From: Candidatus Latescibacterota bacterium
GTDB taxonomy: Bacteria > Krumholzibacteriota > Krumholzibacteriia > Krumholzibacteriales > Krumholzibacteriaceae
Assembly (NCBI GenBank): GCA_019038625.1
Contig: JAHOYU010000031.1
Span: 1-55,532, forward strand
Direction: 5' to 3'
DNA length: 55,532 nucleotides
Positions 1 through 55,532 of this stretch are shown one piece after another; the stretch's first letter is position 1, and each line of letters begins with the position of its first letter. Position numbers and translations under genes: made by a program. The notes under the pieces were generated by a model. The model was not told the origin of the DNA and searched no databases. It was given only the letters and a program-made list of their open reading frames with translations.

Positions 1-168
1 AGGTAAACCCCACCCGGTGAAAGACCAAATAGAAGAGGAGAAACGGCCCGTTTCGTCCGACTCTCGGGTAGGTCGCTCGAGGCCGATGGTAACATCGGTC
101 CCAGATAAATGATCACCATCCTCCCGTTCAGGGAGGGGACAGAATCCGGCTTACAAGTCTGCTTCACC
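1..168 (+). ncRNA. rnpB: RNase P RNA, 3' part (5' end outside window)
   Basis: This is the catalytic RNA of ribonuclease P, which trims the 5' leader of pre-tRNAs. What is seen is the conserved 3' half of bacterial type A RNase P RNA: the block GGTAAACCCCACCCGG at the left edge, CCAAATAGAAGAGG, the GGTAGGTCGCTCGAG segment, a P18-like hairpin (CCGATG / CATCGG closed by a GUAA tetraloop, 83-98), an extra hairpin (CTCCC / GGGAG, 121-135), and the conserved closing stretch GACAGAATCCGGCTTAC. The RNA ends near GCTTCACC at 168, 17 nt before the recJ start. The 5' half, with P1 to P3, lies outside the window. Confidence 0.93.
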
Positions 169-185
169 ATTATTCGGAGAAGAAA

Positions 186-1898
186 ATGATCCAGTGGATA
201 GAACGAAAAATTGACATGGATGTTGCCCGGGAACTGGAGAGCAGTCTGGCACTGTCAATGATCGAGGCCCGGGTACTTGTCGCCAGAGGGATCATTGATA
301 CAGAAGTGGCATCGGCCTTCCTGAATCCATCATGGGACGACCTGCATGATCCGTTCATGTTTCTGGAGATGGAAAAGGCAGTCTCGATTCTTGGCGAATC
401 GATTGACAAGGGCCGGAAGATCCTGGTGCATGGGGATTATGATGCTGACGGGATCAATGGTGCAGCGCTGATATACAGGGCACTGGCTGCTATTGGAGCG
501 GACGTCCACTTCTTTGTTCCGGACAGGGCGAAGGATGGTTATGGCCTTGCTTCCAGGATGATGAGACGTGGCGTAGAAGCGGGATTGGAACTTGTGATCT
601 CGGTCGATTGTGGGTCGAGTGACAGGGAAATAATCTCATTCCTTGCTGAAAATGGGGTCCGCACAATTATTACGGACCACCATGATATAAGCGATCGAAT
701 ACCCGAAGCTGATGCTTTTCTCAATCCAAAGCTTCCTGGAGAGACATATCCGTTCAAAGATCTGGCGGGGGTCGGAGTGGCGTTCAAGCTACTGCAGGGT
801 TTTCAGACTGTCATTCAGAAGGATATGGGGCTCACCGATCTTCTCGATTTTGTGGCTGTAGGAACTCTGGGAGATTATTCCCCGTTGACTGGGGAAAACC
901 GGGCACTCGTTTCACTCGGGCTTGAAAAACTCGGCGAATGGAATCGTCCGGGTTTTGCAGCTCTGCGGCAGGCGAGCAACCTGGTAAGGAGCGGGTTTTC
1001 TGCGAAACAGGTCTGTTTCAATATCGTGCCACGATTGAATTCTCCGGGAAGGGTGGGAAGCGCAAGGGATGTCGTGGAGCTTCTCGTGACGGATGATAGT
1101 AGTAAGGCCGGAGCTATCGCGAGTGAGATCGAGACGATCAATTCCCTGAGAAGATCTCTTGATATTTTAGTCACTGAACAGGCTTCCCAGCTTGCTGATG
1201 TCGAGATGAAGAAGAGCAATCCGAACGCCCTTGTCTTTTCTTCCCCGGCGTGGCATGAAGGTGTAGTTGGAATAGGCGCTGCCAGACTCGCAGAGAAGTA
1301 CTCTCTGCCATCGGCATTGATAGCTGTCAGGGGTAATTTTGGGAAGGGGTCGGCGAGGTCGGCTGGAATTGTCAATGTCAGGGAAGCACTGGAAAAGTGT
1401 TCTGAATATCTGACCGCCTATGGTGGACACCGGGAGGCTGGTGGCTTTACTGTTCCGGAAAATAAGATATATGATTTCACGAAATGCTTCGACAATGCGG
1501 TAAAAGAGATATCGGAACTTTCGGGCAGGGAAAGTGTTCAGGCCTACGATTCCAGGGCAGGTCTAAAAGATTGTGATATTGCCATGGCGAGGTCGATGGA
1601 GCGGATGGGGCCTTTCGGTCCGGGAAATGAAGAGCCTCTTTTTCTGATAGAGAGGCTTAAAGTCTTGCCAGGGGCAAAGATAGTGGGCAGCAGCCATATA
1701 AAATTTGATGCAGGGGATGGGGATAGTAACAGGGGAAGTTTTATCGGGTTTTCTCTGGCGAGAGCCTGGAATCCTGTCGATCTGGCCGGGAAAATGGTAG
1801 ATGTACTGGCCAATCTCAGTATAAATCAGTGGAATAATAGAGAGAACCTGCAGTTGATAGTAAGAGGAATACGTATCAGGGAAAGTGGGGCGGATTGA
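186..1898 (+). CDS. recJ: Single-stranded-DNA-specific exonuclease RecJ
   Basis: RecJ is a 5'-3' ssDNA exonuclease acting in recombination and mismatch or base-excision repair in the cytoplasm. The 570-residue protein has the usual family length. DHH-phosphoesterase motifs are visible: HGDYDADG (residues 82-89), VDCGSSD (about 140), the DHH triad (164-166) and GTLGDYSPL. The DHHA1 motif GGHREAGGF follows, then a C-terminal OB-like region. The ATG at 186 is preceded by GGAGAAG. The gene follows the RNase P RNA directly, and its stop overlaps the TTG start of dtd, so the two are probably translationally coupled. Confidence 0.96.
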   Translation: MIQWIERKIDMDVARELESSLALSMIEARVLVARGIIDTEVASAFLNPSWDDLHDPFMFLEMEKAVSILGESIDKGRKILVHGDYDADGINGAALIYRALAAIGADVHFFVPDRAKDGYGLASRMMRRGVEAGLELVISVDCGSSDREIISFLAENGVRTIITDHHDISDRIPEADAFLNPKLPGETYPFKDLAGVGVAFKLLQGFQTVIQKDMGLTDLLDFVAVGTLGDYSPLTGENRALVSLGLEKLGEWNRPGFAALRQASNLVRSGFSAKQVCFNIVPRLNSPGRVGSARDVVELLVTDDSSKAGAIASEIETINSLRRSLDILVTEQASQLADVEMKKSNPNALVFSSPAWHEGVVGIGAARLAEKYSLPSALIAVRGNFGKGSARSAGIVNVREALEKCSEYLTAYGGHREAGGFTVPENKIYDFTKCFDNAVKEISELSGRESVQAYDSRAGLKDCDIAMARSMERMGPFGPGNEEPLFLIERLKVLPGAKIVGSSHIKFDAGDGDSNRGSFIGFSLARAWNPVDLAGKMVDVLANLSINQWNNRENLQLIVRGIRIRESGAD

Positions 1899-2341
1899 GG
1901 GTAGTCATTCAAAGGGTAAGACGTGCAAATGTGGAAGTAGGGGGTACTGAGGTCTCATCGATCGGACAGGGCATCCTTGCGCTTGCCGCATTCAGGAAAG
2001 ATGATAGCGATGAAGAGCTTGCCTGGATGGCCCGGAAATGTCTGGAATTGAGAATATTCGAAGATGATGAGGGCAAGATGAACCTTTCCTTGACGGATGT
2101 GGGGGCTGAACTCCTGGTCGTTTCCCAGTTCACCCTTTATGGTGATTGCAGGAAGGGAAGAAGGCCTGACTACACCGACAGTGCGCCTTCAAGCGAGGCA
2201 GCCGTGCTTTATCGTCGGTTTATCGAGATCCTTGAGTCTCATTATCCAAGAGTGTCGGAGGGAGTTTTCGGCGCTCATATGAATATTGCGCTGTTGAACG
2301 ATGGGCCTGTGACTATGGTCCTCGACAGAGATCCTCTGTGA
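1895..2341 (+). CDS. dtd: D-aminoacyl-tRNA deacylase
   Basis: Dtd hydrolyses D-amino acids mischarged onto tRNA (for example D-Tyr-tRNA) and proofreads chirality in the cytoplasm. At 148 residues it has the normal family length. It carries both signature motifs: SQFTLYGDCRKGRRP in the middle and the Gly-cisPro motif NDGPVT near the C-terminus. The start is a TTG that overlaps the recJ stop (TTGA), giving the typical N-terminus MRVVIQRV. It is the second gene of the recJ-dtd-maf cluster. Confidence 0.95.
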   Translation: MRVVIQRVRRANVEVGGTEVSSIGQGILALAAFRKDDSDEELAWMARKCLELRIFEDDEGKMNLSLTDVGAELLVVSQFTLYGDCRKGRRPDYTDSAPSSEAAVLYRRFIEILESHYPRVSEGVFGAHMNIALLNDGPVTMVLDRDPL

Positions 2342-2373
2342 AGCGACTCCATTATCTCAGGAGGTGACTATTT

Positions 2374-2976
2374 TTGAACCCTTTTCTTTCAATGGAAGTT
2401 CAGAGCAACCTCGTTCTGGCATCTGCCTCACCGAGAAGAAGAGAGATCCTGTCCTCGCTGGGGTTTGAGTTCGAAGTGATTCCTCCTGATGTCGATGAGA
2501 ATGAGGTGTTCTGGAAAGATCCTGAAAAGATCGTGACTCTCCTGGCAGAGCTGAAGGCTGTGGATGTTCAGTCCGGAAAGCCCAGAAAGACCGTTATAGG
2601 AGCAGATACTATTGTTGTCTGTGAAGGAACGGTTCTGGGAAAGCCTGGCAGCAGGGAAGAGACAGTAAAGATGCTGCAGATGCTTTCGGGCTGCTCGCAT
2701 GAAGTGCTGACGGGGATCGCCGTCGCGACTCCACCAAATATCCGTCTGGTGGAAGTAGAGACGACAATGGTACAGTTCAGAGAATTGTCCAGGAGTGAGA
2801 TTGAAAAGTACGCGGATATGGATGAACCGAGAGACAAGGCTGGAGCATACGCGATTCAGGGCCATGCCTCGGTTTTTGTTGAACGGATCGAAGGATGTTA
2901 TCTGAATGTCGTAGGGCTTCCGGTCCAGAGGCTTTTTAAAATGTTCCGTAAACTCGAGAATGTTATACCACGTTGA
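2374..2976 (+). CDS. maf: Maf-family nucleotide pyrophosphatase
   Basis: Maf proteins hydrolyse non-canonical or pyrimidine nucleoside triphosphates (dTTP/UTP type) to monophosphates and are linked to septum control. The N-terminal LASASPRRREIL motif is diagnostic. The central DTIV segment and the C-terminal AYAIQGHASVFVERIEGCY stretch fit the YhdE (dTTP/UTP) subgroup better than the YceF (m7GTP) one. The start is a TTG at 2374, supported by the strong Shine-Dalgarno AGGAGGTGA seven bases upstream; the next ATG, at 2392, has none. The 200-residue length is normal. Confidence 0.93.
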   Translation: MNPFLSMEVQSNLVLASASPRRREILSSLGFEFEVIPPDVDENEVFWKDPEKIVTLLAELKAVDVQSGKPRKTVIGADTIVVCEGTVLGKPGSREETVKMLQMLSGCSHEVLTGIAVATPPNIRLVEVETTMVQFRELSRSEIEKYADMDEPRDKAGAYAIQGHASVFVERIEGCYLNVVGLPVQRLFKMFRKLENVIPR

Positions 2977-2982
2977 AAAAGG

Positions 2983-3414
2983 ATGGATGCAGGATTGAAG
3001 ACCTTTGAAAAAGAATATGGATTCCAGACCTCAGGTGATGGGACTATTGTAGATATTACCGGTTTTCTCAGAGAGGCTGTTCAGGAGAGCGGTATCCTTA
3101 CCGGGCAACTCTCGATTATCACTCCTGGATCGACAGCCGGAATAACGACGATGGAATATGAGCCGGGCCTCCTCAGGGACATCCCGGAATTCCTGGAAAG
3201 GATCATACCATCGAATGTAGGCTACGAACATGACGCGACATGGGGAGATGGTAATGGGTTTTCCCACCTCCGCTCATCCCTTGTCGGGACTTCGATGACA
3301 ATCCCTGTCAGCAGCGGACAACTGGTTCTCGGTACCTGGCAGCAGGTAGTCTTCCTTGATTTTGATAACAGGGAGCGCAGCAGGCGTGTTCATGTGAACC
3401 TGATCGGAGAATAG
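2983..3414 (+). CDS. yjbQ: YjbQ/UPF0047 family protein
   Basis: This is a small cytoplasmic protein of the YjbQ (UPF0047) family, annotated elsewhere as secondary thiamine-phosphate synthase enzyme on the basis of weak in vitro activity; the physiological role is unsettled. The conserved core is seen here: STAGITTMEYEPG, the WGDGNGFSHLRSSLVG block with putative metal-binding His residues, and LGTWQQVVFLDFD near the C-terminus. The 143-residue length is slightly above the usual 135-140. It begins 6 nt after maf and ends directly against mtnA, so it is probably co-transcribed with both. Confidence 0.9.
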   Translation: MDAGLKTFEKEYGFQTSGDGTIVDITGFLREAVQESGILTGQLSIITPGSTAGITTMEYEPGLLRDIPEFLERIIPSNVGYEHDATWGDGNGFSHLRSSLVGTSMTIPVSSGQLVLGTWQQVVFLDFDNRERSRRVHVNLIGE

Positions 3415-3417
3415 GTG

Positions 3418-4539
3418 ATGACCCTTATAGATACCGTGGATTATACCTGTGGCAGGGTTAGGATAATCGATCAGACCCTGCTTCCCGGGAAGGATATTCG
3501 GCTCGATCTTGATTGTGTCGAGGATGTTGCCGATGCGATCAGATCGCTGAAAGTACGCGGTGCGCCGGCTATCGGGATAGCTGCCGCATACGGGGTCCTT
3601 CTGGAACTCGAGAATATTCTTGCAGAAGGTGGTGTCGACGGGAAAGGATTCATCTTTGACAGGGCGTCGGGATTCGATCCGGAACGGGTGAAAGGGTTGG
3701 ATATCGGCTTATGCAGGGACAGGCTCATCACGGCAATCGAGAAACTGGCACTGACCAGGCCGACCGCGGTAAACCTTTTTCAGGCCCTCGACATGATGCG
3801 TCTGGCGGTGGAGAGTGAGGAACCTTCCCCGGAAGCATATTGTGGGAAAATTGCAGGCGAGGCTTTTCGTATTCATGAAGAAGAACTTGAAGTCGAAAGG
3901 CGCATAGGACTGAACGGAGCCCGACTGATCAGCGATGGCATGACTATTCTGACTCACTGCAATGCGGGTGGGCTTGCCACAGCAGGCCTGGGGACGGCTC
4001 TTTCAGTTATATACAGTGCCTCGGACCAGGGGAAAAAGGTGAAAGTATTCGCTGACGAGACCAGGCCATTGCTCCAGGGCGCCCGACTCACGGCTTACGA
4101 ACTTGAGAAAAACGGGATCGATACGACTGTCATCTGCGACAGCGCGGCCCATCCGTTGATAGCCTCGGGAAAGGTGGATATTGTGATCACGGGCGCCGAC
4201 AGGATCGCAGCAAACGGCGATACAGCTAACAAAATAGGGACGTTCGGGTTGGCATCGACTTGCGACAGGTTCGATATACCGTTTTTTGTGGCGGCCCCGC
4301 TTTCCACATTCGACCCGGCTACCCGATCCGGAGAGGGGATAGTTATTGAAGAAAGGTCCGGGACCGAGTTGACACATTTTAATGGAACCAGAATCGTTCC
4401 GGAAGGGGTCCATATATACAATCCGGCGTTTGATGTGACGCCTTCCGACCTCATAAGTGGGATAATCACTGAAAAGTCGGTCATCCGCGCTCCATACGGG
4501 GAAAACATCAGACAATTGTTCATTTCCACCGACAAATAG
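3418..4539 (+). CDS. mtnA: S-methyl-5-thioribose-1-phosphate isomerase
   Basis: MtnA converts 5-methylthioribose-1-phosphate to 5-methylthioribulose-1-phosphate in the methionine salvage pathway. Family motifs are clear: VRGAPAIGIAAAYG, LTHCNAGGLATAG, DETRPLLQGARLTAYEL and GADRIAANGDTANKIGT, which carry the catalytic Cys and Asp. A GTG at 3415 lies directly before the ATG at 3418; I prefer the ATG because GGAGAA is better spaced. At 373 residues it is somewhat long for MtnA. The excess is an insertion of about 15-20 residues after residue 75, just before the PTAVNLFQALD segment. No other salvage gene is nearby. Confidence 0.93.
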   Translation: MTLIDTVDYTCGRVRIIDQTLLPGKDIRLDLDCVEDVADAIRSLKVRGAPAIGIAAAYGVLLELENILAEGGVDGKGFIFDRASGFDPERVKGLDIGLCRDRLITAIEKLALTRPTAVNLFQALDMMRLAVESEEPSPEAYCGKIAGEAFRIHEEELEVERRIGLNGARLISDGMTILTHCNAGGLATAGLGTALSVIYSASDQGKKVKVFADETRPLLQGARLTAYELEKNGIDTTVICDSAAHPLIASGKVDIVITGADRIAANGDTANKIGTFGLASTCDRFDIPFFVAAPLSTFDPATRSGEGIVIEERSGTELTHFNGTRIVPEGVHIYNPAFDVTPSDLISGIITEKSVIRAPYGENIRQLFISTDK

Positions 4540-4590
4540 CTGGACCAGTATTTTTTCTGTCGGATAATTTTAGAAGTCCATTAAAGAAAC

Positions 4591-4619
4591 TTGACAGACA
4601 GGCGGAAGCCGTTTATATT
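4591..4619 (+). promoter_or_regulatory. Sigma-70-type promoter for rplM
   Basis: A perfect -35 TTGACA (4591-4596) and a -10 TATATT (4614-4619) are separated by exactly 17 bp. They lie 48 bp upstream of rplM in the only sizeable gap between mtnA and the ribosomal protein genes, so this is the likely main promoter of rplM-rpsI and perhaps of the genes beyond. Confidence 0.85.
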
Positions 4620-4666
4620 TTGGTACTTAATTTTCCTGGGCGAAGTGTGCTTTTTGGAGGAGCAGG

Positions 4667-5098
4667 ATGCAAAAGACTACAATATTGAAAGATGGAGAAT
4701 TCGAAAAAAACTGGTATTTTATCGATGCGAGCGGTAAGACGCTTGGAAGACTCGCAACCAGGATTGCTACGGTCCTTAGGGGCAAACACAAACCGGGTTA
4801 TTCACCTCATATGGATATCGGTGATTTCATCGTTGTTGTTAATGCTTCGAAGATACATGTCACTGGTAACAAGCGAGAGGACAAGCAGTACTGGTCACAT
4901 ACCGGTTATCCCGGAGGGCTCAAGCTGATCAGTTTCAAGGAGAAGATGGAAAAGGATCCCACATTCGCGGTGAAAAATGCCGTTAAAGGTATGCTCCCGC
5001 ATAATAAACTCGGTAGAAGGCTTCTCAAGAAACTCAAGGTATATGGTGGTACTGAGCATCCTCACAAGGCTCAGCAGCCAGAACCTCTTGAATTCTGA
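4667..5098 (+). CDS. rplM: 50S ribosomal protein L13
   Basis: L13 is an early-assembling protein of the large ribosomal subunit. The 143 residues match the family length. The protein begins with the typical [19 protein letters not shown] segment, has [18 protein letters not shown], and ends with the [11 protein letters not shown] and [15 protein letters not shown] blocks. GGAGGAGCAGG precedes the ATG. A strong promoter lies just upstream, and rpsI follows after 54 nt, the standard bacterial rplM-rpsI pair. Confidence 0.98.
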
Positions 5099-5152
5099 TA
5101 TGCCTGATCGATAACCAGATCGTCTTTAAACAGATGGAAGGAGGTGTACGAT

Positions 5153-5545
5153 TTGACGAAAGAAGTATTTCATACGGTAGGGAGAAGAAAATCAGCCGTT
5201 GCACGTGTCTACATGACTGAAGGCAGTGGCAAGCTGACCGTAAATGGTGATTCCCTCAGGGATTATATGAAGAGGGAAAGCCTGACACTGTTAGTCAAGC
5301 AGCCGCTTGAAGTCTCCAATACCGTGGACAAGTTCGATATCAGGGCTACTGTGAAAGGTGGCGGCACAGCCGGGCAGGCTGGAGCTATCAGACTGGGTAT
5401 TGCGAGAGCGATAATACTTACTGACGATTCTCTCAGGAAGGTTCTGAAATCCGGTGGATTTCTAACTAGAGATCCCAGGGAAAAAGAAAGAAAGAAGTAC
5501 GGTCAGCCCGGAGCCAGGAAGAAATTCCAGTTCTCCAAGCGTTAG
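5153..5545 (+). CDS. rpsI: 30S ribosomal protein S9
   Basis: S9 is a small-subunit protein whose C-terminal tail reaches the P-site tRNA. The N-terminal TVGRRKSAVARVYM segment, the central GGGTAGQAGAIRLGIARA block and the C-terminal RKKFQFSKR tail are all canonical. A GTG at 5144 is in frame but lies within the AAGGAGGTG Shine-Dalgarno (5138-5146), so the TTG at 5153, six bases after it, is the better start and gives 130 residues. It forms the usual pair with rplM. Confidence 0.96.
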   Translation: MTKEVFHTVGRRKSAVARVYMTEGSGKLTVNGDSLRDYMKRESLTLLVKQPLEVSNTVDKFDIRATVKGGGTAGQAGAIRLGIARAIILTDDSLRKVLKSGGFLTRDPREKERKKYGQPGARKKFQFSKR

Positions 5546-5641
5546 GCCGGAATTCACACATCTCCTATCGGTCCTTGGTGTCCTTTCGAGGATTGGATCG
5601 GTTCAGTAGGGGATGGAGGATAAACCAGAAGGAGTAACCCC

Positions 5642-6457
5642 GTGAACGTACAGATCAAAGATCTGCTCGAAGCGGGCGTTCATTTCGGGCACCAGACACG
5701 TCGTTGGAACCCAAAGATGAAGCCCTACATATATAAAGAGCAGAGTGGCGTATATATTATAGATCTCCGTATTACTCTCCAGAAACTCCAGAAAGCATAC
5801 GATATGCTGGTCGATATCGCGGCGCAGGGAAAGACCTCGCTCTTTGTCGGGACAAAACGTCAGTCGAAAGAGAGCGTAAAGGAGGACGCCGACCGTTGTG
5901 ATATGTATTATATCAATGAACGATGGCTCGGCGGGACGCTTACAAATTTCAAGACGATCAGCAATAGCATAGCCAAGCTCGATGACATGGAAGCGATGGA
6001 AAAGGACGGACGAATCGAGCAGCTGTCAAAAAAGGAAAGGCTGGATCTCGAGAAGCACAAACAGAAGCTTCTGAAGGTACTCTCCGGTATTCGCAAGATG
6101 CAGAAGATGCCGGCTTGTATAATCGTTTTCGACACGAATAAGGAAGCGATCGCGATCAGGGAAGCCAGAAGGCTCAAGATCCCTCTCATCGGTCTTGTCG
6201 ATACTAATAGTGATCCCAACGACGTAGACCTGGCGATTCCCGCGAATGATGACGCGATAAGGTCCATCAAACTGTTCACCAAGACTCTCTCGGACGCGAT
6301 TATCGAGGGCAGGTCGAGATATTTGAAGAACAAAGATTTTATGGACAATAAAAAGAAGAATACGCCGCCTGACAATTCTGCCACATCCGGGAAAAAAGCC
6401 GAGACACAAAAGGCAAAACCGGATGCCGGTCCAGAAAAGGGCAAGGCTGAAAAATAG
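5642..6457 (+). CDS. rpsB: 30S ribosomal protein S2
   Basis: S2 binds late to the small subunit together with S1. The conserved N-terminus (LLEAGVHFGHQTRRWNPKMKPYI), the RWLGGTLTNFKTI motif and the VDTNSDPNDVDLAIPANDDAIRSI region (long motifs given in part) identify it. The start is GTG at 5642 with AAGGAG upstream. After residue 235 there is a Lys/Pro-rich, probably disordered tail of about 36 residues. It is followed by tsf after 22 nt, the classical rpsB-tsf order. Confidence 0.97.
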   Translation: MNVQIKDLLEAGVHFGHQTRRWNPKMKPYIYKEQSGVYIIDLRITLQKLQKAYDMLVDIAAQGKTSLFVGTKRQSKESVKEDADRCDMYYINERWLGGTLTNFKTISNSIAKLDDMEAMEKDGRIEQLSKKERLDLEKHKQKLLKVLSGIRKMQKMPACIIVFDTNKEAIAIREARRLKIPLIGLVDTNSDPNDVDLAIPANDDAIRSIKLFTKTLSDAIIEGRSRYLKNKDFMDNKKKNTPPDNSATSGKKAETQKAKPDAGPEKGKAEK

Positions 6458-6479
6458 AAAGTCACTGGAGGATGGATCA

Positions 6480-7073
6480 ATGGAAATAGCACCCAAACTT
6501 GTAAAAGAACTCAGGGAAATGACCAACGCAGGGATGATGGATTGCAAGAAAGCTCTTCTGGAAACGGAAGGGAACATCGACGAAGCCGTCAAATTTCTGC
6601 GTGAAAAAGGTCTTGCATCTGCTGCCAAGAGAGCGCACAAAGAAGCTAACGAGGGGAAGATATTCTCTTATATTCATAGTAATGAGAAACTCGGCGTGAT
6701 GGTCGAACTGAATTGTGAGACCGATTTCGTTGCCAAAACGGAAGACTTTATTGCTCTTGGCAAGAACATCGCAATGCAGGTGGCTGCTGCCAGCGCTCTA
6801 GTAGTAAAGAGAGAGGATCTGTCGGCCGAAGTAATCGAGAACGAGAAAGAGATCTTCAGGAATCAGGCAATTCAGTCCGGAAAACCCGAGAAAGTTCTGG
6901 ATAAAATCGTTGAAGGCAAACTTGAAAAGTTCTACCATGAGACTGTTCTTCTCGATCAGCCGTTCATCAAGGACGATAAGGTGACAGTGGAAGAGCTTCT
7001 CAAAGAGACGATCGGAAAACTCGGTGAGAACATGGTAATCAGACGTTTTTCCCGGTTCCAATTGGGAGAGTGA
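6480..7073 (+). CDS. tsf: Elongation factor Ts (short form)
   Basis: EF-Ts is the guanine-nucleotide exchange factor for EF-Tu. The N-terminal helical domain carries the signature ELREMTNAGMMDCKKALLE, and the core has the ELNCETDFVAKTEDF motif. The reading frame is open further upstream into rpsB, but the ATG at 6480 has GGAGGA seven bases before it and yields the standard N-terminus. The protein is 197 residues, the short form known from Thermus and Thermotoga, rather than the form of about 280 residues in E. coli, so part of the duplicated core and the coiled-coil is absent. An intrinsic terminator follows. Confidence 0.96.
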   Translation: MEIAPKLVKELREMTNAGMMDCKKALLETEGNIDEAVKFLREKGLASAAKRAHKEANEGKIFSYIHSNEKLGVMVELNCETDFVAKTEDFIALGKNIAMQVAAASALVVKREDLSAEVIENEKEIFRNQAIQSGKPEKVLDKIVEGKLEKFYHETVLLDQPFIKDDKVTVEELLKETIGKLGENMVIRRFSRFQLGE

Positions 7074-7118
7074 ATATCCTGAACGTTAATATGTTGATTA
7101 TCTGAGCGTTATAAGATG

Positions 7119-7150
7119 GCGCGGGAGGCTGTTACCTCCTGCGCTTTTTT
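7119..7150 (+). terminator. Intrinsic terminator between tsf and pyrH
   Basis: A 10-bp stem (arms GCGCGGGAGG and CCTCCTGCGC with one G-U pair) and a 6-nt loop CTGTTA are followed immediately by TTTTTT. It lies 45 nt after the tsf stop and 16 nt before the pyrH ATG. The pyrH Shine-Dalgarno (7153-7160) begins directly after the T-run, leaving no room for a promoter between terminator and gene. Confidence 0.88.
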
Positions 7151-7166
7151 ATGGAAGGAGTAATCG

Positions 7167-7880
7167 ATGGCAGGTCGCCCGAAAGTCAGGAGGCTGCTCC
7201 TAAAAGTCAGCGGAGAAGTTTTTGGCGGCATCGAACAGAGCATTAACCTCGATATGGTGGAAGAATTTGCTTCTGAACTCAAGGATGCCCGCGCGACGGG
7301 AGCTGAACTGGCGGTCGTCGCAGGAGGCGGTAATATCCTGAGGGGTTCGATGCTCAGCGGGAAGACAGTCAGCAGAGTATCGGCAGATTACATGGGAATG
7401 CTGGGTACAGTGATAAACGCGCTGGCCCTGCAGGGCGCTCTGGAAAAAATGGGAATCGAAGCCAGGGTGATGACTCCTTTCGCGATAGGGCAGGTATCGG
7501 AAAATTTCGTCAGGAGAACGGCCCTGTATCATCTTAGTGAGGGAAGGATCCTGGTTCTGGCAGGTGGAACGGGAAATCCTTATTTTACAACTGATACTGC
7601 GGCAGCTCTAAGAGCTGCTGAGATCGGTGCGGATGTCCTTGTCAAGGGGACGAAAGTAAAAGGTATCTATGACCGTGATCCCGTGAAGAATCAGGATGCC
7701 ACAATGATCGAAGAGTTAAGTTATTCCGAAGTACTCAGAGACGATCTGAGAGTGATGGATGGGACGGCTGTTGCTCTCTGCCGGGATAACGAGATTCCGA
7801 TCATCGTGTTCAATATCAGGGAAAAAGGTAACCTGAATAAAGTACTCGAAGGTGAGAAAATCGGTACTATTGTCAAGTGA
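7167..7880 (+). CDS. pyrH: UMP kinase
   Basis: PyrH phosphorylates UMP to UDP in pyrimidine nucleotide synthesis and is a hexamer allosterically controlled by UTP and GTP. The amino-acid-kinase fold is recognised from the N-terminal LLLKVSGEVFGG, the GGGNILRG loop, the DYMGMLGTVINALALQ segment, and the TGNPYFTTDTAAALRAAEIG and VKGTKVKGIYDRDP motifs. The length of 237 residues is typical. GGAAGGAG lies six bases before the ATG. It sits in the conserved rpsB-tsf-pyrH-frr order, but behind an intrinsic terminator. Confidence 0.97.
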   Translation: MAGRPKVRRLLLKVSGEVFGGIEQSINLDMVEEFASELKDARATGAELAVVAGGGNILRGSMLSGKTVSRVSADYMGMLGTVINALALQGALEKMGIEARVMTPFAIGQVSENFVRRTALYHLSEGRILVLAGGTGNPYFTTDTAAALRAAEIGADVLVKGTKVKGIYDRDPVKNQDATMIEELSYSEVLRDDLRVMDGTAVALCRDNEIPIIVFNIREKGNLNKVLEGEKIGTIVK

Positions 7881-7891
7881 GGAGGAATGAG

Positions 7892-8455
7892 ATGGATCTA
7901 GTCGATGCGATCTTCAAAGAAGCCGAAGAACATATGAATAAATCAATTGAGAACGTTGAGGCAGAGCTGGCCTCAGTCAGGACGGGAAAAGCTTCACCTT
8001 CCCTCCTGGACAGTATCAGGATTGACTACTATGGTTCTATGGTCCCACTTAACCAGGTTGCAAATATCGCTATTCCCGACCCTAAACTCATAACAGTACA
8101 GCCCTGGGAAAAACCTATGGTGGCCGAAATAGTCAAAGCAATACAGTCATCGAATCTCGGGCTGAATCCACAGAGTGACGGAAATTTTCTCAGGATTCCT
8201 CTTCCACCGCTTACGGAGGAAAGAAGACTCGAACTTGTCAAGACTGTGAAGCATATGATCGAAGAGGGAAAAGTCGCGATCCGGAATATTCGAAGAGACG
8301 CGAATGACAAATTGAAGAAGCTTGAAAAAAACCATGAGATACCAGAGGACGATCATCATCGTTACCAGAAAGAGATTCAGGAATTGACGGACAAATCTAT
8401 CGAAGATCTGGATAAGGTGTCCAGCACCAAGGAAAAAGAAATAATCGAATTCTGA
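7892..8455 (+). CDS. frr: Ribosome recycling factor
   Basis: RRF, with EF-G, splits post-termination ribosomes. The sequence shows the typical three-helix-bundle core with RTGKASPSLLDSI near residue 35, the QVANIAIPDPKLITVQPWEK hinge region, and the long C-terminal helices with VRNIRRDAND-like (AIRNIRRDAND) and KLEKNHEIPEDD segments. The frame opens at 7877, but the ATG at 7892 has GGAGGA (7881-7886) at good spacing and gives 187 residues, close to the usual 185. It starts 11 nt after pyrH. Confidence 0.97.
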   Translation: MDLVDAIFKEAEEHMNKSIENVEAELASVRTGKASPSLLDSIRIDYYGSMVPLNQVANIAIPDPKLITVQPWEKPMVAEIVKAIQSSNLGLNPQSDGNFLRIPLPPLTEERRLELVKTVKHMIEEGKVAIRNIRRDANDKLKKLEKNHEIPEDDHHRYQKEIQELTDKSIEDLDKVSSTKEKEIIEF

Positions 8456-8490
8456 GTATCGCCGGATATATACGGCAGAATGGATGATCG

Positions 8491-9240
8491 ATGGATCTGG
8501 ATAAGGAGATCGCCGCACTAAAGGGCGATCCGAGGCTGCCCGACCATATCGCAATAATAATGGATGGAAACGGCAGGTGGGCAAAACAGCGTAAATTGCC
8601 TCGTATAGCAGGACACCGGGCCGGTAGGAAATCGGTGAGATGCGTTGTGCGCACTGCCGCTAAACTGGAGATTCCAGTCCTTTCCCTGTACACATTTTCT
8701 CTGGAGAATTGGACTCGTCCCAAACGAGAGGTCCAGAGCCTTATGACGTTTCTCAGGAACGTATTGAGCTCTGAATATCTGGAACTGAATGAAAACAATA
8801 TCAGGCTCAGGGCTATGGGTAGACTCGAGCTTCTTCCCGAGGTGACCAGGAAGGAACTTGAGAAGACGATCGAGAAACTTTCTGATAACGATGGCATGAT
8901 CCTGAACCTTTGCCTCAGTTACAGCGGTAGAGCCGAGATCCTGGACGCAGTAAACAGGATCACGGAGGATACCATAAGTGGTAAAATCCAATCCGGCGAA
9001 ATAGATGAAGAAACATTCAGAAGATACCTCTATTCACCAGACCTTCCTTATCCTGACCTGTTGATCAGAAGCAGTGGAGAACTCCGGGTAAGTAACTTCC
9101 TGTTGTGGCAGATCGCATATTCGGAGATATTTGTGACGGACCTGTTCTGGCCGGATTTCAGAGAGGAACATCTGCTGGTTGCAGTAAACGATTTCATGGA
9201 GCGTGAGAGGCGGTTCGGAGGGGTGAAGAGTCGGAAATGA
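8491..9240 (+). CDS. uppS: Isoprenyl transferase (undecaprenyl diphosphate synthase)
   Basis: UppS is a cis-prenyltransferase that extends farnesyl diphosphate with isopentenyl diphosphate to undecaprenyl diphosphate, the lipid carrier for peptidoglycan and LPS O-units. The catalytic signature IMDGNGRWAKQRKLPRIAGH sits near residue 25 and the C-terminal SSGELRVSNFLLWQIAYSE motif is intact. At 249 residues it has the normal size. It overlaps the cdsA start by 4 nt (ATGA), and dxr downstream supplies its C5 precursors. Confidence 0.96.
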   Translation: MDLDKEIAALKGDPRLPDHIAIIMDGNGRWAKQRKLPRIAGHRAGRKSVRCVVRTAAKLEIPVLSLYTFSLENWTRPKREVQSLMTFLRNVLSSEYLELNENNIRLRAMGRLELLPEVTRKELEKTIEKLSDNDGMILNLCLSYSGRAEILDAVNRITEDTISGKIQSGEIDEETFRRYLYSPDLPYPDLLIRSSGELRVSNFLLWQIAYSEIFVTDLFWPDFREEHLLVAVNDFMERERRFGGVKSRK

Positions 9241-10121
9241 ACGGTGCCGGATATCATAAAGACGAAAAAGAAAGAAAGACTCAGGGGGGGAAATCCAACT
9301 CGTTGTTTCTCCGCATAATCATGTCCGCCATCTTTCTTCCATGCCTTTTTATCATTGCATGGAGGGGTGGAATATACTACCTGATATTAATTGACATCAT
9401 TATCCTTGTAGGTCTGTTGGAATTTTACAGGATGATGGAAGTCAAGGGGTTGTCTCCATACAAGACTATCGGGATAATCAGCGGTGTCGCTCTCCCATGG
9501 TATATATTCTTTCAGCAGGGTATATACGTAAACTTTCTTCTGAGTATTATATTTATCGGCATCATGCTGATGGAACTTGCCAGAAGAGAAAAGGGACTTG
9601 CAGTATATCACATTTCCGTTACTGTTTTCGGTGTTCTCTATGTAGCCTGGCTTGGGAGCCATCTTGTACTTTTGAGGGAGCTTCCACTCATCAAGGGGAT
9701 GGACTACAGGTACGGATATTACTTCGTAATAATGACCTTTGCATTGACGTGGTGCTATGATACAGGCGCCTATACGATCGGCAGGCTATTCGGTAAACAC
9801 AAACTTTTTCCATCTATATCGCCGGGGAAGACTATTGAAGGGGCTCTGGGTGGGCTGGTCTTCTCAATCGCGGGAATACTGATCGTCAGGTACACATTGG
9901 TCACTTTTCTCGGGATTTATGAAGCCATAGGGCTGGCATTCATGGCTTCAATCATCGGACAACTGGGCGACCTGGTCGAATCAATGCTGAAACGTGATGT
10001 GAAGATCAAGGATTCATCAGGAGCGATACCAGGGCACGGTGGAGTCCTTGATAGATTCGATTCTCTGCTATTTACGGCGCCTATGATCTATTATTTTTTA
10101 AAATATTTCATTCTCGAATAA
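9237..10121 (+). CDS. cdsA: Phosphatidate cytidylyltransferase
   Basis: CdsA makes CDP-diacylglycerol from phosphatidate and CTP, the entry to all phospholipids, in the inner membrane. A hydrophilic stretch of about 22 residues is followed by multiple hydrophobic segments. The family motifs are present: DTGAYTIGRLFGKHKLFP with SPGKTIEGALGG, and the C-terminal signature KDSSGAIPGHGGVLDRFDSL, which holds the metal-binding Asp residues. The start overlaps the uppS stop, so translation is probably coupled. Confidence 0.95.
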   Translation: MNGAGYHKDEKERKTQGGKSNSLFLRIIMSAIFLPCLFIIAWRGGIYYLILIDIIILVGLLEFYRMMEVKGLSPYKTIGIISGVALPWYIFFQQGIYVNFLLSIIFIGIMLMELARREKGLAVYHISVTVFGVLYVAWLGSHLVLLRELPLIKGMDYRYGYYFVIMTFALTWCYDTGAYTIGRLFGKHKLFPSISPGKTIEGALGGLVFSIAGILIVRYTLVTFLGIYEAIGLAFMASIIGQLGDLVESMLKRDVKIKDSSGAIPGHGGVLDRFDSLLFTAPMIYYFLKYFILE

Positions 10122-10132
10122 GAAGGTCTTCT

Positions 10133-11314
10133 TTGAAAAAGGTATTGATTCTCGGATCTACAGGATCGATAGGAAAAGCAGCGCTGGAGATAGCTGGGGC
10201 AGGTATAGGAGATATCGAGATCGTAGGACTCGCGGCGGGTAGAAACGTTGATTTACTCGAAAAACAACTCATCAATTTCCCGAAGGCGAGATTTACTGTC
10301 AGGGATGATGATATTCTACCCGGACTTCTTTCTTCACAGGAGTCTTTTGCAGGAAGACTTGTGGGGACCGGCTCATCTGGTATCGAGAATATGATCCGGG
10401 AGACAGATCCTGATCTGGTCGTAAATGCTCTCGTAGGGATAGCCGGCCTGATGCCTACTATCACATCTCTTGAATGCGGATGCAGTGTGGCCCTCGCGAA
10501 CAAGGAGAGTCTTGTCACGGGAGGTGGTCTGGTAATGGGAATGGCTGGCAAGGACGGAGAAAGGATAATTCCTGTCGATAGCGAGCACTTCTCTCTGAGC
10601 AGATGCCTGTCGGGTAATCGAGACAAGACGACCGAGCTTGTTCTGACTGCTTCCGGGGGACCCTTTTTCAAAAGGGATCCGAAGACACTGGCAGATGTGA
10701 CCCTCGAACAGGTCCTTGCCCATCCGACATGGAATATGGGCAAGAAAGTGACAGTTGATTCGGCGCATATGGTCAACAAGGGACTGGAGGTCATCGAGGC
10801 ACACTGGCTGTTTAATTTTCCAATAGATGATATCAAAGTTGTCATACATCCACAGTCTATAGTACATTCTCTGATCAGGATGAGGGATGGTTCGCTTCTT
10901 GCACATCTCAGTCCTCCAGATATGAGATTGCCGATAATGAACGCGTTCTTCTTTCCCGAAGTCAGGGAGTTTCCATGGAATGAGCTGTCGTTCGATGAAC
11001 TCTGCAGTCTCGAATTTCATCCGCTGGAGCGGGGAAGGTTCAGAGGGTTTGAACTGACCGTCGAGGCGATGAGGACCGGAGGTTCGGCTCCTGTTGTACT
11101 AAACGCTGCGGACGAGATGGCCGTGTCAAATTTTCTGTCAGGCCGAATAGGGTTCCTGACGATAATTGAATGGATAGAGGAAGCTCTCTCAGCGCATTCC
11201 CCGGCAATAATAGAGTCGGTCGGAGATGTCCTTGAAGCTGATAGATGGACAAAAGAATTCCTGTTAGATAAATATGGCGGGATAGAAGGAGTTACGGAGG
11301 AAACATGCTACTGA
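10133..11314 (+). CDS. dxr: 1-deoxy-D-xylulose 5-phosphate reductoisomerase
   Basis: Dxr makes 2-C-methyl-D-erythritol 4-phosphate from DXP, the committed step of the non-mevalonate isoprenoid pathway. The NADPH-binding LGSTGSIGKAALEI is at the N-terminus. The metal- and substrate-binding motifs VDSEHFSLSRCL, TASGGPFF and HPTWNMGKKVTVDSAHMVNK follow, then EVIEAHWLF and VIHPQSIVHSL. The start is a TTG at 10133 with AGAAGG upstream, 11 nt after cdsA. At 393 residues it is normal. The 3' end overlaps the rseP start by 10 nt. Its product feeds uppS two genes upstream. Confidence 0.97.
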   Translation: MKKVLILGSTGSIGKAALEIAGAGIGDIEIVGLAAGRNVDLLEKQLINFPKARFTVRDDDILPGLLSSQESFAGRLVGTGSSGIENMIRETDPDLVVNALVGIAGLMPTITSLECGCSVALANKESLVTGGGLVMGMAGKDGERIIPVDSEHFSLSRCLSGNRDKTTELVLTASGGPFFKRDPKTLADVTLEQVLAHPTWNMGKKVTVDSAHMVNKGLEVIEAHWLFNFPIDDIKVVIHPQSIVHSLIRMRDGSLLAHLSPPDMRLPIMNAFFFPEVREFPWNELSFDELCSLEFHPLERGRFRGFELTVEAMRTGGSAPVVLNAADEMAVSNFLSGRIGFLTIIEWIEEALSAHSPAIIESVGDVLEADRWTKEFLLDKYGGIEGVTEETCY

Positions 11315-12657
11315 CGATAGCCGCATTTTTGTTTGTCCTGAGCATCGTGATACTTGTGCATGAACTGGGTCATTTCCTGGTTGCCAAGATGAACGGGATA
11401 TATGTAATCACTTTTTCCTTGGGTTTTGGCCCGAAGATACTGAAGTTTAAGTGGGGAGAGACTGAATATGCCATATCGGCGCTTCCTTTTGGTGGATATG
11501 TGAAGTTTGCCGGGGAGGATGCTGACGAGGGCGGCGAAAAAGATAGTGACAAAAAGGTCCCTGAACTGGATATTCCAGAGCACCGACTCTACAGGAACAA
11601 GAATCCTTATCAGAGGATGTCTGTCGTTCTGGCCGGACCGGTTATGAACGCAGTTCTGGCGCTTCTGCTATACATATTCAATATATGGTCACAAGGGATA
11701 TTTGTCAGAGAGCCTGATTCGATAATCAGCGGAATAGTGGAAGGATCACCGGCCGCGGAGGCGGGGTTTCTCCGTGGAGATAGAATTATCGAGATCAATA
11801 ATAGTGGACTCGATAAGGATTCGCAGATCAGCGATCTTGTCGTTTACGAAGAGGGCATACGGTCCACTTTCAAGATCTTGAGAGCTGAAGAGACACTGAC
11901 AGTCTCTGTGGTACCTGAGTGGAACGAAGAAGCCGGCAGGCTGACCCTCGGAATCTTCTCGTCAGGCCCTGCAAAGATCGGTGACGTAAAGAAAGACAGC
12001 CCGGCTGAGGAAGCAGGGATAAAAAGGGGCGCGGAGATAATCTCCATCAACGATACACTCGTATACACCTATATAGAAGTGGCAGAGAAGATATATTCCC
12101 AGAACGGGATTCCCATGAAATTCACATGGAGACAGGACGGAGAAGTTCTTTTCGCGATGATAACTCCGACCGGGATGGATGCTCCCTCGCAGGGAGAAAA
12201 ACTTGATGTGGTCCAGGTCGGAGCGATAGGTATAGGAGAGTATTATGACAAGGTCCCTGTATCATTCAGCCAATCAGTTGTTTATGGTACAAGGGCTTTC
12301 AATAATCTTTTCCTCTCGATAATTGATTTTCTGGGAAAACTTGTCTCGGGCAAAGCTACCTTGCGAGCTGTGGGCGGCCCCATCAGGGTGGGAGTGATGG
12401 CTGGCGATATGATCAGGTGGGGATTCAGCTATCTGATAAATTTCCTGGCGTTCTTTTCGATGAACCTTGCCATATTCAACCTTCTACCAATACTTCCTTT
12501 CGACGGGGGACATTTTGTCCTGTTCCTTCTGGAAGGTACGACTGGCGTGAAACCTAGTCCGAAGGTCCAGAATGTGATGCTACAGATAGGATTCTATATA
12601 CTGATCGGATTGATGGCTTTTATTTTATTCCTGGATCTTTTTAACCTTATGAGGTGA
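11305..12657 (+). CDS. rseP: RIP (site-2) zinc metalloprotease RseP
   Basis: This is an inner-membrane site-2 protease that cuts transmembrane segments, for instance of anti-sigma factors. The first membrane segment carries the zinc motif HELGH (about residue 16). Two PDZ domains occupy the periplasmic middle, each with a PAEEAGI/PAAEAGF-type signature. The C-terminal membrane motif FNLLPILPFDGGHF supplies the third ligand; it departs slightly from the usual NLLPIPxLDGG. At 450 residues it matches E. coli RseP. Its position after cdsA is conserved widely. A membrane-bound anti-sigma encoded at 28959-29549 is a conceivable substrate, but that is speculation. Confidence 0.95.
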   Translation: MLLTIAAFLFVLSIVILVHELGHFLVAKMNGIYVITFSLGFGPKILKFKWGETEYAISALPFGGYVKFAGEDADEGGEKDSDKKVPELDIPEHRLYRNKNPYQRMSVVLAGPVMNAVLALLLYIFNIWSQGIFVREPDSIISGIVEGSPAAEAGFLRGDRIIEINNSGLDKDSQISDLVVYEEGIRSTFKILRAEETLTVSVVPEWNEEAGRLTLGIFSSGPAKIGDVKKDSPAEEAGIKRGAEIISINDTLVYTYIEVAEKIYSQNGIPMKFTWRQDGEVLFAMITPTGMDAPSQGEKLDVVQVGAIGIGEYYDKVPVSFSQSVVYGTRAFNNLFLSIIDFLGKLVSGKATLRAVGGPIRVGVMAGDMIRWGFSYLINFLAFFSMNLAIFNLLPILPFDGGHFVLFLLEGTTGVKPSPKVQNVMLQIGFYILIGLMAFILFLDLFNLMR

Positions 12658-12660
12658 GTC

Positions 12661-13080
12661 TCACTGTTTTCTGTCGACTAGTTCGGAGATTCTCCCAAAG
12701 ACGGCAAGCCACCTTTCAGGGTCTTTCTCGAGTTCGACGAGAATGGCCCTGATCCTTTCTTCATCGACTTCCTTGCGGAGTTCTGCCCATTTTTTTGTGC
12801 TATCGGATGGATTCTCTTGGAGATTTTTCTCTAAATCATTTATTTTCATATAGAGTTGGACGATATATCGTTCATCCGGGGAGAGGGTGCTGCTTTTCTC
12901 GGAGACAGTTTCCTTCGGTTTTGAACAACCGATGGTAACGACGATGAGGGCAGCACAGAATGTGAGGATCATGGGGTGTCGAAAGATCAGCGAGAATCGA
13001 TGGAATAGCCCGGCCCGGGTATGCCTGTGGTCGATTTGTTCACTGCTTTCTGATAGTTCAGCATCTCGTTTCATTATCAT
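12661..13080 (-). CDS. Small predicted lipoprotein, unknown function
   Basis: I do not recognise the family. The protein has a long N-terminus, then a hydrophobic segment MILTFCAALIVVTIGC ending in a cysteine, which resembles a lipoprotein signal with a suboptimal lipobox. About 85 charged residues predicted to be helical follow, rich in Glu and Lys. The start is uncertain: a TTG at 13110, ATGs at 13080 and 13074, and an ATG at 12972 directly before the hydrophobic segment are all possible, and none has a good Shine-Dalgarno. It is on the strand opposite its neighbours, its stop lies 3 nt from the rseP stop, and its 5' end abuts the Omp85 gene, a location where other bacteria have nothing between rseP and bamA. 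Confidence 0.6.
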   Translation of the reverse strand: MIMKRDAELSESSEQIDHRHTRAGLFHRFSLIFRHPMILTFCAALIVVTIGCSKPKETVSEKSSTLSPDERYIVQLYMKINDLEKNLQENPSDSTKKWAELRKEVDEERIRAILVELEKDPERWLAVFGRISELVDRKQ

Positions 13081-13100
13081 ATATAACAATATCAAAGTGG

Positions 13101-15041
13101 ATGATGTCAATCGTAATGGTATGGAATAAATACAAATTATCTTCGATCAAGCTCCAATCGGCTTGTTTGATGGTCATCGCGCTGGTTGTACTCTCCGTAC
13201 CTCTTTCTGCAGATGATTTCGGAGCAGATCTTCCCTCTGTAGAAAAAATCATCATTCTCGGAAACAAGTCATTCGAAGACAAGGTTTTGAAAAAAAGGAT
13301 GAGGACCAGGGAATCGGGGTTTTTCAGTTTCTTTAGAAAACCGTCTTTCAGGAGAGATTTTTTAAGACGAGACATTGAGGCTGTCAGGACCTTTTATCAC
13401 ATTAATGGTTTCTTTGATGCGTCGGTGTCGATTGAGTCGGTCGAAAGGGATGAAAGTAACAATAGCGTATCGATCAAGATAATGATAAACGAGGGTCCAC
13501 AGACAATGATACGTCACCTGTCGCTGAGCCGGAATTCGTTGATTGAAGATAAAGAATTACGAAAAGGCCTGAGATTGACAGAAGACAAGCCGTACAATCC
13601 GATCCTGGTCAACGTAGATAAGTATACGATTTTCAGTAAATATTTCGAAAGAGGGTATCTGGGAGCCATGGTCTCATGCGAAACTGTCGTAGATTCCACA
13701 CGAGTCGACATATCATGGAAGATGGATCCGGGAAATCCGATCAAGATCAAAGATATTCATATTTCTGGTAATAGTTCCGTGGTAGAAAGGCTGATTAGGC
13801 GAGAACTCCGGGTCCGAAGCGGAGAATATTTCAACCTTGCAAAAATCGTAGAGAGCAAACAAAACCTGTACGATACCGGTTGTTTTACATCGGTGGAAGT
13901 AGAGCCCAGAGCACTCGATATTGAGAGGGGGAGTGTTGATCTGCACCTCCAGGTCCGTGAACGGAAGATGGGGTATGTAGAGACCGGACTTGGTGTGGGG
14001 AATGTCCATGCTAACAGAGTTTTTGCGGAGTGGGGTCAGAGAAATGTGCTGGGCAGAGGGTATGCTTTGAATATCAAAAGCGAATTCGCTTTCAGTTTGT
14101 TCCGTGAAGGTGATTACTCGCTAGACAAGATGGATCTCGAGAATAAATTCGAGAGGCATGAGGGAGAGCTGGTCTTTCCCCATATTTTTTCCACCTGGAA
14201 CACATTTTCAATTGGAGCCTTTTACGAACGCGATGCTACGGTGGAACCGATCGTTGTGGAGGCGGTCAGTTTCAATGGGACGGTTTCCAGAAGGTTTTCA
14301 CGCCACACTTCCTTTCTGCTCGGATATTTTTATGAGAAAGTGCGTAGAGAGGAGGTCCTGGATGAAAAGGAAAAATCCAGACGTCGCTCTATCGATGCCA
14401 CATTCAGGAGAGATACGCGAGATTTCTATTTCAATCCGAAGCATGGACATTATATCGCTTTTGAAAACAGAATGGCAGGTGGGATCCTGGGGGGCGAAGA
14501 TAATTACTATTCTATAATTCCGTCTTATCAGGAGTATCGGACGATAGGTGAGAGTACAATTCTCGCGTACAGGATAAGAGCCGGGTATGCCAGGGCTTTT
14601 GGGGACAGCAAGGAAACGGGGTTGCCTGTGGAAAGTAGATTTTTCCTTGGTGGAGGCAACTCGGTGCGTGGATATGAGGAAAACTCTCTGGGACCTGTCG
14701 GCAGCACTGGAGAATCCAAGGGCGGGAATGTGATGATACTGACCAACCTGGAACTGAGATTCCCTGTTCCTTATATCTCGAAATTCAATTTTGGTGGTGC
14801 TGCTTTTATAGATGCAGGTAATTCATGGGATGGACTTGAACAGATCTCACTGGACGACTTCAGCCTGGTCCGTGAAAAGACCGAAGTCATGCCCGATGAT
14901 TTCAGGGTGAGTGTGGGATTTGGAATTAGATATTACACTCCTGTAGGACCGATCAGGATAGACCTGGGATTCCCGCTGGTAAGGTCGGCAGATATGGATT
15001 TTGATTACCGGGTTCATATGAGCCTGGGGCAGATATTCTGA
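13101..15041 (+). CDS. Omp85-family outer-membrane assembly protein (BamA/TamA type, three POTRA domains)
   Basis: Omp85 proteins insert or assemble beta-barrels in the outer membrane. A signal peptide ends near LSADD (residues 33-37, counting from 13101). About three POTRA repeats follow at roughly 45-127, 128-208 and 210-290, and then a C-terminal 16-strand-type barrel with the lid-loop motif VRGYE (522-526) and a terminal Phe. With 646 residues and three POTRAs it is TamA-like in size, since BamA usually has five POTRAs and about 800 residues. Its location behind cdsA-dxr-rseP is the classical bamA site, whereas the following tamB-like gene suggests TamA. The ATG at 13116 is an alternative start; neither has a clear ribosome-binding site. 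Confidence 0.88.
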   Translation: MMSIVMVWNKYKLSSIKLQSACLMVIALVVLSVPLSADDFGADLPSVEKIIILGNKSFEDKVLKKRMRTRESGFFSFFRKPSFRRDFLRRDIEAVRTFYHINGFFDASVSIESVERDESNNSVSIKIMINEGPQTMIRHLSLSRNSLIEDKELRKGLRLTEDKPYNPILVNVDKYTIFSKYFERGYLGAMVSCETVVDSTRVDISWKMDPGNPIKIKDIHISGNSSVVERLIRRELRVRSGEYFNLAKIVESKQNLYDTGCFTSVEVEPRALDIERGSVDLHLQVRERKMGYVETGLGVGNVHANRVFAEWGQRNVLGRGYALNIKSEFAFSLFREGDYSLDKMDLENKFERHEGELVFPHIFSTWNTFSIGAFYERDATVEPIVVEAVSFNGTVSRRFSRHTSFLLGYFYEKVRREEVLDEKEKSRRRSIDATFRRDTRDFYFNPKHGHYIAFENRMAGGILGGEDNYYSIIPSYQEYRTIGESTILAYRIRAGYARAFGDSKETGLPVESRFFLGGGNSVRGYEENSLGPVGSTGESKGGNVMILTNLELRFPVPYISKFNFGGAAFIDAGNSWDGLEQISLDDFSLVREKTEVMPDDFRVSVGFGIRYYTPVGPIRIDLGFPLVRSADMDFDYRVHMSLGQIF

Positions 15042-15056
15042 CAGGGAGCTCTGGAT

Positions 15057-18000
15057 TTGGTAAAAAGAATACTTAAATCAAAAATCACTTCCTGGATATC
15101 GCTGATAATAGCTTTGTCAATGACAGCGATTATTGTTCTTTTGTTGATATTTCGCACCGATTTCTTTGCCCTCAGAGCAAGTCAGATGCTCACAAAGTAC
15201 TTTTTTGCAGGCACCAGTTTTTCTCTTCATATTGATCGTCTTTCCGGAAATCCTCTGAAGAATGTTACCTTTGATGGGCTGTATGTAAGGTTTAACGGGG
15301 CTGACTATTCGTATGATGTAGTCCGAATAGAGAGATTCCAGTGTGAATATGAGCTGAATACGATGTTCAGCATGAATCCAGTAATCAAGACTATCATCTT
15401 CGAAAAGCCGCATATATGGATAAAACCGGACACTTCTGGAATCAACATATTTCCGCACTCCCGGGGTGGCAGGACCGGCACTAACCCTTCTTTTGAAATC
15501 CGCAGATTTGTTATAAGAGAGGGACAGTTTATATATCAGGGGCCGAAGATGGCCGATGCGGTCAGGAGAATCGATTTGGACGGTCGCCTTACTTCTGATA
15601 GCGACGGTTTGAAGATCAATATAGAAACCGGTAGCGGAGAAGATATCAGAAGAATGCTGTATTTCAGGAATATTAATGGAAGCGTGCAATGGAGTAACGA
15701 TGATGGTGACCCGGATCGAGGTAGTGGGGGGATTCTGCGGCTTGAAGATCTTTTTCTCGAACTCGATGAATCCACAATGATAGTCAATGGCACAGTTGAT
15801 CCGGATTCGATGTTTTTCGATCTGAATGTAGCGGCAGAACCTCTGGAAGTCGAAGAGATAACCAGAGCTCTCGGGATACAGACGACACAATATGGAGAAC
15901 TGCAGGGTGCGCTGGCTGTAAGAGGAGTACCAGGAACCCTCGATATCAGAGGTATGGTCAACGGTATTTTCTCGGGGTACGCACTGGAATCATTCCGGAT
16001 CGATATGTCATGGAAGTCTCCTGTCCTTCACATGAACAGGGGCTGGGGTAGATTTAATGGTTCGGAGATCGATGGAACAGGTGAAATGATCCTTGGAGAT
16101 GATAGCTCCGTATCCCTACAGCTTGATGTAAAAGAACTCGATCTTTCCGCAGGGTTTGTCAGGGGAGCGAATTTGCCGGAGACTATGCTGAATGGATCGA
16201 TAAGCATGGATTACGGTCCCGCTCCGGCCGGATTGCGGTTCGATCTCGACCTTCAGGAGGGTCATTTCAGGGAGATCCCCTTTGATAGCGGCAAAATCAT
16301 AGGTGGGTTTATAGCGGATACCATAACATTCCATTCCATCATCCTCGAATCTCCCACACACGATATAAGGTCGGATGGCTTGATTACGACAAGCGGTGGA
16401 ATGAGGTTCTATTTTGACCTGAACGCTGCCAGTCAGGATTCACTCTTTCCGTATTTCGGAATTGAAGAGTACAGGGCAGATGTGTCGTTGAACGGGATCT
16501 GGGAAGGGAATCTGAAAGAGTGGGATCTAATAGCGAATGGAGAGTTTTCGGATCTTGAATACAGATTCACTTCTGTGTCGGAAGGCGATATCAAATTGAT
16601 CCTGAGGAGAGGAGAATCCAGCAAATTCCTCATGGAGATGGAAGGAGACACATGTTACATAGGACCGATCCCTTTCGATGACGTGGTGCTGTCTCTGGAA
16701 TATATGAACGGAACCACCGATATCAAGAAGCTGTTACTTTCTCGACCTGGATTCTCTGGTGAAGCAAGTGTTTCGGTCCATTCTGATGACGGGATAGTGT
16801 CCATTCTTGTGCAAAATGCCGAAATCACCGCTATGGGAGAGGATTGGATGAGTGGAGGAGACCCGGGAATCACTCTGGAAAGCGGTAAAATCGATTTTTA
16901 TGACATGCAACTGCATTCAAAGATGGGGGCACTCTATCTTGACGGCAATTATGATAGCAAGGAAAGGATGATAGATGGTGTCTTGCGTTTCGAGAGACTC
17001 GGATTGTCACTTATCGAGGAGACGGGGATAGTGTCATTTCCTCTCAGGGGAAGAAGCCTGGGCAGTTTGAGTCTGAGTGGATCCATTGATGATCCCTCCC
17101 TTTTGATAGATTTTTCAACTGGCCCGGCGGTCGTTGACTCAATAGACATAGACGGTATCAGACTCACGGCAGAATATTCGGATGGCAAGACAGCCATTGA
17201 TACAATGAGTGTTGTTTCTCCGGGAGGAAACCTGTTTCTTTCGGGTTCTCTGTCAGGGTTGAGATACGTTGAGGCTTTTAGAGGCAGTGGCAGCGGATTG
17301 GACGAACTGGTCCTGGACATACAGACCGAATGTGACAAGCTGGAGATGGAACCTTTTCTCCGGATGACAGACAGATCATTTTTTGACGGTGGAAAGTTTA
17401 CCGGTACTATCTCGGTTAGGGATTCACTGGTACATCCATCGATAAATATGGAAGGAACAATAGATAGTCTGGCTTCAGATCCGATCACTCTGTACGGTGT
17501 CCGTCTCGACGCGTCTGTGGACAAGGAAGGGTTCCTGATGGAAGGGAGCCTTCTCTGCCCTGGAGGAAAAGAAGGTTTATTCAATGGGAAGATACCAGTC
17601 GAGGAATCGGACTGGTTCTATTCCCCTGCCGGGAACGAACCGCTATATCTCGAACTGAATATGGAGGAGAGTGATCTTGCAGATTTTCCAGAAATGACTG
17701 AGGTGGTCGCTGAAGCAGATGGCAGGTATTCGGTCGGACTCAGGATAGACGGGACTTTCAATGACCCGAAACTCCATGGAGAACTTAACCTTTTTGACGG
17801 TTCTTTCCGATTTTCCGGGATGGAAGAAAGATTCAGGGATGTCAACGCAAAAGTGATACTGGAAGATACACTTATAACCATATCATCGCTCGCTGGCCGC
17901 GAGGGGCGCGATGGTACATTCGATTGCGGAGGAACGATCATCCTTGATGGATGGAGACCATCCAGATACGACCTGACAGCCCATCTGGATAAATTTCTCC

Positions 18001-18953
18001 TGGCAAGTATCACTGACATAATGGCGATTGTTTCAGGAGACCTGAAAGTAGGTAATCTGGAACATGAGGGGCGCCTTGTCCCATCTATTACGGGGATGCT
18101 GGATGTCAACAGGGCGGAGGTCTATTTCGACATAGGAGAATTCTCATCGACAAGCACAAAAGGGACAATGGAGGCCCCCAGCTGGTTTGCGGAAATTGAA
18201 CTGGAAGCAAGAGGGAATACATGGATAAAGACTCCTGACGCAAATGTCGAGATGCAGGGGAATGTTACCATCCACCACGATCGCAGAGGGACATATCTCA
18301 GAGGTAAACTGAATCTGATCAGGGGTTGGTATAATGTGTACAATAACAAGTTTCGTGTAAAAGCAGGAAAACTTGAATTCGTTCATGCCGAGAGCATGAG
18401 GCCGATAGTAGATATTGAGGCAGAGACTGTCGATCCGGAAGGCAGAAAGATATACCTGATGCTTTCCTGGCACCAGGATGACATAGAGCCGAGACTTTCA
18501 CTCTATCATGAGGATCCAGGTTATAGTGAGACCGATATCTGGAAGATGCTTGGGGGAGGCGTTGTCGGAGCGGAGGACGGAGCAGGTTGGGACGCATTGA
18601 ACACTGCGCAGAGCCTGGCGGCAAACTATATTGAAAAAATGCTCAATTCCCAGATGGAGGGAATCACCATAGAACTTGAGACTTCAGGTGGTTCCGATGG
18701 AGTATCATCGGGATTCGAGCCTAATCAGACAGTAGTGGCGATAGGTAAGTACCTGTCGGAAGGACTCTATGTAAAGTACAAACAGGGATTGTCGATTTCC
18801 ACGGCCAGACATTTTGAAGTTGAATACAGATTGAGCCGTTTGTTTCAGATACGTTCCGAGATCATCATGTATTCCGAAAAGGTGATTCAGGGAGGCAGCA
18901 AGAGAAGTGGAGATGAATACAACGTCGACCTTAAGATCAGATGGGAGTTCTAA
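15057..18953 (+). CDS. TamB-like translocation and assembly module protein (DUF490 C-terminal domain)
   Basis: TamB-type proteins are long periplasmic beta-taco proteins anchored in the inner membrane. They work with an Omp85 partner in barrel assembly and are also proposed as lipid-transfer bridges (AsmA-like family). The 1298-residue product has one N-terminal membrane anchor (about 13-33), then more than a thousand residues of repetitive beta-strand sequence, and the TamB C-terminal domain with RGKLNLIRGWYNVYNNKF, EFVHAESMRPIVDIEA and a YSETDIWKMLGGG segment. The start is TTG at 15057 with GGGAG at 8 nt. It lies 15 nt after the Omp85 gene, so the two are surely one transcript and probably one complex. 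Confidence 0.9.
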   Translation: MVKRILKSKITSWISLIIALSMTAIIVLLLIFRTDFFALRASQMLTKYFFAGTSFSLHIDRLSGNPLKNVTFDGLYVRFNGADYSYDVVRIERFQCEYELNTMFSMNPVIKTIIFEKPHIWIKPDTSGINIFPHSRGGRTGTNPSFEIRRFVIREGQFIYQGPKMADAVRRIDLDGRLTSDSDGLKINIETGSGEDIRRMLYFRNINGSVQWSNDDGDPDRGSGGILRLEDLFLELDESTMIVNGTVDPDSMFFDLNVAAEPLEVEEITRALGIQTTQYGELQGALAVRGVPGTLDIRGMVNGIFSGYALESFRIDMSWKSPVLHMNRGWGRFNGSEIDGTGEMILGDDSSVSLQLDVKELDLSAGFVRGANLPETMLNGSISMDYGPAPAGLRFDLDLQEGHFREIPFDSGKIIGGFIADTITFHSIILESPTHDIRSDGLITTSGGMRFYFDLNAASQDSLFPYFGIEEYRADVSLNGIWEGNLKEWDLIANGEFSDLEYRFTSVSEGDIKLILRRGESSKFLMEMEGDTCYIGPIPFDDVVLSLEYMNGTTDIKKLLLSRPGFSGEASVSVHSDDGIVSILVQNAEITAMGEDWMSGGDPGITLESGKIDFYDMQLHSKMGALYLDGNYDSKERMIDGVLRFERLGLSLIEETGIVSFPLRGRSLGSLSLSGSIDDPSLLIDFSTGPAVVDSIDIDGIRLTAEYSDGKTAIDTMSVVSPGGNLFLSGSLSGLRYVEAFRGSGSGLDELVLDIQTECDKLEMEPFLRMTDRSFFDGGKFTGTISVRDSLVHPSINMEGTIDSLASDPITLYGVRLDASVDKEGFLMEGSLLCPGGKEGLFNGKIPVEESDWFYSPAGNEPLYLELNMEESDLADFPEMTEVVAEADGRYSVGLRIDGTFNDPKLHGELNLFDGSFRFSGMEERFRDVNAKVILEDTLITISSLAGREGRDGTFDCGGTIILDGWRPSRYDLTAHLDKFLLASITDIMAIVSGDLKVGNLEHEGRLVPSITGMLDVNRAEVYFDIGEFSSTSTKGTMEAPSWFAEIELEARGNTWIKTPDANVEMQGNVTIHHDRRGTYLRGKLNLIRGWYNVYNNKFRVKAGKLEFVHAESMRPIVDIEAETVDPEGRKIYLMLSWHQDDIEPRLSLYHEDPGYSETDIWKMLGGGVVGAEDGAGWDALNTAQSLAANYIEKMLNSQMEGITIELETSGGSDGVSSGFEPNQTVVAIGKYLSEGLYVKYKQGLSISTARHFEVEYRLSRLFQIRSEIIMYSEKVIQGGSKRSGDEYNVDLKIRWEF

Positions 18954-19034
18954 ATGAGGTTTTTACTTGAAGAAGAACAGTAGAAACGCAATCTTTAGTA
19001 TAGCCCTCATGACGAAACCCGGAGGATGATGACG

Positions 19035-22000
19035 ATGAAAGGTGGGTCATATTTGAAGCGGACAGTAATCTTACTGCTTGTTCTGGCCGGTACTCTCTCC
19101 TTTCCCACTGGTAGTCGTTCACAGGTATGGTGGTTCGGCAAGAACAAAGTGCAATATAAGGATTTTCGCTGGAGCATCCTGACAACGCCACATTTTGATA
19201 TTCATTTCAACGAAGGATACAGGGATCTCGCCGCGCGGACGGCAGTAATCCTCGAATACGGTTATGGCAAACTATCGAGTGATTTTGATCACCAGCTTAA
19301 ATGGCGTATTCCTGTAATAATATATGGGAGTCATACCGATTTTCAGCAGACCAACACGACATGGCAGCTGCTTCCCGAAGGAGTCCAGGCTTTTGCAGAA
19401 CCGAGCAGAAGAAGGATGGTCCTGCATTTCAGCGGATCAAATGTTGATTTCAGCCATACTGCGATCCATGAGCTGGTGCACATATTCCAGTTTGATATCA
19501 TATACGGCAATCTTCTGAGATCCGTATTTTCCCGCAATCTGCTGTTCAGGATCCCACTGTGGTTTGCCGAGGGAATGGCTGAATATTATTCGATAGGCGG
19601 CATGGACGATGAGTGTGAGATGTTCATGCGGGATGGCACGATCTTCGACTATCTCCCCTTTGATCTGGCCTACGCCGGTGGATATATGAATTATAAGGCG
19701 GGACAGTCTGCAATAGACTATATCAGCAGGACGTACGGCAATGAAAAGGTCGTCGAGCTGATGGACCAACTCAGATATCAGAGGTCACTCGAGATCGCTC
19801 TTCAGAACTCGATCGGGTTGACTACGCATGAACTGACGCGAGACTGGAAAAAGGACCTCAGAAGAAGATACTGGCCGGTATATGCCGGCAAGAAGGAACC
19901 CGATTTCTTCGGCAGGCAGCTCACCGACCATATAAAGAAACATCACTATATGAACTCGAAACCTGTTTTCTCGCCCGATGGAAGGGATATTGTCTTTTAT
20001 TCCGACAGAGGTGGACTCCAGGGTATCTACCTTTTGAATTCCCTTACCGGGGAGGTGACAGGCAAGCTTCTTTCCAGCTCTATGTCAAGCGAGTTCGAGT
20101 ATATACGGACTTTGAAATCGAGCCTGTCGTGGAGCCCGGACGGGAAAAGTATCGTTTTTGTGGCCAAGTCCGATGGGGAGGACAAGCTTTTCATAATGGA
20201 GGTTCCCGGCGGAGAAATACTTGAGAAGATTGAACTGCCTCTTGATTTCTTTTTCAATCCTGCCTGGTCACCAACGGGAGAATCGATCGCGCTTGCCGGG
20301 ACAATAAACGGCCAGACAGACATATATGTCTATAACACACGGAAACAATCACTGTTCAGGGTCACAGACGATCTGGAAGACGAAAAATATCTATCCTGGT
20401 TTCCAGGAGGACGCAGGATAGCGTACACAAGATTTCCACAGGTTGCCATGCAACATGCTTTTGATTATGGTGATGACGGGAATCCAAGACTTGCGGGTGT
20501 AGATTTTACAGATATGAGGAATCTCCTTGAGGTGACTGGTGATATCTGGAGCATAGATCTCGATAGCGGTGAAAAAGAACTCCTGATAGCGACACCGGGT
20601 AACGATGAGTCACCACTTATCATTTCTGACGGGAAAGAAATAATATTCACATCCGATGAGACCGGAGTCAGCAACCTCTACAGGGGCAGCCTGGAAGTAG
20701 GCAGCTACTACAGGTTCACTGACGTTCCGGGGGGCATCTTCAATCCGTCATACTCCAGTACTGGAGATAACCTTGTTTATTCAGGGTTCAACATGGCTGG
20801 CTACGATTTGTACATAATGGACAGTTTTAGCGATAAAGCTGCTGTTTCCTACTCTACTGGAAGTCCCCTGATGGCGGAATCCAGCGCGGAATGGCCCTCG
20901 TTCGGAATGATACCATCTGGCGAACTGATGATTCAGGAACCTGGCTTCGATGTGGAGAGTGGTCTTGATGGTGGAAGTGTTGCCGCTCTTGATCCTGGTG
21001 GGGAGGATGCTCTGGAGATCTCGGGCTCTGTCAGGGTGGAAAGTATCGGAGGCAGTCCGACAGGAGGGAAACTTCCAACGATGAAGTGGAAGAACCCTCC
21101 GGCGACTCCGGATGTAGTGATCGATGAGGATTCGAACAAAGATGTGGATCCCGATTCTCTAGAGGCGATACGAGATGAGTTTCGCGAGAAAATCGGGACG
21201 ATCAAGCCCTACAGTGTCAAATTTTCTCCCGATTATATCGGTAACGGAATGGGAGTGTTTTTTTCTACAGGTTACGGGTTTGGGCTTGCAAACCAGATAG
21301 CATTCAGCGATCTCCTCGGAGACCATCACCTCTTTCTGGCATTCAACCTTTTTGGATCGATCGAGGATAGCGACCTTATGCTCTCCTATTATTATGTTAA
21401 GAAACGCATTGATTATTCGGTTGGCGTATTCCAGTTTAAAAACTACCTCAATTCAAGATTTTCCTCGGTCGGCGAAGCGTTCACTGATTATCGTTTCTTC
21501 TCTGAAAGAAATTACGGGATCTTCGGTAATGCCAGCTTTCCATTTTCTACCTTCACCAGGGCGGAACTGGAAGTCCAGGCATTTATCAGCGAAAGAGAGT
21601 TCCTGACCTGGGACAATAGTGAAAGTTACCAGGGATATTATATTCCCCTGGCAGGTGAAGTATCGACCAGAAGACTGTTACAGCCCTCGATATCCCTGGT
21701 CCATGATTCGGCATATTTTGGTTCATACGGTCCTGTGATCGGTTCCAGATGGATGCTGAGTTTTTCCAGGGCACTCTCATTCTCCGGTGATGATGTTTCC
21801 AGGACGACATTATTCGGCGACTATAGAAAATATCAGCCCCTATGGTACAGGAACTACCTCGCGTTCAGAGCAATTGGGTCTATCAGTGACGGGCTGGATA
21901 AAAGATATTTCTTTCTCGGAGGCCCCCTGACGATGCGAGGATACGATTATCTTCAGTTCCAGGGGCCCCGGATGATGCTTTTTAATCTCGAATACCGTTA

Positions 22001-22295
22001 TCCGCTGGTGGATGCTCTGATATTCGGTTGGCCTGGCAGGTGGGGATTTACCAATATCGGTGGGACATTCTTCTTTGATACGGGGAGTGTATGGGGTGAA
22101 GATACCTTTATTGAGCCTCTGCCCGAAGGGGTCAATCCACGGGTGGTCAACGGACTCAAATTCTACAGCGACTTCGGGATGGGATTCTATATGAGGTTCG
22201 GGTTCCTTATTCTCAATTTCCAGCTTGCCTGGCCGACGGATTTTGAATACACTGGCGATTCTGTATTTCACTTCTATCTGGGTTCTCAGTTCTGA
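19035..22295 (+). CDS. Zinc-metallopeptidase / PD40 propeller / Omp85-like barrel fusion protein
   Basis: This appears to be a large outer-membrane protein with three parts. After a signal peptide (about 1-30) comes a gluzincin (peptidase MA-like) domain with HELVH at 145-149 and the downstream ligand motif WFAEGMAEYY at 176-185. Residues of about 295-620 hold six PD40/TolB-type propeller blades with repeated SPDG-like turns. A Ser/Gly-rich, acidic linker follows. Residues of about 722-1086 form a barrel of the bacterial surface antigen (Omp85) type with TMRGY near 965 and a terminal Phe. ATGs at 19026 and 19029 are possible, but GGAGG (19021-19025) is best spaced for 19035. It follows tamB by 81 nt. 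The substrate is unknown. Confidence 0.82.
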   Translation: MKGGSYLKRTVILLLVLAGTLSFPTGSRSQVWWFGKNKVQYKDFRWSILTTPHFDIHFNEGYRDLAARTAVILEYGYGKLSSDFDHQLKWRIPVIIYGSHTDFQQTNTTWQLLPEGVQAFAEPSRRRMVLHFSGSNVDFSHTAIHELVHIFQFDIIYGNLLRSVFSRNLLFRIPLWFAEGMAEYYSIGGMDDECEMFMRDGTIFDYLPFDLAYAGGYMNYKAGQSAIDYISRTYGNEKVVELMDQLRYQRSLEIALQNSIGLTTHELTRDWKKDLRRRYWPVYAGKKEPDFFGRQLTDHIKKHHYMNSKPVFSPDGRDIVFYSDRGGLQGIYLLNSLTGEVTGKLLSSSMSSEFEYIRTLKSSLSWSPDGKSIVFVAKSDGEDKLFIMEVPGGEILEKIELPLDFFFNPAWSPTGESIALAGTINGQTDIYVYNTRKQSLFRVTDDLEDEKYLSWFPGGRRIAYTRFPQVAMQHAFDYGDDGNPRLAGVDFTDMRNLLEVTGDIWSIDLDSGEKELLIATPGNDESPLIISDGKEIIFTSDETGVSNLYRGSLEVGSYYRFTDVPGGIFNPSYSSTGDNLVYSGFNMAGYDLYIMDSFSDKAAVSYSTGSPLMAESSAEWPSFGMIPSGELMIQEPGFDVESGLDGGSVAALDPGGEDALEISGSVRVESIGGSPTGGKLPTMKWKNPPATPDVVIDEDSNKDVDPDSLEAIRDEFREKIGTIKPYSVKFSPDYIGNGMGVFFSTGYGFGLANQIAFSDLLGDHHLFLAFNLFGSIEDSDLMLSYYYVKKRIDYSVGVFQFKNYLNSRFSSVGEAFTDYRFFSERNYGIFGNASFPFSTFTRAELEVQAFISEREFLTWDNSESYQGYYIPLAGEVSTRRLLQPSISLVHDSAYFGSYGPVIGSRWMLSFSRALSFSGDDVSRTTLFGDYRKYQPLWYRNYLAFRAIGSISDGLDKRYFFLGGPLTMRGYDYLQFQGPRMMLFNLEYRYPLVDALIFGWPGRWGFTNIGGTFFFDTGSVWGEDTFIEPLPEGVNPRVVNGLKFYSDFGMGFYMRFGFLILNFQLAWPTDFEYTGDSVFHFYLGSQF

Positions 22296-22340
22296 CAGTT
22301 CGACGGGAGCCCGGAATGGGACAACCAGAGGGCTGAGAAT

Positions 22341-24497
22341 ATGAACACCGGGCTGAACGAACAACAACAGAAAGCGGTCCTCGCCACGGAGGGCCATTAC
22401 CTTATCCTCGCGGGCGCTGGTAGCGGCAAGACCAGGGTCCTCACCGAAAGAATATCCTATCTGATGAGGGAGAAAAGAGTATCTCCCGAACGGATACTTG
22501 CATTTACCTTTACAAACAAGGCGGCTGGGGAAATGAGGTCGAGAGTCGAAAGAACTCTCGGGCAACAGAAAATCCCGTTCTGGGTCGGGACCTTTCATGC
22601 GACCGGCCTGAAAATACTCAGGCGGGAGGCTGAAAATATAGGGTTCAGAAGAAACTTCGCGATCTATGATGAGGACGACGCGCAGAGCCTTATAAAAGAT
22701 ATAGTAAAAAAGAAAGGGTGGAAGCTCGATGAGTATCCACCTTCGATACTCAGGACGAGAATATCGAGGTGGAAGAACAGCCTTGTCACTCCGGAAGAAG
22801 CACTGGAAATCGCGGTGGATGCGGTGGAGGAACTACAGGCGGAAGTCTATCAGCGCTATTGCAGTGAATTAAAAAAGTGCAATTCATTCGATTTCGACGA
22901 TCTTATCACCAGGGTGGTAGAGCTATTCACCATACATCCAAAGGTAAAAGAGCGGTACTCACGACAATTTCGTTATGTCCTGGTCGATGAATTCCAGGAC
23001 ACTAACACGATACAGATGATGATGATCGATATGCTGGCCGGTATACACGGAAACCTCTTCGTTGTCGGGGATGACGATCAGGCGATCTATGGCTGGCGGG
23101 GTGCGACTATCGATAACATTCTCCAGTTTGACAGGGTGTACGAGGGGACTGTGACCATCAAGCTCGAGGAGAATTACCGCTCGTCCAATACGATATTGGA
23201 AGCATCAAATGCTGTTATAGCAAATAATATCGGTCGGAAAGGGAAAAAACTGTGGTCGAAGAAAGGGCGCGGTGAACCTCTGGTGATCGACTACGAACCT
23301 GACGACAGGAGCGAGGCTGCCGTGGTGAGGCACTCGATCGTGTCACTTGTCCGAAACGGGTTCAGGAGAAGTGAGATCGCCGTCCTGTACCGTACGCACG
23401 CTCAGTCCAGGGCCCTCGAGTCAGAACTGATGAGAGGAGGGCTGCCCTACCAGATAATCGGTGGTGTGAGGTTTTATGAGAGAAGAGAGATAAAGGACCT
23501 CCTTGGATATATGAAGCTCATAGCAAATCCCGACGATGACGTGAATTTTCGCAGGATAGTGAATGTGCCCAGGAGAAAAATAGGAAAAGTCAGCCTCGAA
23601 CGAATAGAGGAGGAAGCGGGGTCCCTCAATCTTCTTGAGGCTGTACGGAGGGCCGATATACTGGAGAGGCTCTCGCCGACTCAGAGCAGGCGGATCGAGG
23701 CATTCTCAAAGATGATAGCCTCGTTTCAGCTTCGGGCAAGGAAAGAGACCGCCTGGGAGATTTTGTCAGGATTGATAGAAGCCGTAGGATACAGGGAGTA
23801 TCTTGGAGAAGATCCCAAAACGCAGCAAGTCCGTTTGGAGAACATAGAAGAACTTCTCAACGAGACCGAACGTTATTCCTCTATGGCCGAGGACCCATCT
23901 CTGGGCGCGTTTCTCGAAGAGATCGCCCTGGTAAGTGCTGTCGATTCGTTGAAGGACGATGAAAAAGTAGCCCTGATGACACTTCATAACTCGAAGGGAC
24001 TGGAATATCGAGCTGTCTTTATAACGGGTGTAGAAGAAGGCCTGCTACCACATTATTCGGCATTCGATAATGATGTCGAACTGGAAGAGGAGAGAAGGCT
24101 CTTTTATGTCGGGATGACCAGGGCTATGGAGAAACTCGTTCTTACATGCGCATCAAGCAGGATGCAGTTCGGCAACTGGACGGGAAACAGGCCTTCACGA
24201 TTCCTTGGGGAGATCCCGAGTGAACTGGTGGAAGTATCCGGGAGCGCGCGGCCGGGGAATTATGGAGACGATCTTTTCAAACGGGTCGATTCTCCGGATT
24301 CATTCAAATCCAGCGAAAGTACGAGACAGAGCGATTCAAGATACAGAGTGGGCGTGGTGATCTTTCATCCCTCATACGGGGAAGGTACAATCAAAAAGAT
24401 AGAGGGGACCGGGCAGGAGATGAAGGTCTCGGTCCAGTTCACCGGTTTCGGGACGAAAAAATTTCTTGCCAGCTACGCACCGTTTGAATTCAGATAG
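22341..24497 (+). CDS. pcrA: UvrD/PcrA-type ATP-dependent DNA helicase
   Basis: This is a superfamily 1A 3'-5' helicase acting in nucleotide-excision repair and replication-conflict resolution. Walker A AGAGSGKT is at residues 24-31, the Q-motif LNEQQQKAV is at the N-terminus, Walker B is in VDEFQDTN, and later motifs include DDDQAIYGWRGA, LEENYRSS, LMTLHNSKGLEY and ERRLFYVGMTRA. The C-terminal 50 residues (VGVVIFHPSYGEGTIKKIEG onward) form the Tudor-like domain that contacts RNA polymerase in PcrA, so PcrA is the closer match. The 718-residue length is typical. It converges with the next gene; the two stops are 10 nt apart. Confidence 0.95.
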   Translation: MNTGLNEQQQKAVLATEGHYLILAGAGSGKTRVLTERISYLMREKRVSPERILAFTFTNKAAGEMRSRVERTLGQQKIPFWVGTFHATGLKILRREAENIGFRRNFAIYDEDDAQSLIKDIVKKKGWKLDEYPPSILRTRISRWKNSLVTPEEALEIAVDAVEELQAEVYQRYCSELKKCNSFDFDDLITRVVELFTIHPKVKERYSRQFRYVLVDEFQDTNTIQMMMIDMLAGIHGNLFVVGDDDQAIYGWRGATIDNILQFDRVYEGTVTIKLEENYRSSNTILEASNAVIANNIGRKGKKLWSKKGRGEPLVIDYEPDDRSEAAVVRHSIVSLVRNGFRRSEIAVLYRTHAQSRALESELMRGGLPYQIIGGVRFYERREIKDLLGYMKLIANPDDDVNFRRIVNVPRRKIGKVSLERIEEEAGSLNLLEAVRRADILERLSPTQSRRIEAFSKMIASFQLRARKETAWEILSGLIEAVGYREYLGEDPKTQQVRLENIEELLNETERYSSMAEDPSLGAFLEEIALVSAVDSLKDDEKVALMTLHNSKGLEYRAVFITGVEEGLLPHYSAFDNDVELEEERRLFYVGMTRAMEKLVLTCASSRMQFGNWTGNRPSRFLGEIPSELVEVSGSARPGNYGDDLFKRVDSPDSFKSSESTRQSDSRYRVGVVIFHPSYGEGTIKKIEGTGQEMKVSVQFTGFGTKKFLASYAPFEFR

Positions 24498-24506
24498 GTG
24501 ACGGAG

Positions 24507-25544
24507 TCACCTTCCGGGTCTGAGTCCCTCGATGAACGATGCATCCATCCAATAGATGGAAGCCAGTATTTCTCCAGGTTCATTATGGATGCGAAGCATC
24601 AGGTCCCGGGTGATCCTGCCATTTGGGAATACCATATCCTCACTCATTCTTCCCGACATGAAGAAGAAATATTTACCGTCTGGAGACAGATATGGTGAAT
24701 GCTCACTGCCGTATTCGGAGTTTACCGGGACTCCCATGTTTATCGGTTCACTCCATGTGTCGTCGGTGTTTCTGAAACAGATATAGTAGTCGTCTCCACC
24801 TAGGCAATCCTCACGTCCCCCGGTCGGCACTATGATATAACTTTCATCCGGAGCGATAAAGGCGTTGTATTGCTGATTCGTGGAATTTACCTGTTCTGGA
24901 AGTTTTTCGGGCTCGGTATATCCGCCATCGATCAGTCGTGACCGGAAGATATAGCTTGATCGTCCAACGGTCCGGGTGAAATAGAAAGTGCCGTCCCTCG
25001 TGATAGAAGGAAAGAACTCCGCGGCATCAGTGTTTACAGGGCCACCGATATTATACGCGTCCGACCAGCCGTCTTCTGTTCTGTCAACTGCCCAGATATC
25101 CTGGTTGGCTGGTTTTCCGTTGGCTGTATCAGGTCTGTTTGAAAGGAATAGAAGTTGTTTGCCGTCTGGAGTGATAAATGGTTCAGCATCCATGTAGTCG
25201 ATATTACCGCAGAATGAAGCGACCTCGGGACTGGTCCATACACCATCGATCCTTTTAGTGTGCAGGATCTGTGTGATATTGTATCGTCCGACTACGCTCG
25301 TAAAAAAGATCTCGTCACCTTCAGGGGTCATTGCGACATCCCTCGTGAACAGACAGGTGGAGATAAGTCCTGGAGCAAACAGTTCAGGTTCTTTCCCTGG
25401 AGGAATCTGTCCGAAATAGTCGCCGGTCAGCACGGGGAATGTGTCACCGGACGAGGAATCGTCCCTGGTGGCACAACCTGAATGGAAAAGAAAAGAAAGG
25501 GCCATGGCTATGATGAAAAACCGGAAACATCGTGATATCGACAT
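24507..25544 (-). CDS. PD40 (TolB-like) beta-propeller lipoprotein
   Basis: The product is a predicted lipoprotein with N-terminal hydrophobic segment and lipobox FHSGC (Cys about 24). The rest is a beta-propeller of WD40-like PD40 repeats with recurring turns such as MTPEGDEIFFTS, ITPDGKQLLFLSNR, ITRDGTFYFTR, IAPDESYIIVPT and LSPDGKYFFFMSGR. Five to six blades are visible over 345 residues. Such propellers serve as binding platforms in the periplasm or at the outer membrane, and no catalytic residues can be named. It is transcribed divergently from gatC with its own promoter at 25600-25628. Confidence 0.8.
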   Translation of the reverse strand: MSISRCFRFFIIAMALSFLFHSGCATRDDSSSGDTFPVLTGDYFGQIPPGKEPELFAPGLISTCLFTRDVAMTPEGDEIFFTSVVGRYNITQILHTKRIDGVWTSPEVASFCGNIDYMDAEPFITPDGKQLLFLSNRPDTANGKPANQDIWAVDRTEDGWSDAYNIGGPVNTDAAEFFPSITRDGTFYFTRTVGRSSYIFRSRLIDGGYTEPEKLPEQVNSTNQQYNAFIAPDESYIIVPTGGREDCLGGDDYYICFRNTDDTWSEPINMGVPVNSEYGSEHSPYLSPDGKYFFFMSGRMSEDMVFPNGRITRDLMLRIHNEPGEILASIYWMDASFIEGLRPGR

Positions 25545-25599
25545 CGATCAACTCCGTTCTGCTATGGTGGGAGTTTTAGAGCAGCCCAGGCACTCATGA

Positions 25600-25628
25600 A
25601 ATATAGATTGTGTGAAATATTATTGCAA
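25600..25628 (-). promoter_or_regulatory. Sigma-70-type promoter for the PD40 lipoprotein gene
   Basis: On the minus strand a -35 TTGCAA (25623-25628) and a -10 TATATT (25600-25605) are separated by 17 bp. The site is 56 bp upstream of the lipoprotein ATG, in the 178-bp divergent gap before gatC. Confidence 0.7.
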
Positions 25629-25722
25629 GAGACGAATCTTGTTAGAACGGCTGTTGACATCAGGTGTTGCCTGTTGATAGCCTGAGCGGGATGTATTCGT
25701 TTTTACTGAAGAGGGGCCATTG

Positions 25723-26034
25723 ATGCGATTGTCCGATAAAGAATTGTCACGACTCGAAGCCCTTGCCAGGATCCGGCTGGAAACCGGGGAGAGGGAAACC
25801 CTGAGGATCCAGCTTGCCGGTATCATAGACTTTGTACGCCGGATGGAAGGCGCGGAAACGCTGGATGAAAGCCTTAATGAAAAAAAGCGACAGATTTCCA
25901 GGATGCTGAGAGTCGACAAACCTGGAGATTGCCTTGATAGAGAAACGGTTCTGGAGCAGGCGCCGGACAGCAAAGTCGGGCATTTCAGAGTGCCTGCCGT
26001 TATCGATAGTGAGGAAGATGATTCCAGGATGTGA
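25723..26034 (+). CDS. gatC: Asp-tRNA(Asn)/Glu-tRNA(Gln) amidotransferase subunit C
   Basis: GatC is the small subunit that stabilises the GatA-GatB interface in the transamidosome. The 103-residue protein opens with the family-typical LSDKELSRLEALARIRLETGE and contains the LAGIIDFVRRMEGAETLDE segment. The C-terminal REDxV-like stretch is present as LDRETVLEQAPDSKVGHFRVP (given in part). A TTG at 25720 directly precedes the ATG at 25723; I take the ATG, with GAGGGG upstream. It leads the gatC-gatA-gatB operon. Confidence 0.92.
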   Translation: MRLSDKELSRLEALARIRLETGERETLRIQLAGIIDFVRRMEGAETLDESLNEKKRQISRMLRVDKPGDCLDRETVLEQAPDSKVGHFRVPAVIDSEEDDSRM

Positions 26035-26046
26035 AAGGTCCAGGAG

Positions 26047-27525
26047 ATGCACGATCTAACCAGTCTGACAGCCATCGAACTTCTTGGCCTCTACGAGCGA
26101 GGTGAGACGATTCCGTCCAAGGTCCTCAGAGCTTGCCTGGATGGGATCGAATCGAAAGAAGCTGTAGTCGGGGCCTTTCTTCATGTTGACGCAGAAGGGG
26201 CTATGGCGCGAGCTTCAAAGCTGGACGCGGAAGGAATCGGTGGGCGACCTCTATTCGGAGTGCCGGTTGCCGTAAAAGATAATATCTGCACAAGTACGAT
26301 GCCGACGACCTGCGCGTCACGCATTCTGGGAAGTTATCGACCTCCATATGATGCTACCGTTGTCAGACGACTGGAAGATGCGGGTGCTGTTATCGTTGGA
26401 AAGACGAATCTTGATGAATTCGCAATGGGGTCCTCAACTGAGAATTCAGCCTTTCACACTACACGCAATCCGTGGGATGAGAGCCGTGCTCCTGGAGGAT
26501 CGAGTGGTGGATCAGCGGCCGCGGTCGCGGCCTGTATGGTACCCGTCGCTCTAGGTTCGGATACAGGGGGATCGATTCGTCAGCCAGCCTCGTTCTGTGG
26601 GGTGACCGGTATCAAGGGCACTTATGGAAGGGTATCCAGGTACGGTTTGATCGCATTCGCGAGTAGCCTCGACCAGATCGGACCCATTGCGAGGGATGTG
26701 GAGGACTGCGCTCTTGTGATGGGGGTGCTTTCAGGGGAAGACCCTCTCGATGCGACATCTATAGCGGGAGATACTGAGTTCTGGAAAGATTCTTCCGGCG
26801 GGGGTATCGACGGTTTGAGAGTCGGCCTTCCATTAGAAAACTCCAAATGGGAGATGGATCTTGATGTAAGAGAGCTCTTTGATCAGGCTGTCAACGCGAT
26901 CATCGAGTCGGGATGCACGACTGGCGGTGCCCGACTTCCGGAAATGGATAAATCGATAGCCTGTTACTATATTATCGCCAACGCGGAGGCTTCTTCGAAC
27001 CTCGCGAGATATGACGGTGTCAGGTATGGTATGAGGTCTGATGCCGATACTTTGACCCGGATGTATGAAGAGACGAGAGGAGAAGGCTTCGGAGCAGAAG
27101 TCAAAAGAAGGATCCTTCTGGGAACATATGTACTCTCTTCCGGATACTACGATCTGTACTATTCCAGAGCACTGCACGCGCGAGAGGAAATAAAGCGGGA
27201 TTTCAGAAAAATATTCGAACAGTATGACGCGATCATACTTCCGACGACTCCTGAACCGGCATTCGAACTGGGAGAAAGACTCGATGATCCATTGTCGATG
27301 TACATGTCGGATATATTTACTACGCCCGCCAGCATAGCTGGACTTCCCGCCATTTCCGTGCCGGTCGGAGTAACGGTCGACGGGCTTCCTGTGGGGATGC
27401 AGGTAATCGCTGCAGAGGGAAGGGAAGATATGGTCTTCCGGGTTGCCGGGACCCTGCAAAGATCGTTCGGTTTCAATAAACGCTACTACAGCCTGTCCGA
27501 TGAGAGTGGGGAGGGTGATCGATGA
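26047..27525 (+). CDS. gatA: Asp-tRNA(Asn)/Glu-tRNA(Gln) amidotransferase subunit A
   Basis: GatA is the glutaminase subunit, releasing ammonia that is channelled to GatB. It is an amidase-signature enzyme. The catalytic Lys is in [10 protein letters not shown] (about residue 79), and the Ser-cisSer-Lys triad is completed in [12 protein letters not shown] and the [16 protein letters not shown] block. The 492-residue length is typical. The ATG lies 12 nt after gatC and the 3' end overlaps gatB by 4 nt. Presence of the complete gatCAB set implies that Gln-tRNA and/or Asn-tRNA is made by the indirect route here. Confidence 0.97.
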
Positions 27526-28955
27526 GCGCCGGCAGGTATGAAACGGTTATCGGGCTGGAAATCCATGTTCAGCTTCTTACATCGACAAAGCTGTTCTGCG
27601 CGTGTCCCGCTGAATTCGGAGGAGAACCTAATTCACGTATCTGTCCGGTCTGCCTCGGTCTTCCTGGAGCTCTTCCGGCCGTTAACCGGGAAGCAGTAAA
27701 AATGGCCGTACTGCTCGGAACAGCACTTGGATGCGATGTGCGAAGTCGTTCGGTCTTCGCCAGGAAGAATTATTTTTATCCGGATTGTCCGCGAAACTAC
27801 CAGATCTCGATGTTCGATAAGCCTCTCTGCGAGAACGGTGTCGTCGAATTGGACTCGGACGATGCACCTGTCAGGATAAGGATCGAGAGAGTACACCTGG
27901 AAGACGATTCGGGAAAATTGATCCATGAGAGTGATGGGGGAAGCCTCGTTGATTTCAACAGGTGCGGTGTTCCTCTGGCCGAGATAGTTACGATGCCCGA
28001 TCTACGCACGCCAGCTGAAGCCCGCATGCTGGTGAAGCAACTGAGGCAGCTTGTGAGGTATCTTGGGATCTGTGACGGCAACCTGGAAGAAGGATCGATG
28101 CGGTGCGACGTCAACGTAAGCCTCAGAAATCCTGGCGAGACAGAGCTAGGGACCAAAACAGAGATAAAGAATCTCAATTCGTTCAAGGCTATAGAATCGG
28201 GGCTGGAAGCTGAGATCGTTCGTCAGGCCGCTTTGCTCGATGCCGGAAAAGAGATCGAGCAGGTGACCAGCCTGTGGGACAGTCAGCACAGGGAATCCGT
28301 GGTGATGAGGAGTAAAGAGAAAGCTCACGATTACAGGTATTTCAGAGAGCCTGATCTTGAGGACCTCGTCCTTGATGAAGGACTCCTGAAAAAAGTGGAA
28401 TCCCTCATGCCAGAATTGCCACGAGAGAGAAGGGGGAGGTTCGTCGATCAATACGGACTCTCCGATTATGACTCAGTTGTTTTGACATCCGAAAAGGAAA
28501 TAGCCGACTATTTCGAGGAAGTTGCACGTCTTTCGGGTGATCCCAGGTCTAGCTCGAACTGGATCATGAGAGAAGTCATGGGAGAACTTAATAATACTGG
28601 AAAGGATATCAGGAGCTTCGGTGTATCCCCCGAAGGGTTGTCAGAACTGATCAAGGAGATAGCATCGGGAAGGATCAGCGCGACAGCTGGTGGAGAGGTC
28701 TTCGGGGAGATGGTCCGTTCCGATGTCGAACCCGGAGACGCGATCGCATCTCTCGGCCTCGAACAGGTCAGTGGTGAGGATGAGATCTCGGAGATGGTCG
28801 GGACAGTGCTTGAAGCCGCACCAGACGAGGTGCGAAGATACAGGGAAGGGGAGAGGAAATTGCTTGGATATTTTGTCGGACAGGTGATGAAGATGAGCGG
28901 AGGCAGGGCGAACCCTTCAAAAGTGAACGAGATCCTTAAGGAACGACTGCATTGA
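27522..28955 (+). CDS. gatB: Asp-tRNA(Asn)/Glu-tRNA(Gln) amidotransferase subunit B
   Basis: GatB binds the misacylated tRNA, phosphorylates the side-chain carboxylate and performs amidation. The N-terminal cradle shows ETVIGLEIHVQLLTSTKLFC with zinc-binding Cys pairs (CACP and CPVCLGLPG), RKNYFYPDCPRNYQISMFDKP, and the GSMRCDVNVSL motif. The C-terminal helical and YqeY-like tail ends with KMSGGRANPSKVNEIL. It is 477 residues long, the normal size. Start and gatA stop overlap as ATGA. Confidence 0.97.
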   Translation: MSAGRYETVIGLEIHVQLLTSTKLFCACPAEFGGEPNSRICPVCLGLPGALPAVNREAVKMAVLLGTALGCDVRSRSVFARKNYFYPDCPRNYQISMFDKPLCENGVVELDSDDAPVRIRIERVHLEDDSGKLIHESDGGSLVDFNRCGVPLAEIVTMPDLRTPAEARMLVKQLRQLVRYLGICDGNLEEGSMRCDVNVSLRNPGETELGTKTEIKNLNSFKAIESGLEAEIVRQAALLDAGKEIEQVTSLWDSQHRESVVMRSKEKAHDYRYFREPDLEDLVLDEGLLKKVESLMPELPRERRGRFVDQYGLSDYDSVVLTSEKEIADYFEEVARLSGDPRSSSNWIMREVMGELNNTGKDIRSFGVSPEGLSELIKEIASGRISATAGGEVFGEMVRSDVEPGDAIASLGLEQVSGEDEISEMVGTVLEAAPDEVRRYREGERKLLGYFVGQVMKMSGGRANPSKVNEILKERLH

Positions 28956-28958
28956 TGA

Positions 28959-29549
28959 TCAATCCCGCAGGATCCTGCGGACTATCTGTCCGAAAGAAAG
29001 ACTCATACAAAGTATGATCAGGATATAGACCGAGAGAAGGATTCGAAAATCTACCGCTTCATACCATCCGTTCATCTTTCCGGCAGCCGAGACCAATCCA
29101 TCGATAAGCGCGATGTATGCCCTCGACGGTCCCGATATGACATCCGATAGCCAGGCAGACAGTGAGTTCAATGTGGAATCGTAGAATGTCGAATACGATT
29201 CACTCAATCCCGGGAGCACTCTCTCTACAGATTTTCTGAAGATAAAGAAAAAGATGGAGATAGATAAAAGGCCAGAAGCAGCAAAACCGGGTCTGCCGAA
29301 CCTGAAGATGGATAATATACTCTTTTTCTCGAGTCCCAGACTGGTTATGACTCGAGAGGCAACCAATCCAGGAAGAGGTATCTCGTTCTTCAGTTCTCTG
29401 AGTTGCGGCTCAAGTGAAGTCCAGGCATCAGCCATCTCAGCGCAGTCCCCGCAAGAGGCGATGTGAGCTTCAAGATCCCGGGCTGTCTCGACAGAGAGCT
29501 TACCCTCATAATAAAGTGCAAGAAGCTTTTCAGTTCCGATGCAATCCAT
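28959..29549 (-). CDS. Zinc-finger anti-sigma factor, membrane-bound
   Basis: This is a predicted ZAS-type anti-sigma factor for the ECF sigma encoded directly upstream. The N-terminal 45 residues hold the zinc motif HxxxCxxC (His29, Cys33, Cys36, with Cys3 near the start). A linker leads to one hydrophobic segment (about 88-106), a middle region of about 60 residues, and a second hydrophobic segment near the C-terminus (about 168-190). Two membrane spans suggest that a periplasmic loop senses the signal. Its ATG overlaps the sigma-factor stop (TAATG), as expected for a co-regulated pair. It converges on gatB with only 3 nt between the stops. Confidence 0.85.
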   Translation of the reverse strand: MDCIGTEKLLALYYEGKLSVETARDLEAHIASCGDCAEMADAWTSLEPQLRELKNEIPLPGLVASRVITSLGLEKKSILSIFRFGRPGFAASGLLSISIFFFIFRKSVERVLPGLSESYSTFYDSTLNSLSAWLSDVISGPSRAYIALIDGLVSAAGKMNGWYEAVDFRILLSVYILIILCMSLSFGQIVRRILRD

Positions 29550-30106
29550 TATTCCCTCTCTGATTTCCCGTTTTCAATGTTCATCATCCTTTTCAATTGA
29601 ACTTTTGCCCTGAAAAGGTATGTCTTTACAGTACCCTCGGGCAGATCAAGAATCTCCGAAATCTCAGAGTATGACCTCTCAGCTGTATATCGCAATTCTA
29701 TCACATCCCTGTACCTGGCATCGAGGCGGGATATATGGTCTCGCAGCCTCCCGGCAATATTTTTTTGTTCATATAACCTGTCAGGGCGGTCTTTGTCTGT
29801 TCCGATCTCGGGTAGCTCGTCGATCGGAATAGAAGGCTTCGACTTTCCAACTGCGTTGAGGGCCTCATTCCGCGCGATACGGTATATCCAGGTCGATAAC
29901 TTCGCTCCATGTCTGAACCCGGGCAGGCCTTTGAAAATTTTGATAAATATATCCTGAACGACGTCGTCGATATCCGTCGAACCTCTGAATACAGCCCTGA
30001 CGGCCGAATAGACAACGTTGTTGTTCTGTTCGATGATCCTGGTGAAGGCTCTGCAATCGCCATCGATAGACCGTCTGACCAGTTCATGGTCTCTATCACC
30101 TCTCAA
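29549..30106 (-). CDS. ECF-family RNA polymerase sigma factor
   Basis: This is an extracytoplasmic-function sigma factor. Region 2 is seen in IDDVVQDIFIKIFKGLPGFR and LSTWIYRIARNEALNAVGK, and region 4 in LDARYRDVIELRYTAERSYS with SEISEILDLPEGTVKTYLFRA. Regions 1 and 3 are absent, as usual, and the length is 185. The start is TTG (30104-30106) with a well-placed GGAGG just upstream; ATGs further in are out of frame. The next gene encodes its probable anti-sigma. A candidate autoregulated promoter (TGAAAC, 16 bp, TGTC) lies 18 bp upstream, and a matching one faces the divergent gene at 30302. Confidence 0.93.
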   Translation of the reverse strand: MRGDRDHELVRRSIDGDCRAFTRIIEQNNNVVYSAVRAVFRGSTDIDDVVQDIFIKIFKGLPGFRHGAKLSTWIYRIARNEALNAVGKSKPSIPIDELPEIGTDKDRPDRLYEQKNIAGRLRDHISRLDARYRDVIELRYTAERSYSEISEILDLPEGTVKTYLFRAKVQLKRMMNIENGKSERE

Positions 30107-30124
30107 TTAATCCTCCAGAGGTAT

Positions 30125-30150
30125 GACAGGCTGGGTGAAGAAATGTTTCA
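30125..30150 (-). promoter_or_regulatory. Candidate ECF promoter for the sigma/anti-sigma operon
   Basis: Read on the minus strand, TGAAAC (30145-30150), 16 bp and TGTC (30125-30128) resemble ECF -35 (GAAC/GAAAC) and -10 (GTC) elements. The same pair with identical spacing occurs facing the other way at 30205-30230. The predicted leader of the sigma gene is only about 12 nt but includes its GGAGG. Confidence 0.6.
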
Positions 30151-30204
30151 AGAATATTATGGGAAACTGAGTTTTTATGCAACGACACGATTTCTGAAAA
30201 TATT

Positions 30205-30230
30205 TGAAACATTATCGTGACGCGGATGTC
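30205..30230 (+). promoter_or_regulatory. Candidate ECF promoter for the divergent membrane-protein gene
   Basis: TGAAAC (30205-30210), 16 bp and TGTC (30227-30230) match the facing copy at 30125-30150 in both elements and in spacing. The predicted transcript start is about 65 nt before the ATG at 30302. This supports control of the downstream gene by the ECF sigma factor. Confidence 0.6.
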
Positions 30231-30301
30231 CAATTAACGTATCGAATGAAATTGGAATGATTAAGAAACCATTAGTCGGGTAAGAGGAAAGGGGCTGGAG
30301 A

Positions 30302-30667
30302 ATGTTTGATCTGACACCATCGGCAATAGCCATAGCGATTCCCGTCATGTTTCTGCTGGCAGGGGTAGCGATCACGATAACGGCAATTATCGTTGAAGGA
30401 GGAAAAAAGGAACTTCTTCACAAGGAGAGATTGTTAGCTATGGAGAAGGCTTTGGAACTTCCCAAACTTGAAGAAAAGAAGAAACGTCCGAAATATCTTG
30501 CTATGCGAGCCTGGGGATTCGTGTTCCTTTTCCCCGGTTTTGGGTTGATGATAGGACTGCACGTAGTAAACGGTTTTGAGGGAAGTGTGTGGGCCCTTAT
30601 GCCGATGGGGCTTGGCGCGGGCCTCTTGCTCGCCTCATACCTGGAAAAGAAAGAGGGCATCAAGTAG
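30302..30667 (+). CDS. Small membrane protein (DUF6249-like), probable ECF target
   Basis: The 121-residue protein has one N-terminal hydrophobic segment (about 8-33). A charged cytoplasmic stretch with many Lys and Glu (KKELLHKERLLAMEKALELP) follows, then two hydrophobic segments near 72-90 and 95-113. The arrangement of an N-terminal span, a short charged helix with the pattern ERLLAMEKALE and C-terminal spans resembles DUF6249-type membrane proteins, which I know as hypothetical companions of ECF systems; the assignment is tentative. It is divergent from the ECF sigma gene, shares a mirrored promoter with it and ends at a strong terminator, so it is a one-gene unit. Confidence 0.75.
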   Translation: MFDLTPSAIAIAIPVMFLLAGVAITITAIIVEGGKKELLHKERLLAMEKALELPKLEEKKKRPKYLAMRAWGFVFLFPGFGLMIGLHVVNGFEGSVWALMPMGLGAGLLLASYLEKKEGIK

Positions 30668-30695
30668 AGTGAAATCAGTAAATGATTCCAGAATA

Positions 30696-30727
30696 GGCCG
30701 GAAGGGAGAAAGCCCTACCGGCCTTTT
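30696..30727 (+). terminator. Intrinsic terminator after the DUF6249-like gene
   Basis: A stem of GGCCGG + AGGG pairs with CCCT + CCGGCC, interrupted by one A-A mismatch, with a 6-nt loop, and is followed by TTTT. It starts 29 nt after the stop of the gene at 30302-30667. Confidence 0.88.
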
Positions 30728-30744
30728 CTGTCGAAAGCTAACCC

Positions 30745-30773
30745 TTGAATCTCTTTTTATTGACTCATACAAT
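30745..30773 (+). promoter_or_regulatory. Sigma-70-type promoter for the WD40 lipoprotein gene
   Basis: A -35 TTGAAT (30745-30750) and a -10 TACAAT (30768-30773) with a 17-bp spacer lie 51 bp before the ATG at 30824, directly after the preceding terminator. Confidence 0.8.
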
Positions 30774-30823
30774 ACTCGGCTGTATCTTTAAACAGGAGCG
30801 TTCTTCTTTCCAGTGAGGGACTT

Positions 30824-32308
30824 ATGCGATCGGTAAGTTTGATTGTCATCGTTTTGCTGGTTTTGCCGGCATGCACATTCAATATTCCTGAACCACGAGT
30901 CATGCCAAAAGGGTTCGACGATCTGTCAGGGATCGCTGTTCCTGTTGATACGTTCGGGCCGCTGGCCGGTCCGGTTATCAGGGTCGATTTCAGGGCAGGA
31001 AGCAATATTCTGGTCTGTCTCAGCAAAGAAGGGTCCGACAGGTCGATGATCGAATTCTGGTATGCCGATTCAGGACGGAAGATCGAATCGTTTCGGAACG
31101 AAGAATTTCTCGACCTCGAAGCCATATTCAGCCACGATGGAAAAAGTGTCGCGATCGGTAGTCTGACTGCTTTCCTGATAGACTCTGAAGATTTTGGGCT
31201 GAAGAGATCATTCACCGCGGATGCCTACATCGATGAAAGACTCATCGATCTAAACAGCGAGATCGCCTGGCCGTTCGTCATCAGAAATGTAGAGTACCAG
31301 AAGAAATATCATTTTGTATCTGCGATCGCGTTCTCTCCGGACGACCGTTTCATAGTGTCGGGACACGAGAATCATCATATAAAGGTCTGGGATACGAGTA
31401 CAGGCCGGCTTCTGAACTCAATGGGAATGTCCTCTATCCATGGGGCGGTCACAGAAACGGCGTTCAGTCCAGACGGCCGATATATCGCCGCGTGCCAGTA
31501 TCTGGGAAATATTCACATCTGGACATTTCCGGACTATCGCGAGATCGACCTGGCGGATCCGGACAGGAGTGTCAATGCCATATCCTTCGATCCTTATTCT
31601 GGACTTCTGGCAGGTGGATGTTCCGATGGTTCAATAGTGATATGGGAGGTTCAGACAGGAAAGATAGTGCGTGATTACGACGGGCATCTGAAGGAGATCC
31701 TTGCTCTCGAATTCACGAAAGACGGACTATTTATAGGTAGCTGCGGCACAGACAATACGGTTCAGATAAGAAATGCGGTCACCGGTGAACCTGTAATGGT
31801 TCTTGTCGGGCATTCCAGGCAGGTGAATGATTTAGCGTTCAATTCCAACGCGTCGCTCCTGGCGAGTTGTAGTGACGATATGAAGGTCATTCTATGGGAT
31901 ATCTCGGCTGCTGGACTTTGCCCTGATCCTGCATCGATACCCCAGCCCGTGTTTCCCGTAAGGCTTTCCTGCGAAGTCGAATATGTAGACCGTTCGGGAG
32001 ATGGATATCTTGGGAGGGAGGAAAGTTCAGCGCTCAGATTCACCATCAGAAACGATGGTGCAGGAACGGCGTACCAGCTGGTGTCGATGATCCTCCCGGA
32101 TTCTCTGGGCCTGGATCTGTCCCTGAATCGATTGCCAGTAGTACCAATGATCCTTCCAGGCAGGAGAAAAGTCATCTATACAGGAATAACAGGAGGAACT
32201 GCTCTTGAGCAGGGTAAAGCCTCTTTCAGTCTCCGCGTATATGAGTTCAACGGGTTCCATTTACAAAAACCACTCAGGTTCACCATACCTTTAAGGTCGA
32301 TCGATTGA
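30824..32308 (+). CDS. WD40-repeat lipoprotein with EF-hand-like loop
   Basis: This is a predicted lipoprotein (signal VLLVLPAC, Cys17) with a WD40 beta-propeller over about residues 40-370. Repeats include AIAFSPDDRFIVSGHENHHI, TAFSPDGRYIAACQ, ISFDPYSGLLAGGCSDGSI, LEFTKDGLFIGSCGTDNTV and LAFNSNASLLASCSDDMKV, most ending in the W(D/E) signature. A C-terminal domain of about 120 residues starts at 380. It opens with DRSGDGYLGREE (389-400), which matches the 12-residue EF-hand calcium loop at every key position, and continues as an Ig-like beta-sandwich of the type found after propellers in other bacteria. Function unknown; a scaffold at the outer envelope is likely. Confidence 0.85.
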   Translation: MRSVSLIVIVLLVLPACTFNIPEPRVMPKGFDDLSGIAVPVDTFGPLAGPVIRVDFRAGSNILVCLSKEGSDRSMIEFWYADSGRKIESFRNEEFLDLEAIFSHDGKSVAIGSLTAFLIDSEDFGLKRSFTADAYIDERLIDLNSEIAWPFVIRNVEYQKKYHFVSAIAFSPDDRFIVSGHENHHIKVWDTSTGRLLNSMGMSSIHGAVTETAFSPDGRYIAACQYLGNIHIWTFPDYREIDLADPDRSVNAISFDPYSGLLAGGCSDGSIVIWEVQTGKIVRDYDGHLKEILALEFTKDGLFIGSCGTDNTVQIRNAVTGEPVMVLVGHSRQVNDLAFNSNASLLASCSDDMKVILWDISAAGLCPDPASIPQPVFPVRLSCEVEYVDRSGDGYLGREESSALRFTIRNDGAGTAYQLVSMILPDSLGLDLSLNRLPVVPMILPGRRKVIYTGITGGTALEQGKASFSLRVYEFNGFHLQKPLRFTIPLRSID

Positions 32309-32385
32309 GTAATTCAGACCATTCCATAGTTTAGCTTCATCCATCCACAGACAAATTCGCAGGAAAACAGGATGCCCACTTCGAT

Positions 32386-32414
32386 TTTACTGGAAATAGA
32401 TTCTGGAATGTAAT
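32386..32414 (+). promoter_or_regulatory. Possible promoter for the lamin-tail gene
   Basis: TTTACT (32386-32391) and TGTAAT (32409-32414) are separated by 17 bp. The -35 is only a 4/6 match and the -10 a 5/6 match. The predicted start near 32421 would place the hairpin at 32435-32456 and the palindrome at 32461-32472 in the mRNA leader. Confidence 0.5.
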
Positions 32415-32434
32415 AAAATACGCGCTGTGGAAGT

Positions 32435-32472
32435 GAAAACGGGGCGGACCGTTTTCCGAGGGAAACGTTTCC
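32435..32472 (+). repeat. Hairpin plus adjacent 12-nt palindrome in the lamin-tail gene leader
   Basis: Arms GAAAACGG and CCGTTTTC (32435-32442 and 32449-32456) enclose the loop GGCGGA. Four bases later comes the perfect palindrome GGAAACGTTTCC (32461-32472), 14 nt before the Shine-Dalgarno. The hairpin may serve as a weak terminator for the WD40 gene or as a structured leader. Confidence 0.7.
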
Positions 32473-32497
32473 TGAGGAGGAGGAAGGGAGGATGAGG

Positions 32498-33139
32498 ATG
32501 AGGAGACTATTCCGTTTTTTCATGCCCGTCACTATTTTTTCAATGACAATTCTGAGTGTTGTTTCCGGTCTTTCGGCACAGGTCGTTATAAACGAGTTCA
32601 TGGCTGACCCTGCCAGGGATTGGGACGGTGATGGAGAGTACTATTACCGGGACGACGAGTGGGTAGAGATCCTGAATGTCGGTGAGACCTCTGTGGATCT
32701 TGACGGCTATATGCTGACCGACGCGGAGGGTGCAGGTGTCTGGAGATACGGTTTCTCCGGGATCATACAGCCCGGGCAGATCATGATCGTGTTCGGGAGT
32801 GATTCAAGGGCCTGGGAGGAATCCAGCGGGAATCCTGCATACGGCCTGAGTCTTAACAATACCGGAGACATGATATCACTGTTCCATGTCTCGGCGGGTG
32901 ATACGGTGCTTATGGATGAGGTGACATATGGAGCAAGCGCCGCGCAGGATGACAGGTCGGCTGGTCGAAGTCTTCATGCCGAAAGGGAATGGGAGATATT
33001 CGATGCCTATAATCCCTGTGGAGGCAATTGTGATCCAATAGGAAACGGTTGTGTCCCGACTCCGGGCATGGTGAACACCTGCACGACATCGGCGACGCCC
33101 TCCTCGTGGGGGAGGATAAAAAAGATGTATAACAGCTGA
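32498..33139 (+). CDS. Lamin-tail-domain (LTD) exported protein
   Basis: This is an exported protein of 213 residues made mostly of one lamin-tail domain, an Ig-like fold seen in bacterial surface and secreted proteins. After the signal peptide (ending near SGLSAQ) the domain shows VVINEFMADP, a DWDGDGEYYY turn with the spacing of a calcium-binding loop, DEWVEILNVGETSVDLDGYML, and PGQIMIVFG. Four Cys residues lie near the C-terminus. The last residues (SSWGRIKKMYNS) follow a low-complexity TSATP linker and could be a short sorting or anchoring tail. ATG 32492 is in frame, but GGAGG is better placed for 32498. Confidence 0.85.
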   Translation: MRRLFRFFMPVTIFSMTILSVVSGLSAQVVINEFMADPARDWDGDGEYYYRDDEWVEILNVGETSVDLDGYMLTDAEGAGVWRYGFSGIIQPGQIMIVFGSDSRAWEESSGNPAYGLSLNNTGDMISLFHVSAGDTVLMDEVTYGASAAQDDRSAGRSLHAEREWEIFDAYNPCGGNCDPIGNGCVPTPGMVNTCTTSATPSSWGRIKKMYNS

Positions 33140-33171
33140 TCACGCGGGAGGATATCCAGCGTTGATCGATT

Positions 33172-33192
33172 AACCGGTCCGCCCCGGTTTTC
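33172..33192 (+). repeat. Hairpin after the lamin-tail gene, inverted relative of 32435-32456
   Basis: Arms AACCGG (33172-33177) and CCGGTT (33184-33189) enclose TCCGCC, the reverse complement of the loop in the upstream hairpin. Over 17 bases the two elements are inverted copies with one inserted base. A short T-run follows (TTTTC), so it may also act as a weak terminator. Confidence 0.65.
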
Positions 33193-33234
33193 TGCTTTAC
33201 TGGTCAATATTCTTGTGGTAGCTTCCATATCGCA

Positions 33235-34968
33235 ATGGAAGACAACACTGATATCAAAAAGAGCAATGATCTCGCAAAGGATAATAGCCTGAGCGATGAC
33301 AGTATCAACAGGTGCTGGGAGTATCTCGGCTGCAAGCGCGAAGACTGCCCGGCTCACGGGCAGAGCAGCGTCCCCTGCTGGGAACTTACCGGTCACAGGT
33401 GCCAGGAAAAGGTGTTCGCCCGGATAGAGGAGAAGCTGATACAGTGCTGTTTCAAATGCGATTTCTTTATACAGCTCAAGGAAAGGATCAAGGGAAGAAG
33501 ATGGGCGGATATTACCCTGCTCGAGACGCTTGAGGATGCCCTGATCCGGTCTTCGAAATACTCCAGTAAAGTCGAGGATCTTTACATGGAGGTCATCCGC
33601 CGGAGCAAGTTGATGAACCTGCTCAGTGAGGTGAGCAAGATCGTCGCTCATCTCGACAAGGAAGAGGATATCATTCTCGCCATCCTGACGGTGATCACAG
33701 CCAGGGAAGGGCTCGGATTCAACAGGGCATTTATCTTTTTGAGAGGGACAGAATTCGATGTCCTGCGAGGAAAATACGCCCTTGGACCTTCTACTGCCGA
33801 GGAAGCGGGAAGTATCTGGAAGATACTGGACAAGGACACTACCAGTTCAATAGAGAAGCTTGTGACAAAGGGAAAGAAGCTTCACACACTGAAGAACAGT
33901 GAGTTATCGAAGAATATGTCGAAACTGTCCATCCCGATTGACGAGGAGAGCGGGATCATCTTCAAAGGGATGGACGAAGTACGTTTTCTCAAGATGGCGG
34001 ATCTCAAGACTGAGAATGATATCAAGATATCCAGGGAGCTGGGTCTTCGTGATTTCTGCACCTGCCCGATAGCGACGGCAGAGGACAGCCTCGGACTTAT
34101 CATTGTCGACAACATATACACTGGCAGTGAGGTTACACCGGAAGATGCGCATTTATTGGAAATGGTCGTAAGTCACGCCACAACATCGCTTAAAGCAGCA
34201 CAGTTAAAGGAATCGCTGAAGACTAATGTCGAAAGTTTAAAGTTGACATACAGAAAGTTGAAGGCGAATGAGGAGAGGATGATGAAAGCCGAAAGGCTTG
34301 CCATCTCTGGTGAATTGACCAGTTCTGTCCTTCATGAGATCAAGAATCCGCTGGTGTCTATAGGAGGTTTTGCCCTGAATCTTCTCAAGACAGGTAACCT
34401 TGCCGGAAAAGATAGGAAGAAGCTGGAGATCATCGTCAACGAGACACTTCGGCTTGAGAAGTATCTGGAGAACATGCAGAATCGTGTGGGGGAACTGGAT
34501 CTCACCGATGAAGACATCAATCAGGTACTTGAGGACAACTGCAATCTGCTTCAGAACGAGCTTGAAGAGAAGAAGATCGCTCTGTACAAAAGTTTTTCTC
34601 CCGATCTGCCGACATGCGCGGTCGATCATGTCAAGATCCACGAAGTCTTCCTCAACCTCTTTCAGAACTCGATAGAAGCTGTCGATATCGGTGGAGGTAT
34701 CTGGATCCGGACATGGTCTTCCATAGACAGGACGATGGCCTTCATCGAGATATCGGATGATGGAACAGGTATAAGCGCAGACAAGATAGCAAAGATATTC
34801 ACGCCGTTCTTTACGACAAAGGAAAAGGGATCGGGGTTGGGCCTTGCGCTTGCGCAGAGGATCATAAAGGATCATGGTGGAAGTATCTCTGTATCAAGCG
34901 TTACGGGGGAGAAGACGTCGTTCCTTGTCTCCATGCCGACAAAGGCCATGAGGTCTTTAAATATATAA
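33235..34968 (+). CDS. GAF-domain sensor histidine kinase with N-terminal Cys-rich module
   Basis: This is a soluble sensor histidine kinase, with no membrane segment visible. Residues 27-75 hold eight cysteines in the pattern CW-E-x3-C-x4-CPA...CW...C...CC-x2-C (Cys27, 33, 38, 48, 56, 71, 72, 75), a putative metal- or redox-sensing module known from other bacterial signalling proteins. A GAF-like domain covers about 130-330 and a coiled coil about 335-355. The HisKA H-box LHEIKNPLVSIGG has the phospho-acceptor His367. The ATPase domain has the N-box NLFQNSIEAV, G1 DDGTGI and G2 GSGLGLALA. No response regulator is adjacent. The ATG has no obvious ribosome-binding site, so the start is less certain than the rest. 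Confidence 0.88.
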   Translation: MEDNTDIKKSNDLAKDNSLSDDSINRCWEYLGCKREDCPAHGQSSVPCWELTGHRCQEKVFARIEEKLIQCCFKCDFFIQLKERIKGRRWADITLLETLEDALIRSSKYSSKVEDLYMEVIRRSKLMNLLSEVSKIVAHLDKEEDIILAILTVITAREGLGFNRAFIFLRGTEFDVLRGKYALGPSTAEEAGSIWKILDKDTTSSIEKLVTKGKKLHTLKNSELSKNMSKLSIPIDEESGIIFKGMDEVRFLKMADLKTENDIKISRELGLRDFCTCPIATAEDSLGLIIVDNIYTGSEVTPEDAHLLEMVVSHATTSLKAAQLKESLKTNVESLKLTYRKLKANEERMMKAERLAISGELTSSVLHEIKNPLVSIGGFALNLLKTGNLAGKDRKKLEIIVNETLRLEKYLENMQNRVGELDLTDEDINQVLEDNCNLLQNELEEKKIALYKSFSPDLPTCAVDHVKIHEVFLNLFQNSIEAVDIGGGIWIRTWSSIDRTMAFIEISDDGTGISADKIAKIFTPFFTTKEKGSGLGLALAQRIIKDHGGSISVSSVTGEKTSFLVSMPTKAMRSLNI

Positions 34969-35003
34969 AGGGTATTGCCTGCCGAAGAGCGGGAAGTCAA
35001 CGA

Positions 35004-35032
35004 TTGACAAACCCCCGTAAATCATTTAATCT
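35004..35032 (+). promoter_or_regulatory. Promoter of the cobO-meaB-mutase operon
   Basis: A perfect -35 TTGACA (35004-35009) with a 17-bp spacer to TAATCT (35027-35032), or 15 bp to TTTAAT (35025-35030), lies 70 bp upstream of cobO. I see no cobalamin riboswitch in the short leader. Confidence 0.7.
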
Positions 35033-35101
35033 CCACTTTCTAATTTACTGGCCGGGTTCTCCTTGAGGGGTTCCTATGTCCATTTATGCGGGAAGTGCGT
35101 T

Positions 35102-35626
35102 ATGGGGACAGAAAAAGGAATCGTGATGCTATTTACCGGTAACGGCAAAGGCAAGACGACAGCATCACTTGGAGCCGGTATGAGAGCCGCTGGACACGGC
35201 GCGCGAGTGTTCATGATTCAGTTCATGAAAGGTCGACTATACGGTGAGATAGCCGCGTCTGCCCGTATAGATGGATTTACGATCGAGCAGCATGGGAGAG
35301 ACGAATTCGTCGACCCTGAATCGCCTGAGAAGATAGATGTGGAGTTGGCCCGGAAAGGTTGGGCCCGGGCAATTGAAGTGATCGAGTCTGAAGATCCGGA
35401 CCTTCTCATACTTGACGAGATAAATATCGCAATATCATTCGGCCTTATCGAGGTGAAGGATGTCGTTGAGATGATCAAATGCCGGCCCGAAGGACTCGAT
35501 ATGATTCTGACTGGAAGGTATGCCCCGGACGAACTGATCGAACTCGCCGATACCGTGACCGAGATGAAAGAGATCAAACACCACTACAACTCAGGTATCC
35601 AGATGAGAAAAGGAATAGAATATTAA
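35102..35626 (+). CDS. cobO: Cob(I)yrinic acid a,c-diamide adenosyltransferase (CobO/BtuR type)
   Basis: This enzyme adenosylates the cobalt of corrinoids to give the adenosylcobalamin form needed by methylmalonyl-CoA mutase. The N-terminal P-loop is MLFTGNGKGKTTASLG. Also seen are MIQFMKGRLYGE, the Walker B-like LLILDEINIAISFGL, and a C-terminal MKEIKHHYNSGIQMRKGIEY tail typical of the CobA/CobO/BtuR family. The frame opens at TTG 35063, but the ATG at 35102 gives the usual N-terminus directly before the P-loop and a 174-residue protein. It heads the operon with meaB and the mutase subunits. Confidence 0.93.
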   Translation: MGTEKGIVMLFTGNGKGKTTASLGAGMRAAGHGARVFMIQFMKGRLYGEIAASARIDGFTIEQHGRDEFVDPESPEKIDVELARKGWARAIEVIESEDPDLLILDEINIAISFGLIEVKDVVEMIKCRPEGLDMILTGRYAPDELIELADTVTEMKEIKHHYNSGIQMRKGIEY

Positions 35627-35644
35627 AGGGATGAGATTAGAGGA

Positions 35645-36622
35645 ATGAGAGCTGGATACAATATACCGGTGCTTCTGGAGAGATTCAAAAAGGGACAGGT
35701 CTCGGCCGCCGCCAGACTTATCACTATAATTGAGAATGGTGGGATCGATGCGGAAAAGGTTCTGGACGGTATTTTTCACAGGACCAGCAACGTATACAGG
35801 GTCGGGTTCACAGGTCCACCTGGAGCTGGGAAAAGCAGTCTGATCTACAGGCTGACAAAGAGATTCAGGGAGAGGGAAAAAAAGATCGGGATCATCGCGA
35901 TCGATCCGACCAGTCCCTTCAGTGGTGGGGCCCTGCTTGGTGACCGGATAAGGATGCAGGCTCTTTCCGATGATCCGGAAGTCTTCGTAAGATCGCTTGC
36001 GAGCAGAGGGAGCCTTGGAGGCATATCGAACTGTACAGACGAAGTCACGGACCTGATGGACGCTTTCGGTAAGGATCTGATATTGATCGAGACCGTGGGT
36101 GTCGGGCAATCAGAACTGGAGATCGCGGAGAAGGCTCATACCGTTGTCGTCATTCTGGTGCCGGAATCAGGTGATGGAATACAGGCGATGAAAGCTGGTC
36201 TGATGGAGATCGGCGATATCTTTGTCATGAACAAATCGGATCACAAAGACGCAGAGTTGGCTGCCATGGAGATCGAGGATACACTTAAGTTGAAGAAGAT
36301 AGCTGATGGCGCATGGAGACCCCGGGTGATACTGACTTCGGCAAAGGAAGACAGTGGCACAGGGGAACTTGTCGAGGTGATCGAAGAGCATAGGTCCTAT
36401 CTTGAGAAATCCGGCCTGTTCCTGGAGAAAAGAAAGCAGATACTTTTCTCAAGAGTGAAGAACGCTCTCATGGACAAGATGGAACGAAGACTTCGTGCGA
36501 GTGAGATTGTGAAGAAGATCATGGCTCGGAAGATGGACGATGTATACGAGGGAAGGTTGTCGCCCTTCAGGCTTGTGCACGAACTTGAAAAGACTGTGAC
36601 GATGGATGGAGAATCGAAATGA
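35645..36622 (+). CDS. meaB: Methylmalonyl-CoA mutase-associated GTPase MeaB
   Basis: MeaB is a G3E-family GTPase chaperone that gates adenosylcobalamin loading and protects the mutase from inactivation. Motifs visible are Walker [10 protein letters not shown] (about residue 58), [39 protein letters not shown] and the guanine-specificity NKSD. The 325-residue length is typical and the C-terminal arm for dimerisation is present. It starts 18 nt after cobO and overlaps the mutase start by 4 nt (ATGA), as expected for a dedicated chaperone. Confidence 0.95.
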
Positions 36623-38277
36623 GTGAAAAAAAAGGTTTCGAAAAGGGAAAAAGGCAATATCTCGATTCATTCGGAAAGGGCGGCCTTCTCGATGTCGATT
36701 TCACGACCGTATCCGGGGCGTCTGTGGAGAAGCTTTATGCTTCTGATGATATCGACGGACTCGACTATATGGACGAACTGGGTTTTCCCGGCCAGTATCC
36801 GTATACCAGGGGTGTCTATCCTTCCATGTACAGGGGGCGGCTCTGGACTATGAGACAGTTCGCCGGTTTCGGTACTGCTTTCGATACGAACCGCAGGTAC
36901 CATTACCTTCTCGACCATGGACAGACAGGGTTGAGTGTGGCATTCGACATGCCGACGATCATGGGTTACGATTCGGATCATAAACGTTCCGAAGGAGAAG
37001 TGGGAAGGTGCGGGGTCGCGATCGATTCGCTTCGGGACATGGAGACTCTTTTCGACGGGATCGATCTCGCCGGGATCACGACCTCCATGACGATCAACGC
37101 TCCCGCTTCAATACTGCTGGCTTTCTATCTCTCGGCGGGTGAGAAAAAGGGGACTTCGTTCGAGAAGATGGGTGGTACCATCCAGAACGATATCCTCAAG
37201 GAGTACATAGCGCAGAAATCATGGATATTCCCACCCGAACAATCGCTGAGGATCATCACTGACATTCTTGGCTTCTGTTCGGATCATGTTCCAAGGTGGA
37301 ATACCATATCGATAAGTGGGTATCACATCCGTGAGGCGGGATCCACCGCAGCCCAGGAACTGGCATTCACCCTTGCCGACGGATTCGCGTATGTGGAAGC
37401 CGGAATAGCGGCCGGACTCGACGTCGACAAGTTTGCACCGAGATTATCCTTCTTTTTCAACGCCCATCTTGATTTCTTTGAGGAGATTGCCAAATACCGC
37501 GCCGCAAGAAGGATATGGGCGAAGAGAATGAAGGAAAAGTATGGCGCAAAAGACGAAAAATCAATGTTACTCCGTTTCCATACTCAAACGGCAGGATGTA
37601 CTTTGACTGCTCAGCAGCCTGAGAACAATATCGTCCGTACTGCGTTCCAGGCCATGTCAGCCGTTCTGGGAGGCACACAGTCTCTGCACACGAATTCCAT
37701 GGATGAGACGCTGGCTCTTCCCTCGGAGAAAGCCGTAAGAATAGCACTGAGGACCCAGCAGCTGATTGCTGAGGAGACAGGCGTCATCAATACCGCGGAT
37801 CCCCTTGCCGGCAGCTATTTCGTCGAATCGAAGACGAGGGAGATGGAAGCGAAGGCAGAAGAATATTTCACGAGGATAGATGAACTCGGAGGAGTCGTGA
37901 AGGCTATAGAGCAGGGATTCTTCCAGATGGAGATAGGACGGGCAGCCTACGAGTATCAGAAGGCTGTGGAAGCTAAGAGAAAGATCATAATCGGGGTGAA
38001 CGCCCTCATGGTCGAAGGAGAAAAAATCGATATTCCGCTTCTCAGGATCGATCCGGAAGTGGAAAATCACCAGGTGAAAGCTGTGAGGAATGTCCGGGCT
38101 GAACGTGATAACGACAAGGCGGCCAGGGAACTGGAAAGACTGGGAACCGTGGCTTCCGGCAGCGACAACCTGATGCCCGTTATTCTGGATTGCGCGAGGG
38201 TCTACTGTACCGAGGGCGAGATCATAGAAGAACTGAAGAAGGTATTCGGAGAATATGAAGAACCGATCTTTTTATAG
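36619..38277 (+). CDS. Methylmalonyl-CoA mutase-family catalytic subunit, paralog 1 (Phe variant)
   Basis: This is the catalytic (TIM-barrel) subunit of an acyl-CoA mutase, 552 residues, without its own B12-binding domain. Conserved parts include [52 protein letters not shown] with the catalytic His, and [15 protein letters not shown]. At the position of Tyr89 of Propionibacterium mutase this paralog has Phe (RQFAGFG, Phe81), while the Arg207 equivalent is kept (Arg211 in QSLRIIT). Phe there is found in isobutyryl-CoA mutases but also in a broad clade annotated as methylmalonyl-CoA mutase, so the substrate is not certain. It is followed by the B12-binding subunit. Confidence 0.9.
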
Positions 38278-38307
38278 GAACTGAGAATTGTCACGAGGAG
38301 GAACGCG

Positions 38308-38709
38308 ATGTCGAGGAAGATTAGGGTGCTCGTCGCCAAGCCTGGTCTTGACGGTCATGACCGTGGCGCCAAGGTAGTCGCGAATGCCCTGAAAGACGCC
38401 GGTATGGAGATTATCTATACGGGACTTCACCAGACGGCGGAAATGATCGCCGAATCGGCTGTCCAGGAGGATGTCGATGTGGTGGGACTGAGTATCCTGT
38501 CGGGCGCGCATATGACGATGTTCCCGCGAGTAATGGATCTGCTCAGGGAAAAGGGGGCAGAACATATCATGGTATTTGGCGGAGGGATCATTCCGGAAGA
38601 GGATGTCGAGAAACTCGAGAAGATCGGAGTCTCAAGGATATTCGGACCGGGTACCGATACTGGTAAGATCGTGGAATTCATTAACGGAAGGTTCCAGGAC
38701 GAAGATTGA
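38308..38709 (+). CDS. Methylmalonyl-CoA mutase-family B12-binding subunit
   Basis: This is a stand-alone cobalamin-binding (Rossmann-like) subunit of 133 residues. It carries the base-off/His-on signature: [15 protein letters not shown] with DxHxxG (the His coordinates cobalt), the SxL element in LSILSGAH, and the GG motif in [12 protein letters not shown]. It is preceded by GAGGAGG. It should pair with the catalytic subunit encoded 30 nt upstream. It is the only such domain in the window, although two catalytic subunits are present. Confidence 0.95.
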
Positions 38710-38800
38710 GCTGATGGAATGTTCCCGGGCCTTCGAAACGGTTCGGTAAAAATTTTCCTGACGCCTGTCTGGTCATGGAGATCATAAGGAGGACGATAGG

Positions 38801-39982
38801 ATGAGCGACATAGTGATCGCCGGAGCATGCAGGACAGCGATGGGCAGATTTCAGGGAAGCATATCTCCCCTGAAGGCGACTGAGCTCGGTGCTATGGCCG
38901 TTAAAGAGGCAGTAAAAAGAGCAGGGATCGAAGCTGGCCTGGTGACCGAAGTCATCATGGGTAACGTCATCGGCGCTGGACTTGGCCAGAATCCGGCAAG
39001 ACAGGCCCAGCTTGGTGCGGGCCTTGGTTTTGATGTTTCAGCATTTACTATCAACAAGGTCTGTGGTTCGGGCCTCAAGGCAGTCGTCCTGGGCGCCCAG
39101 GCTTTAAAGGCAGGCGACGAGGAGATCGTCGTGGCTGGTGGCATGGAGTCGATGAGCAACGCGCCGTATATCCTGAGGAAAGCAAGGACGGGGTACAGAC
39201 TGGGAGACGGGAAGATCGTCGATACGATGGTCTATGACGGTCTCTGGGACGCATATAACGATTTCCACATGGGTAATACTGGAGAGATCACCTCCGAGAG
39301 GTATAACGTTTCGAGGGAAGAGATGGACGAATATGCCTATAACAGCCACAAGAAGGCTGTCGATGCGATTAACTCCGGGAAATTCAAGGAAGAGATATTC
39401 CCCGTCGAAATACCGCAGAGAAAAGGAGATCCGGTCATTTTCGATACGGATGGAGGCCCCCGCAGTGACGTGAGCCTCGAATCGATGGCGAAACTTCGGC
39501 CTGTTTTCAAAAAAGGCGGAGTGATCACAGCCGGTAACGCTTCACAGCTCAGTGACGGCGCAGCCGCTCTGGTCCTTATGACCTCAGACAAGGCATCCGA
39601 GCTGGGTGTCAAGCCGATGGCGAAGATCACCGGCTACGCCACCGGAGGACTCGAGCCGGAACTGGTGATGATGGCCCCGACCGTTGCCGTACCGAAGCTC
39701 CTGAAGAAGACCGGCATGAAGATAGATGACTTCGACCTGATAGAGCTTAACGAGGCTTTCGCCGTTCAGCCGTGCGCGGTCATGAAGAATCTCGGCATGG
39801 ACCCGGCGAAGGTGAATGTTCATGGTGGCGCGGTGGCACTGGGACATCCGATCGGTTGCTCCGGAACTAGGATCCTGGTCACCCTGCTTTACGCCCTGAA
39901 ACAGACAGGCGGCAGCAAGGGACTGGCCACACTCTGTCTCGGTGGTGGCAACGCTGTGGCATTGAGTCTGGAGATGTTGTAA
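38801..39982 (+). CDS. Acetyl-CoA C-acetyltransferase (thiolase)
   Basis: This is a biosynthetic- or degradative-type thiolase interconverting two acetyl-CoA and acetoacetyl-CoA, or cleaving 3-ketoacyl-CoA. The nucleophilic Cys is in INKVCGSGLKAV (about residue 88), the His in NVHGGAVALGHPIGCSGTRI, and the second catalytic Cys in ATLCLGGGNAVAL. The 393-residue length is standard. AAGGAGG precedes the ATG. It lies 91 nt after the B12 subunit and 49 nt before hydroxyacyl-CoA dehydrogenase, so it belongs to the same transcriptional group. Confidence 0.95.
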   Translation: MSDIVIAGACRTAMGRFQGSISPLKATELGAMAVKEAVKRAGIEAGLVTEVIMGNVIGAGLGQNPARQAQLGAGLGFDVSAFTINKVCGSGLKAVVLGAQALKAGDEEIVVAGGMESMSNAPYILRKARTGYRLGDGKIVDTMVYDGLWDAYNDFHMGNTGEITSERYNVSREEMDEYAYNSHKKAVDAINSGKFKEEIFPVEIPQRKGDPVIFDTDGGPRSDVSLESMAKLRPVFKKGGVITAGNASQLSDGAAALVLMTSDKASELGVKPMAKITGYATGGLEPELVMMAPTVAVPKLLKKTGMKIDDFDLIELNEAFAVQPCAVMKNLGMDPAKVNVHGGAVALGHPIGCSGTRILVTLLYALKQTGGSKGLATLCLGGGNAVALSLEML

Positions 39983-40031
39983 AAGGGAATATCATGGTAA
40001 CGGCTTGACTATGCCGTGAAGGGAGAATGAA

Positions 40032-40886
40032 ATGGCGATAGAAAAGGTCGCGATCATCGGCGCTGGAACAATGGGTAACGGTATCGCGCAGGTGTTCGCG
40101 TTTCACGGATACGAAGTCCTGATGATAGATATCAAAGATTCATTCGTCGAACGCGGTATCTCCGCGGTAGACAAGAGTCTCGGCAGGCTTGTAAAGAAAG
40201 AGAAGATAACGGAGGAAGTGAAAGCGGAAGTCCTGGGAAGGATAAAGGGATCCACCGATCTGAAATCGGCGGGAGACTGCCAGCTTATAGTGGAGGCCGT
40301 ATTCGAGGATTTCGACGCGAAGACCGCGATATTCAAAGAGCTTGACGAAGTCTGCGGCGATGAAGTGATCTTTGCCAGTAACACCTCATCGATATCGATA
40401 ACTGCTCTCGGTGCTGCTACGAAGCGGCCTGAGAAGTTCATCGGAATGCATTTCATGAACCCTGTCCCGATGATGAAGCTGGTCGAGATCATCAGGGGGC
40501 TGGCCACTGACGATGCAACCATGGCAACGACGATGGAACTCAGCGAAAAGCTGTCGAAGACCCCGATAGAGGTCAACGATTATCCCGGGTTCATCGCTAA
40601 CAGGATCCTCATGCCCATGATCAACGAGGCCTGCTTCTGCCTGATGGAAGGCGTGGCGACAGCCGAAGCGATAGACGGTGTGATGAAGCTCGGAATGGCC
40701 CATCCGATGGGCCCCCTGCAGCTGGCAGACCTGATCGGCCTGGACATATGCCTGAATATCCTGCGTGTGCTATACGATGGTATGGGTGATCCGAAGTACC
40801 GTCCCTGTCCTCTTCTGGTAAAGAAAGTCGAAGCCGGATATCTCGGCAGAAAGACGGGGAAGGGATTCTACGAATATACCAGGTAG
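40032..40886 (+). CDS. hbd: 3-hydroxybutyryl-CoA dehydrogenase
   Basis: This enzyme oxidises or forms 3-hydroxyacyl-CoA with NAD(P). The Rossmann motif [18 protein letters not shown] is at the N-terminus. The conserved [11 protein letters not shown], the catalytic His in [17 protein letters not shown], and the C-terminal [18 protein letters not shown] and [11 protein letters not shown] blocks are all present. The length of 284 residues is typical for the single-domain Hbd type. It forms a C4 acyl-CoA module with the thiolase upstream. A strong intrinsic terminator follows at 40952. Confidence 0.95.
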
Positions 40887-40951
40887 GCTGGGTGTCACGT
40901 CAATGAGGACACCGTGGTGAGCTCACAGCCAGTAAATTCTGTTTGGGATAA

Positions 40952-40983
40952 GGGAGATATCGATGAGATGTCTCCCTTTTTTT
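40952..40983 (+). terminator. Intrinsic terminator of the cobO-hbd operon
   Basis: Arms GGGAGATAT and ATGTCTCCC, with one G-U pair, enclose a 7-nt loop CGATGAG and are followed by seven T residues. It is 65 nt after the hbd stop. The minus-strand operon ends 44 nt further right. Confidence 0.9.
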
Positions 40984-41026
40984 GAACAGGTCATCGGTCG
41001 GTTGAAGAATCACAGTCCAGGATATC

Positions 41027-41434
41027 CTACTTTTCTTCGAGCTCAATAAGTACCTTCATCGTGGATCGGGGATGAATAAAAGCTACCGGGTGCCCGGCGG
41101 CGCCAGGCCGGGCTTTCGTGTCGATAAGCTCTATGCCATCTTTTCCCAGACTCCTGAGCGTTGCGTCGATATCGGTTACGTCGAAACAGAGGTGATGGAT
41201 ACCCGGCCCGCGTTTATCCACGAACCTTGCTATGGCGCTCTCGGCAGTGACCCCCTTGAGAAGCTCGATAATAGTGTTGCCGGTAGAGAGGAGGGCGACC
41301 CTCAGTCCCCTGTCCGGGAGGTCCTTTTCCTCAATCAACTCGAAACCGAGGATATCACAGTAGAGATGTTTCGCTTCTTCGAGGTCTTTGACAGCTATTC
41401 CGATGTGGTTCAGATCTTTAAGTCTTTCGTTCAT
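41027..41434 (-). CDS. mce: Methylmalonyl-CoA epimerase
   Basis: Mce interconverts (2S)- and (2R)-methylmalonyl-CoA between the carboxylase and the mutase. It is a vicinal-oxygen-chelate protein with paired metal-binding motifs: LNHIGIAVKDLEEAKHLYCD at the N-terminus, IHHLCFDVTDIDATL in the middle, and GHPVAFIHPRS with the terminal Glu-rich tail. The frame opens at 41449, but the ATG at 41434 has GGAGGA just before it and gives 135 residues. It lies 14 nt after the mutase paralog 2, which supports a propionyl-CoA pathway role for this minus-strand operon. Confidence 0.95.
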   Translation of the reverse strand: MNERLKDLNHIGIAVKDLEEAKHLYCDILGFELIEEKDLPDRGLRVALLSTGNTIIELLKGVTAESAIARFVDKRGPGIHHLCFDVTDIDATLRSLGKDGIELIDTKARPGAAGHPVAFIHPRSTMKVLIELEEK

Positions 41435-41448
41435 TATTCCTCCATCCA

Positions 41449-43122
41449 TCAGGCCGTCGAGCCCGGGGAGTACCGGCCGAAGACCTTTTCCATCGTTGAT
41501 GATATCTCTCCCAGAGTGCAGCCACCCCTGACAGCCTCGATGATCGGGACAACGAGGTTTCCTTCGCCTTCTGCCGTATCTTTCACGGCTGAAAGGAGAG
41601 CGGAGACCTGCGTGGCCTCACGGGCCGACTTGAATGCAGTAAGTCTTTCTACATGCCTCTGTTCTATTTCGGGGTCGATGGCGAATTTTTCCGGAGTCGC
41701 TGTATAGCCGCCTGTATACTTGTTTACACCGACCACGGTGATATCCTTTTTCTCGACACCAAGCTGGTATTCGTAGGCACTTCTCTCGATTTCTTTCTGA
41801 GGGAAATGTTTTTCTATTGCGGAGGTCATTCCGCCCATGTCCTCGATACGTTTCATCAACTCCAGAACCTTTTCTTCGATCTCATCGGTAAGTCTTTCTA
41901 TGTAATAACTTCCGCCAATCGGATCGATAGTGTCGCAGACTCCCGATTCCTCTGCGATAAGCTGTTGTGTCCGAAGTGCGGTGAGGACAGCGTCTTCTGA
42001 GGGAAGATTGAGGGCCTCGTCTTTCGAATTAGTGTGAAGGGACTGGGTGCCTCCCAGGACAGCGGCGAGGGCCTGCATCGCCACCCTGATGACATTGTTC
42101 TCGACTTGTTGAGCGGTGAGGGAACAACCGGCTGTCTGCGTATGAAACCTCAGAAGGCAGGATTTGTCCTTTTTCGCTCCGAACTTATCCTTCATCAATC
42201 GGGCGTATATTCTTCTCGCGGCCCGGAACTTGGCCACTTCCTCAAAGATATTGTTATGAACGCAGAAGAAGAAGGAAAGTCTCGGCGCGAATTCATCGAC
42301 GTCAAGCCCGGCCGCGATCGCTGAACCGATATACTCCACAGCATCGGCAAGAGTGAATGCCACTTCCTGCACTGCTGTAGAGCCGGCTTCCCTGATATGA
42401 TAACCACTGATCGAGATGGTATTCCATCGTGGAGTGTTTTCCCTGCACCAGGAGAATATATCTGTGATGATCCTCATCGAGGGGGCAGGAGGGTAGATAT
42501 AGGTTCCACGTGCGTAATATTCCTTCAGAATATCGTTCTGAATAGTCCCGGCGATCGAGGCGGGACCGATTCCGTTCTCTTCAGCGAGAACGACGTACAT
42601 CGCCAGAAGAATAGCGGAGGTGGCGTTGATAGTCATGGACGTCGAAACCCTGTCAAGGGGGATACCCTTCATGAGTCTTCTGAAGTCATCGATGGAATCA
42701 ATTGCAACACCAACTCTTCCGACTTCTCCTTCGGCCATGGTATGGTCTGAGTCGTACCCCATCTGGGTAGGAAGGTCGAATGCGACCGAGAGGCCCGTCT
42801 GTCCTCTTTCAAGCAGATAGAGGAACCGTTTGTTGGTCTCTTCGGCCGAACCAAACCCCGCGTACTGTCTCATCGTCCACAGGCGCCCCCTGTACATCGT
42901 GGGGTAGACGCCCCTGGTGAAAGGATAGGAACCGGGAAGTCCAATATCGTCATTATAGCGTTCGTCCGGGCTGTCGAGGGGAGTATATGCAGGTTCGATC
43001 CCGATTCCCGAAGTTGTCTCGAAGCTTTCCCTGCGCTCTCCACCTTTTTCCCTGAAGGGCGAGTAGATCTCTTCACGCCATTTCCTGACACGGCTCGAGA
43101 GTCCGTGATCCTTCTCAGCCAC
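41449..43122 (-). CDS. Methylmalonyl-CoA mutase catalytic subunit, paralog 2 (Tyr form)
   Basis: This is the catalytic subunit of methylmalonyl-CoA mutase (557 residues), which isomerises (2R)-methylmalonyl-CoA to succinyl-CoA. It has [12 protein letters not shown] with the substrate-binding Tyr87 (Tyr89 of the Propionibacterium enzyme), the Arg207 equivalent in [22 protein letters not shown] with the catalytic His, and [14 protein letters not shown]. It lacks a B12-binding domain and none is encoded in its operon. The start is GTG with AGGAGGT upstream. It sits between the carboxylase beta subunit and the epimerase, the expected partners for propionyl-CoA to succinyl-CoA. Confidence 0.94.
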
Positions 43123-43135
43123 TGTTACCTCCTGT

Positions 43136-44689
43136 TTACAATGGGATGTTTCCGTGTTTTTTCGGAGGAAGCTGCTGGCGCTTGTTGAAGAGGTTCTCCA
43201 GTGCGTGGATCAGCATCGGCCTCGTCTGGTTGGGCATGATGACATCGTCCAGATATCCCAGCCCGGCCGCGATGTATGGGTTTTCGAATGTATCTGCATA
43301 ATGGTCAACGCGTTTTTTAAGCTCGGCCTCGGGGTCATCAGCGGAAGCGATCTCTCTCCTGAAGAGGATATTGGCTGCTCCCTCGGCGCCCATCACCGCC
43401 AGTTCGGCCGTGGGCCAAGCTACGTTGTAATCGGATCTGATATGCTTGCTCGACATGACACAATAGGCTCCCCCATATGCTTTCCTCGTGACGACTGTCA
43501 GTTTCGGGACGGTCGCCTCGCAATAGGCGAAGATCAGTTTCGCGCCGTGTTTGATTATCCCGTTCCATTCCTGGTCCGTGCCGGGCAGGAAGCCTGGTAC
43601 GTCCTCGAAGGTGACCAGAGGGATGTTGAATGCGTCGCAGAACCTTATGAAACGCGCGGCTTTGATCGAACTTTCGATGTCCAGGACACCTGCCATGTGA
43701 TTGGGCTGGTTTGCGATTATCCCGATCACGTGCCCGTTGAGCCTCGAGTAACCCACGACGATATTCTGCGCATAGAGTTCCTGGACTTCGAAGAAATAAG
43801 CATCGTCGACTATCATCTTTATGACTTCCTTGATATCGTAGGGCGCTCTGGCGCTGTCAGGAACGATATCGTTCAGACGCGGATCCATCCTCATCGGATC
43901 GTCCGATGGCTTGACGTATGGAGGGTCCTCGAGGTTGTTCTGTGGGAGGAATGAGAGGAGTTGCCGGATCTGGTCTATACATTCCTCATCGTCTGCCGCC
44001 TTGAAATGGGCGACTCCGCTTTTAGTGTTGTGCGTGTCTGCTCCACCCAGTTCTTCCTGACTGATATCCTCGTGTGTGACTTTCTTGATCACGTTGGGCC
44101 CGGTTATGAACATATGGCTTGTGCCCTCGACCATAAAAATGAAATCAGTCAAAGCGGGTGAATAGACAGCGCCTCCAGCGCTTGGGCCCATAATGGCGGA
44201 AAGCTGCGGGACGACACCGGAAGCGAGAGTGTTGCGCAGGAAGATCGATGCGTATCCTGCGAGGGAAGCTACACCTTCCTGTATTCTGGCACCGCCGCTG
44301 TCCGAGAGGCCTATTATCGGCGCGCCGTTGTCCAACGCGATGTCCATCAGCCTGATGATCTTTCCCGCGTTCGATTCGCTCAGAGAACCGCCGAAGACAG
44401 TGAAGTCCTGGGCGAATGCGTACGTCAGCCTGCCGTCGATAAGTCCCTGACCGCAGACTACCCCGTCTCCGACCATTTTTTTGTCCGCCATGCCGGGCCA
44501 TGTCGACCGGTGAGTGACGAAGACGCCCATTTCCTGAAAAGTCCCTTCATCGAAGAGAATATGAATGCGCTCCCTTGCCGTCAGCCTGCCGGACGCATGG
44601 ATCTTCTCGATCCTTTTTCTGCCGCCTCCGAGAAGTGCCTGTTCGCGTTTCTGCTTGAGCTCTTCGAATTTTTCCTTTTTCGATTTCAA
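43136..44689 (-). CDS. Acyl-CoA carboxylase carboxyltransferase (propionyl-CoA carboxylase beta / methylmalonyl-CoA decarboxylase alpha)
   Basis: This is a biotin-dependent carboxyltransferase of 517 residues with two crotonase-like halves. Visible motifs are [49 protein letters not shown], and in the second half [20 protein letters not shown] and [16 protein letters not shown]. It transfers CO2 between carboxybiotin and propionyl-CoA, or works in reverse in the sodium-pumping decarboxylase. No biotin carboxylase, biotin carrier or membrane decarboxylase subunit is in the window. The start is TTG at 44689 with GGGAG upstream, and the gene leads the minus-strand operon with its own promoter. 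Confidence 0.93.
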
Positions 44690-44747
44690 ATCCAGTTCTC
44701 CCTTCGGAGTGCGCCGGACAGAAGTGTCCGATATGCATTAAGGCCTC

Positions 44748-44776
44748 ATATTATTTAATGAGCCCGCTGCGGTCAA
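44748..44776 (-). promoter_or_regulatory. Promoter of the carboxylase-mutase-epimerase operon
   Basis: On the minus strand TTGACC (44771-44776), 17 bp and TAATAT (44748-44753) lie 58 bp upstream of the carboxylase start. The leader contains a perfect hairpin, CGGACA / TGTCCG with a 4-nt loop (44715-44730). Confidence 0.78.
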
Positions 44777-44796
44777 TCTATTATCATGGAATTGGA

Positions 44797-44825
44797 TTGT
44801 AAAATCCAGAAAAGACGTTTATGAT
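44797..44825 (+). promoter_or_regulatory. Promoter of the lipoprotein-M6 protease pair
   Basis: TTGTAA (44797-44802), 17 bp and TATGAT (44820-44825) lie 63 bp upstream of the ATG at 44889, back to back with the minus-strand promoter at 44748-44776. Confidence 0.62.
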
Positions 44826-44888
44826 ATCACAATGATACGACTTGTTTGGGAGTCGGTAATCGAACATCTTTCAGATGGAGGTAAGAGG

Positions 44889-45482
44889 ATGTCATTGAGG
44901 AGATCGTCAGTTCTGCTGTTTATATTGATTTTGACAGCGACAGCGTTTGTCTCGTGCGGCGGCAACTCTGAAAAGAATACAGAGAAGACGCCCGAAACGA
45001 TTGTGAAGGATGCTGCGGAGACTAATGAGGAAGATATTTCTTATGTCTCCGAGGATATCAGTTTTGGCATATTCTTCGACAGGGAAGGGACGAAGAGGAC
45101 GACTGACCTCAAGAAAGGGCAGAAGCAGCTTCAGGTGTTCGTCATAGTACAGGTCCCTGAATTTATCGAGATAGCGGCTGCGCAGTGGCAGCTCTCTCTG
45201 CCGGAAGGCCTGGAGATAGATGTCGACAGGTACCACAAGGACAGGGTCATGTCTCTCGGCCAGATGCCCTTTGGAATAAGCGAGAGGTTCAAGCCATGCC
45301 TTCCCGGACCGAAGGCGATCATCCACGAGTTGACTCTCAATATCACCAGCGAGCTGAAGAACGCCACACTCTCGATACTTCCATCGAAAGACGGTAATTT
45401 CCTCGGGATAGCTAACTGTACAGAAGGATTCCCACAGGAGAGGGCATCCTCATACAAGGCGGTTGTGAATCCCGGTAACTAG
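44889..45482 (+). CDS. Predicted lipoprotein with beta-sandwich domain
   Basis: This is a predicted lipoprotein of 197 residues (signal LTATAFVSC, Cys about 23). After a charged, Glu/Lys-rich linker comes a beta-rich region. Its pattern, ISFGIFFDREGT, LKKGQKQLQVFVIVQVP, AAAQWQLSLPEGLEID and ERASSYKAVVNPGN, recalls cohesin-like or Ig-like sandwich proteins that bind other surface proteins; I cannot name the family. The frame opens at 44832, but GGAGGT (44877-44882) fits the ATG at 44889. It sits 14 nt before the secreted M6 protease, so the two probably share a transcript. Confidence 0.8.
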   Translation: MSLRRSSVLLFILILTATAFVSCGGNSEKNTEKTPETIVKDAAETNEEDISYVSEDISFGIFFDREGTKRTTDLKKGQKQLQVFVIVQVPEFIEIAAAQWQLSLPEGLEIDVDRYHKDRVMSLGQMPFGISERFKPCLPGPKAIIHELTLNITSELKNATLSILPSKDGNFLGIANCTEGFPQERASSYKAVVNPGN

Positions 45483-45496
45483 GCAGCGGTGATCTT

Positions 45497-48436
45497 TTGA
45501 GAAGGTTTATTACAGCAGCGGAATCGATGGTCGTCCGTACCGTGGTTGCGCTGCTTTTTTTCTATCCCTTTATTACAGGCCGGTCCATATCCAGTCAGGA
45601 CCTTTCCCATGACAGGAAAGATATCGGATCCTTGCGATCGGTGCGTATTCCCACCGTATCGCCCAGGCCGGGGATCATGCCTCCCGAGGACAGGGGCATG
45701 GTCATAAGGCCGTTTCATAGTGTCGCCGGAAAGACCGGGAAGAAAGGCCGTTTTCGGTATGGCAGCAGATGGCTGGATGAGAAAACAAGTCGGGCGGAGA
45801 GTGTCCGGATGCCGTTTGCCCCGGGAAGGATTCCTGTTCCCGGTGGGGTACCAGTAAAGGCGGAGGTGACTGGCAACAGGGCGGCAGTCACCGGTTCGCT
45901 GAGGGTGCTTGTCGCTGCCGGGCTCTACAGCGATTTCGATGGGCAGCCTGAGGACCTCGACATGTTGCAGCAGGAACTCTTCGACGGTCCCTGGTATCCC
46001 GGCACGATGACCGAATACTGGGACGAGGTCTCCTCCGGTATGCTGGACGTCACTGGAGACGTGCGCGGATGGGTGGAACTCGAGCAGATCGAGGACTATT
46101 ATACAGGTGGACTCCTCAATTGGGGGATAATTATAGGCACTTCCCACACAGATGAAATGATTGAGGAGATAGTGGCGGCCCTGGACGATTCGATCGATTA
46201 CGGCGAATACGACAACGACGGCCCCGACGGGATACCTAACTCCGGTGACGATGACGGTTATGTAGATATACTGGTGATAGTCCACCCGACGCTTGGCGCC
46301 GAATGTTTCTATGGCTACCATATGGTCTCGCATTCGTTCCAGTACTCTTCATGGAAGGATGACCTGCAGCCTCTTGCCACTTCCGATCCAGCGGCTAATG
46401 GGGGGACGATACTGATAGACGACTACAATATCGCCCCGACTGTCTCGTGTGAGGGGGGGCTGATAGAGATCGGCGTATTCTGCCACGAGTTCGGCCACTT
46501 TCTCGGACTGCCCGATCTTTATGATATCTTCGGGAGAAGTGGAATAGGGCACTGGGGTCTGATGGGAACAGGTAACTGGAACATCCCCGAATCACCCTCA
46601 CATATATGCGGCTGGTCGAAGCATCAGCTCGGCTGGGTAGAGGCGGTCGATATAGGGTGGGCCCCGGAACAGATCGATCTGGAACCGGTGGAGAAGGGTG
46701 GATCTGTCGTAAGGATGGCCCTTCCGACCGAGCGGTTTCGCAGAAGAGAGAATCTTGCTCCGATCACCGGCTGGTCACTGATCTGCGGGTACACGGCGGC
46801 TGAGGCGGATGCCCGTGGATACAGATATGATGGTGGTTATGGAAACATGTGGTCCGAATCTATGGCTCATGAATTCGAGATAGACGATTCACGTCCGGTG
46901 ACCCTGAATTACAGCATCGGTACCGACCTCGAGGACGGATACGATTTTGCATATGTCGTCATTGAACTATATGGAAGCGTCGATACGCTCGCTGCCTATA
47001 CTGGCAGGGTGGACCCGGTAGCTGAGCAGTTGATCCTTGACGGGTTCCTGCCCACGGGAGGCTGCGGATTCAGGATCCGTTTTGTCCTCCAGAGCGATTA
47101 CGATATCAGCGATGAGGACGGGGGATTCGATTCCCTCGAAGGGTGGGCGCTGCATGTCGACGATATCTCGCTCAGCGGGGGAGGCCTTGATTATATCACC
47201 GACCTGGAGGATGACGCCGGCGGCTGGTATTGCGACAGTGAACCGGCCGAATATTTCCTGGTCGAAAGACGGGTTCGGAAAGGGAGCGATTCGGAGCTGA
47301 TACAGGAGGGCCTGCTCATCTATCACGCGGAGAACAGTATCGTATATGGCGAGAACGGAAACTCCGGTGGTGATCTGAACGCTCAGGCCCGCGGGGTGGT
47401 CCTGGAAGAGGCGGACGGAGAATACGATATGATCGAGTATAATAATCCGATAAATTTCGGTGATGACAGCGATCCATTTCCGGGCTCAACGGGGAACACC
47501 GTATTCGGCACGTCATCGATACCTTCAAGCAGGAGCAACAGCAATTCGGCGACTCCCGCCTCTATCACCTCGATCACTTCTTCCGGGGGGATATTCTCGG
47601 CCGGAAGATTTCCGATCGAAGTGAATGGATCTTCTCCCCCACAGATCGTGAAGACGGCCGTGGATTCGTTTACTCTCGATATTTCTGGAGCGAATATAGA
47701 AAGAGGTGGGACATGCTCTCTTTCCGGTGCCTTCGGAGTGGTCGAAGCGTACGATCTCATCTGGCTGGGCAGGAACAGGGTCCTGGCTTCGTTCAGATCG
47801 ATAGCCCTCCTTTCTGAAGATTATGACCTTGTCGTGACCGGAGGCGACGGGCAGACCGGTATACTGACGGGAGCACTCGAAGTAGAATCGGTCTTTGAAG
47901 ATATAGAGGTTATTCCGGGAAGAAGTTTTATTACATTATCGTGGACAGTCGGGGTGACCGAAGGACTCCGGGGGTGCCTCCTATACCGGAAAAACGGCTC
48001 GGGGGAATATCTGCCGGTCTCTCCCGACACGATCAGGGGATTGTCAGGCTCTTTCACATTTGCTGACAGCAGCGTTGTCTCCGGTATTTCGTACCGCTAC
48101 ATGATCGAAGGGAATTTCGGAAATACATCGGAGTATCTCGAGGCTCCCGGACTGTGGTCGATAACTGCCGAACCGTTCACTCTTGACAATGCGAGGCCCA
48201 ATCCGTTCAGCAGCTCTACGACTATTACATTATTCGTTCCTGAGCGTGGAAATGTGACGACGGATATCTATGATGTCGCAGGCAGAAAGGTGTCGAGGAT
48301 AGACGAGAGGGAATACAACCGGGGGACGCATACTATCGGGTGGGAACCCGGAATGGAGATCTCTTCCGGGGTGTATTTCTGCGTCATAAGGTACGGTGGC
48401 CACATGAAAACGATAAAACTTGTCCTGCTCCGCTAG
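45497..48436 (+). CDS. Secreted M6-family (immune inhibitor A-like) metalloprotease with C-terminal sorting domain
   Basis: This is a secreted zinc protease of 979 residues. A hydrophobic signal segment (about 11-30) precedes a pro-region. The M6 catalytic motif HEFGHFLGLPDLYD has its first His at residue 330, and GHWGLMGTGNWN, the conserved Met-turn region, follows. The middle carries Ig-like and jelly-roll-like domains. The last 90 residues, beginning at LDNARPNPFSSSTTITLF and ending GHMKTIKLVLLR, match the FlgD-like Por/T9SS type A C-terminal sorting domain. The start may be TTG 45497 or ATG 45527; neither has a strong ribosome-binding site. It is probably co-transcribed with the lipoprotein upstream. 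Confidence 0.9.
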   Translation: MRRFITAAESMVVRTVVALLFFYPFITGRSISSQDLSHDRKDIGSLRSVRIPTVSPRPGIMPPEDRGMVIRPFHSVAGKTGKKGRFRYGSRWLDEKTSRAESVRMPFAPGRIPVPGGVPVKAEVTGNRAAVTGSLRVLVAAGLYSDFDGQPEDLDMLQQELFDGPWYPGTMTEYWDEVSSGMLDVTGDVRGWVELEQIEDYYTGGLLNWGIIIGTSHTDEMIEEIVAALDDSIDYGEYDNDGPDGIPNSGDDDGYVDILVIVHPTLGAECFYGYHMVSHSFQYSSWKDDLQPLATSDPAANGGTILIDDYNIAPTVSCEGGLIEIGVFCHEFGHFLGLPDLYDIFGRSGIGHWGLMGTGNWNIPESPSHICGWSKHQLGWVEAVDIGWAPEQIDLEPVEKGGSVVRMALPTERFRRRENLAPITGWSLICGYTAAEADARGYRYDGGYGNMWSESMAHEFEIDDSRPVTLNYSIGTDLEDGYDFAYVVIELYGSVDTLAAYTGRVDPVAEQLILDGFLPTGGCGFRIRFVLQSDYDISDEDGGFDSLEGWALHVDDISLSGGGLDYITDLEDDAGGWYCDSEPAEYFLVERRVRKGSDSELIQEGLLIYHAENSIVYGENGNSGGDLNAQARGVVLEEADGEYDMIEYNNPINFGDDSDPFPGSTGNTVFGTSSIPSSRSNSNSATPASITSITSSGGIFSAGRFPIEVNGSSPPQIVKTAVDSFTLDISGANIERGGTCSLSGAFGVVEAYDLIWLGRNRVLASFRSIALLSEDYDLVVTGGDGQTGILTGALEVESVFEDIEVIPGRSFITLSWTVGVTEGLRGCLLYRKNGSGEYLPVSPDTIRGLSGSFTFADSSVVSGISYRYMIEGNFGNTSEYLEAPGLWSITAEPFTLDNARPNPFSSSTTITLFVPERGNVTTDIYDVAGRKVSRIDEREYNRGTHTIGWEPGMEISSGVYFCVIRYGGHMKTIKLVLLR

Positions 48437-48447
48437 GTGAGAACTCC

Positions 48448-49080
48448 CTAGAACGTATACGCGATACCCAGTGAGAAATTGAAATGGGTGAACTGCACTT
48501 TTTCGAGCAGCACATCCTGACGGTCGAAACTGTACTTGTTGTAATCGTATGGCGCGAACAGGACATCGGCGCCGGCTTCGATCACCATCTCCTTCCAGAT
48601 ATACCTGCTTGCTCCCATTCCAAGAACAAAATAGAAGGTAGTCTGTGAAGGCCTGAATGTACGCGCGCGCTCCGGCGTCGCAGTCACCGGGTTGGCAGAC
48701 ATGAGTCCCAGGCCGACTCTGGCAAATGGTCTGTAAGGAAGAAAGTGTGTGGCGAAGACCATCATCCCCATCTGTCCGTTAAAGCAGGTCACGCTGTTAC
48801 CTTCACTTGTGCCTGACTGCAACCCGAGCCTGTTTTCCAGGTAGATGTTTCCTGACAACTCGTACCTGAGAGCCAGGTCCATGCCGGCGGCGCCATCCAT
48901 TCCCCAGTATTCATCGTCCAGGATGGTGTATGTAGCAAGAATTGCCGAGCTGAGCCTTCGTGATACTTCTGCGTGCCCGTTTTGTGGAATTGATGTGACA
49001 GCCAGGAGGACTAAAGAAAAGACAACCACAAATCCAGCCATTTTCACCGACAGGGGGCCGGAAAATGTCTTTTGAGCCAA
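48448..49080 (-). CDS. Small outer-membrane beta-barrel protein
   Basis: The product is predicted to be an eight-strand-type outer-membrane barrel of 211 residues. A signal peptide ends near NGHAEV. After it come alternating hydrophobic strands such as MDLALRYELSGNIYLENRLGL, FARVGLGLMSA, TTFYFVLGMGASRYI and FNFSLGIAYTF, with a C-terminal Phe. The frame opens at 49119, but the TTG at 49080 has AAGGAG five bases upstream and gives a clean signal peptide, so I choose it. Function unknown. It is convergent with the protease and divergent from the DtxR-FeoA gene. Confidence 0.78.
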   Translation of the reverse strand: MAQKTFSGPLSVKMAGFVVVFSLVLLAVTSIPQNGHAEVSRRLSSAILATYTILDDEYWGMDGAAGMDLALRYELSGNIYLENRLGLQSGTSEGNSVTCFNGQMGMMVFATHFLPYRPFARVGLGLMSANPVTATPERARTFRPSQTTFYFVLGMGASRYIWKEMVIEAGADVLFAPYDYNKYSFDRQDVLLEKVQFTHFNFSLGIAYTF

Positions 49081-49219
49081 GATGTCTCCTTTCTTTTTGA
49101 TACCGAGACCATTTAACATTTAAATATAATGCTCGTTTCGATCATTTAAAAGAAATATTGAATTTAATTCCAGTTTTTACAATACTTAGCCTGTTTCGAA
49201 GTCAAAGCGGAGGTGAGTC

Positions 49220-49954
49220 TTGAATGACAAGAATAGATGTATCCTGGGCGCTAACAGGATCTGCATCCATGATCCGACCGATGAGATCCTTGAGGCCGTA
49301 TGGGTACTTGGTGAAAAGGGTCTTAAGACCGGTTATGACGAGATCATCGAGAGAGACAGGCGTGGGGTAATATCAAGGCAGTTGATCGATCTGGTCTCGA
49401 GCCAGGGATGGCTGGTGGAAAATGACGGCATTTTCAGATTCACCGACACTGGAAAAGAACGGGGTAAGGATGTCATAAGACGGCATCGGCTGGCGGAAAG
49501 ATTGTTGACCGATGTTCTCAATGTCAGCAATGAAAGTGAAATGGAAACTGATGCCTGCCGATTCGAGCATGTTCTTTCACCGGAAGTCACCGACCATATA
49601 TGTGTCCTTCTCGGGCATCCAAGGACATGTCCTCACGGGAATGCCATTCCGATGGGAAAGTGTTGCATTACATCGGAAAGGAATGTGGAATCTGCCGTCG
49701 TTCCTCTCGACTCGCTGAAATGCGGTGAGACGGGAAGGATCCTGTACATGACTACCAAAAAACATGAGAGACTCGACCGGCTTACTTCGCTGGGCCTGTT
49801 TCCCGGCCGACATGTAAGGATCCATCAGAGAGAGCCTCTCTTCGTTATATTCATAGGGGAGACCCAGCTGGCCCTCGACAAGCAAATCGTTAGCGATATT
49901 TTTGTGATAAGATCAGACTCCGGAGATACGGAATACGGAACTTCCGGCTCCTGA
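49220..49954 (+). CDS. DtxR-family iron-dependent regulator fused to a FeoA domain
   Basis: This is a metal-dependent transcriptional regulator with an added FeoA-like SH3 domain. Residues of about 20-80 form a divergent winged helix. The dimerisation region holds the metal ligands in RRHRLAERLL (His89, Glu93) and DACRFEHVLSPEV (Cys113, Glu116, His117), plus the LGHPRTCPHGNAIP motif. The CxxEH arrangement matches iron-type DtxR/IdeR rather than manganese-type MntR, although the position equivalent to DtxR His98 is Glu109. A FeoA domain follows at about 160-233. The start is TTG with GGAGGTGAG upstream. It lies 20 nt before feoB. Confidence 0.9.
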   Translation: MNDKNRCILGANRICIHDPTDEILEAVWVLGEKGLKTGYDEIIERDRRGVISRQLIDLVSSQGWLVENDGIFRFTDTGKERGKDVIRRHRLAERLLTDVLNVSNESEMETDACRFEHVLSPEVTDHICVLLGHPRTCPHGNAIPMGKCCITSERNVESAVVPLDSLKCGETGRILYMTTKKHERLDRLTSLGLFPGRHVRIHQREPLFVIFIGETQLALDKQIVSDIFVIRSDSGDTEYGTSGS

Positions 49955-49974
49955 GCGGCCCGGACTGGAACTGA

Positions 49975-52074
49975 ATGGTACCTGACGATAAAAATAGAGA
50001 CAAGATTCTCCTGGTCGGCAATCCCAATGTCGGCAAAAGTGTCATCTTCTCATACCTGACTGGTAAATATGTCGTGGTCTCGAACTATCCGGGGACCACG
50101 GTGGAAGTCTCGACGGGTCACCATGGATCCAGAAGCGGACCGGAAGTGATCGATACTCCCGGCGTCAACTCTCTCTTCCCCGCAAGCGAGGATGAAAAGG
50201 TCACAAGGGATATAATCTTCGCTAATCCCGGCGCCACCGTCGTACAGGTAGTAGACACCAAGAATATCTACAGGGCACTGATGCTTACAACACAACTGGC
50301 TGAAGCCGGATGCAGGATAGTGCTTGTCCTGAACATGGTTGACGAGGCCAGGCAGAGAGGTATCCGGATCGATGTAGCCGGACTTTCCGAAATGCTCGGC
50401 GTAGAGGTGATCGAGACCGTAGCTGTGGAGAAGCGGGGACTTTCGAAGCTTACTTCACTCATTGATGGTGGAGATGCTCGTGTACCCACTGTCAGTGTCG
50501 GGTATTCGAGTTCGATCGAACAGTCGATTACCAGGTCAGTAGCGGATGTGGAAGGACTTGGAAAATACAGCCGCTTCGGAATACTTTCCCACATCACGGG
50601 CGACGATGGATATTTCAGGGAAGATCCATCGGTAGATCAGGAAGCGCTACAGGCTTCTTCGATAGACTGCGCGGATCAGGCAGAAAAATATTCCGAGCCT
50701 CTTTCGTATATAATCGCGAAAACCAGGAAAAAATCGGTAGACGTGATATTCGAATCGGTCGTCAGGAAGGAGAGGGGACTCCTCAAGACCAGTGCCGGCT
50801 GGCTGAGAAGATTTATTCCCGCAATCATCCTTGCGGCTATGGCGGGAGTACTCGATCTCATTTACTCCACAGCGACTCTATCTGAAGCGGGCCTGTATCC
50901 GACTCTCTATATCCTGGCTCTTTTTGTTTTCGCAATGGCGCTGGCAGGAAAAAAGAGAATGGACAGGATAACGCTGCACCCGGTGTATGGACTCGCGGTT
51001 CTCATGTTGATCATATATATGATTTACAAGCTGGTCGGGGTGTTCGCGGCGGGAACTCTCGTAGACCTGATCGAGACAGGCGTGTTCGCGAAACTGATTC
51101 TTCCGGCGCTGGGTAAGATCGCCGGGGATGGTTTTGCGGCGGATCTGCTACTCGGGGAATACGGTCTTGTAAGTATGGGACTGAGCTACTCGATATCGAT
51201 AGTCTTGCCTATCGTCGTCATATTCTTTCTCGTGTTCGGGATACTGGAGGACACAGGGTATTTCCCGCGTCTCACGGTCCTGACGAACAATGGATTCAAA
51301 CTCGTTGGTCTCAATGGCAAGGCTACGCTTCCGATCGTATTGGGGTTTGGATGTGTGACCATGGCGATACTGGCAAGCAGGATCCTGGAGACGAAGAGAG
51401 AGAGAATGATAGTCATCACTCTTCTCGCGCTCGCGATTCCGTGCAGTGCGCAGTTGGGAGTGATGCTGGCTCTGATGTCCGCAATATCGACAGGAGCTGT
51501 AATTACGATATCTTTGATCGTCGTCGGGGAATTCTTCACAGTTGGATATATACTGGGGCGTTATCTGAAGGGTTCCAAGTCAGATTTCATACTGGATCTT
51601 CCACCTCTGAGAGTACCCAGAGTCTACAATATAGCGATCAAGACCGGAGCCAGGGCAAGGTGGTTCCTCGTGGAGGCCGTACCATACTTTATGCTGGCCA
51701 CTCTGATCCTGTTCACTCTGGAGCGGACCGGTGCGATGGTTTTTGTTTATCGGGCTGTCGAGCCTGTCGTCGGAAGGCTTCTCGGACTTCCTGTAGAGAC
51801 TGCTTCAGTGTTCATCATAGGTTTCTTCAGACGAGATTACGGCGCCGCTGGACTTTTCAGGATGTGGCAGGAAGGGATGCTTACAGGAAATCAGATCGCG
51901 GTCGCCCTTACGGTGATGAGTCTTTTTCTCCCATGCCTGGCGAGCCTTATAGTCATGATAAAGGAGGTAGGGACGAAGTACGCGCTCGTGATCTTCTTTT
52001 TTGTTCTTGTTCTTGCACTGATGACCGGTGGAGCCCTGAATCTTCTCCTTGGACTGGCCGGGATCTCTTTCTGA
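49975..52074 (+). CDS. feoB: Ferrous iron transport protein FeoB
   Basis: FeoB is the inner-membrane Fe2+ transporter with an N-terminal G domain. G1 GNPNVGKS, G2 region NYPGTTVE, G3 DTPG and G4 NMVD are visible in the first 130 residues. After a spacer and an added N-terminal hydrophobic pair (about 280-320), the transport core shows two Gate motifs: VLGFGCVTMAILASRILE with a conserved Cys, and GFFRRDYGAAGLFRMW. At 699 residues it is near normal. The ATG has only a weak ribosome-binding site, so coupling to the upstream regulator is likely. No separate feoA exists here; the FeoA domain is in the regulator. Confidence 0.95.
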   Translation: MVPDDKNRDKILLVGNPNVGKSVIFSYLTGKYVVVSNYPGTTVEVSTGHHGSRSGPEVIDTPGVNSLFPASEDEKVTRDIIFANPGATVVQVVDTKNIYRALMLTTQLAEAGCRIVLVLNMVDEARQRGIRIDVAGLSEMLGVEVIETVAVEKRGLSKLTSLIDGGDARVPTVSVGYSSSIEQSITRSVADVEGLGKYSRFGILSHITGDDGYFREDPSVDQEALQASSIDCADQAEKYSEPLSYIIAKTRKKSVDVIFESVVRKERGLLKTSAGWLRRFIPAIILAAMAGVLDLIYSTATLSEAGLYPTLYILALFVFAMALAGKKRMDRITLHPVYGLAVLMLIIYMIYKLVGVFAAGTLVDLIETGVFAKLILPALGKIAGDGFAADLLLGEYGLVSMGLSYSISIVLPIVVIFFLVFGILEDTGYFPRLTVLTNNGFKLVGLNGKATLPIVLGFGCVTMAILASRILETKRERMIVITLLALAIPCSAQLGVMLALMSAISTGAVITISLIVVGEFFTVGYILGRYLKGSKSDFILDLPPLRVPRVYNIAIKTGARARWFLVEAVPYFMLATLILFTLERTGAMVFVYRAVEPVVGRLLGLPVETASVFIIGFFRRDYGAAGLFRMWQEGMLTGNQIAVALTVMSLFLPCLASLIVMIKEVGTKYALVIFFFVLVLALMTGGALNLLLGLAGISF

Positions 52075-52089
52075 GATCCTCCCTTCTGA

Positions 52090-54810
52090 TCACCTGACCG
52101 TTATTACCGAGTTCATGCCTCCGAACCCGTCCGGCTCAACGGTGTCGTTCGACGGATCTGTGATCTTGACTTTTCGATCGATCAGGAACTTGTAATGATA
52201 TGTTCCTTTCACAAGCAGGAGAGTAACGGACCATCTGCCGTCGGATCCTTTGATCATGGGGGTGGCCTGGGGAGCCCAGTTATTGAATTCTCCTATTACC
52301 GTAACATCCGCGGCATCGGGGATACTGACGATGAAGCTTGTCTCTCTCGGATGGTCATCATCGCTGACCTTGCCCGAAATGTCGGTGTTGTTTTCAATGG
52401 AAGCGAATTGTTCTCCTATCAGACCCGAAAGATCGTTTTTCAGTCCTGGAACGGGAAGCCCGGATTCGTCCATCATGGAAAACGATATCGGTGTAGCCGT
52501 GAGGGGCCAGCAGGTGGCCAGAAGAATGGAATTCTTGCCTTTTCTGAGTATAACGGTGCCGTCCCACGAATCACGCCCACTCTCTGATTCCAGAACAGGA
52601 GATGAGTTGATCCAGAGAGATACGATATTTCGAGTGTCGACTTTCCACCTTATTTTAGACTGTTTTGCCACGGAAATCACCGTATACAAAAGCATTCCTC
52701 TGTCTGCCCCTGCTCCGTACAGATGGTCTGGCATGACACTGCCCTCGTGGTCCATGGCGCCATTGGCGACAGAAGACCATCTCAGTTGCTTACCTTCAGG
52801 AGTAAGGTAGCTTGTCGCCAGGTTGTCCTGAAGCTGGACTCCGTCTTCGAGAGCCCAGGTCCTGTTTTTAATCGGGCCCAGATGAAGCCATTCTATCGGG
52901 ACGATCAATTCATTCTCAAAGAATGCTATCCTGTTTCCACCCAGGGAGACGGAGAGGGAGATTGGATAGGTGCCAGGAGAGATCCCTCCGAGCCTCGCAA
53001 AGTGAATCGGCAACTCGGTGATCTCGGCTCCACCTTTTACCAGGAATCTGGCAGGAAGCTCTGGGGAACATTGTATCCCATCAAGGAAGACGCCATCCAC
53101 TTCGCCCTGTGTACTACCGACACTTCTGTATCTGATGGCGATACTGGCCGCAAGGACTTCGCTGCCTGTGAATTTCCGGCCCTCAGGCATATCGAGAGTC
53201 ACATCGTATCCAGTAGTAAGTACCAGGCTTTCGTCAAAGTGTATCTCCACACGTTTTCCGTTTGACATGAAATCGATGAACGCTGGTAACTCGATCACTC
53301 CTGGAACCGATCCGGGTGGCAGATTGAAAGTCTTCTTCCATCTCCAGGGCGGTGCTCCGGCATCTATCTTGATGGGTGTACCGTCATCTGTCATCTTCCA
53401 CCTGTTACCAGACATCTGGAAAAGTGCCCGGTCGATTTCGAGATCATGCGAACCGTTTCTTATCGATATTTCAAGTTCTATGCTTTTTCCCAGCGGAACG
53501 GCCATATCAGGCATTGCCAGGTCAAACCTTGTCTCTGAATCTTTCATGAATATTTGTGACAGTGTCTGTTTTGCGCGGTTGAGTTCGTCCACGGCCTCGG
53601 CCGCGGCAAATGTCGAATGTTTTCTCGTCCTGGGGGAAAGCTTGTTCCACCTCACATCATCGATGATTTTCCAGATCTTTTCGTTCTTATCGAGACGGTT
53701 CGAAATGTCGCCGAATCTCAGGAGCAGACTGTTGACCAGTTTCATATTTGAGATATGTTCATCGATCGAAGCGCAGCTCTGCGAAAGGATCTCGTTGAGG
53801 TTCTCGACATCGGATACAAGTCCGGACTCAATTTTCTCAGCGAGAAGGTCCTCTCTGCGCATTATATCCATGAACAGAAGCAGGGATGAGATCTTTTCGG
53901 CCGGTGGAAAGAGTATGTCTCGAAGGCTTGTGGGGTCGTTCCAGATCGAGGACCATGTTGATGTACTTCCGGCAGGATGTGAACCTGAAGGTGGCCTGTG
54001 CACAGGTGATTCAGCCAGGCCTGCAAGTCTTGCGGCCGGGAATCCCTCGATTCCGGACAGCAGAGTGACCACCAGCGGCCTGATAGCTGGATTGTTCCAT
54101 ATGGAGCCGCCTTGTACCCCTGAGCGCATGTTCTCCATACTATGCATCAACCTGTTTGCGATCCTAGTCTTCTCGGCCCGGCTCAGAGAATGGTCTATGG
54201 ACAGAGGAAGGAGAAGATCCGGGGAATGCCTGATCATATAATTCCCCTCCCTGGAGACAGGGTAGAAACAGCCTCTCGTATGATCGAAGAAAGTCTTTAG
54301 AACAGCGGAAGAAAACTGATGTGACCATTTCCTCAGTTCGAGTGCGTCTTCCTGTAATCCGGCCCGTGCTGCGATCATGTGAAGCGCGTGAAGCTCGATG
54401 CATCCCAGTGCGTTCAGCGATGGTGAGATATAGACATTACTTTGTTTCTCCCCGTTTCCATCGTTCGGAATGAATCCTTCAGGGGTTATCGCCGTCGATG
54501 CGAAACGCCTCATCACAAGGTCGTTTATCCGTGGATAGAAATGTTCCAGATATGCCGGATCGTCTCCGAACAGGTAGAGGGTGGTCGTTGCGAGGACAGG
54601 GAATCGTACGACCGGATAGAGGATATGATTCTCCCGTATCACCTCTGGATCGGCTCCGCTTTGAAGAAAACTTGTAAGTTGTTGTTTAACATCATATAAC
54701 GAATTATTTGCATCCACCCGGCCAGGCGATGACATGGATAGCGATGCAAATACCACAAATAGCATAACTACCTTTAATGTAATGTTGTTATGGGATTGAA
54801 GTATTTTCAT
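52090..54810 (-). CDS. Large exported protein with helical N-terminal domain and C-terminal CBM48-like glycogen-binding module
   Basis: This is a 906-residue exported protein (signal peptide about 1-35). Residues of about 40-400 are helical with a pattern like the (alpha/alpha) barrel of family 63 or 15-type glucosidases (EGFIPNDGNGEKQSN, SPSLNALGCIELH, FFDHTRGCFYPV), but I cannot place catalytic acids. About 440-640 are beta-sandwich repeats. About 645-770 resemble a sugar-binding sandwich (WKVDTRNIVSLWINSSPV). The last 75 residues, with VTVIGEFNNWAPQATPM, GRWSVTLLLVKGTYHYKFLID and DPSNDTVEPDGFGG, are a typical CBM48/AMPK-beta glycogen-binding fold. Function is not established; a carbohydrate-related surface or periplasmic role is inferred. 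Confidence 0.78.
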   Translation of the reverse strand: MKILQSHNNITLKVVMLFVVFASLSMSSPGRVDANNSLYDVKQQLTSFLQSGADPEVIRENHILYPVVRFPVLATTTLYLFGDDPAYLEHFYPRINDLVMRRFASTAITPEGFIPNDGNGEKQSNVYISPSLNALGCIELHALHMIAARAGLQEDALELRKWSHQFSSAVLKTFFDHTRGCFYPVSREGNYMIRHSPDLLLPLSIDHSLSRAEKTRIANRLMHSMENMRSGVQGGSIWNNPAIRPLVVTLLSGIEGFPAARLAGLAESPVHRPPSGSHPAGSTSTWSSIWNDPTSLRDILFPPAEKISSLLLFMDIMRREDLLAEKIESGLVSDVENLNEILSQSCASIDEHISNMKLVNSLLLRFGDISNRLDKNEKIWKIIDDVRWNKLSPRTRKHSTFAAAEAVDELNRAKQTLSQIFMKDSETRFDLAMPDMAVPLGKSIELEISIRNGSHDLEIDRALFQMSGNRWKMTDDGTPIKIDAGAPPWRWKKTFNLPPGSVPGVIELPAFIDFMSNGKRVEIHFDESLVLTTGYDVTLDMPEGRKFTGSEVLAASIAIRYRSVGSTQGEVDGVFLDGIQCSPELPARFLVKGGAEITELPIHFARLGGISPGTYPISLSVSLGGNRIAFFENELIVPIEWLHLGPIKNRTWALEDGVQLQDNLATSYLTPEGKQLRWSSVANGAMDHEGSVMPDHLYGAGADRGMLLYTVISVAKQSKIRWKVDTRNIVSLWINSSPVLESESGRDSWDGTVILRKGKNSILLATCWPLTATPISFSMMDESGLPVPGLKNDLSGLIGEQFASIENNTDISGKVSDDDHPRETSFIVSIPDAADVTVIGEFNNWAPQATPMIKGSDGRWSVTLLLVKGTYHYKFLIDRKVKITDPSNDTVEPDGFGGMNSVITVR

Positions 54811-54868
54811 CTCCAGTTATCTCCATCCAGCTCATAACGGGCCATTGCTCGATCAGGGTAATAAACTA

Positions 54869-54897
54869 TTGACAGCAACGTGTATGCCATCTTTAAT
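54869..54897 (+). promoter_or_regulatory. Sigma-70-type promoter for the enoyl-CoA hydratase gene
   Basis: A perfect -35 TTGACA (54869-54874), a 17-bp spacer and TTTAAT (54892-54897) lie 26 bp upstream of the ATG at 54923. Confidence 0.8.
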
Positions 54898-54922
54898 TGC
54901 GCAGTTGAGAAAGGAGCGGATT

Positions 54923-55532
54923 ATGGCATATGAATGTATAAAACTGGAAAAGGATGGCCGCCTTGCGAGGGTCACGATCAATCGGCCGGATAAACTCAAT
55001 GCGTTAAATATCAAGACTGTTCTTGAGCTGACCGATGCTTTCACGGAATTGAAGGCAGACGAAACGACGGGAGTCGTGATACTGGGCAGTGAGGGAGGGA
55101 AGGCCTTTGCCGCTGGCGCTGATATCTCGGAGCTTCAGAAGCTGGATTTGTTGAGCGGCAAGGAATTTTCCGAGAGGGGCCACAGGTTGTGCAATCTCAT
55201 TGAGAATCTGGGCAAACCGGTGATCGCCGCTATTCCGGGTTTCGCCCTTGGTGGCGGCTGCGAGATAGCGATGGCCTGCACGCTCAGGGTCGCTTCCGAG
55301 AAGGCGAAGCTGGGTCAACCCGAGATCAATCTTGGCACTATCCCCGGCTATGGAGGTACCCAGAGGCTCTCCAGGATCATACCGCGCGGGGTAGCGATGG
55401 ACCTCGTGCTTACAGGCAGGATAATCGGAGCTGAAGAGGCGAAGCAATTGGGCCTGCTCAACAGGGTAGTCCCTCATGAGGAACTCGAAGCTGCCGTCGA
55501 CGAACTGGCAGAGCAGCTTCAGAGCAAGCCAC
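54923..55532 (+). CDS. Enoyl-CoA hydratase (crotonase), cut by the window edge
   Basis: This is a crotonase-family enzyme, most likely short-chain enoyl-CoA hydratase, which would link the thiolase and hydroxyacyl-CoA dehydrogenase of the 38-41 kb region through crotonyl-CoA. The N-terminal VTINRPDKLNALN, the oxyanion-hole segments KAFAAGADISEL and PVIAAIPGFALGGGCEIAMA, and the two catalytic Glu positions in the GGGCEIAMACTLRVAS and GQPEINLGTIPGYGGTQRL blocks are all present. AAGGAGCGG precedes the ATG. The open frame runs to the last base; about 55-60 C-terminal residues are missing. Confidence 0.94.
   Translation, partial: MAYECIKLEKDGRLARVTINRPDKLNALNIKTVLELTDAFTELKADETTGVVILGSEGGKAFAAGADISELQKLDLLSGKEFSERGHRLCNLIENLGKPVIAAIPGFALGGGCEIAMACTLRVASEKAKLGQPEINLGTIPGYGGTQRLSRIIPRGVAMDLVLTGRIIGAEEAKQLGLLNRVVPHEELEAAVDELAEQLQSKP

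Follow-up and report, generated by a model that had tools for sequence, protein, structure and literature searches.

Among the ten Omp85/TpsB subfamilies named in 2014 is WD40-Omp85, which Heinz and Lithgow proposed to be a BamA-BamB-like fusion (PMC4104836); the main text of their survey recognises non-POTRA subfamilies and describes WD40-Omp85 as one of them, with an N-terminal propeller most like TolB and an Omp85 barrel. Also named there is 'Metallo', called metalloprotease-Omp85, which the main text defines by PF00149 and without a described propeller. Both subfamilies were still listed as not well characterised in 2024 (PMC11116518). In the patatin-Omp85 protein PlpD, an Omp85 relative, a lipase domain precedes a 16-strand Omp85 barrel; PlpD has POTRA and no propeller (PMC11116518). 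The periplasmic BepA (PMC8423444) sets the precedent of a zinc peptidase that takes part at BAM in barrel assembly; it is a soluble, separate protein of peptidase family M48 with neither barrel nor propeller. TamA and TamL have an Omp85 barrel, POTRA domains and no enzyme domain, and TolB has neither peptidase nor barrel.

The protein described here, which we call MPO (metallopeptidase-propeller-Omp85), is encoded in a stretch of 55,532 nucleotides from a Candidatus Latescibacterota bacterium (contig JAHOYU010000031.1; hereafter the window). Like WD40-Omp85, it has a TolB-like propeller ahead of its Omp85 barrel, and the two families likely overlap; however, the main text of the 2014 survey contains neither an N-terminal gluzincin peptidase nor a tamB linkage (PMC4104836). 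As in PlpD, an enzyme domain lies N-terminal to a 16-strand barrel, but in MPO it is a peptidase. BepA is proposed as a functional analogue, and TolB provides the best structural and sequence match of the propeller. The barrel is shared with TamA, which is encoded beside tamB in the window. WD40-Omp85 is thus already known as a named subfamily, and the tamB linkage is what is new here. A literature search, with most subscription journals outside it, led to the 2014 survey and papers citing it but to no account of the peptidase-propeller-Omp85 architecture or of its linkage to tamB. The relevant features of the window are:

13101-15041, forward strand: TamA-like protein with three POTRA domains and an Omp85 barrel (Pfam, NCBIfam).
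15057-18953, forward strand: TamB, the sole one found in the genome (PF04357, E 1e-33).
19021-19025, forward strand: Shine-Dalgarno sequence GGAGG for MPO (sequence read).
19035-22295, forward strand: MPO gene, 1086 amino acids (open reading frame, Pfam, AlphaFold2 model).
19035-19124, forward strand: putative signal peptide, about residues 1-30, without a lipobox Cys (sequence; model helix 4-21).
19134-19157, forward strand: FGKNKVQY (residues 34-41), a motif that hardly varies within the MPO family (alignments of relatives).
19170-19940, forward strand: gluzincin-type peptidase domain, residues 46-302 (PF13485; fold matches to M1 peptidases and collagenase M9).
19467-19481, forward strand: HELVH, residues 145-149, in which H145 and H149 are presumed to bind zinc and E146 to be catalytic (conservation).
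19560-19589, forward strand: WFAEGMAEYY, residues 176-185, containing E179, presumed to be the third zinc ligand, and the conserved E183 (conservation).
19953-20852, forward strand: TolB-like propeller of six blades, residues 307-606 (PD40; TolB match).
20856-21149, forward strand: linker, mostly disordered (pLDDT <50 at 608-689), without a POTRA match.
21252-22292, forward strand: 16-strand Omp85 barrel, residues 740-1086 (model, Foldseek, relatives, hhalign, genome PF01103 search).
21930-21944, forward strand: TMRGY, residues 966-970, a motif of the Omp85 loop-6 type (model, alignment).

MPO reads as one open frame of 1086 codons plus stop, and we place its start at the ATG at 19035 because the GGAGG sits 9 nt upstream. 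The preliminary description of this DNA had reported HELVH, WFAEGMAEYY, a propeller and a barrel within a single uninterrupted frame, and all are indeed found there. Since AlphaFold2, Foldseek, Pfam and profile-profile comparison agree, the architecture of peptidase, propeller and Omp85 barrel is near certain. It also recurs in the survey of domain order across genomes that had been suggested: peptidase and barrel occur together in 163 frames, the exceptions being truncated stretches or TamA proteins. A chance fusion or a frameshift artefact is ruled out by these many full-length, single-frame relatives.

In the MPO chain, Pfam places Peptidase_MA_2 over residues 79-274 (E 4.5e-9, above the curated cut-off), and the same domain is found in 53/53 relatives. 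The signature of the gluzincins (Peptidase MA clan), HExxH with a downstream Glu ligand, is present; an M48 or TPR domain was not found in the Pfam search. PF00149, by contrast, is presumably a calcineurin-like metallophosphoesterase domain and not an HExxH peptidase. Modelled alone, the N-domain reached a pLDDT of 83.1, and in a fold search its best matches were the peptidase domains of clostridial and Vibrio collagenases (E 1.9e-4, TM-score by query 0.52-0.61), with M1 aminopeptidases also matching from E 3.3e-3. On these fold matches, to the M9 (collagenase) and M1 families, we assign the domain to the gluzincins; when PDB sequences were searched with a profile of it, no match was significant. 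As for the zinc ligands, whose conservation in homologues had been named as a test of the initial description, 161 of 165 N-domain matches retain all five residues H145, E146, H149, E179 and E183, and in 141 of them H149 and E179 are 30 apart. The exceptions are two relatives without the HExxH histidines (L183 and L184), one with E183S (L187) and one fragment. Judged from its intact active-site residues, the MPO peptidase is probably catalytically active. The divergent L183 and L184, both from the Bacteroidota-type sample, may be pseudopeptidases.

The six PD40-type blades counted in the preliminary description are borne out by a PD40 match above the curated cut-off (Pfam, E 9.9e-24) and by the strands between residues 307 and 595 of the AlphaFold2 model, from which we counted the blades. 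The full-chain model, built with a 53-row alignment of relatives (pLDDT 81.6, pTM 0.81), shows a helical-beta N-domain, a disordered linker at 608-689 and, as had been anticipated for the C-terminus, a barrel whose 16 strands, none shorter than 5 residues, lie between 740 and 1084, with a terminal Phe. The expected TMRGY falls between barrel strands 11 and 12, which is the place of the Omp85 loop-6 motif, and its R968 and G969 are invariant in 53 sequences. In the Foldseek search the best propeller match was TolB (E 2.5e-13), and the barrel matched BamA barrels from E 3e-10 (barrel-only entries reached a TM-score by target of about 0.6) and also TamA. In NCBIfam, the propeller matched TolB and residues 739-1086 matched BamA, both below the cut-off. 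The barrel matched PF01103 with 39.3 bits (cut-off 24) in a whole-genome search, yet hmmscan reported no such match for the chain or for its C-terminus. Because Pfam is inconsistent on the single chain, we base the Omp85 assignment on the structure, on the barrels of 37 of the 53 relatives, which match PF01103 at E <= 0.01, and on hhalign, where the profile of the 53 barrels was compared with TamA/BamA barrels (99.3% probability). Pfam found no POTRA domain in MPO.

Our survey of the distribution covered Bacteroidota-related phyla. Of 39 related genomes, 36 carry homologues; in a sample of 297 genomes from the phylum to which an Ignavibacteria locus belongs, 193 do. A pattern scan of contigs yielded at least 566 loci, and among the best 80 of them are records titled Krumholzibacteriota, Latescibacterota, Eisenbacteria, Zixibacteria, KSB1, Ignavibacteria, Marinimicrobia, Calditrichota and Bacteroidetes. 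The preliminary description mentioned neither this wide distribution nor the tamA-tamB neighbours. Conservation of FGKNKVQY nearly equals that of the active site; the motif was part of the pattern used in the contig scan, so its conservation was partly selected for there, but the 60 loci from the profile search are free of this bias. It directly follows the signal peptide and is poorly ordered in the isolated N-domain model and better ordered in the full-length one; going by the models, it might dock onto another domain or a partner.

The gene order in the window is rpsB-tsf-pyrH-frr-uppS-cdsA-dxr-rseP, followed by the TamA-like gene, tamB, MPO, pcrA and gatCAB. Here tamA, tamB, MPO and pcrA are co-directional, with gaps of 15, 81 and 45 bp. 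The gene at 13101 as the cell's BamA was ruled out: on another contig (C21) an Omp85 gene is part of the order bamA-skp-lpxD-lpxC/fabZ-lpxA, with names that we assigned by reading the translations. Across the family, 57 of 140 loci have tamB in their sampled flank (54 of them within 3.5 kb and on the same strand), where we estimate about one by chance (assuming a flank of about 16 kb, a 3.6 Mb genome and one or two tamB genes); because the loci are related, these 57 are not 57 independent events, and the linkage could reflect one inherited gene order or, as far as the tree goes, have arisen more than once. On the tree, the order tamB-MPO lies on the Krumholzibacteriota side, where the window has the arrangement tamA-tamB-MPO, and tamB-rnr-MPO is found in Bacteroidota and Ignavibacteria, in distant parts; an RNase R gene is present in the sampled flank of 51/140 loci. 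In Zixibacteria murA lies upstream of MPO. In three Eisenbacteria loci (L049, L050, L052) the order is rseP-MPO-pcrA, with MPO filling the slot of the window's tamA-tamB, which are absent there. In 8/140 loci mlaE follows MPO in the sampled flank, and 76/140 have neither tamB nor mlaE there. The features that mark membership of TAM, i.e. the POTRA of TamA/TamL and the TamB domain, are absent from MPO (Pfam), which is a neighbour of TamA and TamB. As POTRA-bearing proteins occur in all 40 genomes checked, we regard MPO as an addition to the usual assembly factors; a replacement of BamA or TamL by MPO is unsupported. Downstream of MPO, on the opposite strand, inspection by eye of the gene at 24507-25544 showed PD40-like repeats and an N-terminus resembling that of a lipoprotein.

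Omp85 barrels of known members have a periplasmic N-terminus. Since the N-terminal domains of MPO precede strand 1 of such a barrel, and since the enzyme domain of PlpD stays in the periplasm (PMC11116518), we predict by analogy that peptidase and propeller are periplasmic. The frequent position of MPO next to tamB argues for a role in outer-membrane building or quality control over one in secretion. We tentatively propose that MPO is an outer-membrane-anchored, periplasm-facing zinc metallopeptidase for clients of outer-membrane biogenesis, working alongside TAM in a BepA-like manner. The POTRA-less Omp85 barrel would anchor the chain in the outer membrane, and the TolB-like propeller and the peptidase would hang in the periplasm beside the barrel mouth. 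There the propeller would dock envelope partners or unfolded clients, and the peptidase would cut clients stalled in outer-membrane assembly, in association with TamA-TamB. MPO would act as BepA does on BAM in E. coli, but within one Omp85-type protein. This proposal presumes proteolytic activity, clients of this type and a physical link to TamB. A more far-reaching idea, which we consider doubtful, is that MPO is a third, enzymatic TAM partner that works with TamB across Bacteroidota-related phyla, a single chain serving both proteolytic quality control and either insertion into the outer membrane or the delivery of lipids.

The main rival to a peptidase for outer-membrane protein clients is a role in lipid transport, in which TamB-type bridges or transport driven by MlaEF would end at the barrel in the outer membrane, and the peptidase would regulate or process that machinery. 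The tamB and mlaE neighbours (57 and 8 of 140 loci) fit this role, as does the discussion of TamB as a phospholipid conduit (PMC11014939). However, depletion of TamL in F. johnsoniae had only a minor effect on outer-membrane lipids (PMC12045153) and many loci lack both genes; we therefore consider this explanation unlikely. Another rival is the 2014 idea for WD40-Omp85, an assembly platform resembling BamA plus BamB, in which the peptidase domain would mainly be a binding module. Propeller and Omp85 barrel are present as in the hypothesis set out in the survey's main text (PMC4104836), and HExxH is broken in two relatives, but the active site that is intact in nearly all N-domain matches favours catalysis and the propeller's top structural matches are TolB, not BamB, which makes such a platform distinctly unlikely.

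The preliminary description had offered two readings, a protein that displays or secretes its own protease and a quality-control protease on an Omp85-like barrel, and it is the latter that fits our results best. Self-display, the idea originally put forward for PlpD, would have the barrel carry the peptidase to the surface, and could draw on the patatin-Omp85-like position of the enzyme domain and on a peptidase fold resembling secreted collagenases. It is nevertheless improbable, given N-terminal domains that precede strand 1, the periplasmic enzyme domain of PlpD (PMC11116518), a folded 300-residue propeller behind the peptidase that would have to cross too, and neighbours that are conserved envelope and housekeeping genes. 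We find it very improbable that MPO is a general periplasmic peptidase for peptide scavenging with the barrel merely as an outer-membrane anchor: the M1- and collagenase-like fold would suit such an enzyme, but MPO is linked to tamB, mlaE and rseP-type envelope genes, and no peptide-uptake genes are among the recurrent neighbour clusters identified. If the periplasm-facing, BepA-like peptidase that we prefer is correct, outer-membrane biogenesis would have a protease built into a named but unstudied Omp85 branch, which occurs in about two of every three genomes of a broad Bacteroidota-type sample. MPO would then open a direct route to the policing of outer-membrane assembly in these phyla, and would itself be a concrete candidate for a TamB partner outside Proteobacteria.

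Elsewhere in the same genome there is a paralogue of MPO of 936 amino acids (L038:6953-9763), which adjoins dapF and lies away from tamB. The genome also encodes three patatin-Omp85 proteins (L123:1-2220, L124:1372-3702 and L126:1225-3471), so that several enzyme-Omp85 fusions coexist in it.
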